Source: Bordetella genomosp. 7 (GTDB lineage: Bacteria > Pseudomonadota > Gammaproteobacteria > Burkholderiales > Burkholderiaceae_B). Taken from it: 64,000 nt of DNA. The translations under genes and the position numbers were made by a program. A model generated the notes under the pieces. The model saw nothing but the letters and a program-made list of their open reading frames with translations. It did not search any database and was not told the DNA's origin. Shown here piece after piece: positions 1-64,000 of this stretch (the stretch's first letter is position 1; every line of letters starts with the position of its first letter). The stretch lies in contig NZ_NEVK01000006.1 of the NCBI RefSeq assembly GCF_002261265.1, positions 558,001-622,000 on the forward strand. Direction: 5' to 3'.

Positions 1-81
1 GGAACACGGCAGGCCATCTCTACGGTCGCGAAATTGATAACGGACATCGATGCCGCGCGCGAGCTGATTCTGGGCGAGTAA
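1..81 (+). CDS. C-terminal end of an unidentified protein (5' cut by window edge)
   Basis: An open frame runs from the first base to a TAA stop at 79-81 and gives a 26-residue tail ending in ARELILGE. It lies 45 bases upstream of a Bug receptor gene on the same strand, so it may share its transcript. The tail is too short to assign a family. The frame is uninterrupted and uses codons like its neighbours, so I take it as the end of a real gene, not a remnant. Confidence 0.55.
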   Translation, partial: GTRQAISTVAKLITDIDAARELILGE

Positions 82-126
82 CTATCCGCCATATAACACC
101 ACTACTTCGACAAGGGGAACATCAAA

Positions 127-1104
127 ATGCATTTTCGCAAGCTAGTGTCGGTTCTCGGCGTGACGGCCGCCTGCATCATGGCAGCCGCGCCCGTCTCATC
201 TGCAATGGCGCAGGACGGATGGCCCGCCAAGCCCATCCGGATGGTGGTGCCGTTTGCAACGGGCGGCAGTAACGACGTAATAGGGCGGCGCATTGCGCAA
301 GAGCTGTCCCAACGCCTGGGCCAGCCCGTTGTCGTGGAAAATCGGGGCGGGGGCGGTGGCACCATCGGCGCACAGGTCGTCGCTTCGGCTCCTGCCGATG
401 GCTACACCTTATTGTTCATGTCCAGTTCGCTGGCGACCTCGGCAGCCGTGCAAAAGACGCCATACGATCCCGTCACCGCTTTCGACCCGGTTTCGCGCGT
501 GGCGGCGGCCCCTTTCCTGCTGGTCACGCGCACGGATTTCCCGGCCAGAACATTTTCCGAGTTTGTCGATTATGCCAAGGCGAATCCAGAAAAGCTGAAC
601 TACGGTAGCGCCGGTCTGGGCGACAACAGCCAGCTGGCAACCGAGCTGTTGAACGATCTGGCCGGCATTCGTACCATGGCGGTGAATTACAAGGGTACGG
701 GTCCGGCGTTGCTTGATCTGGTGGCGGGAAGAATCGACTTCACCATCACCTCTATCGCGTCCATCCGCGGCACTGTCGCAGACCAGCTTCCCAAGCTGGT
801 ATTTACCGGGGCCCAGCGCGACCCTGACTTCTCGGAGATTCCAACCATACGCGAGTCCGGGCTGGACTATGTGGTCGAACTCTGGTGGGGCGTCTTTGCA
901 CCCGCCGGCACGCCGAAGGAAGTTCGCGAGCGGCTGAATCAGGAAATCGCCGCCATCGTGCGCGAACAGGAATTTGCCACCTTCCTGAAATCCGCGGGCG
1001 CCACGCCCGCCCCTTCTTCCTCGGACGAGTTGCGGGCCGATGTCGCGCGCGATGTAGAGCGGTGGTCCAAGATTGCCGTCAAGGCGGGCTTGAAAGTGAA
1101 CTGA
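127..1104 (+). CDS. Bug-family (TctC-like) tripartite tricarboxylate transporter substrate-binding protein
   Basis: A 325-residue periplasmic solute receptor of the Bug/TctC family, which hands small carboxylates or related ligands to TctAB-type permeases. The N-terminus is a signal peptide (hydrophobic stretch, cleavage near SSAMAQ). The mature protein opens with the family hallmark WPAKPIRMVVPFATGG, followed by GRRIAQELSQRLGQPVVVENR and GAGGT-like glycine-rich ligand-loop residues (GGGGGTIGAQ). Length is typical (about 300-330). The ATG at 127 has AAGGGG about 10 bases upstream. No permease gene follows, which is usual for this very large family in Bordetella. The ligand cannot be read from sequence. 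Confidence 0.93.
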   Translation: MHFRKLVSVLGVTAACIMAAAPVSSAMAQDGWPAKPIRMVVPFATGGSNDVIGRRIAQELSQRLGQPVVVENRGGGGGTIGAQVVASAPADGYTLLFMSSSLATSAAVQKTPYDPVTAFDPVSRVAAAPFLLVTRTDFPARTFSEFVDYAKANPEKLNYGSAGLGDNSQLATELLNDLAGIRTMAVNYKGTGPALLDLVAGRIDFTITSIASIRGTVADQLPKLVFTGAQRDPDFSEIPTIRESGLDYVVELWWGVFAPAGTPKEVRERLNQEIAAIVREQEFATFLKSAGATPAPSSSDELRADVARDVERWSKIAVKAGLKVN

Positions 1105-1263
1105 GCATTACCCTGGTCGTTGTACGAAGTCGACGGGCGTGCCGGGGGCCACGCCCGTCTTTTGTTGCGTCGCAGCATAGATTACGTTGTAATGGGCCTG
1201 ATGCTTATTGTTCGGCGCGACAACCGCTGTTGCCGCCGCCGGCCCCCACTGGATTCCCCCATC

Positions 1264-3618
1264 ATGACCGCTTCCCCCGCCAACAGCCCTGCCACGCCCC
1301 TGAACCCCTGGGCCAGCGCTTACGAATACGCCGTGGACGCGCTGCAGCGCAGCATTCTGTATGCAGACGTGATGCGCCAGCGCGGCAACCAGTATCACAG
1401 CCACATGGCCAAGCGCGCGCCCAATGTGCTGAGCATGAAGTCCGAACTGGTGCTTGATGGCCGTGAATTCGCCCGCCCGGTGAACTACGGCCTGCTGCGC
1501 ATCCTGCCGCCCGACGACGTGGCGGTAGACCCGCAGAAGCGTCCTTTCCTGGTGGTGGACCCGCGTGCCGGCCATGGCCCCGGCATCGGCGGATTCAAGC
1601 CCGAAAGCGAGATCGGCGTGGCGGTGCGCGCGGGCCACCCCTGTTATTTTGCGTCGTTCCTGCCCCAGCCCACGCCCACGCAAACGGTCGAAGACGTCAT
1701 GCGCGCCGAGGCGCGCTTTCTGGAAGAAATCATCGCTCGACACCCCGAATCGGAAGGCAAGCCCGTGGTGGTGGGCAACTGCCAGGCGGGCTGGCAGATC
1801 ATGATGACGGCGGCGATGCGCCCGGAATTGTTCGGGCCCATCATCGTGGCGGGCGCCCCCCTGTCTTACTGGGCGGGCTGGCGAGGCCGCAACCCCATGC
1901 GCTATACCGGCGGGCTGCTGGGCGGCAGCTGGCTGACCGAACTGGCAAGCGACCTGGGCAATGGCAGCTTCGACGGCGCCTGGCTGGTGCAGAATTTCGA
2001 GAACCTGAACCCGGCCAATACGCTGTGGAGCAAGCAGTACAACCTGTACGCAAACGTGGACACGGAAGCGTCCCGCTACCTGAGCTTCGAAAAATGGTGG
2101 GGCGGCCACGTGTTCCTGAATGCCCCCGAGATCCAGTACATCGTCGACAACCTGTTCATCGGCAATCGGCTGGCCACCGCGGGCCTGGTCACGTCCGACG
2201 GCATACGCATCGACCTGCGCAATATCCGCTCGCCCATTATTGTGTTCTGCTCCAAGGGCGACAACATCACTCCGCCGCCGCAGGCGCTGGGCTGGATTCC
2301 CGACCTGTACCAGGACGATGCCGAAGTAGTGGCGCACAACCAGACGATTGTTTACGCGGTACATGAAAGCATCGGCCACCTGGGCATTTTTGTGTCCGGA
2401 AGCGTGGCCCGCAAGGAACACCAGGAATTCACCGCCAATATCGATTTGATCGACGTGCTGCCAGCCGGCATCTACCAGGCGGAAATCGCCGACAAGACGC
2501 CCGACACCCCCAACGCCGACCTTGCGCGGGGCGACTACGTGCTGTCGTTCGCGCGGCGCAAGGTCGAGGACGTGCGCGCCATTGTGCAGCCCAACGAAGA
2601 AGACGACCGCCGCTTCGCCGCGGTAGCGCGCATTTCCGACATCAATCTCGGGCTGTACCGCAGCTTTGTGCGGCCATGGGTGCGCGCCCTGGTCACGCCG
2701 CAGTCGGCGCAATGGCTGCAGCGCATGCACCCGCTGCGCCTGCCCTACGAACTGATTTCCGATCGCAACCCCTGGGTTGCACCCGCGGCGCAGGCGGCCG
2801 CGCAGGCGCGCCTGCACCGCCAGCCCGTGTCGCCGGACAATCCTTATCTGGCGCTGGAACGCATGGCGTCCAACGCGATCGAGGCCGGGCTGGACCTGTT
2901 CAGGGAATGGCGCGACGCCGCGGGCGAGCAGCTGTTCATGAACGTGTATGGCTCGCCGCTGGTGCAGGACTGGGCCGGGCTGGGCGCGCGCAGCGGGGCG
3001 CCTCGCAAGCATCCCGGCGTGTCGCCCGAGCACCACGCATTCATGCAGGAGCGCGCCGGTGAACTGCACGCCCTGATGGACCAGGGCGGCGTACGCGAAG
3101 CCGCCATGCGGATGCTGTTGTATGTGTCCAGCGCCGAAGGCAGCTTCGACGAGCGCAGCTTCGCGATGCTGCGCAAGATGCGGGCCGATGCGGATTCTTC
3201 CCTTGCGCTGCAAGAGTTCAAGGACGTCGCGCGCGACCAGGCTCTGATGATGCGCCTGGACAGCAAGGCCGCATTGCAGGCCATGCCGACACTGCTGCAG
3301 AACGCCACCGCCGCTCAGATCCGCGATGCATTCGGCACCATGCGCCACGTGCTGCAAGCCATCGGGCCGCTCAGCGAAGGTGCGCAGGCGCACATGGAAG
3401 AAATGGAACAGATCTTCCGCGCCGCCGCAGAACGGGCGCTGGCGCGCGAAATGCCCGCCGATCAGGGCAAACCGGCGGGGCGCCGCAAGGCAACGAGGAA
3501 AACCGCAGCGAAGCCGTCGGCCAGGCCAGCGGCAAAGGCGGCGGCAGGCTCAGCAGCCAGGCCGTCTACAAAGCAACCGTCGCCGCGCAAGGCAACCACC
3601 GCACGCCGAAGCAAATGA
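1264..3618 (+). CDS. DUF3141 family protein, PHA-synthase-like alpha/beta hydrolase with basic C-terminal tail
   Basis: A 784-residue cytoplasmic protein of the DUF3141 family, related to poly-3-hydroxyalkanoate synthases. Around residue 165 it carries the box GNCQAG, with Cys where lipases have Ser, as in PHA synthases. A downstream GH motif (SIGHLGIF) fits the catalytic His and FCSKGDNITPP the Asp-loop. Residues after about 730 change to a Lys/Ala/Arg/Pro-rich tail (KATRKTAAKPSARP and similar), like histone-H1-type tails of phasin PhaF or AlgP. I chose the ATG at 1264, since the longer open frame from 1120 adds low-complexity sequence with no family match. Transcription ends in the repeat array facing pgk. 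The substrate is unproven. Confidence 0.85.
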   Translation: MTASPANSPATPLNPWASAYEYAVDALQRSILYADVMRQRGNQYHSHMAKRAPNVLSMKSELVLDGREFARPVNYGLLRILPPDDVAVDPQKRPFLVVDPRAGHGPGIGGFKPESEIGVAVRAGHPCYFASFLPQPTPTQTVEDVMRAEARFLEEIIARHPESEGKPVVVGNCQAGWQIMMTAAMRPELFGPIIVAGAPLSYWAGWRGRNPMRYTGGLLGGSWLTELASDLGNGSFDGAWLVQNFENLNPANTLWSKQYNLYANVDTEASRYLSFEKWWGGHVFLNAPEIQYIVDNLFIGNRLATAGLVTSDGIRIDLRNIRSPIIVFCSKGDNITPPPQALGWIPDLYQDDAEVVAHNQTIVYAVHESIGHLGIFVSGSVARKEHQEFTANIDLIDVLPAGIYQAEIADKTPDTPNADLARGDYVLSFARRKVEDVRAIVQPNEEDDRRFAAVARISDINLGLYRSFVRPWVRALVTPQSAQWLQRMHPLRLPYELISDRNPWVAPAAQAAAQARLHRQPVSPDNPYLALERMASNAIEAGLDLFREWRDAAGEQLFMNVYGSPLVQDWAGLGARSGAPRKHPGVSPEHHAFMQERAGELHALMDQGGVREAAMRMLLYVSSAEGSFDERSFAMLRKMRADADSSLALQEFKDVARDQALMMRLDSKAALQAMPTLLQNATAAQIRDAFGTMRHVLQAIGPLSEGAQAHMEEMEQIFRAAAERALAREMPADQGKPAGRRKATRKTAAKPSARPAAKAAAGSAARPSTKQPSPRKATTARRSK

Positions 3619-3648
3619 GCGTAAGGGTATGGCGTCTCGAAGGCGTAT

Positions 3649-3927
3649 GGTGTCTGACACCCTGCGGGAGTCAGACACCTGACCACCGCCACGCCGCAAG
3701 CCGGTGTCTGACTCCGTAGGTATCAGACACCTGAATAGCGCTACGCCGCAAGCCGGTGTCTGACTCCGTAGGTGTCGGACACCTGAATAGCGCTACGCCG
3801 CAAGCCGGTGTCTGCAGACACCTGAATAGCGCCACGCCGCAAGTCGGTGTCTGACTCCGTAGGTGTCAGACACCTGAATAGCGCCACGCCGCAAGCCGGT
3901 GTCTGACTCCGTAGGTGTCTGACACCC
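3649..3927. repeat. Tandem hairpin array 1 (GGTGTCTGAC family, 52-bp unit) between convergent genes
   Basis: It fills the gap between the 3' ends of the DUF3141 gene and pgk. Six copies begin at 3649, 3703, 3755, 3807, 3846 and 3898. The standard unit is 52 bp: a hairpin with arms GGTGTCTGA and TCAGACACC around a short CTCCGTAGG-type loop, then a spacer TGAATAGCGCCACGCCGCAA. The first copy forms a perfect 10-bp stem plus CCC/GGG. The copy at 3807 has lost 13 bases and is the bare palindrome GGTGTCTGCAGACACC. Likely role: a bidirectional transcription stop (inference). Confidence 0.9.
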
Positions 3928-3933
3928 TTGGGG

Positions 3934-5127
<1,194 letters not shown>

Positions 5128-5132
5128 GCTGC

Positions 5133-6158
<1,026 letters not shown>

Positions 6159-8195
6159 TTACAAAACTTGCTTGACGGTCTCGGCCACCTTGTCGGCGGT
6201 CAGCCCGAAGAACTTGAACAAGGCTCCTGCGGGGGCCGATTCGCCGTAGCGGTCGATGCCGACCACGGCGCCTTCGAGGCCCACGTACTTGTGCCACAGC
6301 CCGGTGGTGCCGGCCTCGACGGCCACGCGCGGCAAGCCGGGCGGCAGCACGGAACGCTTCCAGGCGGCGTCCTGGCGATCGAAGACGTCGGTGCTGGGCA
6401 TGGAAACCACGCGCACCGCAATGCCCTCGCCCGCCAGTTGTTCTTGCGCGGCCAGCGCAATGGCAACCTCGGAACCCGTTGCGATGATAACGGCACGCGC
6501 GCCTTCGGGGTCTTTCAAAACGTAGCCGCCGCGGGCGATGGCCTGCACCGTGGCGGCATCGCGCGGCACGAAGGGCAGGTTCTGGCGCGACAGCAGCAGC
6601 GCGGTGGGGCCGCCATCGTTCACGTCCATGCCGATGCTGGCGGGCCGGGATACGGCCGCGCCCCACGCAACCGCGGTTTCCGTGGTGTCGCAGGGACGCC
6701 AGACCGACAGGTTGGGAATGAGCCGCAGGCTGGCCGCGTGCTCGATGGACTGGTGCGTGGGGCCGTCTTCGCCCAGGCCGATGGAGTCGTGCGTGAACAC
6801 GTGCACGACGCGCTGTTTCATGAGCGCGGCCATGCGGATGGCATTGCGCGAGTAGTCGGAGAATGTCAGGAAGGTGCCGCCGAACGGCAGATATCCGCCA
6901 TGCAGCGCGATGCCGTTCATGACGGCGGCCATGCCGAATTCGCGCACGCCGTAGTTGATGTGGCGTCCGAACTGGATACCGTTGTCGCCAGCGCGCACCG
7001 GCGCGACGCCCTTCCAGTCGGTGTAGTTGGAACCGGTAAGGTCGGCCGAGCCGCCCAGCAGTTCGGGCAGCATGCCGGCCAGGGCCGAGATGGCGAACTG
7101 AGAGGCCTTGCGGGTGGCCACGGTTTCGGCCTTTTGGCTGGTGGCTTCGACGAAGGCCTGCAGGCGTTCGGCGAAGTCGGCGGGCAGTTCACCCTTCATG
7201 CGGCGCATGAACTCGGCGGCTTCGTCCGGATATTGCGCGGCGTACGCATCGAACGTGGCCTGCCAGGCGGCCTGGGCCTGCGCCCCGGTGTCGCGGGCAT
7301 CCCAGGCTTCGCGCACGGCCTGCGGGATTTCGAACGGCGCGGCCGTCCAGCCCAGCGCCACGCGGGTAGCGGCGATTTCTTCGGCGCCCAGCGGCGCGCC
7401 ATGCACATTGTGCGTGCCGGCCATGGCGGGCGAACCCTTGCCGATGATGGTGCGGCACACGATGAGCGTGGGTTTTTCGGATTGCTGGCGCGCCTGGGCG
7501 ATGGCCGCGTCGACAGCTGCCACGTCGTGGCCATCGACGCCACGGATGACGTTCCAGCCGTAGCCTTCAAAGCGGGTGGCGGTATCGTCGGCGAACCAGT
7601 GCTCGACGTGGCCATCGATGGAGATGCCGTTGTCGTCGTACAGCACCACCAGCTTGGACAGCTTGAGCGTGCCCGCCAGCGAGCAGGCCTCGTGCGAGAT
7701 GCCTTCCATCAGGCAGCCGTCGCCGGTAAAGGCGTAGGTGTAGTGGTCGACGATGGGCAGGCCCGGCCGGTTGAATTCGGCGGCCAGCAGCGCTTCAGCC
7801 AGGGCCATGCCCACCGCGTTGGCCAGGCCCTGGCCCAGCGGCCCGGTGGTGGTTTCGACGCCTGGGGTGATGCCGACTTCGGGGTGGCCGGGCGTGCGCG
7901 AATGCAACTGGCGGAACTGCTTGATCTCTTCGATGGGCAGGTCGTAGCCGGTAAGGTGCAGCAACGCGTAGATCAGCATCGAACCATGGCCGTTGGACAG
8001 CACGAAGCGGTCGCGGTCGGGCCAGGCGGGGTCGGCGGGATTGTGACGCATATGCCCCAGCCAAAGGGCCTGGGCGATTTCCGCCATGCCCATCGGTGCG
8101 CCGGGATGCCCCGAATTAGCTTGTTGGACGGCGTCCATTGCCAGGACGCGGATGGCATCCGCCAGGGCGAGGGGTTGGGCGGTGGATAGGCTCAT
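6159..8195 (-). CDS. tkt: Transketolase
   Basis: A 678-residue thiamine-diphosphate enzyme transferring two-carbon ketol units between sugar phosphates. The N-terminal domain has the substrate His region [10 protein letters not shown] and the ThDP motif [13 protein letters not shown] ending in DDNGIS. The pyrimidine-binding domain shows [16 protein letters not shown], and the C-terminal domain closes the protein. Length is usual (about 660-680). It is the first gene of tkt-gap-pgk, and its 5' region (about 180 bases) is shared divergently with rsmE. Confidence 0.97.
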
Positions 8196-8386
8196 GCGGA
8201 AATAGGGTCGTAAGCGCTGGCGCGCCGCAAAGACGGGCCAGCTTGGGCGGGGTTGCGAAGCTCATGATTTTACCATCTGGAACATGGTCGGGCCCGCGCC
8301 GCCAGGGCTGCCAGCCCGGCGCGCACAGTGGTAGGCTTACGCGCTTGACCGGTTCCCGGCGCCCCGTCGCGCCCCGCATGCCTGCT

Positions 8387-9118
8387 ATGTCCTTGCCGCG
8401 TTTTTTCTGTGAAGCGCCCCTTTCGGCCGGCGCCCGCCTGCTTCTGCCGGCCGCGCTGGCGCACCATGCCGTACGCGTGCTGCGGCTGCGCGACGGCGCG
8501 CAGATCGTGCTGTTCGACGGCCGAGGCGGTGAATACCCCGCCACGCTGCACACCGAAGGGAAAGACGCCTGGGCGCTGCTGGGTGCGCACAACCCGCGCG
8601 AGGCCGAACTGGCGGGCCGCGTCGTGCTGGTGCAGGGCCTGCCGGCAAGCGACAAGATGGACTGGGTCGTGGAAAAAGCGGTAGAGCTGGGCGCCTGCCG
8701 GGTCAGCCCCATTGCCGCGCAGCGCAGCGTGCTGCAACTGTCCGGCGCGCGGCTGGAAAAGCGCCTGGCGCATTGGGCGCGCGTGGCGCAGGCCGCCTCG
8801 GAGCAATGTGGCCGCAACCGCGTCATGGCGGTCGACGCCCCCACCGACCTGCGCACCTGGCTGGAGCAGCCATGCGACGGCGTGCGCCTGCTGTGCCACC
8901 CCGAGGCCGTGCCCAGCCTGCCCGAGGCGCTGGCCGGACACACGGGGCTTGAGCAGGTCAGCCTGCTGGTGGGTCCCGAAGGGGGGTGGTCGGACGAAGA
9001 ACTGGAACTGGCCGCGCACCACAATGTGCTGGCCGTGCGCTACGGGCCGCGCGTGCTGCGCACGGAAACCGCAGGGCTGGCGCTCATCGCGGCCACGACT
9101 GCCCTGCTCGGATGGTAG
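8387..9118 (+). CDS. rsmE: 16S rRNA (uracil1498-N3)-methyltransferase RsmE
   Basis: A 243-residue SPOUT-class methyltransferase that methylates U1498 of 16S rRNA. An N-terminal PUA-like domain (LPRFFCEAPL, HHAVRVLRLRDG) precedes the SPOUT knot with KMDWVVEKAVELG, RWARVA-like LAHWARVAQAASEQCGRN and the SAM-loop signature LLVGPEGGWSDEEL, then LGPRVLRTETA-like YGPRVLRTETA. I chose the ATG at 8387, because MSLPRFF aligns with the family start; the ATG at 8378 is 3 codons longer and possible. No clear ribosome-binding site. It is transcribed toward repeat locus 2 and the barstar gene. Confidence 0.95.
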   Translation: MSLPRFFCEAPLSAGARLLLPAALAHHAVRVLRLRDGAQIVLFDGRGGEYPATLHTEGKDAWALLGAHNPREAELAGRVVLVQGLPASDKMDWVVEKAVELGACRVSPIAAQRSVLQLSGARLEKRLAHWARVAQAASEQCGRNRVMAVDAPTDLRTWLEQPCDGVRLLCHPEAVPSLPEALAGHTGLEQVSLLVGPEGGWSDEELELAAHHNVLAVRYGPRVLRTETAGLALIAATTALLGW

Positions 9119-9135
9119 GTGTCGAGGCAGGCAAG

Positions 9136-9264
9136 GGTGTCTGACACCTTCGGAGTCAGACACCGGCGCGCGGCGGCGGGGCGGGTATCTTGCCGGCGGC
9201 GCCGCGGGTCCCCGGCCAGTGTCTGACTCCCGCACGATGCTGACCCCTTCGGAAGTCAGACACC
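9136..9264. repeat. Hairpin repeat locus 2 (GGTGTCTGAC family) between convergent rsmE and barstar genes
   Basis: Two hairpins of the family. The first, 9136-9164, has 10-bp arms GGTGTCTGAC/GTCAGACACC, an A-A mismatch, CC/GG and a TTC loop. The second, 9219-9264, has arms GTGTCTGACT and AGTCAGACAC separated by a longer, degenerate centre. The copies are not a clean tandem array; the sequence between them is GC-rich and unrelated to the spacers of other loci. Both lie in the convergent gap. Confidence 0.85.
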
Positions 9265-9312
9265 TCGGTGCCCGCACGGGGGCGCTTTGGTGACACCTGG
9301 CCGAAGGGGGAT

Positions 9313-9777
9313 TCAGCTTTCGCCGTACGGGGCGGCCGCGACGCCGGGTTCGGGGTCGGGGTGCTTGCCTGCGTGTTCGATTACATACGTGAAGACGCGG
9401 CCATTGTCACGGGCGAATTCGGCGGCGTCCGCGCACACGGCCTCGATCTGGACAGAGTCTGCTTCCAGGGCAGGATCGCCCGAATGCAGGCGATAGAGCC
9501 ACAGCACCACGCCCACCTTCTGATCGAGCACGGTGTCGCACAGGCAATCGTAAAGGGCGTCGAGATTGCCGCCGAAATACTCGGGAAAATCCACCGCCTT
9601 GGCGATGGCGCGCAGTACGGCCGAGCGGCTGCGCGCCCGGTCGCAATCGGCCACCAGCAATGCCAGGCCGAGTTCGCGCGAGGCCTCGACCACGGCCTCT
9701 TTCTGCAAACCGTCATGCTCGAGCGCGCCGCCCCGATTCAGCTGGCGTTGCAGCGTAGACTGGCCATTTCGCGTCAT
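9313..9777 (-). CDS. Barstar-family protein (barnase-inhibitor fold), orphan
   Basis: A 154-residue protein with the barstar core: FPEYFGGNLDALYDCLCD is the equivalent of the helix and loop that plug the barnase active site, followed by the VVLWLYRLH strand. An N-terminal extension of about 40 residues and an acidic/Pro tail surround the domain. Its ATG overlaps the stop of the patatin-like gene by 4 bases (ATGA), so the two are translationally coupled. No ribonuclease (barnase/RNase Sa type) gene is in the window. It may be an immunity remnant, or a housekeeping barstar-like protein of unknown partner. Confidence 0.85.
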   Translation of the reverse strand: MTRNGQSTLQRQLNRGGALEHDGLQKEAVVEASRELGLALLVADCDRARSRSAVLRAIAKAVDFPEYFGGNLDALYDCLCDTVLDQKVGVVLWLYRLHSGDPALEADSVQIEAVCADAAEFARDNGRVFTYVIEHAGKHPDPEPGVAAAPYGES

Positions 9778-11003
9778 GCCTGGCCCTCCTTGAAAAAGCC
9801 CGCGACCTCTTCGATACGCCGCATCGTATCGGCATAACCCAGTTCAATCAATCGCCGGGTGTAGGCACTTTCAAACAACAGGTATGACATCAATGCGCCG
9901 CCACCCGGGCGGTCAGGGTCGGACGATACACCGAGAACCCGAAAAAGTGTACGGGCCTCGTAGGGCATTTCTTTCAGATAGTCGAGCGCGAGCAAATCGA
10001 GCGACTGACTCGGCGTAATGGTCAGAACGTTCACCCGCCGGACATCTGGCCCCGAACCGGGCTCGTACGATGTCCGTTCGACCAGTTCATTGATGCGCTC
10101 CAGGCGTTCCACGTCCATCGACAATCCGTCCAGGAAGATGCTGGACAGCACATGGCCGCCCACCTGCGCCAGCGAGGGATACGGCGGCGCTTCGGCGCGC
10201 TTTTCGGGATGGGTGTCGTCCCGGTAGCCGGTGCCGATGATCAGCACGCGTTGCGCCCCCAGGTGTATGGCCGGGCTGATGGGCGCCAGCTGACGCATCG
10301 AACCGTCGCCGCACCATTCGGTCTGCCCGTGCACGTCGATGGCTTGCGCGGGGAACACAAAGGGGATAGACGACGACGCCATCAGATGATCGACGCCGAT
10401 GCGCGTCGGCACGGCGCGCCGCAGCGACCGGCGCCAGGGTTCGATGGGATGGTTGGATTGGTAGAAGGTCAGGTGTTCGCCGCTGGTAAAGCCGGACGCC
10501 GTAATGGCCACCGCCGACAGCGCGCCGCCCGCCAGGTTGGCCTGCAGGTGCCTGAAATCGAGCGCACGGGTCAGCAGGTCGGCCAGTGGCCGGTTGTCGA
10601 GCAGCGAGCGGGGGCGCTCGCGCGCCAGCCCCGAGAACATCCAGCCCAGCGTCAGCAGCCCCAGCCAACGCACCCCGGTCTTGATCAGGCCGGGCGCGTC
10701 GGCGCGGTACACCATGTCGGTACCCAGCGCTTCCCATAGGCGCCGGATGCGCCGCACGGCCAGGTGCGGACGGTCGGCGCGGCACGCCAGCGCGGCCGCA
10801 TTGATGGCGCCCGCCGAGGTGCCGCAGATGATGGGAAACGGATTTGCGAGCCCGTGCCGCTGCCCAGGATCGAGAATATCGAAAATGGCGTGCAGCACGC
10901 CGACCTGGTAGGCGGCGCGCGCGCCGCCCCCGGTAAGCACCAGCCCGGTTACCGGGCCGCGCGCGTGCATGGAGGCCGGTTTGCTACCTGGGGACGTTGG
11001 CAT
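9774..11003 (-). CDS. Patatin-like phospholipase
   Basis: A 409-residue (398 if started at the Met at 10970) patatin-domain acyl hydrolase with a Ser/Asp catalytic dyad. The oxyanion-hole loop GGGARAAYQVGVL is near residue 25, the nucleophile elbow GTSAGAIN near residue 63 and the dyad Asp is in DGSMRQLAP (DGS where most have DGG/DGA). No signal peptide is visible, so it is likely cytosolic or peripheral. The 11003 start overlaps the end of maeB by 20 bases; 10970 would leave a 13-base gap, and neither has a strong ribosome-binding site. It is coupled to the barstar gene downstream. Confidence 0.9.
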   Translation of the reverse strand: MPTSPGSKPASMHARGPVTGLVLTGGGARAAYQVGVLHAIFDILDPGQRHGLANPFPIICGTSAGAINAAALACRADRPHLAVRRIRRLWEALGTDMVYRADAPGLIKTGVRWLGLLTLGWMFSGLARERPRSLLDNRPLADLLTRALDFRHLQANLAGGALSAVAITASGFTSGEHLTFYQSNHPIEPWRRSLRRAVPTRIGVDHLMASSSIPFVFPAQAIDVHGQTEWCGDGSMRQLAPISPAIHLGAQRVLIIGTGYRDDTHPEKRAEAPPYPSLAQVGGHVLSSIFLDGLSMDVERLERINELVERTSYEPGSGPDVRRVNVLTITPSQSLDLLALDYLKEMPYEARTLFRVLGVSSDPDRPGGGALMSYLLFESAYTRRLIELGYADTMRRIEEVAGFFKEGQA

Positions 11004-13272
11004 CGACGACGACCAACGCCGTCATGTTGACGATGCGGCGCACAGTGGAGCTCGATGTCAGGATATGGACCGGCGCATTGGCGCCAAGCAGGAACGGACC
11101 CACGGCCACGTTGCCGCCGGCGGCCGTCTTGAGCAGGTTGTACGCGATGTTGCCGGAATCCACGCTCGGGCACACCAGCAAGTTGGCCTCGCCCTTCAGG
11201 GTCGATGACGGCAGGATGCGCAGGCGCAGCGCCTCGTCCAGCGCGCAGTCGCCGTGCATCTCGCCATCGACTTCCAGGTGCGGCGCCGCTTCGCGTATCA
11301 GGGCCAGCGCGTCGCGCATCTTCGCGCCCGACGACGAACTACCGGTGCCGAAGTTGGAACGCGACAGCAGCGCCACCTTGGGCACCAGATTCAGGCGCGA
11401 CATTTCTTCGGCCGCGGCGATCGTGAACTCGGCGATCTGCTCGGCAGTGGGTTCATCGTTGACGTGGGTATCCACCAGCGCCACCATGCGCTCGTTGAGC
11501 AGCAGCACATTCATGGCTGCGTACACATTGGCGCCCGGCCGCCTGCCGATGACCTGATCGACAAAGCGCAGGTGCTCGGCATACGTGCTGACGGTGCCGC
11601 AGATCATGCCGTCGGCGTCGCCCAGGTGCACCATCATCGCCCCGATCAGGGTCAGGCGGCGGCGCATTTCCACGCGCGCCATTTCTTTGGTGATGCCGCG
11701 CCGGCACATCATTTCCCAGTACGTCGTCCAGTAGCGGTGGAAGCGCTCGTCGTATTCGGGGTTGGTGACTTCGACGTCTTCGCCCAGGCGCAGCCGCAGG
11801 CCGTATTTTTCGATGCGCGCGGCCAGCACGGCCGGGCGACCCACCAGGATGGGCTTGGCCAGGCCTTCGTCCACCACCACCTGCACGGCGCGCAGTACGC
11901 GCTCGTCTTCGCCTTCGGTAAACACCACGCGCGCCTTGCCGCCCTCGCGCACGAAGCTCTTGGCAGCCGAGAACACCGGCTTCATGAAAGCGCCCGAGTG
12001 GTACACGAACTGCTGCAGCTGCTCGGTGTATGCCTCGAGGTCGGCCAGCGGCCGGGTGGCCACGCCGCCTTCCATGGCCGCCTTGGCCACCGCGGGCGCG
12101 ATGCGGGTGATCAGGCGCGGGTCAAACGGCTTGGGAATCAGGTATTCGGGGCCGAAGCTGATGTCGTAAGTGCCATAGGCGGCCGCCACCACTTCGTTCT
12201 GCTCTTCCTGGGCCAGCTTGGCGATGGCGTACACCGCGGCCATTTCCATTTCGCGCGTAATGGTGGTGGCGCCGACATCAAGCGCCCCGCGGAAAATGTA
12301 CGGAAAGCACAGGACGTTGTTGACCTGGTTCGGGTAGTCGGAACGGCCCGTGGCCATGACGATGTCGTCGCGCACGGCATGGGCGTCTTCGGGCAGGATC
12401 TCGGGATTGGGGTTGGCCAGCGCCAGGATCACCGGACGCGGCGCCATGGTCTTGACCATTTCGGGCTTGAGCACGCCCCCGGCGGACAGCCCCAGGAACA
12501 CGTCCGCGCCTTCAATGACCTCGGCCAGCGTGCGCTTGTCGGTTTTCTGGGCGAAGCGCGCCTTGTCCGGGTCCATGAGCACGGTGCGGCCTTCGTATAC
12601 CACGCCCTCGATGTCGGTGACCCAGATGTTCTCGATGGGCACGCCCAGATCCACGATGAGATTCAGGCAGGCCAGCGCCGCGGCGCCGGCGCCCGAGGTC
12701 ACCAGCTTGATCTTGTCCAGCGGCTTGCCAACGACTTTCAGGCCATTGATGAAGGCGGCCGAAACACAGATGGCGGTACCGTGCTGGTCGTCGTGGAACA
12801 CCGGGATCTTCATGCGCTCGCGCAGCTTGCGTTCCACGATGAAGCACTCGGGAGCCTTGATGTCTTCGAGGTTGATGCCGCCGAAGGTCGGCTCCAGGCC
12901 GGCGATGATCTCGACCAGTTTGTCGGGGTCGGTTTCGTTGATTTCGATGTCGAAAACATCGAGCCCGGCGAATTTCTTGAACAGCACCGCCTTGCCTTCC
13001 ATGACGGGCTTGGACGCCAGCGCGCCGATATTGCCCAGCCCCAGCACGGCCGTGCCGTTGGTGATGACGCCTACCAGGTTGCCGCGTGCGGTATAGCGGA
13101 CTGCGTTGGCCGGATCGGCCACGATTTCTTCGCAAGCGGCAGCCACGCCGGGCGAATACGCCAATGCCAGGTCGCGCTGGTTCGACAATTGCTTGGTCGG
13201 AGTGACTGAGATCTTGCCAGGGCGACCGGACTCGTGATATTCAAGCGCGGCTTTGCGAAAGGTGGCGTCCAT
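10984..13272 (-). CDS. maeB: NADP-dependent malic enzyme with phosphotransacetylase-like domain
   Basis: A 762-residue cytoplasmic enzyme decarboxylating malate to pyruvate with reduction of NADP. The N-terminal malic domain ([38 protein letters not shown]) leads into the NAD(P)-binding domain ([12 protein letters not shown]). From about residue 430 a phosphotransacetylase-like domain follows ([16 protein letters not shown]), typical of MaeB-type fusions and thought to be regulatory, not catalytic. Full length for the class (about 760). It is followed by the patatin gene on the same strand. Confidence 0.96.
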
Positions 13273-13390
13273 AAGGCGGGCTACTCGGTAAGTACACGAA
13301 AAAGGGATTCTAGACTCAGGCGGCGATTCTAGCGCTTAGCGCCGCAACTATCTTACCCCGGGCCTGTATATCGGCCGGCGGCGCTCTTTT

Positions 13391-14272
13391 TTAGGGCGCG
13401 TACAGATCCAGCGGATCGAAGAGGTCTTTGATGCGCACTTCCAGGCGGCGCGCCGGCCCGGCCAGTTCGGGCGGCGGGGCGACGGGGGTGACTGGGGTGA
13501 CTGAGCCGGCGGGCGCGCCGGCGCGCGGCGCCAGTACGACACGCTCGATCCAGGCCAGCGCCCCACCCTGGCCCAGCAGCAGATGAGCCAGGTTCACCTC
13601 GGACGGCGGGTCGGGCAACAGGGCATCCAGCCGGAAACGGCAGGCCCAGGCGGTTTCTTGCCGGCAGGCCGCGGCATCGGGGGTAGCCGACAGCTGGAAC
13701 AACGCGGGCACCAGGCGCTGTATGGCAGCCGACCGCAGCGGACGCTGGTCGCCGGGGCCGAAGGGCCCCAGGGTTTCGGCGGTACCGTCGCTCAACAGCA
13801 TATCCACCCCCAGCACGCCGCTGGCCGCCGTGGCGCCCGACAGCCAGGGCTGCGGGCCGGCCAGCCACGCCGCCAGCGTGGCGTCGGGCGGCGCAGCGCT
13901 GAACTGGTCAAGTCCGGCGTTTGCCAGATCGCGCAGGCGGCAACCCGGGCCGGCCTGCCACAGGCCCGGCCCCGGCCCCGGCGCCAATTCCGCAAGACCG
14001 GCCGGATCAACCTGCAAGACCGGGCGCCCCTCGAGACCGGCCGGATCGCCGCAGCCTTCCAGCAACAGGGCCACGCCATACTCCGCGCACAACGCACGGG
14101 CGTGGCGCACATCTTCCGGGCGCGCCGGCGCCAGCCGCGCGCGACCCACCGGCCCCGGATGCAATTCTTGCAGCGGGCCTTGCGCCGCCCGCGCCAGGCG
14201 TTGGCGGAACGTGTCCCAGGGGGTGGCGGGCAGCCGCCGGCCGAACAAGAAAGCGCGCCGCGATGGCTGCAT
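13391..14272 (-). CDS. Degenerate FAD-binding (PCMH/GlcE-like) domain protein
   Basis: A 293-residue protein resembling the FAD_binding_4 domain of GlcE, the glycolate-oxidase subunit. It has an ARALCAEYGVALLLEG segment like the FAD pyrophosphate loop, GPGCRLRDLANAG, SGVLGVDMLLSDGTAETLG (the strand-turn before the end of the FAD domain), and a tail RIKDLFDPLDLYAP like the terminal FDPxGxxNP of GlcD/GlcE. The usual GxGxS/T FAD-loop glycines are poorly kept (LLEGCGDP). The glycolate oxidase partners glcD and glcF are not here. The N-terminus has two Arg-rich stretches but no clear signal. Divergent from the aminotransferase. Confidence 0.6.
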   Translation of the reverse strand: MQPSRRAFLFGRRLPATPWDTFRQRLARAAQGPLQELHPGPVGRARLAPARPEDVRHARALCAEYGVALLLEGCGDPAGLEGRPVLQVDPAGLAELAPGPGPGLWQAGPGCRLRDLANAGLDQFSAAPPDATLAAWLAGPQPWLSGATAASGVLGVDMLLSDGTAETLGPFGPGDQRPLRSAAIQRLVPALFQLSATPDAAACRQETAWACRFRLDALLPDPPSEVNLAHLLLGQGGALAWIERVVLAPRAGAPAGSVTPVTPVAPPPELAGPARRLEVRIKDLFDPLDLYAP

Positions 14273-14303
14273 CTACAATTCCTTTTTCGTTGCGAGAACC
14301 ATC

Positions 14304-15461
14304 ATGCTGCGCCTAGCGTCCCGCGCCCGGGATTTCCTTACCTTTCAAGTCGTAGAACTGTTCAAAGAAGCCCAGGCATTACAAGCCGCGGGAAGAGACA
14401 TCATCAGCCTGGGTATAGGCGAACCGGACTTTACCGCGCCCGAGCAAGTGGTGGAAGCGCTCGAACGCGCCGCCCGCGCTGGCCTCAGCGGCTACAGCGC
14501 GCCAGCCGGCCTGTCAGGGCTGCGCGAGGCCATAGCCGGATTCTACGCAAGTGAATTCGGCGCGACGGTGGACCCGTCGCGCGTGATCGTTACCGCGGGC
14601 GCCTCGGGCGCCCTATCGCTGGCGTGCGCGGCGCTGGTCGACGCAGGCGCCGAAGTGCTGATGCCCGACCCGTCCTACCCCGCCAACAGCAATTTCATCC
14701 TGGCCGCCGGCGGGCGGCCGCGGCTGATACCCGGCAGTGCCGAGACACGCTTCCAGTTGTCGGCGCAGCAAGTGCGCGACCACTGGACGGACGCCACGCG
14801 CGGGGTTCTGGTGGCCTCGCCCAGCAACCCCACCGGCACCTCGATCGCCCGCGACGAGCTGGCCGCATTACTGCACGCGGTGCGCGAGCGCCAGGGCTTT
14901 GCCATTGTGGACGAAATCTACCTGGGGCTCAGCTACGAACACGCGCCGCGTTCTGCGCTGACGCTGGACGACGATATCATCGTCATCAACAGTTTTTCGA
15001 AGTACTTCCACATGACCGGCTGGCGCCTGGGGTGGATGATCGTACCGCAGCGCCTGGCGGCCGCGGTCGAGAAGATCGCCGCCAGCCTGGCAATCTGCGC
15101 GCCCACCCTGGCGCAGCACGCCGCGCTGGCCTGCTTTGCGCCCGACACCTTGAAGATCTACGAACATCGCCGCGACGCGTTCAAGCAGCGGCGCGACTAT
15201 CTGCTGCCGGAATTCGAGAAACTGGGGCTGCACGTGCCGGTCAAGCCCGACGGCGCGTTTTATATCTATGCCGACATCGCCGGGCTGGGCATGGACAGCC
15301 CGACGCTGTCGCACCGGCTGCTGCACGAAGCCGGGGTAGCCGCCGTGCCGGGCGTGGATTTCGGCCCGGCGCACGGGCACCACACCCTGCGCGTGTCGTA
15401 CGCCACCGGGCTGGACCGCCTGCAAGAAGCGGTGCACCGGATGCAGGGGGTGTTGTTGTAG
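14304..15461 (+). CDS. Pyridoxal-phosphate-dependent aminotransferase, class I/II
   Basis: A 385-residue fold-type I aminotransferase. Features are LGIGEPDFTAP near the N-terminus, GYSAPAGLSGLREAIAGFY, the ASPSNPTGT loop, the DEIYLGLSY cofactor-ring motif, the Schiff-base lysine in NSFSKYFHMTGWRLGW (about residue 233) and the terminal Arg region HTLRVSYATG. The start at 14304 is the only one consistent with the family; longer open frame upstream overlaps the divergent FAD-domain gene. A TACAAT box at 14274-14279 could be the -10 of a short-leader promoter. The amino donor/acceptor is not readable; a broad-specificity aspartate/alanine-type enzyme is likely. Confidence 0.9.
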   Translation: MLRLASRARDFLTFQVVELFKEAQALQAAGRDIISLGIGEPDFTAPEQVVEALERAARAGLSGYSAPAGLSGLREAIAGFYASEFGATVDPSRVIVTAGASGALSLACAALVDAGAEVLMPDPSYPANSNFILAAGGRPRLIPGSAETRFQLSAQQVRDHWTDATRGVLVASPSNPTGTSIARDELAALLHAVRERQGFAIVDEIYLGLSYEHAPRSALTLDDDIIVINSFSKYFHMTGWRLGWMIVPQRLAAAVEKIAASLAICAPTLAQHAALACFAPDTLKIYEHRRDAFKQRRDYLLPEFEKLGLHVPVKPDGAFYIYADIAGLGMDSPTLSHRLLHEAGVAAVPGVDFGPAHGHHTLRVSYATGLDRLQEAVHRMQGVLL

Positions 15462-15470
15462 GCGGCAGGG

Positions 15471-15705
15471 GGTGTCTGACACCTTCGGAGTCAGACACTG
15501 GAATGACGGCCCGGCAGCACCCAGTCGGTGTCTGGCTCCCGCAGGGTGTCTGACACCTTCGGAGTCAGACACCGGAATGACGGCCCGGCAGCACCCAGTT
15601 GGTGACTGATTCCCGCAGGGTGTCTGACACCTTCGGAGTCAGACACCGGAATGACGGCGCGGCAGCACCCCGTCGGTGTCTGACTCCCGCAGGGTGTCAG
15701 ACACC
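15471..15705. repeat. Tandem hairpin array 3 (GGTGTCTGAC family, 74-bp unit) between convergent genes
   Basis: It occupies the gap between the aminotransferase stop and the lytic transglycosylase stop. Copies begin at 15471, 15545 and 15619, with a partial at 15693, exactly 74 bp apart. The unit is the hairpin GGTGTCTGAC-ACCTTCGGA-GTCAGACACC, a locus-specific spacer (GGAATGACGGCCCGGCAGCA...), then a second half-core GGTGTCTGACTCCCGCAG. Small differences (TCTGGCTCC, GTGACTGATTCC) mark the copies as slightly diverged. A bidirectional terminator is the likely role. Confidence 0.9.
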
Positions 15706-15727
15706 CACGAACGAGTCCCGGTGTCGG

Positions 15728-16561
15728 TCAGTCGCGCGCCAGCGCGATGCCTGCGGCCAGCGCCAGGCGTCGGCGTTCGGCCTGTACCTTGGCGCCGTAA
15801 CCGCCATCGCTGGGGCCGGTGGCCCCTACATAACAGGCAAGCCCGCCTTCGATGGAGCCGCGCCGGTCGATGCAGTCGCGCAGGATGGTAGTGCCCACGC
15901 GTATATTGGCGATCGGGTCCAGCGGATTGTTCAGGCCGTCTCCCAGTTTGTCGAACTTGTCCTGGTGCACGCGGGTCATGACCTGCATCAGGCCCTGCGC
16001 GCCCATCGAGCTTTCGGCAAACGGGTTGTAGCGGGATTCGATGGCGATCACTGCCAACAGCAGCAGCGGGTCCAGCTCTTTTTCACGCGCGACTTTGTAT
16101 ACCGTGCTTACCAGTACGGACGTCGCATCGTACGCCACGCGGTACTTGCGCGAGATATAGTTGCGCAACGCCTCGACCTGAGGGCCGGAGACGGTGCTGC
16201 GCACCTTTGCCTTGGGCGGCGCGGGTGGCAGGTCGCTGCGCAGCGGGCCCAGAAAGCCTGTGGCGTTGCTGGTGGGCGCAGCGGGAATCGCCATGGCAAC
16301 CACTGAAGGGGTGTCATAGGCGGGATCGTAGGCCGATTCGGCGAAGCCGGACGGGGCGGATGTAGGCGCGAGAGCGGTCAACAAGGCTTTGTGCACCTGC
16401 AAGGCCTGGTCGCGCAAACCAGGTACGGCGAATCCCATGCTTACCGTGACGATTACCGCTATACCAAGGTAGGTACAGCAGATCCGAAGCCATTCGGCAA
16501 ACTGGTGGTGCACTCCTTGGGCGGCCTGACGAAACAGGCCCGCCACTGACGCATCGGGCAT
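15728..16561 (-). CDS. Lytic transglycosylase, SLT domain
   Basis: A 277-residue soluble-lytic-transglycosylase-type protein that cleaves peptidoglycan glycan strands to form anhydromuropeptides. Near residue 30 is a hydrophobic segment (CTYLGIAVIVTVSMGF) that is a membrane anchor or uncleaved signal; the C-terminal SLT domain has the catalytic Glu in IAIESRYNP, GAQGLMQV, and YVGATGPSDGGY. The start is the ATG at 16561, which has AGGAGGT 5 bases upstream; a frame start at 16588 has none. Divergent from ubiD with an 82-base gap. Confidence 0.92.
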   Translation of the reverse strand: MPDASVAGLFRQAAQGVHHQFAEWLRICCTYLGIAVIVTVSMGFAVPGLRDQALQVHKALLTALAPTSAPSGFAESAYDPAYDTPSVVAMAIPAAPTSNATGFLGPLRSDLPPAPPKAKVRSTVSGPQVEALRNYISRKYRVAYDATSVLVSTVYKVAREKELDPLLLLAVIAIESRYNPFAESSMGAQGLMQVMTRVHQDKFDKLGDGLNNPLDPIANIRVGTTILRDCIDRRGSIEGGLACYVGATGPSDGGYGAKVQAERRRLALAAGIALARD

Positions 16562-16643
16562 GGTGACCTCCTGCGTGGAAAGAAGCACTGGATGTTAACC
16601 TCTGTTCAGCCAGAAAAATGTAACGAAATAACCAGGATTTGTA

Positions 16644-18188
16644 GTGAAATATCGTGACATTAGAGACTTTTTGCAGCAATTAGAGCGTCGCGGACAGCTC
16701 AAGCGCATTGCCACGCCGGTGTCGACGCATCTGGAAATGACAGAGATCTCCGATCGCGTGTTGCGCGCGCAGGGCCCGGCCCTGCTGTTCGAGCACGCCG
16801 TGCACCAGGGCCAGCGCGCCAGCATGCCCGTGCTGGCGAATCTGTTCGGCACGCCGCAGCGTGTGGCGTGGGGCATGGGCGCCGATGACGTCAGCGCGCT
16901 GCGCGATACGGGCGAACTGCTGGCTTCGTTGCGCGAACCCGAGGCCCCGCGCGGCCTGCGCGATGCGCTGGGCAAAGTGGCCATGCTGAAGTCGGCCCTG
17001 TGGGACATGGCGCCCCGGCGCGTGCGCAGCCCGGCATGCCAGGAAATCGTCTGGGAAGGCGCAAACGTGGACCTGGGCCGCCTGCCGATCCAGACCTGCT
17101 GGCCCGGCGACGTGGCCCCGCTGCTGACGTGGGGGTTGGTCATCACCCGTGGCCCCAACGCGCGGCGCCAGAACCTGGGCATCTACCGCCAACAGCCAAT
17201 CGCGCCCAACAAGCTGATCATGCGTTGGCTGTCGCACCGCGGCGGCGCGCTGGATTTCCGCGAGCACGCGCGCGCGTATCCAGGCACCCCCTTCCCGGTG
17301 GCCGTGGCGCTTGGCGCCGACCCCGCCACCATACTGGGCGCGGTCACCCCGGTGCCCGACAGCCTGTCCGAATACCAGTTCGCGGGCTTGCTGCGCGGCT
17401 CGCGCACCGAAGTCGGGCAGGCGCTGGGCAGTGAATTGTCGGTGCCGGCATGGGCTGAAATCGTGCTCGAAGGCCACCTGCTGCCGGCGTCGGACCCGCG
17501 CGCGGCCGCCCCGGTGGTTCCCGAAGGCGCCCCGCCCCCGCCGGATACCGGCTACGAGATGGCCCTGGAAGGCCCGTATGGCGACCACACCGGCTACTAC
17601 AACGAGCAGGATTGGTTTCCGGTCTTTACCGTGGACCGCATCACCATGCGGCGCGACCCGCTCTACCATTCCACCTACACCGGCAAGCCGCCCGATGAGC
17701 CAGCCGTGCTGGGCGTGGCGCTGAACGAAGTATTCGTGCCCCTGCTGCGCCGCCAGCTGCCCGAGATTGTCGATTTTTACTTGCCCCCCGAAGGCTGCAG
17801 CTACCGCCTGGCCGTCGTATCGATACGCAAGCAGTACGCCGGCCATGCCAAGCGGGTGATGTTCGGGCTATGGAGCGTGCTGCGCCAGTTCATGTATACG
17901 AAGTTCATCGTCGTCGTCGACGAAGACATCGACCCGCGCAACTGGAACGAGGTGGTATGGGCCATTACCACGCGCATGGATCCGGTGCGCGATACGGTGC
18001 TGGTCGACCGCACGCCTATCGACTATCTGGACTTCGCGTCGCCGGTATCGGGACTGGGCGGCAAGATGGGCATGGACGCCACGAACAAGTGGCCGGGCGA
18101 AACCGACAGAGAATGGGGCCGCCCCATCGCCATGGACGCCGCGGTCAAAAAGCGCGTCGATGACATATGGGGCGAACTGGGCTTGTGA
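16644..18188 (+). CDS. ubiD: UbiD-family decarboxylase (4-hydroxy-3-polyprenylbenzoate decarboxylase)
   Basis: A 514-residue prenyl-FMN-dependent decarboxylase of the UbiD family, which removes the carboxyl of 4-hydroxy-3-polyprenylbenzoate in ubiquinone synthesis. Hallmarks are the [15 protein letters not shown]-terminus, [19 protein letters not shown], and the [15 protein letters not shown] and DKT-like DATNKWPGE blocks. Length is close to E. coli UbiD (497). It starts with GTG (AGGA about 9 bases before), which aligns with family N-termini. The prenyl-FMN synthase ubiX is not in the window. Its stop abuts the convergent yqjK-like gene with no gap. Confidence 0.95.
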
Positions 18189-18554
18189 TCAGCGCGGGGG
18201 CGGCGCCGGGTCGTCCTGGCGCGAGCCGCGCCAGGCCTTGAGCGCCTGCCAGCCCAGCAGCGCACCGCCCGCCAGGCGCAACAGCCGCGACCGCTTGCCT
18301 CGCCCCATGATCAGCGCCGACACCGTCGAGCTGATGAACGGGTAGCGACGCGCCAGCGCGACGCCCTGCCACACCAGCCCCGACAAGTTGCCCCCCGACA
18401 GGCCGGGCAACCAGCGCTTGACCAGATTGCGCGGCTGCAACGAACGGCTGGCAGATGCGATGTCGTGCGCCAGCGATTCGCGTTCGATGGCCGCGCGCGC
18501 GCGCAGCAGTTCGATGCGCACGGCGCGGTCGATGGAAGAAGACCGGTTGGCCAT
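18189..18554 (-). CDS. YqjK-like basic protein
   Basis: A 121-residue Arg-rich protein with short hydrophobic segments around residues 60-100 (WQGVALARRYPFISSTVSALI). It is the third gene, 5 bases after a YqjE-type gene, which copies the E. coli yqjD-yqjE-yqjK order; its sequence match to YqjK is weak, so the name rests mainly on order. Likely cytoplasmic or membrane-associated. Convergent to ubiD; the stops of the two genes are adjacent. Confidence 0.6.
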   Translation of the reverse strand: MANRSSSIDRAVRIELLRARAAIERESLAHDIASASRSLQPRNLVKRWLPGLSGGNLSGLVWQGVALARRYPFISSTVSALIMGRGKRSRLLRLAGGALLGWQALKAWRGSRQDDPAPPPR

Positions 18555-18559
18555 GGTGG

Positions 18560-18979
18560 TCAGCCCTCGTCGTGCCGGCGGGCGGCCTCGGCGTCCTGTT
18601 CGGCCTGAGCCGTGCGCACGCTGTTGAGCAGGTCGGCATCGCGGCCGAGCTCTTCGAACGTGGCCGCGAACGGCACGGGCCCGGACACGAGTTCGCGGCG
18701 TACCGCCAGGAACAGCCCGAGCCCGATCAGGGCGTACAGGCCTGCCAGCAGGCCCAGGGCCAGATAGCGGTTTTCGGTAGGCCAGAACGCCACCGCCACC
18801 GTCACGCTGAACACCAGCACCGCCAGCGTCAGGAACAGCAAGGCGGCGAAGGCCATGCCCAACACCTTGATCAGCCGGGATTTTTCTTCGGCGGCTTCAA
18901 GGGCGAATAATTCCAGGCGGGTGCGCAGCAGCCCGACCAGGCTGCCGGCCACGCCGAATACAGATGTGCGCAAGCTCAT
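18560..18979 (-). CDS. YqjE-like phage-holin-family inner-membrane protein
   Basis: A 139-residue membrane protein matching the Phage_holin_3_6 / YqjE group, despite the name not phage-linked here. Two transmembrane helices are visible: VLGMAFAALLFLTLAVLVFSV and LALGLLAGLYALIGLGLFLAV. An amphipathic N-terminus (RTRLELFALEAAEEKSRLIK) precedes them, and the C-terminus is charged and predicted cytoplasmic. Middle gene of the DUF883-YqjE-YqjK-like trio, 41 bases after the DUF883 gene. Confidence 0.82.
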   Translation of the reverse strand: MSLRTSVFGVAGSLVGLLRTRLELFALEAAEEKSRLIKVLGMAFAALLFLTLAVLVFSVTVAVAFWPTENRYLALGLLAGLYALIGLGLFLAVRRELVSGPVPFAATFEELGRDADLLNSVRTAQAEQDAEAARRHDEG

Positions 18980-19020
18980 GGGCTAGAGCGGGCCAGCAGC
19001 CAGGCGGCCGGCCCGGCGTC

Positions 19021-19338
19021 TTAGCGGCGCGCGATGAGCAGACCCAGCAGCAGGCCGGTCACGCCTGCGATGCCGATGGCCTGCCAGGGATTGTCATGAA
19101 CGTAGTCGTCGGTGGCGCGCGCAGCCTTGCGCCCACGCTCGAGCACGGCGTCCTGCGCGTCGTACAGGGCTTCGCGGGTGCGCTTGAGCGAGATGATCGC
19201 GCGGTCGCGCAGCTCGTTGGCCTTGTCGCCCGAGCTGGATGCGGCTTCGCGCAACAGGTTCTCTGCATCGGTCAGGCTGCTCTTGACGCTGTCGATGAGT
19301 TTTTCTTTGGCGACTTCCTCGGAACGTCGGGTGGTCAT
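19021..19338 (-). CDS. DUF883 (YqjD/ElaB) family membrane-anchored protein
   Basis: A 105-residue protein with a long amphipathic helical region (EEVAKEKLIDSVKSSLTDAE... and DQAQDAV-type repeats) and a single C-terminal transmembrane helix (AIGIAGVTGLLLGLLIARR), the YqjD/ElaB layout associated with stationary-phase ribosome tethering to the inner membrane in E. coli. The start is the ATG at 19338, with AGGAG 7 bases upstream; the longer open frame to 19443 has no family match. First gene of the trio. Confidence 0.88.
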   Translation of the reverse strand: MTTRRSEEVAKEKLIDSVKSSLTDAENLLREAASSSGDKANELRDRAIISLKRTREALYDAQDAVLERGRKAARATDDYVHDNPWQAIGIAGVTGLLLGLLIARR

Positions 19339-19420
19339 ACAGGCTCCTGTTGATGTGTCGGTGACGAAATCATCATACCAGCGCCAGGTCACATTTCGCA
19401 GCCTGTGGTGATACCGACTG

Positions 19421-20146
19421 CTACTTGATCTGGGTAATCTCAACCGCCGACTTCATGCCCGATTGGTCGATGTCCTGGCGCATGACGAGGTTGACTGCCG
19501 GGCAATACCAATCAGTGACCACGGTTTTCATGCCCGGGATCGGCAGCGTAATGCCCTGGAAAGTGGCCAGGGTGGGATCGGTATCGCGGGTATAGCGGAT
19601 GGGCCAGCAAGACTGGCGCCCCAGCGCGGTGTCCAGCGTCTGCTGCGCTCCGACGGCCTTCTGGCCGATGCGCACCACCGTGGTGGGCTGGCCGCCCACG
19701 GGCGCGTCCTTGCCGATATTCAGGCGATAGGTGCCGCCGGGCATGGTCTGGCCTTCGGCCATCTTGCCGTCGTAGGCGAACAGGCCCAGCATGCGCAAGT
19801 CGAATTGCCCGCCGCGCCCGGGCTCTTCGCCGGCCTTGTCGTAGCGGACGAATTCGGCCTGGCCATTCTTGATGGTCATCAGATAGTCGAGCCGCGATTT
19901 GCCGGCAGGCAGCCCGGCATAGCTGAAACTGGCCGTGCCCTGCACGCGGGCGCGGCAATTGGACGAGTCGGCCTTGGACACTTCTGCAAAGGTCAGGTCT
20001 GCGCCCAGGCTCAGGTTGCCGGACCCGGTCAACTGCACCGCGCCGCCATCGTGCATGAAGCGTGCATCGCAGACGCCGGCGTGGGCCGGACCCAGCCAGC
20101 CGGCCGCGGCCGCGAACAAGGCAAAGGAAAAAATGCGTAGTGTCAC
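19421..20146 (-). CDS. Putative exported protein
   Basis: A 241-residue protein of unknown family. A signal peptide is clear from a GTG start at 20146 (TLRIFSFALFAAAAGWLGPAHA, cleavage before GVCD), preceded by TGGAG 8 bases upstream; an in-frame ATG at 20173 lacks a ribosome-binding site. The mature part has an early CDARFMHDGG and three further Cys (SSNCRA, QSCWP, DWYCP), so two disulfides are possible. The region after residue 150 is rich in short motifs RIGQKAVG and GITLPIPG. No neighbour suggests a role. Periplasmic. Confidence 0.75.
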   Translation of the reverse strand: MTLRIFSFALFAAAAGWLGPAHAGVCDARFMHDGGAVQLTGSGNLSLGADLTFAEVSKADSSNCRARVQGTASFSYAGLPAGKSRLDYLMTIKNGQAEFVRYDKAGEEPGRGGQFDLRMLGLFAYDGKMAEGQTMPGGTYRLNIGKDAPVGGQPTTVVRIGQKAVGAQQTLDTALGRQSCWPIRYTRDTDPTLATFQGITLPIPGMKTVVTDWYCPAVNLVMRQDIDQSGMKSAVEITQIK

Positions 20147-20289
20147 GCGCAACTCCAGGAAAGGCTCAGCCATGTGGCGGTTCGATACTACACCGCGCCC
20201 CGGCCGGGCGCGGCTAGGAATCCGGTAAATGGGTTTCCAAATATTAGAGAGGCGTGGCCCGGGCCCCGGCAAGCGGCGCCCGGCGGGGT

Positions 20290-23010
20290 TCAGGCGCCGT
20301 GCAGGGCAACCATGCGGCGCACCTCGGGCAGGCACGAGCCGCAGCCGGAGCCGCAGCCCAGGCGGTCTTTCAATTGGGCAACGTCCATGCCGGATTCGAT
20401 GCCCGACCGGATGGCCGCTTCGCTGACGCCGACGCAGGCGCAAACGGTGCGCGTTCGGGGAGCGGCCGGCGCGCGGGCCATCAGCAAGTTGGCCAGGCTG
20501 GCCGGCGCCGCTCCCCCTTCGGCCCATGCCATCAGCCCGTCGTGGGCCCGTACATCGCCGGCCAGCATGAAGGCGCCCGGCGCATCGGCGCCGGGCGCCT
20601 CGACGGCCAGCCGCACGCGCCGCACAATGCCGCGCGACACATCGTCGAAGGCGGCATCGGGCTGGTCGAGGCCCAACGCTTGCGCCAGCGCGTCCACCAC
20701 GTGAGACGGTGCGGGCGCGGCGGCGGCCAGCCGCAGGCGCACGCCCGGCCCTGCCGCGCAAGGCAGCAGCGCCGCATACTCGAAGCCCCGCAGCCATGGC
20801 GCCAGTTGCGCGCGCAACACCGCCGTGTCGCCTGCCACCCAGGCCATGGCTTGCCAGGGCAGGCGCGCCGGCGCCACCGCCACGGCCGCGTGCTTCAGCT
20901 CGGGCTGGCGCGAAACGGGATCGCGGGCGGAGTTGGTCAGGGCGTTGATGCCGTGGCCGCCCATGTACGCGCTGCCCCAGTGCATGGGCAGGAAGGCGTG
21001 GCCCGGCCTGACGGTGTCGTCCGGCCGCACGGGCAACACGATGGCGCCGCGCCGGGAACGCACCCGCACCAGCGCGTGCGGCTCGAGCTTCAGCCGCTGC
21101 AGGTCCAGCGGATGCAGCGACAGCCAGGGCTCTTCCACATGCCGCGTCAGCACGGGGGCCATCGCCGTGCGCGTCAGCGAATGCCAATGGTCGCGCAGAC
21201 GGCCCGTCGTCAGGCGCAGCGGATACTGCGCCGATACTGCCTCGGCCGTGGGCGTATAACCAGTGTCGTAGAACTGCGCGCGCCCGTCAGCAGTGGGGAA
21301 ACGCCCGTCGGCGTACAGGCGCGCCGTCCCGCTGTCGCCGCGGTACGGCCACTGCACCGGGCCCGTACGCTCGAGCAGGGCGTAGTCGATCCGGCTGTAG
21401 TCCAGGTCGCGCCCAGCGGTCATGCGGGCATGCTCTGCAAACACGGCCGCCGCATCCGGGTATTGAAACAGCGGCGCTTTTTCGGGCGCCACCAGCCTGG
21501 CCAGCCGGCGGGCCACCGAGGCGGCCAGTTCCCAGTCCGGCCGCGCGTCGCCGGGCGGCGCGATGGCGGCGCGCACACGACTGATGCGGCGCTCGGAATT
21601 GGTCAACGTGCCGGACTTCTCGGGCCAGGTTGCGGCCGGTAATACCAGGTCTGCGTACGCCAGCGTTTCGGTTCCGGCATAGGCCTCCTGCACGATGACG
21701 AATTCCGCCTTCTGCAATGCCGCCCGCACGCGCGCCTGGTCGGGCAGGGACTGGGCCGGGTTGGTCGCGGCGATCCACAGCACCTTGATGCGCCCTTCCA
21801 GCACTGCGTCGAACATCTCGAGCGCGGGCGTGCCCGGGCGGGACGGCAGGCTCGGCACCGACCACAGGCCGGCGACTTCGCCGCGATGGTCCGCGTCGGC
21901 CGGATCGCGATGGCCCGGCAGCAACGTCGCCATGCCGCCCGCCTCGCGCCCGCCCATCGCATTGGGCTGGCCGGTCAGCGAAAACGGCCCCGCGCCGGGT
22001 TTGCCGATCTGCCCCGTGGCCAGGTGCAGATTGATCAGCGCGCCATTCTTGGCGGTGCCGCTGCTGGATTGATTCAACCCCATCGTGTAGACCGACAGCG
22101 CCGCGCCGGCCTGGCCGAACCAGCGGGCCGCCTGCACGATGTCGGCCGCAGGCACGCCGCACACATCCTGCGCGGCGCGCGGCGTGTATTCGTGCACGCG
22201 CGCCTTCAGCGCGTCGAAGCCCCGGGTATGGTCGGCGATGTAAGAGGCGTCGACCAGGCCTTCCCAGACCATGACGTTGAGCATGGCATGAAACAACGCA
22301 ACGTCGGTGCCGGGCAAGATGGGCAGGTGCAAGTCGGCCAACGCCGCCGTATCGGTGCGACGCGGGTCCACCACCACGATCTTCATGCCGGGGCGCGCCG
22401 CCTTGGCCGCCTCCAGGCGCCGGAACAACACCGGATGCGCATACGCCATATTGGACCCGGCGATCAGCACCGTGTCGGCCAGTTCCAGATCGTCGTAGCA
22501 CGCCGGCGGCGCATCCGCGCCCAGCGTGAGCTTGTAGCCCGACACCGCGCTGGACATGCACAGCCGCGAATTCGTGTCGATATTATTGGTGCCCACAAGC
22601 GCACGGGCCAACTTGTTGAAAACGGCATAGTCTTCGGTGAGCAACTGGCCCGACAGATAGAAGCCCACCGCGTCGGGGCCATGCATGTCTAGCGTGGCCG
22701 CCAGCTTGCCGGCTGCCAGGTCGAGTGCGTTGTCCAGCGAAACCGGCATGCGCTCGCGCCCCCGCTCGGGCCGCCACTCGGCCTGCAGCACGCGCGCGGT
22801 GTCGCGCCGCACCGTGTCGGCCAGCGCCAGCCCCTTGCTGCACAGGCGGCCGCGGTTGGCCGGATGCTCCGGGTCGCCCTGCACCGCGATCACGCGGCCG
22901 TCCTTGGCGGTGACACGCACGCCGCAGCCGGTGCCGCAATAGCAGCATACCGAGGCCACCGTGCGTTCGCCGGCGGCCCCGGACTCGTGATGGTGCCCAG
23001 ATGCGCTCAT
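20290..23010 (-). CDS. nasA: Assimilatory nitrate reductase, molybdopterin catalytic subunit
   Basis: A 906-residue cytoplasmic Mo-bis-MGD enzyme reducing nitrate to nitrite for assimilation. The N-terminal [4Fe-4S] Cys cluster is CCYCGTGCG; RLCSKG, the MGD-binding regions and the molybdopterin C-terminal domain (RLTTGRLRDHWHSLTR) follow. It ends in a BFD-like [2Fe-2S] domain, CACVGVSEAAIRSGI with LGCGSGCGSCLPEV, as in NasA/NarB types fed by ferredoxin or a reductase. Starts at the ATG at 23010, since the codons upstream overlap nirD. Last gene of the nitrate operon. No separate NasC reductase gene is here. Confidence 0.95.
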   Translation of the reverse strand: MSASGHHHESGAAGERTVASVCCYCGTGCGVRVTAKDGRVIAVQGDPEHPANRGRLCSKGLALADTVRRDTARVLQAEWRPERGRERMPVSLDNALDLAAGKLAATLDMHGPDAVGFYLSGQLLTEDYAVFNKLARALVGTNNIDTNSRLCMSSAVSGYKLTLGADAPPACYDDLELADTVLIAGSNMAYAHPVLFRRLEAAKAARPGMKIVVVDPRRTDTAALADLHLPILPGTDVALFHAMLNVMVWEGLVDASYIADHTRGFDALKARVHEYTPRAAQDVCGVPAADIVQAARWFGQAGAALSVYTMGLNQSSSGTAKNGALINLHLATGQIGKPGAGPFSLTGQPNAMGGREAGGMATLLPGHRDPADADHRGEVAGLWSVPSLPSRPGTPALEMFDAVLEGRIKVLWIAATNPAQSLPDQARVRAALQKAEFVIVQEAYAGTETLAYADLVLPAATWPEKSGTLTNSERRISRVRAAIAPPGDARPDWELAASVARRLARLVAPEKAPLFQYPDAAAVFAEHARMTAGRDLDYSRIDYALLERTGPVQWPYRGDSGTARLYADGRFPTADGRAQFYDTGYTPTAEAVSAQYPLRLTTGRLRDHWHSLTRTAMAPVLTRHVEEPWLSLHPLDLQRLKLEPHALVRVRSRRGAIVLPVRPDDTVRPGHAFLPMHWGSAYMGGHGINALTNSARDPVSRQPELKHAAVAVAPARLPWQAMAWVAGDTAVLRAQLAPWLRGFEYAALLPCAAGPGVRLRLAAAAPAPSHVVDALAQALGLDQPDAAFDDVSRGIVRRVRLAVEAPGADAPGAFMLAGDVRAHDGLMAWAEGGAAPASLANLLMARAPAAPRTRTVCACVGVSEAAIRSGIESGMDVAQLKDRLGCGSGCGSCLPEVRRMVALHGA

Positions 23011-23056
23011 ACCATGCCTGCCTTGTAGGGATAAAGAGTCTGCGATGCGGTCCGCG

Positions 23057-23383
23057 TCATACCTCCAGGTACACCGCGGCTCCATCCACTTTGATCGGCA
23101 CGGTCTGCACGCACCCCTCGTCGGGCGCCTGCGCGCTGCCGGTGGCCAGATCCAGCACCCAGCCGTGCAAGGGGCACGACACCGACCGGCCATGCACCAG
23201 CCCGGCCGACAGCGGGCCGCCCTTGTGCGGACAGCGGTCTATGACTGCGAACACCTCGTTGTCGCTGGTGCGAAAGACGGCGATGTCGTCCTGTCCCTCG
23301 CGCCGCAGCACGCGGGCGCCTTGCACCGGGATTTCTTCGATATGGCAGATGCTGCGCCACTGGCAGGTTTCGGCTGGCTGCAT
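23057..23383 (-). CDS. nirD: Nitrite reductase small subunit NirD (Rieske-type)
   Basis: A 108-residue small subunit with an intact Rieske fold: CPHKGGPLSAG and CPLHGW, the two Cys-His pairs for a [2Fe-2S] cluster. This is not universal: the E. coli NirD lacks them. The start is the ATG at 23383, 8 bases after the nirB stop, giving the same length as E. coli NirD; a GTG at 23395 would overlap nirB and add 4 codons. It lies between nirB and nasA, so the operon makes both reductases together. Confidence 0.93.
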   Translation of the reverse strand: MQPAETCQWRSICHIEEIPVQGARVLRREGQDDIAVFRTSDNEVFAVIDRCPHKGGPLSAGLVHGRSVSCPLHGWVLDLATGSAQAPDEGCVQTVPIKVDGAAVYLEV

Positions 23384-23391
23384 GTCGGGTC

Positions 23392-25830
23392 TCACAGGGT
23401 CAGGGATTGAAATTCACGGGCGGCAGGGGCGGCGGCGCGACGCTCTTCCCATGGGTCGGCTTCGAACGACAGCGCAAATTTCAGGCGCGCATAGAGTTCG
23501 GCGCGATTGGCCGCGTCGTCGACCACCCGCGCCTTGGCATGGTCCAGCCCCACGCGCGCCAGGTAGTGCACGGTGCGCTCCAGGTAAAAGGCTTCTTCGC
23601 GATATAGCTGCAGAAATGCGCCGCAGTACTCCAGCACTTCATCCGCGGTCTTCACCTTGGCGAAGAACTGCGCCACTTCGGTCTTGATACCGCCGTTGCC
23701 GCCCACGTACAGTTCCCAGCCTGATTCCACGGCGATGATGCCGATATCCTTGATGCCCGATTCGGCGCAATTGCGCGGGCATCCCGACACGGCAAGCTTT
23801 ACCTTGTGCGGGCTCCACATGCCCACCAGGTCTTTCTCCAGGGCGATACCCATCGCCGTGGAATCCTGGGTGCCGAAGCGGCAGAACTCGCTGCCCACGC
23901 ATGTCTTGACCGTACGCAGGCTCTTGCCGTATGCATGCCCCGAAGGCATGTCGAGGTCGGCCCACACGTGCGGCAAGTCTTCTTTCCTGACGCCCAGCAG
24001 GTCGATGCGCTGGCCGCCCGTGACCTTCACCATCGGAATCGCATACTTGTCGGCAACGTCGGCAATGCGGCGCAGTTCAGATGGGTTGGTCACGCCGCCC
24101 CACATCCGGGGCACCACGGAATACGTGCCGTCCTTCTGGATATTGGCGTGCATGCGTTCGTTGGCCAGCCGCGACTGATTGTCATCGCGCGCCTCGCCAG
24201 GCCAGGTAGAGATCAAGTAATAGTTCAGGGCCGGTCGGCAGGTGCTGCAACCGTCGGGCGTGCGCCATTCCATGAAATGCATGGCGGCCGCGATCGTGAC
24301 CAGATGGTGATCACGTATGGCCTTGCGCACTTCGCCATGCGTCAGGTCCGTGCAGCCGCATAGCGCTTTCTCGGATTTCGGCTTGACATCGGCCGCGCCG
24401 CCCACACAGTTGATGAGGATCTGCTCGACCAGTCCGCTGCACGATCCGCAGGAACTGGCCGCCTTGGTGTGCTTCTTGACTTCGTCGACCGTGAACAGGC
24501 CCTTGTCGCGAATGGCCTTGACGATCGTGCCCTTGCACACCCCATTGCAGCCGCAGACTTCCGCTGTGTCGGCCATGCCGATGGCGCGATTCTCCCCGGC
24601 GTGGCCGGTGTCGCCGCCAATGGCGCTTTCGCCGAACATGAGCTGGTCGCGCAGCGCGTCGATGCGCTTGCCCTCGCGGATCAGCCGGAAATACCACGCG
24701 CCGTCGCCGGTATCTCCGTACAGGCACGCGCCCACCAGCTTTTCGTCTTTAAGCACCAGTTTCTTGTACACGCCGCCCACGGGGTCGGCCAGCGTGATTT
24801 CTTCCGTACCCGGTCCGCCCATGAAATCGCCGGCCGAGAACACATCGATGCCCGTGACCTTGAGTTTGGTCGAAGTCACGCTGCCCTCGTAGCGGCCGAT
24901 GCCGTACAGGGCCAGGTGGTTCGCCGCCACTTTAGCCTGTTCGAACAGCGGCGCCACCAGGCCATAGGCGGTGCCGCGATGGCAGACGCATTCGCCCACC
25001 GCGTAAATGAGCGGGTCGTAGGTTTGCAGCGTATCGCTGACGACGATGCCGCGGTTGACGTACAGCCCGCAGGCCTGCGCAAGTTCGGTATTGGGCCGGA
25101 TGCCCACGGCCATGACCACCAGATCGGTCTCGACCTCGTCGCCGTCGGCAAAGCGCACCGCGCGCACCCGCCCCTGTTCGTCACCCAACAGCGCCTCGGT
25201 CTGGCGCGGCATCAGGAACTTCAGGCCGCGCGCTTCCAGACTGCGCTGCAGCAGCAAGGCGGCCTTGGGATCCAGCTGGCGATCCAGCAGGCCCGACCCC
25301 AGGTGCACGACGTTCACGTCCATGCCTCGCGCCGCCAGGCCGGCGGCCGCTTCCAGCCCCAGCAGGCCGCCGCCTATCACGACCGCGCGCTTGTGCACGC
25401 GCGCAGCCTCGATCATCAGGTTTACATCGCGGATGTCGCGAAACGTGACCACACCGTCGAGATCCTTGCCGGGGATGGGCAGGATGAACGGGTTCGAGCC
25501 GGTGGCCAGCAGCAGCCGGTCATAGGGCACCTGGCTGCCGTCCTCGCCCAGGACGGTGCGCCGCGCGCGGTTGATGCTGGTGACCTTGCAGTTCAGGCGC
25601 AGGTCGATGCCGTTGTCGCGGTACCACGCTTCGTCATTGAGAACGATGTCCTGCACGGTTTGCTCGCCGGTCAACACGGGCGACAGCAAAATGCGGTTGT
25701 AGTTGGGATACGGCTCGGAACCGAACACCGTGATGTCGTACAGATCCGGAGCCAGCTTCAGCAGCTCTTCCAGCGTGCGCACACCGGCCATGCCGTTGCC
25801 GACCATTACCAGCTTCAACTTCTTTTCCAT
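23392..25830 (-). CDS. nirB: Nitrite reductase [NAD(P)H] large subunit
   Basis: An 812-residue cytoplasmic siroheme/[4Fe-4S] enzyme reducing nitrite to ammonium with NADH. The N-terminal pyridine-nucleotide oxidoreductase half has VMVGNGMAGVRT and GGGLLGLEAA. A BFD-like [2Fe-2S] domain follows (CGCNGVCKGTI, SSCGSCSGLV), then the siroheme half with TCVGSEFCRFG and SGCPRNCAESGIKD providing the cluster Cys. Length is typical (about 810-850). GAGAGAGA lies just before the ATG. Siroheme comes from CysG, encoded at 29857-31272 beyond nasT. Confidence 0.97.
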   Translation of the reverse strand: MEKKLKLVMVGNGMAGVRTLEELLKLAPDLYDITVFGSEPYPNYNRILLSPVLTGEQTVQDIVLNDEAWYRDNGIDLRLNCKVTSINRARRTVLGEDGSQVPYDRLLLATGSNPFILPIPGKDLDGVVTFRDIRDVNLMIEAARVHKRAVVIGGGLLGLEAAAGLAARGMDVNVVHLGSGLLDRQLDPKAALLLQRSLEARGLKFLMPRQTEALLGDEQGRVRAVRFADGDEVETDLVVMAVGIRPNTELAQACGLYVNRGIVVSDTLQTYDPLIYAVGECVCHRGTAYGLVAPLFEQAKVAANHLALYGIGRYEGSVTSTKLKVTGIDVFSAGDFMGGPGTEEITLADPVGGVYKKLVLKDEKLVGACLYGDTGDGAWYFRLIREGKRIDALRDQLMFGESAIGGDTGHAGENRAIGMADTAEVCGCNGVCKGTIVKAIRDKGLFTVDEVKKHTKAASSCGSCSGLVEQILINCVGGAADVKPKSEKALCGCTDLTHGEVRKAIRDHHLVTIAAAMHFMEWRTPDGCSTCRPALNYYLISTWPGEARDDNQSRLANERMHANIQKDGTYSVVPRMWGGVTNPSELRRIADVADKYAIPMVKVTGGQRIDLLGVRKEDLPHVWADLDMPSGHAYGKSLRTVKTCVGSEFCRFGTQDSTAMGIALEKDLVGMWSPHKVKLAVSGCPRNCAESGIKDIGIIAVESGWELYVGGNGGIKTEVAQFFAKVKTADEVLEYCGAFLQLYREEAFYLERTVHYLARVGLDHAKARVVDDAANRAELYARLKFALSFEADPWEERRAAAPAAREFQSLTL

Positions 25831-25858
25831 AATGTCTCTCTCTTGCCTGCGTCATACA

Positions 25859-26692
25859 TCAAGCTTCGGCGGCGGCCGGCGCGGCGGCGGCCGCTGCCGC
25901 CGGGTTGCCATGGCGGCGATGCAGGAAATCAACCACCGCCGCGCGGCATGCCAGGTAGCCCGGGTGCGAGGCCAGCGCCAGCCGGTCGCGCGGGCGCGGC
26001 AGCGGCACATCCAGCACTTGCCCGATGGTGGCCGCGGGGCCGTTGGTCATCATCACAATGCGGTCAGACAGCAACACGGCCTCGTCCACATCGTGCGTGA
26101 CCATGATGACGGTGCTGTGCGTGGCCGCCACGATCTTGAGCAGTTCGTCCTGCAGGTGCGCGCGCGTCAGCGCGTCCAGCGCGCCAAACGGCTCGTCCAT
26201 CAGCAGCACCTGGGGTTCGATGGCCAGCGCGCGCGCAATACCCACGCGCTGCTTCATGCCGCCCGAGATTTCGCCGGGCAGCTTGGCGCTGGCATGCGCC
26301 AGGCCCACCAGTTCCAGCGCGGCATGAGTGCGCTCGGCCAGGCGCGCCTTGCTTTCCCGTGCCCCGAACACGCGTTGCACGGCCAGGTGCACGTTCTGGT
26401 AGCAGCTCAGCCAGGGCAGCAACGAATGGTTCTGGAACACCACGGCGCGGTCCGGCCCGGGCCCGGTGATTTCCCGCTCCGCGCACAGCAGCACGCCCTC
26501 GGTGGGAAGCGTAAGCCCCGCCACCAGGTTCAGCAGGGTAGATTTGCCGCAGCCGGAATGGCCGATCAGCGAAACGAATTCGCCCTGCGCCACGGCCAGG
26601 TCGATATCGCGCAAGGCCACGAAGCGGCCGCGGGAGGTTGCGAAGGTCTGCCCCACGCCCTCGATACGCACGAATTTCTGCATGATGTTCAT
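25859..26692 (-). CDS. nrtD: Nitrate ABC transporter ATP-binding protein
   Basis: A 277-residue ATPase of the NrtD/SsuB/TauB group. The Walker A GHSGCGKSTL, the Q-loop, the signature ISGGMKQRVGIARAL, the Walker B VLLMDEPFGALDA and the H-loop VTHDVDEAV are complete. The start is the ATG at 26692, overlapping the permease stop (ATGA, 26689-26692), so translation is coupled. The long open frame upstream lies inside the permease gene. The C-terminus is Ala-rich (about 15 residues), as seen in other members. It energises the NrtAB transporter. Confidence 0.94.
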   Translation of the reverse strand: MNIMQKFVRIEGVGQTFATSRGRFVALRDIDLAVAQGEFVSLIGHSGCGKSTLLNLVAGLTLPTEGVLLCAEREITGPGPDRAVVFQNHSLLPWLSCYQNVHLAVQRVFGARESKARLAERTHAALELVGLAHASAKLPGEISGGMKQRVGIARALAIEPQVLLMDEPFGALDALTRAHLQDELLKIVAATHSTVIMVTHDVDEAVLLSDRIVMMTNGPAATIGQVLDVPLPRPRDRLALASHPGYLACRAAVVDFLHRRHGNPAAAAAAAPAAAEA

Positions 26693-27516
26693 TCCTCGCT
26701 GTAGGCAAAGCGCCGCGCCAGCCGCACCAGCATGGTTTCCAGGGCGAGCCCCACGATGCCGATCAGGAAGATGGCCACGACAATGTGCTCGACCTTCAGG
26801 TTGTTCCATTCATCCCACAACCAGAAGCCCACGCCGGTGCCGCCGGTCAGCATCTCGGCCGCCACGATGACCAGCCACGCCGTGCCGATCGACAACCGCA
26901 CGCCAGTAAGAATGTGCGGTAGCACCGACGGCAGCAGCACCTTGGTCACCACCTGCCATTCGGACAGGTTCAGCACGCGGGCGACGTTGAGGTAGTCTTG
27001 CGGCACACGCGCCACGCCCGCCGCGGTGTTGATCACCATGGGCCAGATCGAGCAGATGAAAATCGCCCAGATGGCGGCCGGGTCGGCTCCCCGGAACAAG
27101 AGCAGGCCCAGCGGCAGCCACGCCAGCGGCGACACCGGACGCAGCAGGCTGACGATGGGCGCGAACATGGCATTGGCCGCGGCATACCGGCCCATCACAA
27201 AGCCGGCAGGAATGCCCACCAACGCGGCCAGGCCGAAGCCGATGCCCACGCGCCGCAACGACGCCAGCACGTTCCAGCCTATGCCCCGGTCGTTGGGCCC
27301 GTTGTCATAGAACGGGTCCGCAAACAAGTCGCGCGCGGCGGCCCAGGTGGCCCCGGGGGTGGGGATCTCCGGCACCAGCAGCGCAATGGCCTGCCAGACC
27401 AATACAAACAGGGCAAAGCCCGCCACAGGGCCGGCAACCGCGCGCAACAGTGCATCGGCTGCGTCGCGGCAGGCCGCGGCGTCAGGCATTGAAGAGAACA
27501 GGGTCGTGGTGCGCAT
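26689..27516 (-). CDS. nrtB: Nitrate ABC transporter permease
   Basis: A 275-residue inner-membrane permease of the NrtB/SsuC type with about six predicted helices (for example AGFALFVLVWQAIALLV and VAIFLIGIVGLALETMLV). The EAA-like loop IWAIFICSIWPMVINTAAGVA and GTAWLVIVAAEM match the family. The ATG at 27516 has GAGGAAG 8 bases upstream. It lies 10 bases after nrtA and is coupled to the ATPase. Confidence 0.93.
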   Translation of the reverse strand: MRTTTLFSSMPDAAACRDAADALLRAVAGPVAGFALFVLVWQAIALLVPEIPTPGATWAAARDLFADPFYDNGPNDRGIGWNVLASLRRVGIGFGLAALVGIPAGFVMGRYAAANAMFAPIVSLLRPVSPLAWLPLGLLLFRGADPAAIWAIFICSIWPMVINTAAGVARVPQDYLNVARVLNLSEWQVVTKVLLPSVLPHILTGVRLSIGTAWLVIVAAEMLTGGTGVGFWLWDEWNNLKVEHIVVAIFLIGIVGLALETMLVRLARRFAYSEE

Positions 27517-27526
27517 GGCAGCTTCC

Positions 27527-28801
27527 TCAGGCCTTGATGCTGAACGCGTCGGCATACGCGGCGGGGTCCGCGCCGTCCCAGCGCACCCCGTCCATCAGCA
27601 CCGACTGCCGCATTTCGCTGGCAGGCAGCGGCGCGCCGGCGGCGGCCGCTGCCTGCCGGTAGATATCGATGCGATTGATGGCGCCAGCCACCGCGCGGTA
27701 GTCGGGATGCGTTTTCAGCAAGCCCCAGCGCTTATGCTGCGTCAGGAACCACATGCCGTCGCTCAGATAGGGAAAGCACGCCGCGCCGTCGGCATAGAAG
27801 CGCATGGGATGCGCGTCGTCCCAGGTCTTGCCCAGCCCGTCCGTATAGCGGCCCAGCATGCGGTCCACGATGGCGTCGGCCGCCGTGTTCACGTACGATT
27901 TGGCCGCAATCGTCTCGGCCGTCTTGCGGCGGTTGGCCGGCGAGGCATCTATCCACTTGCCGGCCTCGATAATTGCCGCGGTCACCGCGCGCGCGGTGTT
28001 GGGGTGCGATGCCACGAACTCGCCGGTCGCGCCCAGTACTTTCTCGGGATGGTCGGCCCAGATCTGTTGCGTGGTGGCCGCCGTGAAGCCGATGCGATCC
28101 ATGATCGCGCGGGCGCCCCAGGGTTCGCCCACACAGAAGCCGTCCATGTTGCCCACCCGCATGTTGGCCACCATCTGCGGCGGCGGCACGGTGATCACGC
28201 GCGCATCGCGCATGGGGTCGATACCGTACGCGGCCAGCCAGTAATACAGCCACATGGCGTGCGTGCCGGTGGGGAACGTCTGCGCATAGGTATAGGCCCG
28301 CTTTTCGGCCTGCATATGCTTGTGCAGCGACTCGCCGTCGGTCACGCCGGCTTCGTGCAATTTGGACGACAGCGTAATCCCCTGCCCGTTCTGGTTGATG
28401 CCCATCAGCACAGCCATGTCTTTGCGCGGGCCGCCGATGCCCAGGTGCACGCCGTACACCAGCCCGTACAGCACGTGGGCGAAATCAAGTTCGCCATTAA
28501 TGAGCTTGTCGCGCACGCCGGCCCACGAGGCTTCCTTGGACGGCACGATTTTCACGCCGTGCTTTTTGTCCAGGCCCAGCACCGACGCCATCACGACCGA
28601 GGCGCAATCCGTCAAGGGAATAAAGCCGATGCGCACTTCGGCCTTTTCGGGCGCGTCGCTGCCGGCGGCCCAGGCGCCTGCCCGCACCAGCGGGTCGACC
28701 AGGCCCAGCAAGCCGGCGCCCGCCACGGCTTTCGCGGCGCTGCCCAGCCAGTCACGTCGCCCGGTATTGGTGATGTCGGTCTTGCCAGGCTTGTTTCGCA
28801 T
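27527..28801 (-). CDS. nrtA: Nitrate-binding protein NrtA (Tat-exported)
   Basis: A 424-residue periplasmic nitrate/nitrite receptor of the NrtA/CmpA family. The N-terminus is a twin-arginine signal (GRRDWLGSAAKAVAGAGLLGLVDPL). The mature domain begins KAEVRIGFIPLTDCASVVMASV and carries the typical FPTGTHAMWLYYWLAAYGIDP and CVGEPWGARA. The start is the ATG at 28801, after GAAGAGG; an intrinsic terminator and ANTAR-type hairpins lie just upstream. The longer open frame upstream is leader sequence, not protein. The signal argues for transport, not for a cytosolic NasS sensor role. Confidence 0.95.
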   Translation of the reverse strand: MRNKPGKTDITNTGRRDWLGSAAKAVAGAGLLGLVDPLVRAGAWAAGSDAPEKAEVRIGFIPLTDCASVVMASVLGLDKKHGVKIVPSKEASWAGVRDKLINGELDFAHVLYGLVYGVHLGIGGPRKDMAVLMGINQNGQGITLSSKLHEAGVTDGESLHKHMQAEKRAYTYAQTFPTGTHAMWLYYWLAAYGIDPMRDARVITVPPPQMVANMRVGNMDGFCVGEPWGARAIMDRIGFTAATTQQIWADHPEKVLGATGEFVASHPNTARAVTAAIIEAGKWIDASPANRRKTAETIAAKSYVNTAADAIVDRMLGRYTDGLGKTWDDAHPMRFYADGAACFPYLSDGMWFLTQHKRWGLLKTHPDYRAVAGAINRIDIYRQAAAAAGAPLPASEMRQSVLMDGVRWDGADPAAYADAFSIKA

Positions 28802-28813
28802 AAAGGCCTCTTC

Positions 28814-28867
28814 AAAATAAAAAAACGTTCCGCGCCGCCGGGGTTTTCCCGTCGGATCTGCAGAACG
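28814..28867 (-). terminator. Intrinsic terminator in the nrtA leader (NasT-controlled attenuator)
   Basis: On the minus strand, CGTTCTGC pairs with GCGGAACG, then CCG with CGG and CGGG with CCCG around an AAAAC loop, and TTTTTTTATTTT follows at 28825-28814. The 5' arm (28867-28860) overlaps the 3' arm of hairpin P2, so only one can form. This is the layout of ANTAR antitermination. The U-run ends just before the nrtA ribosome-binding site. Confidence 0.85.
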
Positions 28868-28923
28868 CCGTTGTTCAGGATTGCGCGCCGACACCGTCGG
28901 CCAGGCGACCGCCGTTGGCCGCC
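28863..28923 (-). promoter_or_regulatory. ANTAR two-hairpin antiterminator RNA upstream of nrtA
   Basis: P1, 28923-28904: stem GGCGGCC/GGTCGCC (7 bp, one G-U) with hexaloop AACGGC. P2, 28876-28863: stem GAAC/GTTC with the same hexaloop AACGGC. Both loops carry A at position 1 and G at position 4, the bases recognised by ANTAR proteins. Between them a third hairpin, GCCGAC-GGT-GTCGGC, is possible at 28901-28887. P2 shares bases with the terminator's 5' arm. The adjacent nasT encodes the likely ligand. Confidence 0.85.
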
Positions 28924-28936
28924 ATGCAGAGACTTA

Positions 28937-28952
28937 AGCAAAGTCCATGCCA
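28937..28952 (-). promoter_or_regulatory. Sigma-54 promoter for the nrtA operon
   Basis: Minus strand TGGCATGGACTTTGCT against the consensus TGGCACRNNNNTTGCW differs only in C to T in the -24 block. The spacing of GG (-24) and GC (-12) is exact. The predicted start is near 28926, about three bases before antiterminator hairpin P1, so the transcript would begin with P1. NtrC-like sites lie upstream at the expected distance. Confidence 0.8.
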
Positions 28953-28993
28953 TCTGTGCCTGCCCGGCGGCAGGCCCGCCGGGCCGCGCAAGG

Positions 28994-29010
28994 CGAGCCA
29001 CTTTGGTGCG
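28994..29010. promoter_or_regulatory. NtrC-like enhancer site, proximal
   Basis: The plus-strand 17-mer CGAGCCACTTTGGTGCG matches 10 of 14 specified bases of TGCACCAnnnTGGTGCA, including a complete right half TGGTGC. Its centre lies about 76 bases upstream of the predicted sigma-54 start and 32 bases (three helical turns) from the distal site. Confidence 0.55.
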
Positions 29011-29025
29011 CGATGCATTGCGCAA

Positions 29026-29042
29026 TGCACCATTTGCGTGCC
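29026..29042. promoter_or_regulatory. NtrC-like enhancer site, distal
   Basis: The 17-mer TGCACCATTTGCGTGCC matches 11 of 14 specified bases of TGCACCAnnnTGGTGCA, including the left half TGCACCA. Its centre is about -108 relative to the predicted start, a classic NtrC position. It overlaps the end of a 16-bp perfect palindrome (TGCATTGCGCAATGCA, 29014-29029) that could bind another factor. Confidence 0.6.
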
Positions 29043-29132
29043 GGCTCGCTTTCCCGCGTGCCTTGCGCCCGGCCGGCGCGCGTGCCGTCGCCACGGGCGG
29101 CGTGCGGCCACGCATGGCATGGATATTGCATT

Positions 29133-29149
29133 TCCCTGATGATCAGGGA
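29133..29149. promoter_or_regulatory. 17-bp palindrome over the nasT ribosome-binding site
   Basis: TCCCTGATGATCAGGGA is a perfect inverted repeat (8-bp arms, one central base), 6 bases before the nasT ATG. The right arm contains the AGGGA part of the nasT ribosome-binding site (AGGGAG, 29145-29150). It may be an operator, or an RNA hairpin that hides the ribosome-binding site. No palindromic family was recognised. Confidence 0.5.
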
Positions 29150-29155
29150 GTAGTC

Positions 29156-29752
29156 ATGCTGAAGATCATGCTGTTGAACGATGGGGACGGCCGCGCCGCA
29201 TCACTGCGCGACACGCTGGCGGCGGCCGGCGTGCAGGTGGTTGCCGAGCGTGCGGCCGGCATCGATCTGGCCGAAGCCATCACGCGGCTGGCGCCCGACG
29301 TGGTGCTGATCGATGCGGACGCGGCGGCGCGCGACACGCTCGAAGACATCTGCGTGGCCAGCGAATCCACCGAGCGGCCGGTGGTGATGTTCACGGACGA
29401 CGACAACCGCGAAACCATCCGGGCCGCCCTGCGCGCCGGCGTCGCCGCCTATGTGGTGGGCGCCGTCCCGCCCGAGCGCATCGAACCGCTGTTGACTGTA
29501 GCGATTGAACGCGGGCGGGTCGAGCGGGCGCGCCGCATGGAGCTCGCCGAGGCGCGCCAGCGGCTGGCAGACCGGCAGGCGCTGGAAAAGGCCAAGGGCT
29601 TGCTGATGCAACTGCGCGGGGTCTCTGAAGAGCAGGCGCACCGGCTGTTGCGCGAGCGCGCCATGCAAAGCCGCAAACGGCTGGGCGAGGTGGCGCGCGA
29701 AGTCGTCGACATGGCGCAATGGCTGGGCGCTCAAAGCGGAGGCGGCGCTTAA
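29156..29752 (+). CDS. nasT: NasT-type ANTAR response-regulator antiterminator
   Basis: A 198-residue cytoplasmic RNA-binding antiterminator of nitrate assimilation. The N-terminal half is a receiver-like domain (MLKIMLLNDGD, VVLIDAD). The C-terminal half is an ANTAR three-helix domain: EKAKGLLMQLRGVSEEQAHRLLRERAMQSRKRLGEVA. AGGGAG lies 6 bases before the ATG. It is divergent from the nrtA operon, whose leader has the matching hairpins. The sensor partner NasS is absent from the window; in other bacteria nasS is next to nasT. Confidence 0.93.
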   Translation: MLKIMLLNDGDGRAASLRDTLAAAGVQVVAERAAGIDLAEAITRLAPDVVLIDADAAARDTLEDICVASESTERPVVMFTDDDNRETIRAALRAGVAAYVVGAVPPERIEPLLTVAIERGRVERARRMELAEARQRLADRQALEKAKGLLMQLRGVSEEQAHRLLRERAMQSRKRLGEVAREVVDMAQWLGAQSGGGA

Positions 29753-29856
29753 TCACTTATCGATATATCAATCCAATAAATCAAAAGTTGTAGGGATGTA
29801 AGGCAGTCCCTATGATCGACTGGACCGATTGCGGGCACACCCGCTGGCTGATGTTC

Positions 29857-31272
29857 ATGAAGCTCTTTCCTCTATTTGCCGATCTGCAGGGCCGCCGCGT
29901 TCTCGTGGTGGGCGGCGGCGAGATCGCGGCGCGCAAAGTGCAGTTGCTGCTCGAAGCATCGGCCGACGTACACGTGGGAGCGCCGGAACTGGCGCCCCAA
30001 TTGACCGAATGGGCGCAACAAGGACGCATACATGTGCTGTCCGGCACGTTCCGGCCCGAGTGGCTCGATGGCGCGTGGCTGGCGGTGGCCGCCACCGACG
30101 ATCGCGCCGTCAATGCCGCCGTGGCCGAGGCTGCCGGGGCCCGCCGCATTTTCAGCAACGTGGTGGACGATGCAGAGCTGTCGTCATTCCAGGTGCCGTC
30201 CATCGTCGACCGCTCGCCGCTTATCGTGGCCATCTCGTCCTCGGGGGTGGCCCCCGTGCTGGCGCGGCGGCTGCGCGAGCGCGTGGAATCGATGTTCGAC
30301 CATTCGCTGGGCGCGCTCGCCTCGCTGGCGGCGCGCTACCGGCCTCGCATACGCGCCGCCCGGCCCGGCCTGAAGCAACGGCGCGCCTTCTACGACTGGC
30401 TGCTCGACGGCCCGGTGGCCGCCCTGCTGCGCCAGCAGCAGCCCGACGAAGCGGCGCGCGTGCTGGACGAAGAACTGGCGCGTCCGCAACCCCGGAGCCA
30501 GGGCAGCGTCGTGCTGGTCGGCGCGGGCCCGGGCGACCCGGGGCTGCTGACGCTCAAGGCCCTGCGCGCCCTGAACGAGGCCGATGTCATTCTGTACGAC
30601 CGCCTGGTCAGCCCGGCGGTGCTGTCGCTGGCCAGGCGCGACGCCGACCGCATCGCGGTAGGCAAGCGTCCCGGCGAAGACCACGACGCCACGCAGGCGC
30701 GCATCCACGCCCTGCTGGTAGAGCACGCGCGCGCCGGCCGGCGCGTTGTGCGCCTGAAGGGCGGTGACGCGTTCATTTTCGGCCGGGGAGGCGAAGAACT
30801 GGAGCACTTGCGCGCCCACCAGGTGCCTTTTGAAGTCGTGCCGGGCATTACCGCCGCGCTGGCCTGCGCAGCCTATGCCGGCATTCCGCTGACCCACCGC
30901 GAGCATGCGCAGTCCGTCACGCTGGTTACCGCGCATTGCCGCGAAGACGAAGACACGCTGGACTGGGCAGGCCTGACCCGCGCCCACCAGACGCTGGCGT
31001 TCTACATGGGGGTGGGGCAACTGGAAACCCTGTCGTCTCGCCTGATCAGGCACGGCCGCGCGGGCAGCACGCCATTTGCCCTGGTAGAAAACGGCAGCCG
31101 GCCCGAACAACGGGTGGTCAGCGGACAGTTGCAGGACCTGGCCCGCGTGGCCCGCCGCCACGACGTGCGATCGCCGGCGCTATTGATCGTGGGCGAGGTC
31201 GCCGCGCTGGCCGACTCGCTGCACTGGTACGGCCGGCACCTGCCGGATACGCGCGCGGCTCTGGCCGCCTGA
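29857..31272 (+). CDS. cysG: Siroheme synthase CysG
   Basis: A 471-residue trifunctional enzyme making siroheme from uroporphyrinogen III, the cofactor for NirB. The N-terminal dehydrogenase/ferrochelatase part has [20 protein letters not shown] and [16 protein letters not shown]; the C-terminal methyltransferase has [16 protein letters not shown] and [18 protein letters not shown]. The ATG at 29857 (MKLFPLF) matches family starts; earlier ATGs at 29851 and 29812 add up to 15 codons with no family match. It follows nasT by about 100 bases on the same strand, which links siroheme supply to nitrate use. Confidence 0.93.
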
Positions 31273-31277
31273 CACTC

Positions 31278-31293
31278 GCCGGCGCGCGCCGGC
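31278..31293. terminator. GC hairpin between convergent cysG and upp
   Basis: GCCGGCGCGCGCCGGC is a perfect 16-bp palindrome in the 31-base gap between the cysG and upp stops. There is no T-run on either side, so it is a weak or factor-dependent stop at best. Confidence 0.4.
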
Positions 31294-31303
31294 CCCGGCG
31301 CCG

Positions 31304-31942
31304 TTATTCGGGCTTCTGCTTGGTGCCGAATATGCGGTCGCCCGCATCGCCCAGGCCCGGCATGATATACCCGTGCTCGTTGAGGCCTTCGTCGATCGAC
31401 GCGGTGTAGATATGCACGTCCGGGTGGCTGTCGAGCACCGCCTTGATGCCGACCGGCGCGGCCACCAGCACCAGCGCACGGATCTCGCGGCAGCCCGCGC
31501 GCTTGAGCATGTCGATGGCGGCCACCATCGAGCCGCCCGTGGCCAGCATGGGATCGACTATCAGCGCCAGGCGCTGGTCCAGCTCGCCCACCAGGCGTTC
31601 AAGGTAGGTATGCGCCTGCAGCGTCTCTTCGTTGCGCGCAACACCCACGACGCTTACCTTGGCCCCGGGGATCAGGCTGAGCACGCCATCCAGCATGCCG
31701 ATGCCGGCGCGCAGGATGGGCACCACCGTCACCTTCTTGCCCGCGATTTTCTCGACCTTCACAGTGCCGCACCAGCCTTCGACGGTGGACTCGGCCAGCG
31801 GCAGGTCTTTGGACGCCTCGTAAGTCAGCAGTGCGCCGACTTCTTGGGAAAGTTCGCGAAAGCTCTTGGTGCTGAGGTCGGCGCGGCGCATGATCCCGAG
31901 CTTGTGGCGGATCAGCGGATGGCGGATTTCGTGCACGGGCAT
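31304..31942 (-). CDS. upp: Uracil phosphoribosyltransferase
   Basis: A 212-residue salvage enzyme making UMP from uracil and PRPP. It carries [13 protein letters not shown], the PRPP loop [12 protein letters not shown] and the C-terminal [12 protein letters not shown] uracil region. Length and start (ATG at 31942) match the family. The upstream neighbour on this strand is dacB, 86 bases away, an unlikely functional pair. Confidence 0.97.
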
Positions 31943-32028
31943 GTGCGGAGGTCTCCAGGAAACAATAAAGGCGGCGTGCGCGGGCGCGCCAGACAGCGCA
32001 ATCGTAAACCGTCTGGAGCCCCGGCGGC

Positions 32029-33471
32029 CTACTGGCCGGCCAACCAGGCGATCAGCGCGTCGTCAAAGGGCCGCACGGCGGCCGCGTCGGGATGGTTGAC
32101 GATGCTGACCACCACATAGCGCTTGCCGCTGGCCCCCATGACGTACCCGGCCACTGCCCGCACATCGCGCAGCGAGCCGGTTTTCAGGTGCGCCATGCCG
32201 GCCGTGGATTCGTCTTTTAGGCGGCGGCGCATGGTGCCATCGACGCCGGCGATGGCCAGCGACGACACGAATTCCGGCATCATGGGCGTCTGCCACGCCA
32301 GGGTCAGCATCGACGCCAGGCTCTCGGCCGAGACGCGCGCCTCGCGCGACAGCCCGGAGCCGTTGTCCATGATGAGCTCGGGCATGTGCAGGCCCTGCCC
32401 GGCCAGCACTGCCTTGGCCACGGCCTCGCTGCTGTCGGTGGTGGCGGGCCGGCGGCCGCGTTCGGCGCCCAGCGTCAGCAACAGGGTGCGCGCCATGACG
32501 TTGTTGCTGCGCTTGTTGATCTGGCGGATGGCTTCGCCCAGGGGGCGCGATTCGTGCGTGGCCAGCGCCACGGCATCGCCCGGCACCATGCCCGTGCGGA
32601 TGCGGCCCGTAAACGTGCCGCCCAGTTCGCGCCACAGTACACGGAACAGCGATTCGGCAAACTCGGGTTGCGACAGCGCCAGGCGATACAGGCTGAATTC
32701 CCCGCAGGAGCCGGCCACCGTGCCGCCCAGCCGGATCGACACGCCCTGCTGGGTCAGGATGGGCTCGGTGGTGACTACGGGCGGGCCGGGGCAACGGATT
32801 TCGCTCCAGTCGACCTGCCCTTCGATGCGCAGGCCGGGCAGCGGCGGGTCGATGATCGGCACCCATTTCCGTGCCACGTGGTCGGGCGTGAACAGCAGCC
32901 GCAGGGCGCCGAAACCCACCATCAATGCGTCCGGGCTGGCGTTGTAGGCCCGGTCGGGCGCGCCGTCGAAGGCCCCGGGGTCGATGGCCACCTGCCCGAA
33001 AATGCTGCGGTCGACGACCAGGTCGTTGATCTTTTTTACCCCGCGCAGCCGCAGTTCGCGCAGCAACGCCCAGAGGTCCTGCACCAGCAGGTAGGGATCG
33101 CCGCCCGCTCGCAGGTACAGCGGGCCAGGCAATGCGCCTTGCGCGTCGGGCCGCGCGCCGGGCTCGGTCAGGAATTCGGTGCGCCAGACATAGTTCGGCC
33201 CCAGTTCGGACAGCGCCGCCCAGGTCGTGACCAGCTTCATGACCGATGCGGGATTGCGCGGCTCTTGCGCGTTGACCGCCACGATGCGGTGTCCGCCGAG
33301 TTCCTGCACCACCAGCGACAGCGCCGACGACGGCAGTCCGGATGCCTTCCAGGCGCGGCTCAGTTCATCGGGCAGGCCCTGCGCCTGGGCTGCCAGGGTT
33401 GCGCCCAGCAGCGCGCACGCCGCCAGCCATCGCCCGAACCGCCCCGCCCGCCGAACCACCCCTGCCGCCAT
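32029..33471 (-). CDS. dacB: D-alanyl-D-alanine carboxypeptidase/endopeptidase (PBP4, class C)
   Basis: A 480-residue periplasmic penicillin-binding protein that trims and cuts peptidoglycan cross-links. The three active-site motifs are present: SVMK near residue 60, SNN in KRSNNVMA and KTG in [10 protein letters not shown] signal peptide starts at the ATG at 33471 ([21 protein letters not shown]); an upstream ATG at 33513 would add 14 codons without changing the signal. It is divergent from queA with a 159-base gap. Confidence 0.94.
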
Positions 33472-33630
33472 ACCGTGCCCACCATGCTGCCGTTGTGTCG
33501 AAAACGCAAGCATACAGAAACCTGGCGCCCCCGCGGAAAGGCGGCGGCCGCGCCAGCCGGCGCAGCTACAATACCCCGCTGTTTGCGCCGCCGCGCCCGC
33601 GGCCCCGCGCGCTTTACCTGATCTCCCCGC

Positions 33631-35822
<2,192 letters not shown>

Positions 35823-35861
35823 CCCCGGCCGCGGCGCCGTCGAGTCCGTGCGGCCCGTACG

Positions 35862-35966
35862 GCCCGGGCAGGCGTGTTGGGCGGCGGGGCAGCCTGCGCA
35901 GCAGGCCGAGGGCGCCTGCATGCGCCCGAGCCCGACGCACGTACGCCGGCCCCCGCCTGCCCGGGC
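35862..35966. repeat. Long inverted repeat in the tgt-yajC gap
   Basis: GCCCGGGCAGGCG at 35862-35874 is an exact reverse complement of CGCCTGCCCGGGC at 35954-35966. The pairing continues outward with a 9-base insertion (CCGTGCGGCCC near 35846-35856 against CCGCACGGG at 35966-35974), giving a stem of over 20 bp with a loop of about 80 bases. The gap is 295 bases and has no gene; the rest is GC-rich and unremarkable. Confidence 0.65.
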
Positions 35967-36117
35967 CGCACGGGACGCCCCCAGGCGCGCCGCCCGCCTA
36001 TACCCCGCCCAACATCGCTACAATAGTCGGCTTGCCCTGTCCAAGGCTCGCGCGGGGACGGGCGCAGAACATATATTTCCCATAACCTGACCCGAACAAT
36101 CCATTCAGGAGATTTCC

Positions 36118-36462
36118 ATGTCCGTAATCGACACCGCCGGCCTCGTGCTGGCCCAGGCAGCCCCCGCCGAGGGCAGCGCGCTGATGGGAATGCTGCCCAT
36201 CGTGCTGATGTTCGTGATCCTGTATTTCCTGATGATCCGTCCGCAGATGAAGCGCCAGAAAGAACACCGCAACCTGGTCAGCAACCTGGCCAAGGGCGAC
36301 GAAGTCATGACGGCGGGGGGCATGCTGGGCCGGGTGTCCAAGGTCACCGACACCTATATCAACCTCGAAGTCGCGCAACTGGCCGACAAGCCCGTCGAAG
36401 TGGTAATGCAGAAGACCTCGGTATCCGCGGTACTGCCCAAGGGAACCATCAAAGACCTGTAA
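36118..36462 (+). CDS. yajC: Sec translocon accessory protein YajC
   Basis: A 114-residue inner-membrane partner of SecDF. There is one transmembrane helix (MLPIVLMFVILYFLMIRPQ) followed by the conserved KRQKEHRNLVSNLAKGDEV and MTAGGMLGRV. The ATG follows AGGAG 6 bases upstream. An intrinsic terminator follows at 36473-36497, before secD. Confidence 0.96.
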   Translation: MSVIDTAGLVLAQAAPAEGSALMGMLPIVLMFVILYFLMIRPQMKRQKEHRNLVSNLAKGDEVMTAGGMLGRVSKVTDTYINLEVAQLADKPVEVVMQKTSVSAVLPKGTIKDL

Positions 36463-36472
36463 GCGTCATACC

Positions 36473-36497
36473 AGGCCCTCGCCCGAGGGCCTTTTTT
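36473..36497 (+). terminator. Intrinsic terminator between yajC and secD
   Basis: AGGCCCTC pairs with GAGGGCCT around a GCCC loop, followed by TTTTTT. It sits inside the 66-base yajC-secD gap of a cluster that is usually co-transcribed, so it probably reduces, not ends, transcription into secDF. Confidence 0.85.
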
Positions 36498-36528
36498 CGT
36501 CCTTTCCACGCATCACACCTAGCCGCCA

Positions 36529-38409
36529 ATGAACCGCTATCCCCTCTGGAAGTACATTACGGTGCTGGTCGCGGTCGTTATCGGCCTGCTTTACACCCTG
36601 CCCAATTTCTATGGCGAATCGCCCGCGGTGCAAGTGTCCAGCGCCAAGGCCACCGTCAAGGTCGACAACGCCACGCTGGGCCGTGTCGAACAGATACTGG
36701 CCGACGGCGGCGTAACGGCCACCAGCGTCTATTACGAGCAGAACGGCGCCCTGGGCACCATCCGCGCGCGCTTCCCGTCCACCGACGTACAGCTGCAGGC
36801 GCGTGACCTTCTCGAAAAATCGCTCAACCCGGTCGCCGACGACCCGCAATACACCGTGGCCCTGAACCTGCTGCCCGCCTCGCCGCCCTGGATGCGCGCG
36901 CTGGGCTGGTTCGAGCCCAAGCCCATGTACCTGGGGCTGGATCTGCGCGGCGGCGTGCACTTCCTGCTGCAGGTCGACATGCAGGGCGCGCTCACCGCGC
37001 GTTACGACTCGCTTGCAGGCGACGTGCGCACCATCCTGCGCGACGAAAAACTGCCCAGCCGCGGCGTCGAGCGCTCCGGCACGTCGGTGGTCGCCACCTT
37101 CGCCAGCGCCGACGAGCGCGACCGCGCCTATGCCACCCTGCGCAGCCGCCTGCCCGACCTGCAATTCACCGAAACCGAAGACGCCGGCCGTCCCGCACTG
37201 GTCGGCGCCCTGAGCCCTGCCGCGATCACCCGCGTACAAGATTCCGCGCTCAAGCAGAACATCAACACCCTGCACAATCGCATCAACGAACTGGGCGTGG
37301 CCGAACCGGTCATCCAGCAGCAGGGCTCAGACCGCATCGTCGTGCAACTTCCCGGCGTGCAAGACGTGGCCAAGGCCAAGGAACTGCTCGGCCGCACCGC
37401 CACGCTCGAAATCCGCATGGTCGATGACTCGCCGGCCGCGCAATCGGCGCTGGCAAGCGGCACCGTGCCGTTCGGCCTGGAACGCTACAACGACCGCGAC
37501 GGGCGCCCCATCCTGGTGCGCCGCCAGGTCGTCCTTACCGGCGAAAACCTGCAGGACGCCCAGCCGGGGCGCGATTCGCAAACCCAGCAGGCCGCCGTGC
37601 ACCTGACGCTCGACAGCAAGGGCGCGCGCATCTTCCGCGACGTCACCCGCGACAACGTCGGCAAGCGCATGGCCATCCTGCTGTTCGAAAACGGCAAGGG
37701 CGAAGTCGTCACCGCTCCGGTAATCCGCAGCGAAATCGCCGGGGGGCAGGTGCAGATATCCGGCAGCATGACCGCCGAAGAAGCCGCCGACACGGCGCTG
37801 CTGCTGCGCGCAGGCGCCCTGGCCGCGCCCATGTCCATCATCGAAGAGCGCACCATCGGCCCCAGCCTGGGCGCCGACAACATCGCCAAGGGCTTCCATT
37901 CCACCCTTTACGGGTTCCTGGCCATCGCCGTCTTCATCATCCTGTACTACCACCTGTTCGGGGTGTTCTCCACCATCGGCCTGACGATGAACGTGCTGCT
38001 GCTGCTGGCCCTGCTGTCCATGCTGCAGGCCACGCTGACGCTGCCCGGCATCGCGGCCATCGCGCTCACCCTGGGCATGGCCATCGACTCGAACGTGCTC
38101 ATCAACGAGCGCATCCGCGAAGAACTGCGCAACGGCGCCACGCCGCAGCAGGCCATCCACCACGGCTTCGAGCGCGCCTGGGGCACCATCCTGGACTCGA
38201 ACCTCACCACGCTCATCGTGGGGCTGGCCCTGCTGGCCTTCGGCTCGGGCCCGGTGCGCGGCTTTGCCGTGGTGCATTGCCTGGGTATCGCCACGTCGAT
38301 GTTCACATCGGTGGTCGGCGTGCGCGCCCTGGCCAACCTGTGGTACGGCCGCAAAAAGAAACTTGCCAAGATTTCCATCGGCACCGTCTGGAAACCCAAG
38401 ACAAACTGA
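36529..38409 (+). CDS. secD: Protein translocase subunit SecD
   Basis: A 626-residue inner-membrane protein that, with SecF, uses the proton-motive force to pull exported proteins through SecYEG. One N-terminal helix (VLVAVVIGLLYTLPNF), the periplasmic P1 domain with LGLDLRGGVHFLLQVD, then five C-terminal helices with GIAAIALTLGMAIDSNVLINERIREEL are visible. Length is usual (about 615). Starts at the ATG at 36529. Confidence 0.97.
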   Translation: MNRYPLWKYITVLVAVVIGLLYTLPNFYGESPAVQVSSAKATVKVDNATLGRVEQILADGGVTATSVYYEQNGALGTIRARFPSTDVQLQARDLLEKSLNPVADDPQYTVALNLLPASPPWMRALGWFEPKPMYLGLDLRGGVHFLLQVDMQGALTARYDSLAGDVRTILRDEKLPSRGVERSGTSVVATFASADERDRAYATLRSRLPDLQFTETEDAGRPALVGALSPAAITRVQDSALKQNINTLHNRINELGVAEPVIQQQGSDRIVVQLPGVQDVAKAKELLGRTATLEIRMVDDSPAAQSALASGTVPFGLERYNDRDGRPILVRRQVVLTGENLQDAQPGRDSQTQQAAVHLTLDSKGARIFRDVTRDNVGKRMAILLFENGKGEVVTAPVIRSEIAGGQVQISGSMTAEEAADTALLLRAGALAAPMSIIEERTIGPSLGADNIAKGFHSTLYGFLAIAVFIILYYHLFGVFSTIGLTMNVLLLLALLSMLQATLTLPGIAAIALTLGMAIDSNVLINERIREELRNGATPQQAIHHGFERAWGTILDSNLTTLIVGLALLAFGSGPVRGFAVVHCLGIATSMFTSVVGVRALANLWYGRKKKLAKISIGTVWKPKTN

Positions 38410-38459
38410 TCCCGCGCCGGGCGGCATACTCGCCCGGCCGATAAGAAGCAAGGCAGAAC

Positions 38460-39392
38460 ATGGAATTTTTCCGCATTCACCGCACCATACCGTTCATGCG
38501 CCATGCCCTGGTGCTGAACCTGATCAGCCTGATCACGTTCGTGGCGGCGGTGTTCTTCATCGTCACGCGCGGCTTTCACCTGTCGATCGAGTTCACCGGC
38601 GGCACGGTCATGGAAGTGGGCTACGCGCAAACCGTGCAGCTCGACGGCGTGCGCAGCGCCGTGTCCGGGCTGGGATACACCGACTTCCAGGTGCAGAACT
38701 TCGGCACCTCGCGCGATGTCATGATACGGCTGCCCGTTACCGAAGGGCAGACGTCTGCCACGCAAAGCGAAGCCGTCATGGGCGCACTCAAGGCAGTCGA
38801 CCCTTCGGCCGAATTGCGCCGCGTCGAGTTCGTGGGCCCGCAGGTGGGCCAGGAACTGCTGCACAACGGCCTGATGGCGCTGCTGTTCGTCGTGATCGGC
38901 ATCATGGTGTACCTGGGCTTTCGCTTCGAATGGAAATTCGCGGTGGCCGGGGTCATTGCCAACCTGCACGACGTGGTCATCATCCTGGGCTTCTTCGCCT
39001 TCTTCCAGTGGGAATTCTCGCTGGCGGTGCTGGCCGGCGTACTGGCGGTGCTGGGCTATTCCGTGAACGAATCCGTGGTCATCATGGACCGCATCCGCGA
39101 GAACTTCCGCAAGCAACGCAAGGCCAGCGTGCAGGAAGTCATCAACAGCGCCATCACGCAAACCATCTCGCGCACCATCATCACCCACGGCTCGACCCAG
39201 ATGATGGTGCTGGCCATGCTGTTTTTCGGCGGCCCGTCGCTGCACTACTTTTCGCTGGCCCTGACGATCGGCATCTGGTTCGGCATTTATTCGTCGGTAT
39301 TCGTGGCGGCCGCCCTGGCCATGTGGATGGGCGTCAAGCGCGAAGACCTCGTCAAACCCGTCAAGAAAGAAGGCGAGCCCGAGGCGCCCTGA
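38460..39392 (+). CDS. secF: Protein translocase subunit SecF
   Basis: A 310-residue partner of SecD. The family signatures EFTGGTVMEV near the N-terminus, FRFEWKFAVAGVIANLHDVV, GYSVNESVVIMDRIRENFRK and six predicted helices are present. It follows secD by 50 bases. It ends in a charged tail (KREDLVKPVKKEGEPEAP), and a binding-protein gene follows on the same strand. Confidence 0.97.
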   Translation: MEFFRIHRTIPFMRHALVLNLISLITFVAAVFFIVTRGFHLSIEFTGGTVMEVGYAQTVQLDGVRSAVSGLGYTDFQVQNFGTSRDVMIRLPVTEGQTSATQSEAVMGALKAVDPSAELRRVEFVGPQVGQELLHNGLMALLFVVIGIMVYLGFRFEWKFAVAGVIANLHDVVIILGFFAFFQWEFSLAVLAGVLAVLGYSVNESVVIMDRIRENFRKQRKASVQEVINSAITQTISRTIITHGSTQMMVLAMLFFGGPSLHYFSLALTIGIWFGIYSSVFVAAALAMWMGVKREDLVKPVKKEGEPEAP

Positions 39393-39427
39393 GCCTGCGC
39401 GCCGCCTCCCTGGCCACGACAATCACC

Positions 39428-40165
39428 ATGACCCTCGACGCCCAGACCATCCAGGCCTTTACGCCCACCGGCAAGTTGCGGGCCTCGATCAACCTGGGCA
39501 ATCCCATCCTGGCCGGCCGCGACCCGTCCGGCCAGCCTGCGGGTGTCTCGATCGACCTGGCCCGCGCCTTCGCGCAGCGCCTGGGGGTGGAACTGGAACT
39601 GGTCGTGTGGGACAGCGCCGGCAAGTCCGTGGAAGCGGTTGCCGCCGAACAGGCCGATATCGGGTTCTTCGCCATCGACCCCGTGCGCGGCGCAGACATC
39701 GCGTTTACCGATGCGTACGTGCTTATCGAAGGCGCCTATCTGGTGCGCAACAGCTCGCCGCTGCAACAAGGCACCGAAGTCGACCGGGCAGACGTGCGCG
39801 TCATGGTGGGCAAGGGCAGCGCGTACGACCTGTACCTGACGCGCGAGCTCAAGCAGGCCCGGATCCTGCGGGCTCCGACCTCGCCTGCGGTGGTCGACGA
39901 ATTCCTGGCGCAGGACGCCGACGTCGCCGCCGGCGTGAAGCAGCAGCTCGAAGCCGACATGAACCGCCTGCCGGGCCTGCGCCTGCTGCCGGGCAGCTTC
40001 ATGGTCATCCGCCAGGCCATGGGCACGCCCAAAAGCCGCGGCCCCCAGGCGGCCGCAACACTGCGCGCGTTCGTCGAAGACATGAAAGCCAGCGGCTTCG
40101 TCGCCCAGGCGCTGCAGCGCCACCAAATCCAAGGCGCCGCCGTCGCACCGCCCGCGACCGCATAA
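39428..40165 (+). CDS. Family-3 solute-binding-protein-like protein without signal peptide
   Basis: A 245-residue protein with the periplasmic binding-protein family 3 fold: RASINLGNPILAGRDPSGQPAGVSIDLARAFAQRLG, then VDRADVRVMVGKGSAYDLYLTREL. The N-terminus (TLDAQTIQAFTPTGKL) has no signal peptide; the other in-frame codons upstream are inside secF. So it would be cytoplasmic, unusual for this fold, unless exported otherwise. The ligand is unknown. It follows secF by 35 bases, and its stop faces hairpin array 4. Confidence 0.82.
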   Translation: MTLDAQTIQAFTPTGKLRASINLGNPILAGRDPSGQPAGVSIDLARAFAQRLGVELELVVWDSAGKSVEAVAAEQADIGFFAIDPVRGADIAFTDAYVLIEGAYLVRNSSPLQQGTEVDRADVRVMVGKGSAYDLYLTRELKQARILRAPTSPAVVDEFLAQDADVAAGVKQQLEADMNRLPGLRLLPGSFMVIRQAMGTPKSRGPQAAATLRAFVEDMKASGFVAQALQRHQIQGAAVAPPATA

Positions 40166-40189
40166 AAGGTGCCCGACTCCCCTGCGGAA

Positions 40190-40522
40190 GGTGTCTGACA
40201 CCCCTCCCGGGGAGTCAGACACCGGCAAACTACCTGCCAACCAAGTCGTCAGGTGTCTGACTCCCGCAGGGTGTCTGACACCCCTCTCGCGGAGTCAGAC
40301 ACCGGCAAATTACCGGCCTACCAAGTCGTCAGGTGTCTGACTCCCGCAGGGTGTCCGACACCTCTCTCGCGGAGTCAGACACCGGCAAACTACCAGCCAA
40401 CCAAGTCGCCAGGTGTCTGACTCCCGCAGGGTGTCTGACACCCCTCTCGCGGAGTCAGACACCGGCAAACTACCTGCCAACCAAGTCGTCAGGTGTCTGA
40501 CTCCCGCAGGGTGTCTGACACC
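40190..40522. repeat. Tandem hairpin array 4 (GGTGTCTGAC family, 80-bp unit) between convergent genes
   Basis: It fills the 376-base gap between the binding-protein stop and the PAP2 gene. Copies begin at 40190, 40270, 40350, 40430 and 40510 (partial), exactly 80 bp apart. The unit is the hairpin GGTGTCTGAC-ACCCCTCTCGCGGA-GTCAGACACC, the locus-specific spacer GGCAAACTACCTGCCAACCA..., then GGTGTCTGACTCCCGCAG. The first copy has a perfect CCCC/GGGG extension. The remaining bases of the gap hold no gene. Confidence 0.92.
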
Positions 40523-40541
40523 GAGCATCCCGGCCTTCAGC

Positions 40542-41282
40542 CTAGTCCTTGCTACGCCAGCGCCACGGCGTCCTGAGCATCCAGCGGTACTGGCTGCCCA
40601 GAATGTACGGCGCCAGGTAGTGCGCCACCATGATCCCGATGAACGCTGCCGCGGTCACGTCGGTAAGAAAGTGGTCCCGGTTGATGACCCGGCTGGCCGC
40701 CACGACCGCTGCCAGCGCCAGCACCGGCAGTCGCCAGCGCGGCGCAATGTGCCCGATGACGGCCGCCACGGCAAAGGCGGTAAGCGTATGGCTGGACGGA
40801 AACGAATCGTACGGCTTGCCCGCGAAAGGCGCCCCCAGGCCATGCAGCCCCTGTTCCAATAACAGGTCGGGGCGGGCGCGCGACACGATTCTCTTGAGCG
40901 CCAGCGTGATCAGGCCGCCGATGGTCATGGTGCCCAGCAACAGCATGCTGTAGCGGGCAAGCTGCTCGAAACCGGCCTTCAACGGGCAGGCCCAGCCGCG
41001 CCGGATGCCCACCAGCGACACGGCGTACAACAGCAGGCCCGCCCACACATACACGGCCGTGCCGCCCAGGCTGCCGATCTGTTTGAACACCTCATTGACC
41101 GGCTCGGACACGTGGCGCTGGACGGCATATGTCAGGGGCAGGTCGACCCACCGGCTCAGCAGGAGCAACACCACCGCGAAACAGGCGGTAAGCGCCACCC
41201 CGCGACATGGCCGCGGCGCAACAGTGCGCGTCTGCGGCGAAGCGGAAGGAATGGATTGCGAAGGCAGGCCGGTTCGTGACAT
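40542..41282 (-). CDS. PAP2-family membrane phosphatase
   Basis: A 246-residue integral membrane phosphatase of the PAP2/PgpB type (lipid phosphate or undecaprenyl pyrophosphate substrates). The three signature blocks are KRIVSRARP, PSSH and SRVINRDHFLTD. About five helices are predicted. The ATG at 41282 leaves the first 35 residues cytoplasmic; earlier in-frame codons are not family sequence. Divergent from miaB; its stop lies beside array 4. Confidence 0.9.
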   Translation of the reverse strand: MSRTGLPSQSIPSASPQTRTVAPRPCRGVALTACFAVVLLLLSRWVDLPLTYAVQRHVSEPVNEVFKQIGSLGGTAVYVWAGLLLYAVSLVGIRRGWACPLKAGFEQLARYSMLLLGTMTIGGLITLALKRIVSRARPDLLLEQGLHGLGAPFAGKPYDSFPSSHTLTAFAVAAVIGHIAPRWRLPVLALAAVVAASRVINRDHFLTDVTAAAFIGIMVAHYLAPYILGSQYRWMLRTPWRWRSKD

Positions 41283-41482
41283 GAAGCAGTAGAAAAACAG
41301 GGTAGACCGCTCGCGCCGGTGACTGGCCGGCACATGGAACCCGGGGCGGGCCCCTCGCGCGGGCTGACATCGTAATCGCCAATTGCGTCCGCACCAAGTC
41401 ATCTTTGCATCGACGCGTTAAAATCGGCGCTTCCCCATTCGAAACTACGCCCCCGGGATCTACACCCGTCACGGCGCACGCC

Positions 41483-42904
41483 ATGCAAGAAACCTCTATC
41501 AAGCGCGCCGGCGCCTCTGCCGCCACGCCCGCCTCCCCTTCCCCTTCGCCCGCGCGGTCTGGCGCCCGCAAGCTGTATATCCGCACGTTCGGCTGCCAGA
41601 TGAACGAGTACGACTCCGACAAAATGGTGGATGTGCTGCGCGGCGACCAGGGTCTGGAGCTCACCAGCACGCCCGAAGACGCCGACATCATCCTCTTCAA
41701 TACCTGTTCGGTACGTGAAAAGGCGCAGGAAAAAGTCTTCTCCGACCTGGGCCGGGTGCAACACCTCAAGAAAATCAACCCCGACCTGGTCATCGGGGTG
41801 GGCGGTTGCGTGGCCAGCCAGGAAGGCGAGGCCATCGTCAAGCGCGCGCCCTACGTTGACGTGGTGTTCGGCCCCCAGACGCTGCACCGCCTGCCCGAGC
41901 TCATCCAGCGCCGCCGGTCGTCCGGAACCTCGCAAGTCGACATCAGCTTTCCCGAGATCGAAAAGTTCGATGCCATGCCGCCGCCCCGTGTAGACGGCGC
42001 CACCGCCTTCGTGTCCATCATGGAAGGCTGCAGCAAGTATTGCAGCTTCTGCGTGGTGCCCTATACGCGCGGCGAAGAAGTCTCGCGCCCCTTTGACGAC
42101 GTGCTCGTCGAAGTCGCCGACCTGGCCGACCAGGGCGTCAAGGAAGTCACCCTGCTGGGCCAGAACGTCAACGCGTACCGCGGCCCCATGGGCGACACCG
42201 GCGAAATCGCCGACTTCGCCACCCTGCTCGAGTACGTGCACGAAATTCCCGGCATCGAGCGCATCCGCTACACCACTTCGCACCCCAAAGAAATGACACA
42301 GCGCATGGTGGATGCCTATGCCAACCTGCCCAAGCTGGTGTCGTTTCTGCACCTGCCCGTGCAGGCGGGCAGCGACCGCGTGCTGGCGGCCATGAAGCGC
42401 GGTTACACCGCGCTTGAATTCAAATCGGTGGTGCGCCGCCTGCGTGCGGCACGCCCGGGGTTGACCCTGTCTTCGGATTTCATCGTCGGCTTTCCCGGTG
42501 AAACCGAAGAAGACTTTCAAAAAACCCTCAAGCTGATCGAAGACGTGGGCTTCGACACGTCGTTCTCGTTTGTCTATTCGCGCCGGCCCGGCACGCCCGC
42601 GGCCGATCTGTCCGATGATACGCCGCAGGACGTCAAGCTGCGCCGCCTGCAGCAGCTGCAGGCGCTGATCAATCAGCAGGCAGCCGCGATCGCGCAATCG
42701 ATGGTCGGCACGCGCCAGCGGCTGCTGGTCGAAGGGCCCTCGCGCCGCGACCCCAATGAACTGATGGGCCGCACCGAAAACAACCGCATCGTCAACTTTC
42801 CTGCCCCGCCGCGGCTTATCGGGCAGATGGTTGACGTCGTCATTACCCAGGCCTACCCGAATTCGCTGCGCGCCCGCGTGGCGGACGTCGAAGGCACGTC
42901 ATAA
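41483..42904 (+). CDS. miaB: tRNA-2-methylthio-N6-dimethylallyladenosine synthase
   Basis: A 473-residue radical-SAM methylthiotransferase acting on i6A37 of tRNAs. The N-terminal UPF0004 domain has [15 protein letters not shown], the radical-SAM cluster motif is [15 protein letters not shown], and a C-terminal TRAM domain ends the protein. A 28-residue Ala/Ser/Pro-rich extension precedes the domain, giving an unusual N-terminus. I chose the ATG at 41483; no closer Met exists before the domain. First gene of miaB-phoH-ybeY-corC-lnt. Confidence 0.96.
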
Positions 42905-42912
42905 GGTTACGC

Positions 42913-43944
42913 ATGGCACCCACTCGCCGCACCCGCCGCACCCTGCCCGCCGTCGTCCACCTCGAGGGCGATAACACCCACCTGGCCAACCTGTGCGGGC
43001 CGCTGGACGAAAACCTGCGCCAGCTCGCCGATGGCATGGGCGTCAGCCTGGCGCGGCGCGGCAGCCGGATCACGCTGGAGGGCGAACGCGCCGAGCTGGC
43101 CGGCCGCGCCCTGCGCCGCTTCCATGACCAGGCCGTGCATCGCGCCCTGTCGGTCGAAGACATCCAGCTGGGGCTGGTCGAAATGGGCGTGGGCCGCGAT
43201 GCGCCGCCGGTCGATGCTCGCGGTATCGATCCCGCCGCCCTGCCCGACGCCGCGGGCGTCGATGGCGCCGATGGCGACGCCATCGTGCTGCGCACCCGGC
43301 GCAGCGACCTGCGTCCGCGTACGCCGCGCCAACGCGACTACCTCGACAACATTCTCAAGCACGACATCACCTTCGGCATCGGCCCGGCCGGCACCGGCAA
43401 GACCTGGCTCGCCGTGGCATGCGCCATCGACGCCATGGAACGCGACTCGGTGCAGCGCCTGGTGCTGACACGTCCGGCGGTCGAAGCCGGCGAGCGCCTG
43501 GGCTTCCTGCCCGGCGACCTGGCCCAGAAGGTCGACCCCTACCTGCGCCCGCTGTACGACGCCCTGTACGACCTGATGGGCTTCGACAAGGTGCAGCGCC
43601 TGTTCGAAAAGCAAACCATCGAGATCGCGCCGCTGGCCTATATGCGCGGGCGCACGCTCAACAATGCGTTCGTCATCCTGGACGAGGCCCAGAACACCAC
43701 GCCGGAACAGATGAAAATGTTCCTGACCCGCATCGGCTTCGGCAGCAAGGCGGTCATCACGGGCGACCCGTCGCAGGTTGACCTGCCGCGCGGCCAGCAA
43801 AGCGGGCTGGCGCACGCCGTGCGCGTGCTCGAAGACGTGCAGGGCATTGCCACCACGCGCTTTACCAGCCGCGATGTCGTGCGCCACCCGCTGGTGGCGC
43901 GCATTGTCGATGCATACGATCGTGCGGCCGAGGATGAGTCCTGA
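42913..43944 (+). CDS. phoH: PhoH-family ATPase
   Basis: A 343-residue cytoplasmic P-loop ATPase of the PhoH/YbeZ group, linked to ribosome/RNA quality control with YbeY. It shows the Walker [30 protein letters not shown], the Walker [18 protein letters not shown] and [10 protein letters not shown]. It follows miaB by 8 bases, and its end overlaps ybeY by 11 bases, in the order typical of Proteobacteria. Confidence 0.95.
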
Positions 43945-44401
43945 ACTTTCCCTGTCGGTGCAGTACGGCATCAATGAGCCGCGGCTGCCGCGCTGGCGGC
44001 TGCGCCGCTGGGCACGCCGGGCGCTGGACGGCGCCGCGGGCGACGGCCTGGCGTGCTTCGAGCGGGCCGAGCTCAGCGTGCGGCTGGTAGGCCAGGCCGA
44101 AGGCCGCCGCCTGAACCTGGCCTATCGCGGCCGCGACTACGCCACCAACGTGCTCACCTTCGAGTACGGCACCGACCCTGCCGGCACGGCTCGTGGCGAT
44201 GTCGTCATCTGCGTGCCCGTCCTGGCGCGCGAGGCCCGCGAACAGGGCAAGCCGCTGCTGCACCACGCCGCCCACCTGACGGTTCATGGCGTGCTGCACG
44301 CGCTCGGCTACGACCACATCAAGGCGCGCGATGCCCGCCGCATGGAAACCCTGGAAACCGCCATTCTGGCCGGCATGCGCATCGCCGATCCCTATGCCTG
44401 A
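43934..44401 (+). CDS. ybeY: Endoribonuclease YbeY (16S rRNA maturation)
   Basis: A 155-residue zinc metalloprotein acting in 16S rRNA 3'-end processing. The metal motif HGVLHALGYDH is complete, and NLAYRGRDYATNVLTFEY matches the family. The ATG at 43934 lies inside the end of phoH, so translation is coupled. Length fits (about 150). Confidence 0.94.
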   Translation: MSPELSLSVQYGINEPRLPRWRLRRWARRALDGAAGDGLACFERAELSVRLVGQAEGRRLNLAYRGRDYATNVLTFEYGTDPAGTARGDVVICVPVLAREAREQGKPLLHHAAHLTVHGVLHALGYDHIKARDARRMETLETAILAGMRIADPYA

Positions 44402-44481
44402 CCGGGCCTGGGGCCGCGCCGTAACAATTAGCAGCCGATATTCGGTTATGCTGATCCTTCCGTAACTTGTCCGTCCGGACG

Positions 44482-45381
44482 ATGTCTGACCCTTACCCTA
44501 GTACTGACGCGCCCCACGCGCGCGACCAAAAACCCGCCACCAAATCCCTGCTAGACCGCATCCTGGGCCTCGTGCGGCGCGAGCCCGAAGACCGCGAAGG
44601 CATCAAGGCCGTCCTCGAAGCCGCCCACGACCGCGACTTGATCGACGTCGAATCGTACGGAATGATCAAAGGCGCGCTCGCCATGTCCGAGCGCACTGTC
44701 GCCGACATCATGGTGCCGCGGTCGCGCATGGATCTGCTCGACGTCGCTCAGCCCCTGCCCCAGCAATTGGCCTTCGTCATCGAAACCGCTCACTCGCGGT
44801 TTCCGGTGTATGAAGACGACCGCGACAACATCATCGGCATCCTGCTGGCCAAAGACCTGCTGCGCGGCATGCTCGAACCCGGCATCGAGCTGCGTTCGCT
44901 GATCCGCCCCGCGGTGTTCATTCCCGAAGCCAAGCGCCTGAACGTGCTGCTGCGCGACTTCCGCGCCAGCCACAATCACCTGGCCATCGTCATTGACGAG
45001 CACGGCGGCATTTCGGGCCTAGTCACCATGGAAGACGTGCTGGAGCAGATCGTCGGCGATATCGAAGATGAATTCGACGACGACGACGAGCAAAGCATCT
45101 TTCCCGAAGGCGAAAACCAGTGGCGCCTGATGGCCACCACCGAAATCAGCCATTTCAACGAAACGTTCGCCACCGATCTGCCCGATGACGAATACGACAG
45201 CGTAGGCGGCTGGCTCGGCGGGCAGCTCGGACGCATTCCGCGCCGCGGCGACAGCGCCGTGCACCGCGACATGCTGATCGAGGTCATCCGCGCCGATGCG
45301 CGCCGCGCCCTGTGGCTGCGCGCCAAGCGCACCCAGGCCCCGGCCACGCCCGACGCCGACATGGCCAATACCGGCACATGA
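44482..45381 (+). CDS. corC: HlyC/CorC-family CBS-domain protein (CorC/YbeX)
   Basis: A 299-residue protein with two CBS domains ([14 protein letters not shown]..., [13 protein letters not shown]...[29 protein letters not shown]) and a C-terminal CorC/HlyC transporter-associated domain, related to Mg/Co efflux and ribosome biogenesis (YbeX). No transmembrane helices are visible. The ATG at 44482 is chosen; an alternative TTG at 44467 adds 5 codons. It overlaps lnt by 4 bases (ATGA). Confidence 0.94.
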
Positions 45382-47018
45382 GCGCCGGCCGGCACTCGCG
45401 CTGGGCCGCACCGGCCCTGGTCGCCGCGGGCGCGGCACACGCACTGACATTCGCGCCGGGGCCTCTGCCCGCGTTTGCGCTGGCATTCGTGCAGATCGTG
45501 GCGCTGGCCTGCGTGGCGCATGCCACGCTACAGGCGCCGGGCCTGCGTCAGGCCCTGCTGCGCGGCTGGCTGTTCAGTTTCGCCACCTATTCCCTGGGGC
45601 TTTACTGGATCTTCGTCAGCCTGCACCGTTACGGCGGTCTGGCAGCGCCGCTGGCGGTGGCCGGCGTCCTGGCGCTGTCGGCCTTCCTGGCGCTGTTTCC
45701 GGCGGTCGCGTGCGTGCTGGCGCGCTGGCTGTGCCCGCCGGCCCAACCGGGCGACCCCGATCCCGCGCCCGCGCGGCGGCTGCTGATCACTGCCATGGGC
45801 TGGGCGTCGGCGTGGGGCCTGTTCGAATGGCTGCGCGCCACGGTACTGACCGGATTTCCGTGGCTGAACATCGGCTATGCGCACGTCGACAGCCCCCTGG
45901 CCGGATGGGCGCCCCTGCTGGGCGTGCACGGCCTGGCCCTGTTGGCCGCTTTCCTGGCCGCCGCCCTGGCGGGGTTGTGGCAAGTCGTGCGCAGTTCGGG
46001 GCACCTGCGCCGCCATGACACCCGGCGCGGCCTGGCCTGCGCGCTGGCCCTGGCGCTGGCCATCGCGGGCTGGCCCCTGGCCGGCATCTCGTGGTCGCAA
46101 CCCAGCGGCACGCCGCTGCAGGTGCGGCTGGTGCAAGGCAACGTCGAGCAGTCGCAGAAGTTCGACCCCGCGCTGATGGAAACGGGACTGCGGCGCCACC
46201 TTGAACTGGCGTCCTTGCCCGCGCCGGCTGCCGACCTGATCATCCTGCCGGAAACCGTGCTGCCCGTCTTCCAGGACCAGCTCGATCCGCGCGTCTGGCA
46301 AGCCTGGCGCACCGTCGCCGCGCGCAACCAGGCCGTCATCGCCATGGGCGTGCCGCTGCGCGCCGCCGGCGCCGACGGCAAAGTGCATTACACCAACAGC
46401 GTCATCGGCTTTGACCGCGATACGCCGCTCGAGCAACTGCGTACCGGCACGACCGCGCTGCGCTACGACAAACGACACCTGGTGCCCTGGGGCGAATACG
46501 TGCCGCCGGGGTTCCGCTGGTTTGTCGACATGCTGGACATCCCCCTGGGCGACTTCGATCGCGGCGAACGCCGCCAGGCGCCCTTTGCGGTGGGCGGCCA
46601 GTACGTGGCCTTCAATATCTGCTACGAAGACCTGTTCGGCATTGAATTGCTGCCCGCCCTGCGGCCCGGCCCGCAGGGCGAGCCGGGCGCCACCATCCTG
46701 GCCAACGTCAGCAACCTGGGCTGGTTCGGCAATACCTGGGCGCTGCGCCAGCACTTGCAGATCGGCCGCATGCGCGCGCAGGAAACCGCACGGCCCATGC
46801 TGGCCGCCACCAACACCGGCATCACTGCGGCGATCGATGCGCGCGGCCGCGTGGCCGCACAGCTGCCGCCGCACCAGGCGGGCATCATGCCGGTATCCGT
46901 ACAAGGCATGACGGGGCTGACGCCCTACGCACGCTTTGGCGATACGCCGGTGCTGGCATTGATCGCAGCGGGGCTGATCGCCGCAGCCGCATTGGGGCGG
47001 CGCAAAATTCGCGCGTGA
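45378..47018 (+). CDS. lnt: Apolipoprotein N-acyltransferase
   Basis: A 546-residue inner-membrane enzyme N-acylating lipoproteins. Several helices fill the first 220 residues; the nitrilase-like periplasmic domain has the catalytic triad Glu in LPETVLPVF (about 290), Lys in [16 protein letters not shown] and Cys in NICYEDLFG (about 414). The long open frame upstream belongs to corC. Last gene of the operon; the tRNA promoter follows. Confidence 0.95.
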
Positions 47019-47084
47019 AGCATCGGGTTGTGGTCTGCACACACGGCCTTTTTTGCAACGCGTTCACATTTTTCTTGGCCCGAC

Positions 47085-47113
47085 TTGCACACGAAAAAAA
47101 ACTCGTGCATAAT
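47085..47113 (+). promoter_or_regulatory. Sigma-70 promoter of the tRNA operon
   Basis: TTGCAC at 47085-47090, a 17-base spacer with an A-run, and CATAAT at 47108-47113. It lies 85 bases before the first tRNA. The spacer's CACGA...TCGTG arms make a small inverted repeat. Confidence 0.75.
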
Positions 47114-47198
47114 CTCGTTTCTTCGCCAACGGCACTAAACAAAACCGGCAAGAAACGGTGCGAAAACACCGGGGTTTGCAGGTAGTGTTCAGGGATAC

Positions 47199-47274
<76 letters not shown>

Positions 47275-47309
47275 GTCGAGGCGAAGTAGCAGTAACGCAG
47301 TAAGTCCAA

Positions 47310-47385
47310 GTCCCCTTCGTCTAGAGGCCTAGGACATCACCCTTTCACGGTGAGTACAGGGGTTCGAATCCCCTAGGGGACGCCA
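47310..47385 (+). tRNA. tRNA-Glu (TTC)
   Basis: A 76-base cloverleaf GTCCCCTTCGTCTAG... with the anticodon stem TCACC/GGTGA around CTTTCAC (anticodon TTC), a T-arm GGTTCGAATCC and an encoded CCA. It follows tRNA-Ala by 35 bases. Confidence 0.97.
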
Positions 47386-47413
47386 GAATTTCTGGCTAGT
47401 AGTAAACCGCTGC

Positions 47414-47490
47414 GGAGCGGTAGTTCAGTTGGTTAGAATACCGGCCTGTCACGCCGGGGGTCGCGGGTTCGAGTCCCGTCCGCTCCGCCA
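47414..47490 (+). tRNA. tRNA-Asp (GTC)
   Basis: A 77-base cloverleaf starting GGAGCGG and ending CCGCTCCGCCA, with anticodon loop CTGTCAC (anticodon GTC). The D-arm AGTTCAGTTGGTTAGA and T-arm GGTTCGAGTCC are typical. It is followed by an intrinsic terminator. Confidence 0.97.
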
Positions 47491-47501
47491 AAGAATTCAG
47501 C

Positions 47502-47539
47502 AAAAAGGGTTAGCGATCTCGCTAGCCCTTTTTGTTTTT
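47502..47539 (+). terminator. Intrinsic terminator of the tRNA operon
   Basis: AAAAAGGGTTAGCG pairs with CGCTAGCCCTTTTT (one G-U) around ATCT, followed by a T-rich run. It lies 12 bases after tRNA-Asp. The remaining bases to the Fur site (47540-47722) carry no gene I can support. Confidence 0.9.
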
Positions 47540-47722
47540 CGTCTTCCGTTCCGGTTCTCGGAATCAGGCCATCTGCCCAGAGCACGTCCTGCGCGCCCCA
47601 TACAGGCGCGCCCAGCACGCAAGCCCCTTGCCGGCTGTTCACGGCTGTTCACCATGCGGCACTTTCGGCATCAATGCATTGACTCGTGCACCAGCAACCG
47701 ATAGAGTCCTGCCAAATTTTTA

Positions 47723-47739
47723 ATAAGATTGGTTCTCAT
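47723..47739. promoter_or_regulatory. Fur-box-like operator before the iron-uptake operon
   Basis: ATAAGATTGGTTCTCAT matches 13 of 16 specified bases of ATGAGAATNATTCTCAT. It ends 8 bases before the first ATG of the operon that encodes a PepSY protein and a TonB receptor, so iron repression is likely. Confidence 0.65.
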
Positions 47740-47746
47740 ATCGATT

Positions 47747-48040
47747 ATGTTTTTGAATTTGCTGGGCCCGGTCAGCCTGCCGGCGCTTGCGCTGGCCTGC
47801 GTACTCGCCAATCTTTCAACTGAAAGGGCTGCGCCGCGCATCCCCGCCGCCATAGGATGGCCGTTGACGGCGCTGCTGGTCGTGTGCGCCATCGCCGCAC
47901 TGTGCCGCGATCTGTCGCTTGCCGTGGCAATATCGGTGGCAGCGCTGTACCTGATGGCCGGAATTGCGGTGGTGTCGGCATTGCTGGGCTATCGCAATCG
48001 TTCGCGTCGTCCATCTGCGCGGAATCGCCATGAGTCTTGA
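47747..48040 (+). CDS. Small membrane protein of the TonB/PepSY iron operon (DUF3325-like)
   Basis: A 97-residue protein with three hydrophobic segments (for example LPALALACVLANL and LSLAVAISVAALYLMAGIAVV) and a basic tail. Its size, topology and place resemble DUF3325 proteins, which often neighbour siderophore receptors. The ATG at 47747 is close to the Fur-box-like site; a TTG six codons upstream is less likely. Overlaps the next gene by 11 bases. Confidence 0.7.
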   Translation: MFLNLLGPVSLPALALACVLANLSTERAAPRIPAAIGWPLTALLVVCAIAALCRDLSLAVAISVAALYLMAGIAVVSALLGYRNRSRRPSARNRHES

Positions 48041-48344
48041 GGCGTCTCGCGCCCGCGCGCCGCGCAAGCCGGCGGCGGCATCCGGCATGATGCTGCTGCA
48101 TCACGGACTGGTGGGCGCCGTGCTGGGGTTTCCCTTGGCGGTTCTGGTCAGCGGATGCCTGAACGCCCTGCTGGGCGATGGGCAAGACCCTGCGCAGTAT
48201 CAGGTCGCCATGTGGAGCGTCGTGCCGGTGTGGGTTGCCGTCATCTCGCTTGCGTTTCTGGCGCGCACCCGCGTGCGTTGCTGGCTGGGCTTGCTGATCG
48301 CCAGCGCGGTCGCGGCAGTGATTTTCTACGGCATCATCGGATAA
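48030..48344 (+). CDS. Small membrane protein of the TonB/PepSY iron operon (DUF3649-like)
   Basis: A 104-residue inner-membrane protein with about three helices (LVGAVLGFPLAVLVSG, VVPVWVAVISLAFLA, LGLLIASAVAAVIFYGII) and a basic N-terminus. Position and the AVISLAFLARTRVRCWL region resemble DUF3649 proteins of iron-uptake operons. It starts inside the previous gene and ends 7 bases before the PepSY gene. Confidence 0.7.
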   Translation: MSLEASRARAPRKPAAASGMMLLHHGLVGAVLGFPLAVLVSGCLNALLGDGQDPAQYQVAMWSVVPVWVAVISLAFLARTRVRCWLGLLIASAVAAVIFYGIIG

Positions 48345-48351
48345 GGCGGAC

Positions 48352-49971
48352 ATGGCAGTCAGTGCAGAAATCGTCCGCAAGTTCAAGATCGTGCATACCT
48401 GGACAGGCATTCTGTCCAGCATTGTGTTGTTTATCGCGTTCTACGCAGGCGCGCTGGCGATATTCAAGCCCGAGATCGCCATGTGGACGCAGGCCGGGCA
48501 GTCGTTGCCGGCGGGCCGCGCCGATATCGACGCGCTGGCAGCGGCATTCGACCGGCAGGCGCCCGGCGCAGGGCAAGTGGTCTTGGCCCTGCCCCATGCC
48601 GTCGATCCGGCCGCGCGAATCTATTACACGGCGCAGGGCGAACACCGCCTGGCTTATCTGGATGGCGAGGGCAAGCTTCGGCACATCGACGCGGTGGCGG
48701 CAGGCGCCGACCTGCGCAGCGGCCCCACCGTCGGGGATTTCGTCGACGACCTGCACCGCACGGGCGGTCTGCCCACTGACCCTCACACCGCTGAACCCGT
48801 GATAGGCATCATTAGCCTGCTCTATGCCGTGGCATTGATATCGGGCGTGGTGGCGCTGCTGCCATCGCTGGTCAAAGACCTTTTTCTGCTGCGCATTTCT
48901 CACAACGTGAAGCGCATGTGGCTGGATGCGCACAACATGCTGGGAATCACCAGCCTGCCGTTTCACCTGGTGATGGCGCTGACTGCCGCGGTGTTCGGCT
49001 TGCATGGATGGATCTACTCGGCCCAGTCGCACCTGATCTATCCGCCAGGCCAGGACCCCTATGCCGCCGATCTCGCCGCGCCGCCGGATGGCCCCTCGGA
49101 GGCCCGGCAAGCCCTGCCTCCCTCCGAGCTGCTTGCCCGCCTGCGGCAAGAGGCGCCGGGCTTCCGCCCCCAGGCCCTGATGTATCGCATCGGCGACGCG
49201 GGCGTGAAAGAGGCCGGGGTGCGCGTTGCCGGCACCGACGACCGGTACTTTCTGCGCGATGGCCGCGCGGGCTACGCGCTCATCGACCAATACACCGGCG
49301 AACTGGGGGCCACGACCTATCTGCCGGGCCGGCAGACCGCTACGGCCGCAACCTTGAGCAGCTTCTTTGCGCTGCACTTCGGCAACTTTGGCGGCCTGCC
49401 CGTGCGCATCCTGTATGTGGTGCTCGGCATGCTGGGAGCGCTGGTGTTCTATTCCGGCAATCTGCTGTGGATCGAGGCCCGGCTGAAAAAGCGCCGCCCG
49501 GGCCAGCCCCCCGCCGTACAGCCCCGCCATGTCCGCTGGCTGGCTTCGCTTACGGTGGGCGCCTGCCTGGGATGCGTGGCCGGGCTTTCGGCCAGCCTGT
49601 CGGCCGGGCGCTGGCTGGCGCTTGCGGCCGATGGCCAGGCCATGGCGGCACGCTATGCCTATTACGCCGTCTTCTGCCTGTATCTTGTGCTGGCCTTCCG
49701 CCAGGGCGCGGCGCGGGCTTCTGCCGGCCTGCTATGGGGCGCAGCGGCCCTGAGCGCGCTGGTGCCGGCCTCCAACGCCCTGTGGTTCATCTTCGCCCAG
49801 CCGCCAACGGCATACGTGCCGGCGCTGGCATTCGTGGACGCCTTCTTCACCATCGCAGCCGGCCTGCTGGGCTGGCTGGCGGTGCGCGCCCGCGCGCGAT
49901 ACCGGCAAGGGGCGCGCATTTTTCCCGCCCCTGCCGCCGAACCGTCACTACCTTCGACCTGCGAAATATGA
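48352..49971 (+). CDS. PepSY-associated transmembrane protein
   Basis: A 539-residue inner-membrane protein of the PepSY-TM family. It starts VRKFKIVHTWTGILSSIVLFI, the typical first helix (HxW) of this family, which includes ferric-siderophore reductases. PepSY-like segments follow, and the C-terminal third has four or more helices. In TonB operons these proteins are thought to help reduce or move iron at the inner membrane. Coupled to the receptor gene by ATGA (49968-49971). Confidence 0.88.
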   Translation: MAVSAEIVRKFKIVHTWTGILSSIVLFIAFYAGALAIFKPEIAMWTQAGQSLPAGRADIDALAAAFDRQAPGAGQVVLALPHAVDPAARIYYTAQGEHRLAYLDGEGKLRHIDAVAAGADLRSGPTVGDFVDDLHRTGGLPTDPHTAEPVIGIISLLYAVALISGVVALLPSLVKDLFLLRISHNVKRMWLDAHNMLGITSLPFHLVMALTAAVFGLHGWIYSAQSHLIYPPGQDPYAADLAAPPDGPSEARQALPPSELLARLRQEAPGFRPQALMYRIGDAGVKEAGVRVAGTDDRYFLRDGRAGYALIDQYTGELGATTYLPGRQTATAATLSSFFALHFGNFGGLPVRILYVVLGMLGALVFYSGNLLWIEARLKKRRPGQPPAVQPRHVRWLASLTVGACLGCVAGLSASLSAGRWLALAADGQAMAARYAYYAVFCLYLVLAFRQGAARASAGLLWGAAALSALVPASNALWFIFAQPPTAYVPALAFVDAFFTIAAGLLGWLAVRARARYRQGARIFPAPAAEPSLPSTCEI

Positions 49972-52094
49972 AAACAAAAGCTGTGCTCGTGCGCCGCGCG
50001 CCGTCTTCACTATGGCTGTGCGCGGCAATGTCCTTGCCCATCATCGCAAGCGCCCAGTCCTCGCCGGCCGTGCTGTCGCCTATCACCGTGCAGGGCCAGG
50101 CCGACCCGGAAGCCCTGCCCGCCCCCGCCCCCGGCGGCCAGGTGGCCGCGGGATCCAGGCTGGGCATCCTGGGCAACCGGAGCACGATGGATACGCCTTT
50201 CAGCACCACGTCGTATACGTCCCAGCTGATCCAGGAACAGCAGGCGCGGACCGTGGGCGATGTGCTCCTGAGCGACCCATCGGTGCGCACCACGACCAAC
50301 AACGGACACATGTACGAGCATTTCACCATTCGCGGCATGAACGTGGACGGCGCCGACATGGGCTTTAACGGCCTGTTCGGCGTAATGCCGTTCGCACACG
50401 TGCCGGTGGAGTTCATCGAGCGCGTGGAAGTGCTGCGCGGCCCGAGCACAACGCTGAACGGCCTGCCGCCGACGTCCAGCCTGGGCGGGACGATCAACCT
50501 GGTGCCCAAGCGGGCGGGCCGCGAGCCCATCACCGAGCTCACGACGTCGTATATCACCAAGGGATACGGCCAGGCGCATGTCGACATCGGGCGCCGCTTC
50601 GGCGACGAGCAGCGCCTGGGCATACGGTTCAACGCCGTATACGGCAATGGCGAGACCGGCGTGTCGGGACAGCGCAAAGGCCGCGAGCTGGGCGCGTTGG
50701 GTCTGGACTACGCCGGCGAGAGCTGGCGCCTGTCCGTCGACGCCTACAGCAGCCGCGACGATATCCACAACGGCAGCCCCGCCATGTACCAGATGAGCCG
50801 GCTGGGCAAGCTGGTGACGCCCCCGAATAACTCGTCCAACCTGTTCCTTGGCACCAGCGGCGTGCAACGCGATCATGGCTTCGCCCTGCGCGGCGAAGTC
50901 GACATCACCGATGCGATCTCGGCATATGCCGCATTCGGCGGGTCGAACTCGCGCGGCCGCGGCCTGATGTTCGGCACCCGCACGGTGGTAACCGGGGAAG
51001 ACGGATCGGCGCTCGGATACGTGTACAACGTCGACAGCATCGAACAGGCGCGCGTGGGCGAAATCGGCCTGCGCGGCAACTTCAACACCGGCGGCATTTC
51101 ACATGCTGTGACGTTGGCGGGCAACCTCGGGAGCTACGAGCAGGATATCTATAACCGCCCCAATGCGGGATACCCGCAGAACATCTACGACCCCATCCAG
51201 CCGGACTTTCCCGACAGCCCGGATCACAAGGACGGTGCTGGCTACGACAACCTGGTGAGTTCGCTGGCGCTGGCCGACACACTGGGCTTTGGCAATGACA
51301 AAGTGCTGTTGACCCTGGGCGCGCGCTACCAGCGGGTACGACAATCGCGCGACACGGATTACGACGAGTCGCGCGTGGCGCCCATGGCGGCCATCGTGGT
51401 CAAGCCATGGGGCGAAGACACGATGTTCTACGCCAATTACGCCGAGGGCCTGCAGCCCGGCGAGACGGTGGGCTTCGGATATTTGAACGAAGGAGAAACG
51501 TTCAAGCCCACCCGATCGACACAGGCGGAATTCGGCATCAAGCTGCGCCGTGGCGATATCACGCATACCTTCAGCGCCTTCCAGGTCGAAAAGAACTTTG
51601 TCGGCGCGATCTATGAAGACGCCGGCGACCGGCTCGCCATGGGCAAACAACGCAACCAGGGCCTGGAGTGGATGTTCAACGGCCGGCTGACTCGCACGCT
51701 GACCGTGCTGGGCGGCGTGTCTTACCTGCGTTCCGAACAACGGTCCGATCTGGACGGCGGCAAGAAGGGCAACGAGGTGTACGGGTCGCCCAACTGGCTG
51801 GCCAACCTGGGGCTGGAATGGGCGACTCCCGTGCAGGGCCTCAGCCTGAACGGCCGGGTCATCTACACCGGCCCGCAATGGCTGGACTCGACCAACAATG
51901 TGCGCATGCCGTCATGGACGCGTGTGGACGTGGGGGCCAAGTACGCCACCCGGATCGCCAGCACGCCCGTGACGTTCTACGCCAACGTGGACAACCTGTT
52001 CGACCGCGACTACTGGCAAGGCACCTTCGCCGACGGCTTCGCCCTGCTGTCGCCGCCGCGCACGCTGCGCCTGGGCGCAAAGATCTCGTTCTGA
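49968..52094 (+). CDS. TonB-dependent siderophore receptor
   Basis: A 708-residue outer-membrane receptor. A signal peptide ends near IIASAQS, then the TonB-box-like SPITVQGQ. The plug domain (RTVGDVLLSDPSVRTTTNN, FTIRGMNVDGADMGFNGLFGV, ERVEVLRGPSTTLNG) leads to a 22-strand barrel that ends in the terminal F (LGAKISF). Fur-controlled by the site before the operon. The ligand, a ferric siderophore, is not readable. Confidence 0.94.
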   Translation: MKTKAVLVRRAPSSLWLCAAMSLPIIASAQSSPAVLSPITVQGQADPEALPAPAPGGQVAAGSRLGILGNRSTMDTPFSTTSYTSQLIQEQQARTVGDVLLSDPSVRTTTNNGHMYEHFTIRGMNVDGADMGFNGLFGVMPFAHVPVEFIERVEVLRGPSTTLNGLPPTSSLGGTINLVPKRAGREPITELTTSYITKGYGQAHVDIGRRFGDEQRLGIRFNAVYGNGETGVSGQRKGRELGALGLDYAGESWRLSVDAYSSRDDIHNGSPAMYQMSRLGKLVTPPNNSSNLFLGTSGVQRDHGFALRGEVDITDAISAYAAFGGSNSRGRGLMFGTRTVVTGEDGSALGYVYNVDSIEQARVGEIGLRGNFNTGGISHAVTLAGNLGSYEQDIYNRPNAGYPQNIYDPIQPDFPDSPDHKDGAGYDNLVSSLALADTLGFGNDKVLLTLGARYQRVRQSRDTDYDESRVAPMAAIVVKPWGEDTMFYANYAEGLQPGETVGFGYLNEGETFKPTRSTQAEFGIKLRRGDITHTFSAFQVEKNFVGAIYEDAGDRLAMGKQRNQGLEWMFNGRLTRTLTVLGGVSYLRSEQRSDLDGGKKGNEVYGSPNWLANLGLEWATPVQGLSLNGRVIYTGPQWLDSTNNVRMPSWTRVDVGAKYATRIASTPVTFYANVDNLFDRDYWQGTFADGFALLSPPRTLRLGAKISF

Positions 52095-52205
52095 CGCGGG
52101 GCCCGGGCCGGATATCGCCGCGCATGGGCAATACACCTGATGGGCCCGCCGGGCGCGACTTGCTACGATGCAGGCTCCCGCCTTGCGCCCGCCGGCCCGT
52201 CCTCC

Positions 52206-53117
52206 ATGGAACTACGCCAACTTCGCTACTTTGTCGAAACGGCCCACCGCCGCAGCATCACCCGGGCGGCGGCGGCCCTGCACATCGTGCAACCCGCCCT
52301 TACCGCCCAGATCAAGGCCCTGGAAGACGAGCTGGGCACGCAACTGCTGGAACGGTCGCCGCGCGGCGTACGCCTTACGCCCAGCGGCGAGGCTGTTCTG
52401 CGCGATGCGACTGCCATTCTCAAAGCGGTGGAAGACCTCAAGCGCCGCCACGCGCGGGCTGCGCAGCCGGGGCGTACCGTAAGAATCGGCATACCCAATG
52501 GCATGACGCGCACCTTCGCCGGGCAGCTCATTGAACGCGCGCGGCAAGAATGTACGTTCGGCGTCGAGCTGGTAGAGGGCATGTCGGGACATTTGCTCGA
52601 ATGGCTGAAATCCGGCCGGCTCGACATCAGCGTGCTGTTTGCCATCCAGCCCTTGCGCCAGCTGGACACCATGACATTGGCCGTGGATACGATCGATCTG
52701 GTCGGCCCGCCCGGCGCGCTGGATCCGCAACGCCCCATAGCGTTTCGCGACCTGGCGCGGTATTCCCTGATACTGCCCAGCGCCAGGCATGGCCTGACCC
52801 GCCTGATTCACGCGCATGCCCGCGACGCGGGCGTCGAATTGCAGCAGCATGCCACGCTGGATTCGATCGCCGAAATCAAGCACCTGGTATCGCAGGGCGT
52901 AGGCTACACGCTGCTGGCGCCGATGGTGTATCAGCCGGAGATGGAACAGGGCTTGGTGTCGGCGGCCCCGCTCTGCAATCCGGCTTTCCACCGCGAACTG
53001 GTCACGGCCATCCGCCGCTCGCACGAGCCGCACGCGGATGTCGCGCAAGTACGGGTATTGATGCACGAGATCTGCGCGGGCCGCCCGGATGCGGCGGCGG
53101 AACCGGCACGCCCCTGA
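52206..53117 (+). CDS. LysR-family transcriptional regulator
   Basis: A 303-residue regulator. The N-terminal winged helix-turn-helix is ELRQLRYFVETAHRRSITRAAAALHIVQPALTAQIKALEDELG; the effector domain follows. The start is the ATG at 52206; the open frame from 52140 adds 22 non-conserved codons. It is convergent to, not divergent from, the Bug-sulfatase operon, so its target is uncertain. Confidence 0.93.
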   Translation: MELRQLRYFVETAHRRSITRAAAALHIVQPALTAQIKALEDELGTQLLERSPRGVRLTPSGEAVLRDATAILKAVEDLKRRHARAAQPGRTVRIGIPNGMTRTFAGQLIERARQECTFGVELVEGMSGHLLEWLKSGRLDISVLFAIQPLRQLDTMTLAVDTIDLVGPPGALDPQRPIAFRDLARYSLILPSARHGLTRLIHAHARDAGVELQQHATLDSIAEIKHLVSQGVGYTLLAPMVYQPEMEQGLVSAAPLCNPAFHRELVTAIRRSHEPHADVAQVRVLMHEICAGRPDAAAEPARP

Positions 53118-53118
53118 C

Positions 53119-53153
53119 GCGCCGGCACGGCAAGTCAAACCCGTGCGGGGCGC
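53119..53153. terminator. Hairpin between convergent LysR and Bug genes
   Basis: GCGCC-G-GCACGG pairs with CCGTGC-GG-GGCGC around a 10-base loop, filling the 35-base gap between the two stops. No T-run follows on either strand. Confidence 0.45.
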
Positions 53154-54127
53154 TAAGCGAGCGTCACCCCCGCGCGACGGACCGTGCCCTGCCAGAGTTC
53201 GGCCTCGGCCACCAGGCGCCGCTGGAACGGCTCGCGGCCCTGCGCGACCACCATCAGGCCCATGGCTTCCAGGCGACTGGCGACCTCGGCATCGCGCGCG
53301 GCGTCCAGGATGGCCGCCTCCAGCGTGGCAATGCGCGAAGGTTCGACGCCGCTGTGGGCCACCACCCCTATCCATCCCATGCCGGCAAGCTTGCTCAAGC
53401 CCAGCTCGGTCATGCTGGGCACATCGGGCAGCAACGGCGACCGATGCTCGCCCAGCGTCGCCAACGCGCGCACCCTGCCGGCGCGCACCGACGCCACTTG
53501 CGCATAGAGATTGTCCATGGCCGCATCGACGCGGCCGCTGACCAGGTCGGGCATGAGCGCGGCGCTGCCCTTGTATGGCACCGGCACCACGCGCAAGTTC
53601 ATTTCCTGGCCGATCAACAGGCTGACCAGGTGAGGCACCGTGCCGATGCCGGGCGAGGCAATGGTGATGGTGTCGGGACGCGTCTGCGCCGCTTCGAACA
53701 ATTGCTGCGGCGTGCGATAGGGCGATTCTGCAGGTACGACCAGCACGTTGGGGTTCAGCGCAATCAGGGCCACGGCCTGCATATCGCGCAAAGGCTGGTA
53801 GCTGAGTTCCGGATACAACGCAGGGTTGACCACCAGCGGCGGCACGGCAAGCAGTAACGTATGGCCATCCGGCGCTGCCTTGATCGCGGCCTCGGTGCCG
53901 ATGTTGGTAGCGCCCCCGGGCCGGTTGACGATCACCACGGGTTGGCCCAGGCGTCCGCTCATCGGCCCGGCTATCGCGCGCGCCACGGAATCGGTGGCGC
54001 CTCCGGGCGGATACGGCACAATCCATTGCAGCGGCCGGTCGGGAAACTGCGCGGCGCGCGCCGGCATGCCCAGGCCCATACAGGCGGCGCCGGCCAACGC
54101 GCCCTGCAGCAAAGTGCGTCGCTTCAT
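53153..54127 (-). CDS. Bug-family (TctC-like) receptor
   Basis: A 324-residue periplasmic receptor; signal peptide RTLLQGALAGAACMGLGMPARA, then the family motif FPDRPLQWIVPYPPGGATDSVARAIAG. AAGGAGA lies 5 bases before the ATG at 54127. It is 10 bases after the sulfatase gene and is the third gene of a Bug-sulfatase-Bug operon, so it may bind a sulfatase product or substrate. Confidence 0.92.
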   Translation of the reverse strand: MKRRTLLQGALAGAACMGLGMPARAAQFPDRPLQWIVPYPPGGATDSVARAIAGPMSGRLGQPVVIVNRPGGATNIGTEAAIKAAPDGHTLLLAVPPLVVNPALYPELSYQPLRDMQAVALIALNPNVLVVPAESPYRTPQQLFEAAQTRPDTITIASPGIGTVPHLVSLLIGQEMNLRVVPVPYKGSAALMPDLVSGRVDAAMDNLYAQVASVRAGRVRALATLGEHRSPLLPDVPSMTELGLSKLAGMGWIGVVAHSGVEPSRIATLEAAILDAARDAEVASRLEAMGLMVVAQGREPFQRRLVAEAELWQGTVRRAGVTLA

Positions 54128-54137
54128 GGTGTTCTCC

Positions 54138-55715
54138 TTATTCCGTGCGCGCGTTGCGCGGATGCTGTGCGGGTACGGGCTCCACGGGCGGGTACCGCAA
54201 CTTGCCCTTGACCACGGAAGGGCTGGACTGCGCGCCCGCCCGCACATACTGGCGCGTTGCATCGGTGAACGGCTGGAAGTCCCACGCCGGAAAATCACCC
54301 TGCAGCCGGCTCTGCTGTATCAGCCGGCGGCGCGCCTGGCTCTGGAGGATCTGCTGATGAAGGCGCGCCGCGTCCCATTTGCGCTGCGCCAGCTCGTGCA
54401 GGCGCTGTTCGATCTCGCGCACGTCGGGCGTGCCGGCCAGGTTGTGCAGCTCGTGCGGATCCTGCTGCAAGTGATACAGCTGCGGGGGGTCCGCCTCGGC
54501 CACGATCAGCTTCCACCACCCCTCGCGCACCATCAGGCAGGGCGCGTGTGCGCCTTCGCCGTTCATCTCGCCATACACCAGGCCGGCCGGATCCGACTGC
54601 GACGATCCCAGGCCGTCTGCGAGAGACCGGCCGTCCAGGGAATGGACCGCGTCATCGGGGACTTGCACGCCTGCCAGGGCCAGGATGGTGGGGAATATAT
54701 CGACCAGCGAGACCAGGTCGTGGCGCACGGCCGGCTGGTCTCGCCCGGGCGCCGAAATCAGCAACGGGATGCGCACGGCGGGGTCGAAATGCACCCACTT
54801 GTACCAGAGGCCGCGTTCGCCCAGCATGTCGCCATGGTCGGATGTGAACGCCACGACAGTGGAGTCGTCCAGGTCCATGGCGTGCAAGGCATCCAGCAGC
54901 CTGCCAACCTGCGCATCGACGTAGCTGACCATCGCGTAATAGGCATGGCGCGCCGCGTGCACATGTGCGTCGCTCACCGGGTATTCGTCCTGGCGGAACA
55001 TGTACCACAGGCGCTGGCTGTGGGGGTCCTGCCGGTCAAAAGGGATGGGCGCGACGGCGGGCATGTCGATGTCCGCGGGCAGGTACAGGTCCAGGAATTC
55101 GCGCGTGGAAACGTACGGGTTGTGGGGATGCGTCATGGACACGGCCAGGAAGAACGGCCGGTCGCGATGCAGGCGACCCAGGTCATAGATCTTCTGCACG
55201 CCGCGATTGACGACGTCGTCGTCGTAGTCGATCTGCATGCTGCGCCGGCATTCACCTGCCTCGATCACACTGCGCATGTTCATGCCCGTGGGGGCGATGG
55301 GAATTTCTTCGCGCCAGTCGGGCGTCCAGCCGAAATCCGACGGGTATATGTCTGTGGTCAGCCGTTCCTGGAAACCGTGATGCTGGTCGGGCCCCACGAA
55401 ATGCATCTTGCCCGACAGAATGGTCGAGTATCCGGCCAATGCCAGATGATGCAGGAATGTCGGCACCTCGGCAGAAAACTCCGACGCGTTGTCGTACACC
55501 CCTACCGAGCTTGGCAGGCGGCCCGTCAGCATCGCCACACGCGACGGCGCGCACAACGGAAAATTGCAGTAGGTATTGGCAAAGCGCGTCGACCGCGCAG
55601 CCAGGCGGTCCAGGTTCGGCGTGCGGCATACCCCGTTGCCATACATGCGCAACGCAAATGCCGTCAGCTGGTCGGCCATGAGAAACAGGAAATTCGGACG
55701 GGTAATCGAGGACAT
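54138..55715 (-). CDS. Sulfatase, choline-sulfatase-like
   Basis: A 525-residue type I sulfatase. NFLFLMADQL supplies metal ligands, and the formylglycine motif is C55 in FPLCAPSRVAMLTGRLP, with C-x-P-S-R kept, and GVYDNASEF is the choline-sulfatase-type continuation. Metal-binding HDGH-like SDHGDMLGERG lies later. No signal peptide, so likely cytoplasmic. Its formylglycine-generating enzyme is not in the window. Sits between two Bug genes; the exact ester is inferred. Confidence 0.87.
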   Translation of the reverse strand: MSSITRPNFLFLMADQLTAFALRMYGNGVCRTPNLDRLAARSTRFANTYCNFPLCAPSRVAMLTGRLPSSVGVYDNASEFSAEVPTFLHHLALAGYSTILSGKMHFVGPDQHHGFQERLTTDIYPSDFGWTPDWREEIPIAPTGMNMRSVIEAGECRRSMQIDYDDDVVNRGVQKIYDLGRLHRDRPFFLAVSMTHPHNPYVSTREFLDLYLPADIDMPAVAPIPFDRQDPHSQRLWYMFRQDEYPVSDAHVHAARHAYYAMVSYVDAQVGRLLDALHAMDLDDSTVVAFTSDHGDMLGERGLWYKWVHFDPAVRIPLLISAPGRDQPAVRHDLVSLVDIFPTILALAGVQVPDDAVHSLDGRSLADGLGSSQSDPAGLVYGEMNGEGAHAPCLMVREGWWKLIVAEADPPQLYHLQQDPHELHNLAGTPDVREIEQRLHELAQRKWDAARLHQQILQSQARRRLIQQSRLQGDFPAWDFQPFTDATRQYVRAGAQSSPSVVKGKLRYPPVEPVPAQHPRNARTE

Positions 55716-55722
55716 CGGGCTC

Positions 55723-56748
55723 TCAAGTCGGTGAAGAAGGTTGCATGGCGCCCAGCAAGGTCGACCATTGCGCGGCTTCGCGAGCGATGCGCGCGCGCAC
55801 CTGGTCGGCGTCCGCGTAGTACGGGTCGATACCCACGGATTGAAGCCGTTCGACGACGCCGGGCTCGCGCAATGCCGTCGATAGGTTGGCCGACAGCTGG
55901 TCCGCTACCGCCGGGGCGATTTTTTCGGGCGCCATCACGGCCAGCCACGATGCGCCGGAGAATCCGGCCAGCCCCTGTTCCGACAGGGGCTGCAGATCAG
56001 GCAACAATGCCTGCGGACGCGTGGACGTCAGGCCCAGCGCTCGCAATGAGCCCGCACGGACGTGCGGCAACACGCCAGGGATCAGGGCGACGATGCAGTC
56101 GATATTGCCTGCGAGCAGATCCTGCACAGCCGGGCTCAAGCCCTTGTACGGGACGTGTGTGAGCTTTACTCCGAAATCGCGCTTGAGCTGCTCGGCGTAC
56201 AGGTGGCCCGCCGTGGCGTTGCCGCCCGAGCCGGCGGTCAGTTCGTGCCGGCGGCCATAGTCCAGGAAGTCGGCCGCCGTCTTGATCGGCGACCGGGCAT
56301 TGACCACCAGCACGCTGGACAGCTCGCCCACCATGCCTATGGGCGATAGCGCGGGCGCGCGCTGGCCGGGTCGCTGGCGATAAAAAAACGGGTTGACCGT
56401 CAGAATGGAGTCCAACGCCAGCAGCAGCGTGTACCCGTCCGGCTGGCTGCGCGCCACCTCTTCCGCGCCGATATTCCCCCCAGCCCCGGCCTTGTTCATC
56501 ACGATGACGGTCTGCCCCAAATGACGCGCAAGCGGCTCGCTGAGGGCGCGGCCCGCAATGTCGACCGGGCCGCCGGGCACGAAGGGAACCACCATGCTCA
56601 ATTGCCGTTGCGGATACGCGCTTGCCCGCGCCGCGCCGGCCAGCGGCAGCATAGCCAGCAGCGAGGCGCCCCGCAGCCACGTCCGCCGCCCGCCATCGCG
56701 CAGGCCATGGCGCGCCCTGGATGCTGCATCGTCAATGCCGTTTGTCAT
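55723..56748 (-). CDS. Bug-family (TctC-like) receptor
   Basis: A 341-residue periplasmic receptor with a signal (WLRGASLLAMLPLAGAARASA) and YPQRQLSMVVPFVPGGPVDIAGRALSEPLA. The ATG at 56748 has GGGAG upstream; an earlier in-frame start at 56763 adds 5 codons. It lies 7 bases before the sulfatase and is the first gene of the operon. Paralogous to the third gene but only partly similar. Confidence 0.92.
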   Translation of the reverse strand: MTNGIDDAASRARHGLRDGGRRTWLRGASLLAMLPLAGAARASAYPQRQLSMVVPFVPGGPVDIAGRALSEPLARHLGQTVIVMNKAGAGGNIGAEEVARSQPDGYTLLLALDSILTVNPFFYRQRPGQRAPALSPIGMVGELSSVLVVNARSPIKTAADFLDYGRRHELTAGSGGNATAGHLYAEQLKRDFGVKLTHVPYKGLSPAVQDLLAGNIDCIVALIPGVLPHVRAGSLRALGLTSTRPQALLPDLQPLSEQGLAGFSGASWLAVMAPEKIAPAVADQLSANLSTALREPGVVERLQSVGIDPYYADADQVRARIAREAAQWSTLLGAMQPSSPT

Positions 56749-57116
56749 CCTCGTCTCCCTCATTGTTCTCGTTGTGCAAGGTGCCGCAATGCATCGTAAG
56801 CGCGTACGCCTGGGCGTCGGTAATAGGAAAGGATGAGCCCAGCGATCAGAAAAAATGATGGCTCCGGTGGCGAGGCGCCATGCCCTAGCCCGTTGGTTTC
56901 AATTGGATACAAAAAAGACGACGTTCTCCGCCCCGCAAGATAACAACCGGTTGGCAACGCGGCATGCGCAAAATCCCCTAAAAAGCGCTATTTCCGCATA
57001 ACAACCGCCAAGACGACGTCATTGTTCGATATTGCGTTCAGCCGCCGCAGCTTCTTACGATCCGCCGCTTCTGACCCGCTTTGCTATCCGCCGCGAGGGG
57101 CCACCGGAGAAATGCC
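56749..57116. other. Divergent intergenic region (Bug operon / bioB) with two direct repeats
   Basis: 368 bases without a gene. ATAACAACCG occurs at 56940-56949 and 56998-57007, and AAGACGACGT at 56915-56924 and 57010-57019. CAACCGGTTG near 56944 is a 10-bp palindrome. The region is AT-richer than its flanks. I see no BirA-type operator. Confidence 0.5.
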
Positions 57117-58139
57117 ATGCACATATCGACTTTTGACGCGTCCGCAATCGGACGGCCCGCTGCCCGCCTGCCCATGCGTTGGGCGCCCGAGCAGGTTCTG
57201 GCGCTGTACGAACTGCCCTTCGCCGATCTGTTGTTTCGCGCCCAGCAGGTGCACCGCGAACATTTCGACGCCAACGCCATCCAGCTGTCCAGCCTGCTGT
57301 CGATCAAAACCGGGGGGTGTCCGGAAGACTGCGCCTACTGCCCGCAGTCGGCCCATTTCGACACGGGCGTGGCCGCAGGCAAACTGATGCCGCGCGACGA
57401 AGTCGTGCGGGCCGCGCGCGCTGCGCAGGCCGCCGGTGCGCAACGGTTCTGCATGGGTGCGGCGTGGCGCAGCCCCAAGCCTCACCATCTGGAAGAGGTT
57501 GCGGAAATGGTGCGCGCCGTGAAGGCGCTGGGGCTGGAAACATGCGTGACCCTGGGGATGCTGCAAAAAGGCCAGGCCGAACAGCTCAGGCAGGCCGGGC
57601 TGGACTACTACAACCACAACCTGGACACCTCGCCAGAGTTCTACGGCAGCATCATCTCCACCCGCACATATCAAGACCGGCTGGACACTCTGGAGCACGT
57701 GCGCGGCGCCGGCCTGAAAGTCTGCTGTGGCGGCATCGTGGGCATGGGAGAGTCGCGCGTCGAACGCGCCGGGCTGATTGCGCAACTGGCCAGCCTGGAT
57801 CCCTATCCGGAGTCGGTGCCCATCAATAACCTGGTGCAAGTGGCAGGCACGCCATTGGAAAGCACGCCGACGCTGGACCCGCTCGAGTTCGTGCGGACGA
57901 TTGCCGTCGCGCGCATCACCATGCCGCGTGCGCGCGTGCGGCTTTCCGCCGGCCGCGAATCGATGAGCGAAGCGCTGCAGGCGTTGTGTTTCCTGGCCGG
58001 GGCGAACTCGCTGTTCTATGGCGAACAGCTCCTGACCACAGGCAATCCTCAGGTCCAGGCCGATCAGCGCCTGCTCGAGCGGCTCGGCATGGCGCCCGAT
58101 GGCGGCACGCCGGCCGCGGCTACCGGGGAACGCACATGA
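57117..58139 (+). CDS. bioB: Biotin synthase
   Basis: A 340-residue radical-SAM enzyme inserting sulfur into dethiobiotin. It shows the [4Fe-4S] motif [50 protein letters not shown] and the C-terminal [12 protein letters not shown] / [17 protein letters not shown] with the [2Fe-2S] residues. The start at 57117 (GGAGA upstream) aligns with the family. No other bio gene is in the window. It overlaps the EamA gene by 4 bases (ATGA). Confidence 0.96.
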
Positions 58140-59008
58140 GTCCGCTCGCGCCCGGATTGCTGTTCTTGCTGGCCAGCGTGTCGTTCAGTGTCACCGTGGC
58201 GGTGCTCTTGAAGCTGGCGCGCCGGTACGCCATCGACGTCCGGCAAGCCATCGCCGCCAACTACGCGGTAACCGCCGCGCTGAGCTGGCTGGTCTTGCGT
58301 CCGACCGGGGCGCAACTGGAATCGGCCGGCGCTTCCTGGTGGCTGCTGCTGGTCCTGGGCGTGCTATTGCCCTGCGGATTCATGGCGATGGCCCAATCGG
58401 TACGCTACGCGGGCATCGTGCGCAGCGACGCGGCGCAACGGCTGTCGCTGTTCTTGCCGTTGCTCGCGGCCTTTCTGCTGTTTGGCGAATCGGTCACCGC
58501 GCGCAAGGCGGCGGCCATCGCCCTGGCTTTCACGGCCTTGTTCTGCGTGCTGCGCCGGCGTGCGGCCGGCTCGCAAGCCGACGCGCCGGCGCAGGCTGGC
58601 GCGTGGGTGTGGCCGCTGGGCGTGTGGCTGGCCTACGGCACGGTCGATATCCTGTTCAAGCAGATGGCGCGCGCCGGCGCGGCGTTTTCCGGCGCCCTGC
58701 TGATTGCTTTCCTGCTGGCCGGATGCTGCATGACGGGCTACCTGCTGCTGCGCCGTACCGCCTGGCAGCCGCGCCACCTGCTCGCCGGCGTCGCGCTGGG
58801 CGCGGCGAACTTCGGCAATATCGTCACCTACATCCGCGCGCACCAGGAACTGCCCCATCATCCCGCGCTGGTGTTCTCGGCCATGAACATGGGGGTGATT
58901 GCGCTGGGCACCGTAGTGGGCGCGCTGGCGTTTCGCGAACCCTTGAGCCGGCTGAATATGCTGGGGCTGGCGCTGGCGGCGGCGGCCATCATGCTGATGA
59001 TGCCGTGA
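58136..59008 (+). CDS. EamA/DMT-family transporter
   Basis: A 290-residue inner-membrane protein of the drug/metabolite transporter group with about ten helices (for example [18 protein letters not shown] and [17 protein letters not shown]). The two EamA halves are seen. The start overlaps the bioB stop, so the two are translated together; whether it moves a biotin-related metabolite is a guess. Its stop faces repeat locus 5. Confidence 0.87.
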
Positions 59009-59088
59009 GGGCAGGCGCACAGGCGGAATTGTTAGGCAAGGCCCACACTGCCCGTCGGCGCGCGCTGCGACTGCGGGAACTGTGGGTG

Positions 59089-59216
59089 GGTGTCTGACAC
59101 CCTTCGGGAGTCAGACACCGGGGCTGTGCTGGTGCGAGTGTTTTGCCACCTTTCGGCAGTCAGAAACCGGGCTTGGGCTGTGGTGGGTGTCTGACTCCCG
59201 AAGGGTGTCAGACACC
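59089..59216. repeat. Hairpin repeat locus 5 (GGTGTCTGAC family) between convergent EamA and MFS genes
   Basis: Hairpin 59089-59119 has 10-bp arms GGTGTCTGAC/GTCAGACACC, A-A mismatch, CCC/GGG and a TTC loop. Hairpin 59186-59216 has the same arms with T-T mismatch, CCC/GGG and loop GAA. Between them a degraded copy (ACCTTTCGGCAGTCAGAAACC) is visible. No fixed tandem period; the copies are separated by about 97 bases. Confidence 0.87.
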
Positions 59217-59269
59217 TACCCGATATGCGTCGAATCGCGGCCGACGCAGCGGCGCGGGGATGGCCCACG

Positions 59270-60703
59270 TCAGGCGCCGGCAGGCCGCGGGGCGGGCGGC
59301 GTCAGGTCGGGCTCATCGCCCGGCGCTGCGCCGGCAGGATCCGGGCCCGGCCCGGCGTCCGCCGCATCCGAGTGATCGCCATCGCGGCCGTCCACGGCAA
59401 AGGGCGCCGGCGCCGGCGCCTGCACAACCCCGGGTTCGGGCGTCGCCATTTCCATGGTGACGTCCACATCCGGATCGACGCGCGGATCGAGCGCCGCGAC
59501 GGCCGGCGAGCTTTGCAGGTTGTCGGGCAGCGGCACAAAGTGCACGGGCGCCTCGTCCACCTGGTGCACGCCGGTAACGCGCGCAGGGCGCACTTGCCAC
59601 ACCAGTATCAACGCACACACAGACACGAATACGTAATACATGCTGGGCCCCGCCCAGGACATCAGCACGCCGGCCACCATGGGGCCCAGGCATGCGCCCA
59701 CGCCGTAGGTCATCAGCAGAATCGCGCTCAGGCCGACACGCCGCTCGGACTCGACGTGGTCGTTGGCGAAGGCGGCGCCCAGCGGATACAGGGTGAATTG
59801 CAGTACGCCAAATACGCACGACAGGACCACCAGCAGCCAGAACGGCAGCGACAGCCAGCCCCACATCGCCACGGGCAGCAACACCAGCAACAGCGCGTTG
59901 AAGCGGATCAGCCCGGCACGGTTGATGCGGTCGGACAGCCAACCCATGGGCCACTGCGACAGCAGCCCTGCCGTGACGCCGGCAGCGACGAATATGGCGG
60001 CCTGCGAGGTCGTCATGCCGAACTTGGCGGCATATACCGGGGCCAGGCCATAGAATGCGCCGGACAGATTGCCCGCCACGAACAGCACCGTCAGCGACAG
60101 CGGCACGCGCTGCACGAAAAATCGCAGGTCCAGCGGCGCGGGCAGCGGCGTGGGGGGGTGCGAACGCGCCGTCACTGCAATGGGCACCAGGCACAGCACC
60201 ATGCACGCGGCCACCAGGGTCAAGGGGCCCTGGTCCAGGGTGGCGTATGCCGTCAATGCCAGCTGCCCCAGCACGGTGCCCAGCCCGGACACCACCATGT
60301 ACACGGAAAACACCCGGCCGCGCTGGTGGTTTTCGGTTTGTTCGTTCAACCAGCTTTCGATGACCATCAGCTCGGTCACCATGACAATGCCCGCCACCAA
60401 GCGAAACACCAGCCACACCGGCATGTAGTCGACCAGCATCTGCGCCAGGATCATGCTGGTGGAAATGGCGGCGCACGCCACGAAGGCGCGGATATGGCCG
60501 ACGCGGATGATCAGCTTGTGGCCCATGCGGGCGCCGCATACCAGCCCCAGGTAATAGCCGGCGATCAGTGCGCCGATCCATACCTCGCTGACCGATTCGG
60601 CGGTCAGCCGCAGCCCCATGTATGTATTGAACAGGCCGGTGCCGATAAGCATCAGCAGTGTCGCCAGGTACAGCGACGAAAAGGAAGATATGGTGGTCAA
60701 CAT
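59270..60703 (-). CDS. MFS transporter (YcaD-like) with acidic Pro-rich tail
   Basis: A 477-residue inner-membrane carrier of the YcaD-type major facilitator group; about 12 helices lie in residues 1-375, with the MFS loop ARMGHKLIIRVGHIR (cytoplasmic loop 2-3 type). Residues after about 380 form an acidic, Pro/Ala/Asp-rich tail of about 95 residues with no helix, unusual for the family. Its stop lies beside repeat locus 5. Substrate unknown. Confidence 0.87.
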   Translation of the reverse strand: MLTTISSFSSLYLATLLMLIGTGLFNTYMGLRLTAESVSEVWIGALIAGYYLGLVCGARMGHKLIIRVGHIRAFVACAAISTSMILAQMLVDYMPVWLVFRLVAGIVMVTELMVIESWLNEQTENHQRGRVFSVYMVVSGLGTVLGQLALTAYATLDQGPLTLVAACMVLCLVPIAVTARSHPPTPLPAPLDLRFFVQRVPLSLTVLFVAGNLSGAFYGLAPVYAAKFGMTTSQAAIFVAAGVTAGLLSQWPMGWLSDRINRAGLIRFNALLLVLLPVAMWGWLSLPFWLLVVLSCVFGVLQFTLYPLGAAFANDHVESERRVGLSAILLMTYGVGACLGPMVAGVLMSWAGPSMYYVFVSVCALILVWQVRPARVTGVHQVDEAPVHFVPLPDNLQSSPAVAALDPRVDPDVDVTMEMATPEPGVVQAPAPAPFAVDGRDGDHSDAADAGPGPDPAGAAPGDEPDLTPPAPRPAGA

Positions 60704-60782
60704 GGGGAATGCAGAGGGGTGCCGCCCAGCGGCGGCGCCGCGAGGCGCTTAGTGCGCCGCGCGGCGAAGACACAACAATACG

Positions 60783-61286
60783 CTAGATCTGCGACAACAT
60801 CGTGGCGGCGTCGCTGACTTCGAACTTGCCCGGGGCCTCGATGTTCAGCTGCTTGACCACGCCGTCTTGCAACAGGGCGGAGTAGCGCTGCGATCGCACG
60901 CCCATGCCGCGGGCGTCGAGGTCGAGCTCCAGGCCCAGCGCCCGCGTCCAGTGCGCCGATCCGTCGGCGAACATGCGCACCCTGCCGGCGGTGTTCTGCT
61001 CGCGGCCCCAGGCGCCCATCACGAAGGCATCATTGACGGCGACGCACCAGATTTCGTCGACGCCCTTGTCTTTGAGCGCCTGCGCGCTTTCGACGTAGCC
61101 CGGCAGGTGCTTGGCCGAACATGTGGGCGTAAACGCGCCCGGCACGGCAAACACGGCAATGGTCTTGCCTTTTACCAGGTCGGCTACCTGGAAATTGTTG
61201 GGACCAACCGAGCAGCCGCCCGCTTCGGTGTCGAAAAATTCGGTCAGGGTGCCGTCGGGCACGCGGTCGCCGACTTTGATGGTCAT
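60783..61286 (-). CDS. Peroxiredoxin (Prx5/AhpE-TSA type)
   Basis: A 167-residue thiol peroxidase with the Prx5-group peroxidatic motif FAVPGAFTPTCSAKHLPGY (Cys in PTCS). A second Cys in DEIWCVAV may resolve. The start MTIKVGDRVPDGTLTEF is typical. No partner reductase next to it. Confidence 0.93.
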   Translation of the reverse strand: MTIKVGDRVPDGTLTEFFDTEAGGCSVGPNNFQVADLVKGKTIAVFAVPGAFTPTCSAKHLPGYVESAQALKDKGVDEIWCVAVNDAFVMGAWGREQNTAGRVRMFADGSAHWTRALGLELDLDARGMGVRSQRYSALLQDGVVKQLNIEAPGKFEVSDAATMLSQI

Positions 61287-61481
61287 GTTTGTTCTCCGGA
61301 TCAGGCCAACGCAAAAACAGGCGGAAGTCGCCCGTTAACCCGACATCATAGTGCCAGTCCGGCGCTTGAAGGGGAATGGCCCCGGCCCCGCGTTGCGCCC
61401 TGGAAAAACCGCGCACACACGGATACGACTGGATACCGCGGCGGGTGCACGGCCGTAGCCCGGCCTTGCCATCATCGGGCG

Positions 61482-61898
61482 ATGCGCACTGTACTGATTT
61501 TCGGACTGGCGCTGGCTGCCTGCCTGGCCGGCGGCCCCGGCGCCCGGGCTCAGGCCCAGAACGAATTCGACCAGCTGGTCGCCACGTCCGGCGCCACCAA
61601 TGGCGCGGCGCAGGCCTGCGGCGCCACGCCGCAGGCCCTGGCAAGCCACAAAGAAGTCATGCTGGCCAATCTGCGGCGCTATGCGGCCGAGTTCGGCTAC
61701 AGCGCGGGCCAGCTGGCCCCGGTATTCGAGCAGGGCCGAGACAAAGGCCGGCACATGATGCTGGACATGCGGCAGCGCGGCGTCGACGGCTGCACGGGCG
61801 TGATGTCAGGCTTTCGCCAGGAACAGGCCATGGGGTATGAAGCCATGAAACAGGCCATCGGCGAGATAACCGACGGCCTGCCGGAACCCGGGCGTTGA
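61482..61898 (+). CDS. Small exported protein
   Basis: A 138-residue protein with a signal peptide (RTVLIFGLALAACLAGGPGARAQ, likely cleavage before AQNEF). The mature part has two Cys (QACGATP and DGCTGV), possibly a disulfide, and helical charged stretches (RRYAAEFGYSAGQLAPVFEQG). No family recognised. Convergent to the DUF748 gene. Confidence 0.72.
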   Translation: MRTVLIFGLALAACLAGGPGARAQAQNEFDQLVATSGATNGAAQACGATPQALASHKEVMLANLRRYAAEFGYSAGQLAPVFEQGRDKGRHMMLDMRQRGVDGCTGVMSGFRQEQAMGYEAMKQAIGEITDGLPEPGR

Positions 61899-61910
61899 CC
61901 GCCCGGGCGG
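61899..61910. terminator. Small GC palindrome between convergent genes
   Basis: CCGCCCGGGCGG is a perfect 12-bp palindrome immediately after the 61898 stop, in the 36-base gap to the DUF748 stop. A weak terminator is possible; no T-run. Confidence 0.3.
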
Positions 61911-61934
61911 CGGTCGCGCGGGCGCCGTCCGCGC

Positions 61935-64000
61935 TTACCGCAGCGCGAAATCGACCCGGGATGGCGCGGCTTCGCCCTCGCCCCCGGCGCCGTCCAGGCT
62001 GGACGCCACCACAAAAATGCGGTCGGCCGGGCCGGTTTCCTGCAGTTTCTCGTACACCGCCTGCGCCCGGGCGTCGGCCAGGCGCCGCAGGTCGTCTTCG
62101 CCGACGGGCGCGGCCTGGCGCAGCAGGGCTTCCATCTGGTCGGGCGGCACTGATTTGGAAAAGCCCAGGAAGTTGCGCGGCTTGTCTTCGATGTCGGTAT
62201 CGTCGTAGGCCTCTTCAAGATACTTGGCGCGCTCCGGGCCGGAAACGGTGATGCCGGCGGGGTCGGGCTGCCGGCCCCGGCCTGCGGTGGCGGCGGCCTT
62301 GGCCTTGCGTATCTGCAGATCCACCCATGCCTGGCGCAGGCCTTCGATATCGGTTTGCGGGTCGGCGCGGCCGATGATGTCCAGCTTCAGGCCCGGCCGG
62401 TCGTTCAGTGCCTGGGCCAGGGTGGCGATACGCTCGTCGGCGTCGGCGCCCGGTATGGCGCTGCCCGGCTCGAAGTTGATATACGACAGTTCCTCGCCCC
62501 CGCCGAACGCCGATGCAAGCAGCGAGAACGGCGAGCTCACGGCCTTGACCACCAGGTTGACCAGCACGCGCACGATGATGCCGCCCACGGAGAACTGCGG
62601 GTCGTCCAGCGAGCCGGAAATGGGCAGGTTGATATCGATATTGCCGCGGCTGTCCTTGAGCAGGGCAACGGCCAGCATCACCGGCAGCTTGGTGGCGTCC
62701 GGGCTGTCGGTCTTGTCGCCGAAGGTCAGCTGGTTGAGCACCACATGGTTCGACGCCTGCAGGCTGCGGCCTTTGAGCTTGTATTCCAGGTCCAGCGACA
62801 ACTTGCCGCGCTTGATGGGATACCCCACGTATTTGGACGAATACGTGGTAAAGCGAGGCAGATCCACGCCCTTGGCCGAAGCCTTCAGGTCCAGCGACAG
62901 GTACTCGGCGAACGGCTGCACGGCGCCACTGATGGAAAGCGGCGCCGTGCCGTAGACGCGCCCGGTGACCTTCACCTTGGCCGGCTTGGGGTTGCGCGAA
63001 GACACGGCCGACAGGCCCCCTTCGATGCGCGACAGCTCGGCCGTGTAATTGGGCTTGACGAACCGGTCGGTGAAGTTCATGCGCCCGTTGGCCAGCGTAA
63101 TGCTGTTGACCGTAATGTCGGGCAACTGGCCCGACGTATCGGGCTGACGCGCCGCACGGCCGCGCGTCTGCGTGTCTTGCGTAATGGAGCCGCCCGCCTG
63201 GCCCGGCTCTGCCACCAGGTCCATCACATTGAGCCGCCCTTCGGCGCTGAGCACCACGCGGCCATAGAAGTCGTCAAGCGTGATGTCGCCCAGGTTGGCC
63301 GCGTAGCGGTCGCCATTGACGGACACATGCATGTTGGCCAGCGCCAGGCGTTTCCATTTGAGAAAGTCGTCGCGGTTGACGCGGTCTGCCAGATCCAGCC
63401 CGCTGATGTCTATGGCGCCCTGCCAGCTGGCTTTCATGGGGTTGCCGCCCGCAGGCGCGGCGTATACCGCCTGCCCGCGCGCCCCCACGGCCACGCTGCG
63501 CACCGTGGCGTTCAGGCTGGACGCCACATAGGGCGCCAGTGACGCCACGTCCAGATTCTGCAGATCCACCTGGGCCTGTACGGCCAGGGGTTGCACGGCC
63601 AGCGTGCCCTGTACCTGCAATTGGCCCGCACCCTGCACGCCCGTGGCTGCCAGCGTAAACGGCGAGGCCTGCGCGTCCAGCGCCACGCGCTCGGCCGCCA
63701 GGTTCAGACTGGCAAGCGACAGATTCACCGCCGGCTTCACCGATTCGTCGCGCAGCGACAAATCGGCCAGTTCTGCCTGTACATTGGTGGCCGATACGGC
63801 GGTGGCCCCTTCCTGGCCGGCCACGCGAACCTGCGCCTGCAGACCCAGGCTGCCGTCCAGCAGCTGAATGGGCGCCTGGCTGCGCAGTGCCGCGGCAAAC
63901 GGCGCCAGCGCCAGATGGCCGGCGCGGACATCCAGGTTCAACGCCAGCGGACTGAGATGCAAAGGCCCCTTGGCGCGGATCCAGGCGCCATCGGACGCGT
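61935..64000 (-). CDS. AsmA/DUF748-type envelope protein, C-terminal portion (5' end beyond window)
   Basis: A reading frame open to the last base, giving at least 688 residues of the C-terminal part of a large DUF748/AsmA-superfamily protein (full members about 1,200 residues or more). Features are repeated beta-rich segments (VTGRVYGTAPLSISGAV, LSLDLEYKLKGRSLQASN), NQLTFGDKTDSPDATKLPVMLAVALLKDSRGNIDINLPISGSLDDP, a typical DUF748 block, then IIVRVLVNLVVKAVSSPFSLLASAFGG. The tail resembles OmpA-like IGRADPQTD. A TTG at 63962 is not a start. Likely a periplasmic bridging or lipid-transfer protein (inference). Confidence 0.85.
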   Translation of the reverse strand, partial: ASDGAWIRAKGPLHLSPLALNLDVRAGHLALAPFAAALRSQAPIQLLDGSLGLQAQVRVAGQEGATAVSATNVQAELADLSLRDESVKPAVNLSLASLNLAAERVALDAQASPFTLAATGVQGAGQLQVQGTLAVQPLAVQAQVDLQNLDVASLAPYVASSLNATVRSVAVGARGQAVYAAPAGGNPMKASWQGAIDISGLDLADRVNRDDFLKWKRLALANMHVSVNGDRYAANLGDITLDDFYGRVVLSAEGRLNVMDLVAEPGQAGGSITQDTQTRGRAARQPDTSGQLPDITVNSITLANGRMNFTDRFVKPNYTAELSRIEGGLSAVSSRNPKPAKVKVTGRVYGTAPLSISGAVQPFAEYLSLDLKASAKGVDLPRFTTYSSKYVGYPIKRGKLSLDLEYKLKGRSLQASNHVVLNQLTFGDKTDSPDATKLPVMLAVALLKDSRGNIDINLPISGSLDDPQFSVGGIIVRVLVNLVVKAVSSPFSLLASAFGGGEELSYINFEPGSAIPGADADERIATLAQALNDRPGLKLDIIGRADPQTDIEGLRQAWVDLQIRKAKAAATAGRGRQPDPAGITVSGPERAKYLEEAYDDTDIEDKPRNFLGFSKSVPPDQMEALLRQAAPVGEDDLRRLADARAQAVYEKLQETGPADRIFVVASSLDGAGGEGEAAPSRVDFALR

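Follow-up and report, generated by a model that had tools for sequence, protein, structure and literature searches.

Here, we present sequence-based evidence that the nitrate-assimilation operon nrtABC-nirB(D)-nasA of Bordetella genomosp. 7 is, as we hold with high confidence, governed by a transcription attenuator that is operated by NasT, the product of the adjoining divergent gene. This reading is carried by the anatomy of the leader, by its conservation and co-variation among relatives, by a single convincing site in the genome and by the drift of NasT in a Bordetella that has lost the switch. The leader lies on the minus strand of the window (the whole stretch of 64 kb of DNA that was analysed), in the intergenic region between nasT (29156-29752, plus strand) and nrtA (27527-28801, minus strand). 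The first gene behind it, nrtA, encodes a nitrate-binding protein (PF13379, 334 bits; best PDB match 2g29 NrtA, 4e-79) with a twin-arginine signal, as read by eye from the translation. On the same strand follow the nrtB permease gene (26689-27555; TIGR01183, 235.8 bits, cut-off 209), the nrtC ATPase gene (25859-26731, start codon provisional; TIGR01184, 337.9 bits), nirB for the large subunit of nitrite reductase (23392-25830; TIGR02374, 932 bits), a probable nirD (23057-23395; 112 aa, named by eye from the list of open reading frames) and a probable nasA for a molybdopterin nitrate reductase (20290-23193; PF00384, PF04879, PF01568 and PF04324), the listed start of which is probably too early. 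NrtC has a single ABC domain and no NrtA-like domain, with PF00005 as the only Pfam match above cut-off. As the initial annotation had proposed, the gene at 29156 codes for NasT, a protein of 198 aa with a receiver-like domain (PF00072, 26.1 bits, below the cut-off of 30.2) and an ANTAR domain (PF03861, 62.3 bits); it matches the structure of EutV (6wsh, 5.5e-19), and cysG comes after nasT. NasT is the sole ANTAR match in its own genome and adjoins the leader. Elsewhere in the window, three tRNA genes stand in a row (47199-47487).

All elements of the leader are on the minus strand. The first hairpin, P1 (GGCGGCC-AACGGC-GGTCGCC; 28904-28923), has 7 bp including one G-U and a stability of -12.5 kcal/mol, and the second, the antiterminator P2 (GAAC-AACGGC-GTTC; 28863-28876), has 4 bp and a nearest-neighbour energy of -1.6 kcal/mol alone or -2.8 kcal/mol with its flanking bases. 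Both carry the same hexaloop, AACGGC, with A1 and G4. The terminator hairpin (28825-28868; -23.0 kcal/mol) has a 9-bp lower stem formed by the 5' arm GCGTTCTGC (28860-28868) and the 3' arm GCGGAACGT (28825-28833), with a U tract at 28819-28825. Terminator and P2 are mutually exclusive, the terminator 5' arm including the entire P2 3' arm and the last two bases of the P2 loop. The positions of the two hairpins, their identical loops and the overlap of the terminator with the second of them had been claimed before and hold on the minus strand; that account did not include the sigma-54-type promoters, the hairpin in the linker or the lack of NasS described below. Given a weak P2 and a strong terminator by nearest-neighbour energies, unbound RNA should terminate. 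Single-sequence folding of the leader yields P1 and the terminator and no P2, which matches the expectation for the unbound state.

Under nitrogen limitation, the sigma-54 promoter would fire and yield an RNA that begins almost at P1. Unassisted, the nascent RNA would fold the strong terminator and transcription would stop before nrtA. Active NasT would be recruited via P1 and would stabilise the weak P2, which would then withhold its 3' arm from the terminator and let the polymerase read into the operon. Antitermination that depends on NasT is very likely, and we infer both the binding of NasT and the read-through. In Paracoccus, NasT binds the nasA leader (PMC3795266), and a change in hairpin I cripples both nasA-lacZ and growth on nitrate (PMC5424462). 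A change in the second hairpin of Paracoccus leaves nitrate-grown expression nearly unaffected, which counts against the model (PMC5424462).

Could the hairpins be chance structure of GC-rich DNA, with a terminator that belongs to another unit? The region is GC-rich, and the fold of the whole leader is unexceptional (z -1.70; 12 of 200 shuffles equally or more stable). Yet a scan of the window for pairs of A..G.. hexaloop hairpins (stems of 4 bp or more) that lie at most 60 nt apart, with an overlapping terminator, returned one site in 64 kb versus five in 200 dinucleotide shuffles (0.025 per shuffled window), and one versus none when identical loops were also demanded. Position, loops and pairing are moreover conserved in 29 leaders, and we give next to no credence to a chance origin. 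Rfam 15 at gathering thresholds has no family match at the leader. A covariance model of the leader (alignment of 27 rows, L045 and L075 left out) finds one convincing site in the window's own genome at 85 bits, the next match scoring 18 bits. We do not believe in extra NasT targets among these next matches (18.1, 17.9 and 16.3 bits; E 0.58 to 1.6). A weak match of the model in another Bordetella, G103 (27 bits, E 0.0046), lies amid unrelated genes in a genome without NasT and is put down to chance.

Conservation was assessed in 29 non-identical Burkholderiales leaders, the window included, which were picked by how far they lie from the NrtA start region, not by pairing, after removal of duplicates and of L108, whose nrtA is cut by a contig end. 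All 29 have A1 and G4 in both loops and the same core of the U tract. The initial annotation had suggested looking for co-varying P1 and P2 stems in relatives, and the stems do co-vary: the 13 pairs of P1 and P2 are formed in 90.2% of 376 cells, six of them are altered on both sides (3.2 in shuffles; 5 of 500 shuffles reach six), and the co-variation score of the 13 pairs, 0.260, is higher than in any of the 500 shuffles (mean 0.165) or slid versions (at most 0.093). Pair types are no more numerous than in shuffles (160 of 500 reach their number), and pairing slid by +3 still has five pairs altered on both sides. One P1 pair is unpaired in 8 of 29 leaders, and the outermost of the six scored P2 pairs is unpaired in 21 of 29, so that this pair has no support. 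The nine terminator pairs are formed in 98.8% of 260 cells, with five altered on both sides; no shuffle out of 500 reaches the paired fraction, the both-side changes or the co-variation score, and 14 reach the number of pair types. Since the aligned sequences are related, these shuffle counts are not probabilities. By its sequence, the leader RNA is a typical and well-formed ANTAR leader.

By a strict scan, the pair of hairpins together with a terminator is present at some place in 61 of the 80 named nasT loci, among them loci of Bordetella, Achromobacter, Advenella, Vogesella and Methylotenera and loci well beyond Burkholderiales. The same scan found no site in the remaining 19, five of which (L135, L136, L149, L150 and L173) yield one in a scan anchored on NrtA; P1 is imperfect in two others (L111 and L113), and neither scan gave a site in L139 and L179, though an NrtA gene adjoins nasT there. 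Nitrate clusters of the Vogesella type (L119-L125) mostly contain two or three ANTAR leaders, for example at 8812, 12124 and 15411 of L121. Within the genus Bordetella, leader and intact NasT co-occur in four of nine genomes, each with NrtA, and another four have neither a credible leader nor NasT.

The ninth Bordetella genome (G123, locus L042) has kept the sigma-54-type promoter and a 7-bp P1 with the loop AACGGC (5280-5640 of the locus) and has lost P2 and the terminator; nirB comes directly after, the locus has no nrtABC, and a search of the genome gave no NrtA. NasT has drifted here. Its dN against the four other Bordetella is 0.207-0.227, two to four times the usual, versus 0.048-0.102 in the other six pairs, while its dS is not raised (0.45-0.59 versus 0.52-0.76). 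In this strain, dN is not raised for CysG or NirB (the CysG of L043 has only 186 residues). The raised dN of NasT, next to unraised values for dS, CysG and NirB, indicates that NasT loses constraint when the switch goes.

The leader is preceded by a sigma-54-type (-24/-12) promoter of nrtA (TGGCATGGACTTTGC; 28938-28952, minus strand), and nasT has a promoter of the same type (TGGCATGGATATTGC; 29115-29129, plus strand). These are the only two strict matches to TGGCAYN5TTGC in 64 kb, and they point away from each other, one towards nasT and the other towards nrtA. With 0.59 matches expected in 64 kb and two or more in 11 of 100 shuffles, the count is uninformative by itself, and the case for the promoters lies in position and conservation. 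TGGCA and TTGC of the nrtA promoter are invariant in 29 of 29 aligned leaders, and of 104 nasT loci, duplicates counted, 79 have a strict match in the 200 nt upstream of the gene. Among 48 leaders, again with duplicates, TTGC and the P1 loop are 18-22 nt apart in 38 and 48-67 nt apart in ten. With the usual spacing between the -12 element and the transcription start of sigma-54 promoters, nrtA transcription is predicted to start at about 28926, some 3 nt before P1, which would then run from about +4. Two genes for sigma-54 (RpoN) are present in the genome (C5:671498 and C4:198997). Between the two promoters lies an inverted repeat (TGGTGC-N17-GCACCA; 29004-29032), a candidate NtrC-type enhancer through which NtrC may act as the activator; a like repeat (N16-18) is found in five of five Bordetella loci examined. 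The pattern GCAC-N7-GTGC, tried as an NtrC signature, was uninformative (eight matches versus 4.6 expected; 12 of 100 shuffles reach eight). A 15-nt palindrome (CCCTGATGATCAGGG; 29134-29148) stands just upstream of nasT and is not at that place in L042. As nasT has a sigma-54-type promoter of its own, the switch and the protein that works it are probably made together under nitrogen shortage. The operon likely follows an AND logic of nitrogen limitation and a NasT signal; a comparable logic of two conditions in Klebsiella is summarised in PMC5424462.

The linker between P1 and P2 is 27 nt in sequence and contains a predicted hairpin (GCCGAC-GGU-GUCGGC; 28887-28901, minus strand) which, if it forms, leaves 12 nt unpaired. 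In the eut leaders of Enterococcus, the linker is 5-12 nt long, and 14 nt or 3 nt drastically lowers induction (PMC3369931); 20 added nt abolish antitermination in vitro (PMC8934654), and the curation rule of PMC8164766 admits 2-25 nt. Since 14 nt already cripples the eut leader, the 27-nt linker counts against the attenuator, unless the linker hairpin shortens it. Linkers were compared in 71 leaders in which both loops begin with AA, stems have 4 bp or more, the terminator scores 15 or higher and the linker does not exceed 45 nt, rules under which the choice of P1 can be ambiguous (as in L133). They range from 2 to 34 nt and, unlike those of eut, have 20-34 nt and a predicted hairpin in 27 of the 71. 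Every linker of at least 20 nt folds (27 of 27), and all except one leave at most 16 nt unpaired, whereas 17 of the 44 shorter linkers are too short to fold and a hairpin is predicted in six of the other 27. Because long sequences also fold by chance, linkers were tested against shuffles of the same composition. The 27 long linkers have a mean of -8.7 kcal/mol versus -4.6 shuffled, with p<0.05 in 16; the 27 short ones, as control, have -0.57 versus -0.29, with p<0.05 in three. In a separate test of 16 of the 27 long linkers, the mean z is -2.05 and the combined p 1.3e-9, in relatives that are not independent, and nine of the 27, hand-chosen as one per clade, give a combined p of 3.8e-7. Individually, the window hairpin is not better than shuffles (p 0.16-0.18), p also exceeds 0.1 in L101, L116, L128, L164 and L176, and three of four Bordetella are not significant alone. 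The linker stems differ in sequence between clades, GC-rich and AT-rich alike, which suggests that in long-linker leaders the hairpin is an adapter that holds the two loops close.

How NasT itself would be switched is less easily read from its receiver. NasT could be a normal phospho-receiver under an unlinked histidine kinase, as EutV is under EutW, and the receiver fold and Asp54 are indeed present in the window protein. However, the conserved receiver lysine (K in the YLVKPL of EutV) is Gly in all 13 NasT rows of the protein alignment, the acidic pocket of the window NasT has Asn in place of one of its two residues, and Asp54 is Ser in four loci (L049, L064, L070 and L071) that keep the leader and the nrtA promoter and have no strict nasT promoter. 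With the lysine replaced by Gly and Asp54 by Ser in these loci, the receiver does not look phospho-switched, and we consider control by a kinase quite improbable. The RNA contacts of EutV, R142, K143, K147 and Y164 (PMC8934654), align with R140, Q141, K145 and H162 of NasT (offset-two numbering, own reading; the four letters fit). K143 and Y164 thus differ in the window NasT, a point against the model; Gln141 is invariant in the 13 aligned NasT, which sets this group apart from EutV, and position 162 is His or Tyr.

In Paracoccus, NasT is held by NasS, a cytoplasmic protein resembling NrtA, until the latter binds nitrate (PMC3795266). NasS was not found in the genome of the window, the sole NrtA homologue at E<=1e-6 being the Tat-signal-bearing product of nrtA itself. 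Seven other PF13379 matches in this genome reach at most 96 bits, versus 250-311 bits for three NasS-like proteins of relatives, and look exported (signals by eye); the same homologue search detects NasS where it is present (131-435 bits). A survey of the family covered 151 genomes, 24 of which have a full NasT (G008 and G131, with 64.9 and 63.5 bits and the ANTAR half only, were dropped). NasS lies beside nasT in nine of the 24 and not in 15. Among these 15, nine lack a further NrtA homologue at E<=1e-30 and six possess one or two, in five of the six a paralogue of 36-37% that aligns from residue 15-22 and thus includes the signal region; G135, also among the six, has an NrtC-fused NrtA-like domain as well. 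In the 40 genomes behind the named loci, which include MAGs of unstated completeness and share at least one genome with the family survey (G164 = G096), a single NrtA match at E<=1e-15 was found in 30, and in two of these (G169 and G173) that match is the NasS-like protein itself.

The gene neighbourhood of nasT was compared over 94 non-duplicate loci (ten duplicate loci had been removed before this count and those of the 71 leaders and 27 linkers). nrtB without NasS occurs in 74, NasS without nrtB in ten, both in three and neither in seven, five of the latter at contig ends. The NasS set of 13 was assigned by hand from N-termini and position, and as the loci come from the family search and a scan seeded mostly with NasT of the NrtABC type, the proportions are biased toward nrtB without NasS. 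In this biased sample, nasT is mostly beside either NasS or NrtABC and seldom beside both. In the Methylotenera genome G172, nasT is present twice (L132 and L136), with a NasS-like protein next to one copy and nrtABC next to the other, and in V. oryzae (L125) a NasS-like protein takes the place of nrtABC beside nasT. The NrtC encoded in L083 (699-2945) ends in a fused NrtA-like domain, like cyanobacterial NrtC, in a genome whose nasT has no adjoining NasS.

Nitrate is the signal that we infer for NasT. Alternatively, NasT may be free and always active, and the leader would let the amount of NasT gate the operon and relay nitrogen limitation with no nitrate switch. This alternative concerns the signal only and is compatible with the leader model; we regard it as a real possibility of rather less than even weight. 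It fits a genome in which no NasS was found, a nasT with its own sigma-54-type promoter and the constitutive nas expression of Paracoccus without NasS (PMC3795266). An attenuator that is always relieved should tend to vanish, yet it is kept with co-variation and well beyond Burkholderiales, and the trend toward mutual replacement of NasS and NrtBC beside nasT, seen in a biased sample, would be left unexplained. It is tempting to propose instead, speculative and on balance unlikely as this is, that NasT is run without NasS, that the nitrate transporter serves as the sensor and that the linker hairpin is a geometric adapter which keeps the loops within the reach of NasT. In its specific version, the Tat-exported NrtA, which would fold in the cytoplasm first, would bind NasT as a precursor and release it on meeting nitrate, doing the job of NasS before export. 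In a looser version, the idle NrtBC complex would hold NasT. The drifted NasT of L042 does not separate leader from transporter as what keeps NasT in place, because nrtABC has been lost there as well.

The system shares its parts with known ANTAR systems. As in the eut leaders and EutV of Enterococcus, two A1/G4 hexaloop hairpins, the second overlapping an intrinsic terminator, go with a receiver-ANTAR protein (PMC3369931, PMC8934654). Like NasS-NasT of Paracoccus denitrificans, it combines a NasT of receiver and ANTAR domain, leader hairpins before nitrate-assimilation genes and general nitrogen control (PMC3795266, PMC5424462), and like NasR/nasF of Klebsiella a nitrate-assimilation operon, an ANTAR protein, leader attenuation and Ntr control (PMC3369931, PMC5424462). 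It differs from the P. denitrificans system in that the search for NasS in this genome came back empty and in that nasT and the nrtABC operon are divergently oriented. A NIT nitrate-sensing domain is part of the same chain in Klebsiella NasR, whereas a Pfam scan of the window NasT finds none. A NIT-domain search of the whole genome gave no match and is uninformative, as the control genomes gave none either. What sets the surrounding system apart from described NasS-NasT systems is that no NasS is detectable; its linkers, in turn, point to a spacing adapter. ANTAR-leader matches in Burkholderia and upstream of nitrate/nitrite transporters are already in PMC3369931. In a literature search that covered few subscription papers and none of the supplementary tables (those of PMC3369931 among them), we found no account of ANTAR leaders from Bordetella or Achromobacter, nor one of a NasT that lacks NasS or of a hairpin between P1 and P2.

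The leader extends a known mechanism to Bordetella and its relatives, and L042 offers a Bordetella NasT that drifts after the loss of its target. Two questions raised in PMC8934654 are touched by the linker hairpins, the need for both hexaloops and the constrained spacing between them. Many Betaproteobacteria seem to run NasT without NasS, which raises the question of how the nitrate signal enters the system, and the tendency of NasS and NrtABC to stand in for each other beside nasT points to the transporter.
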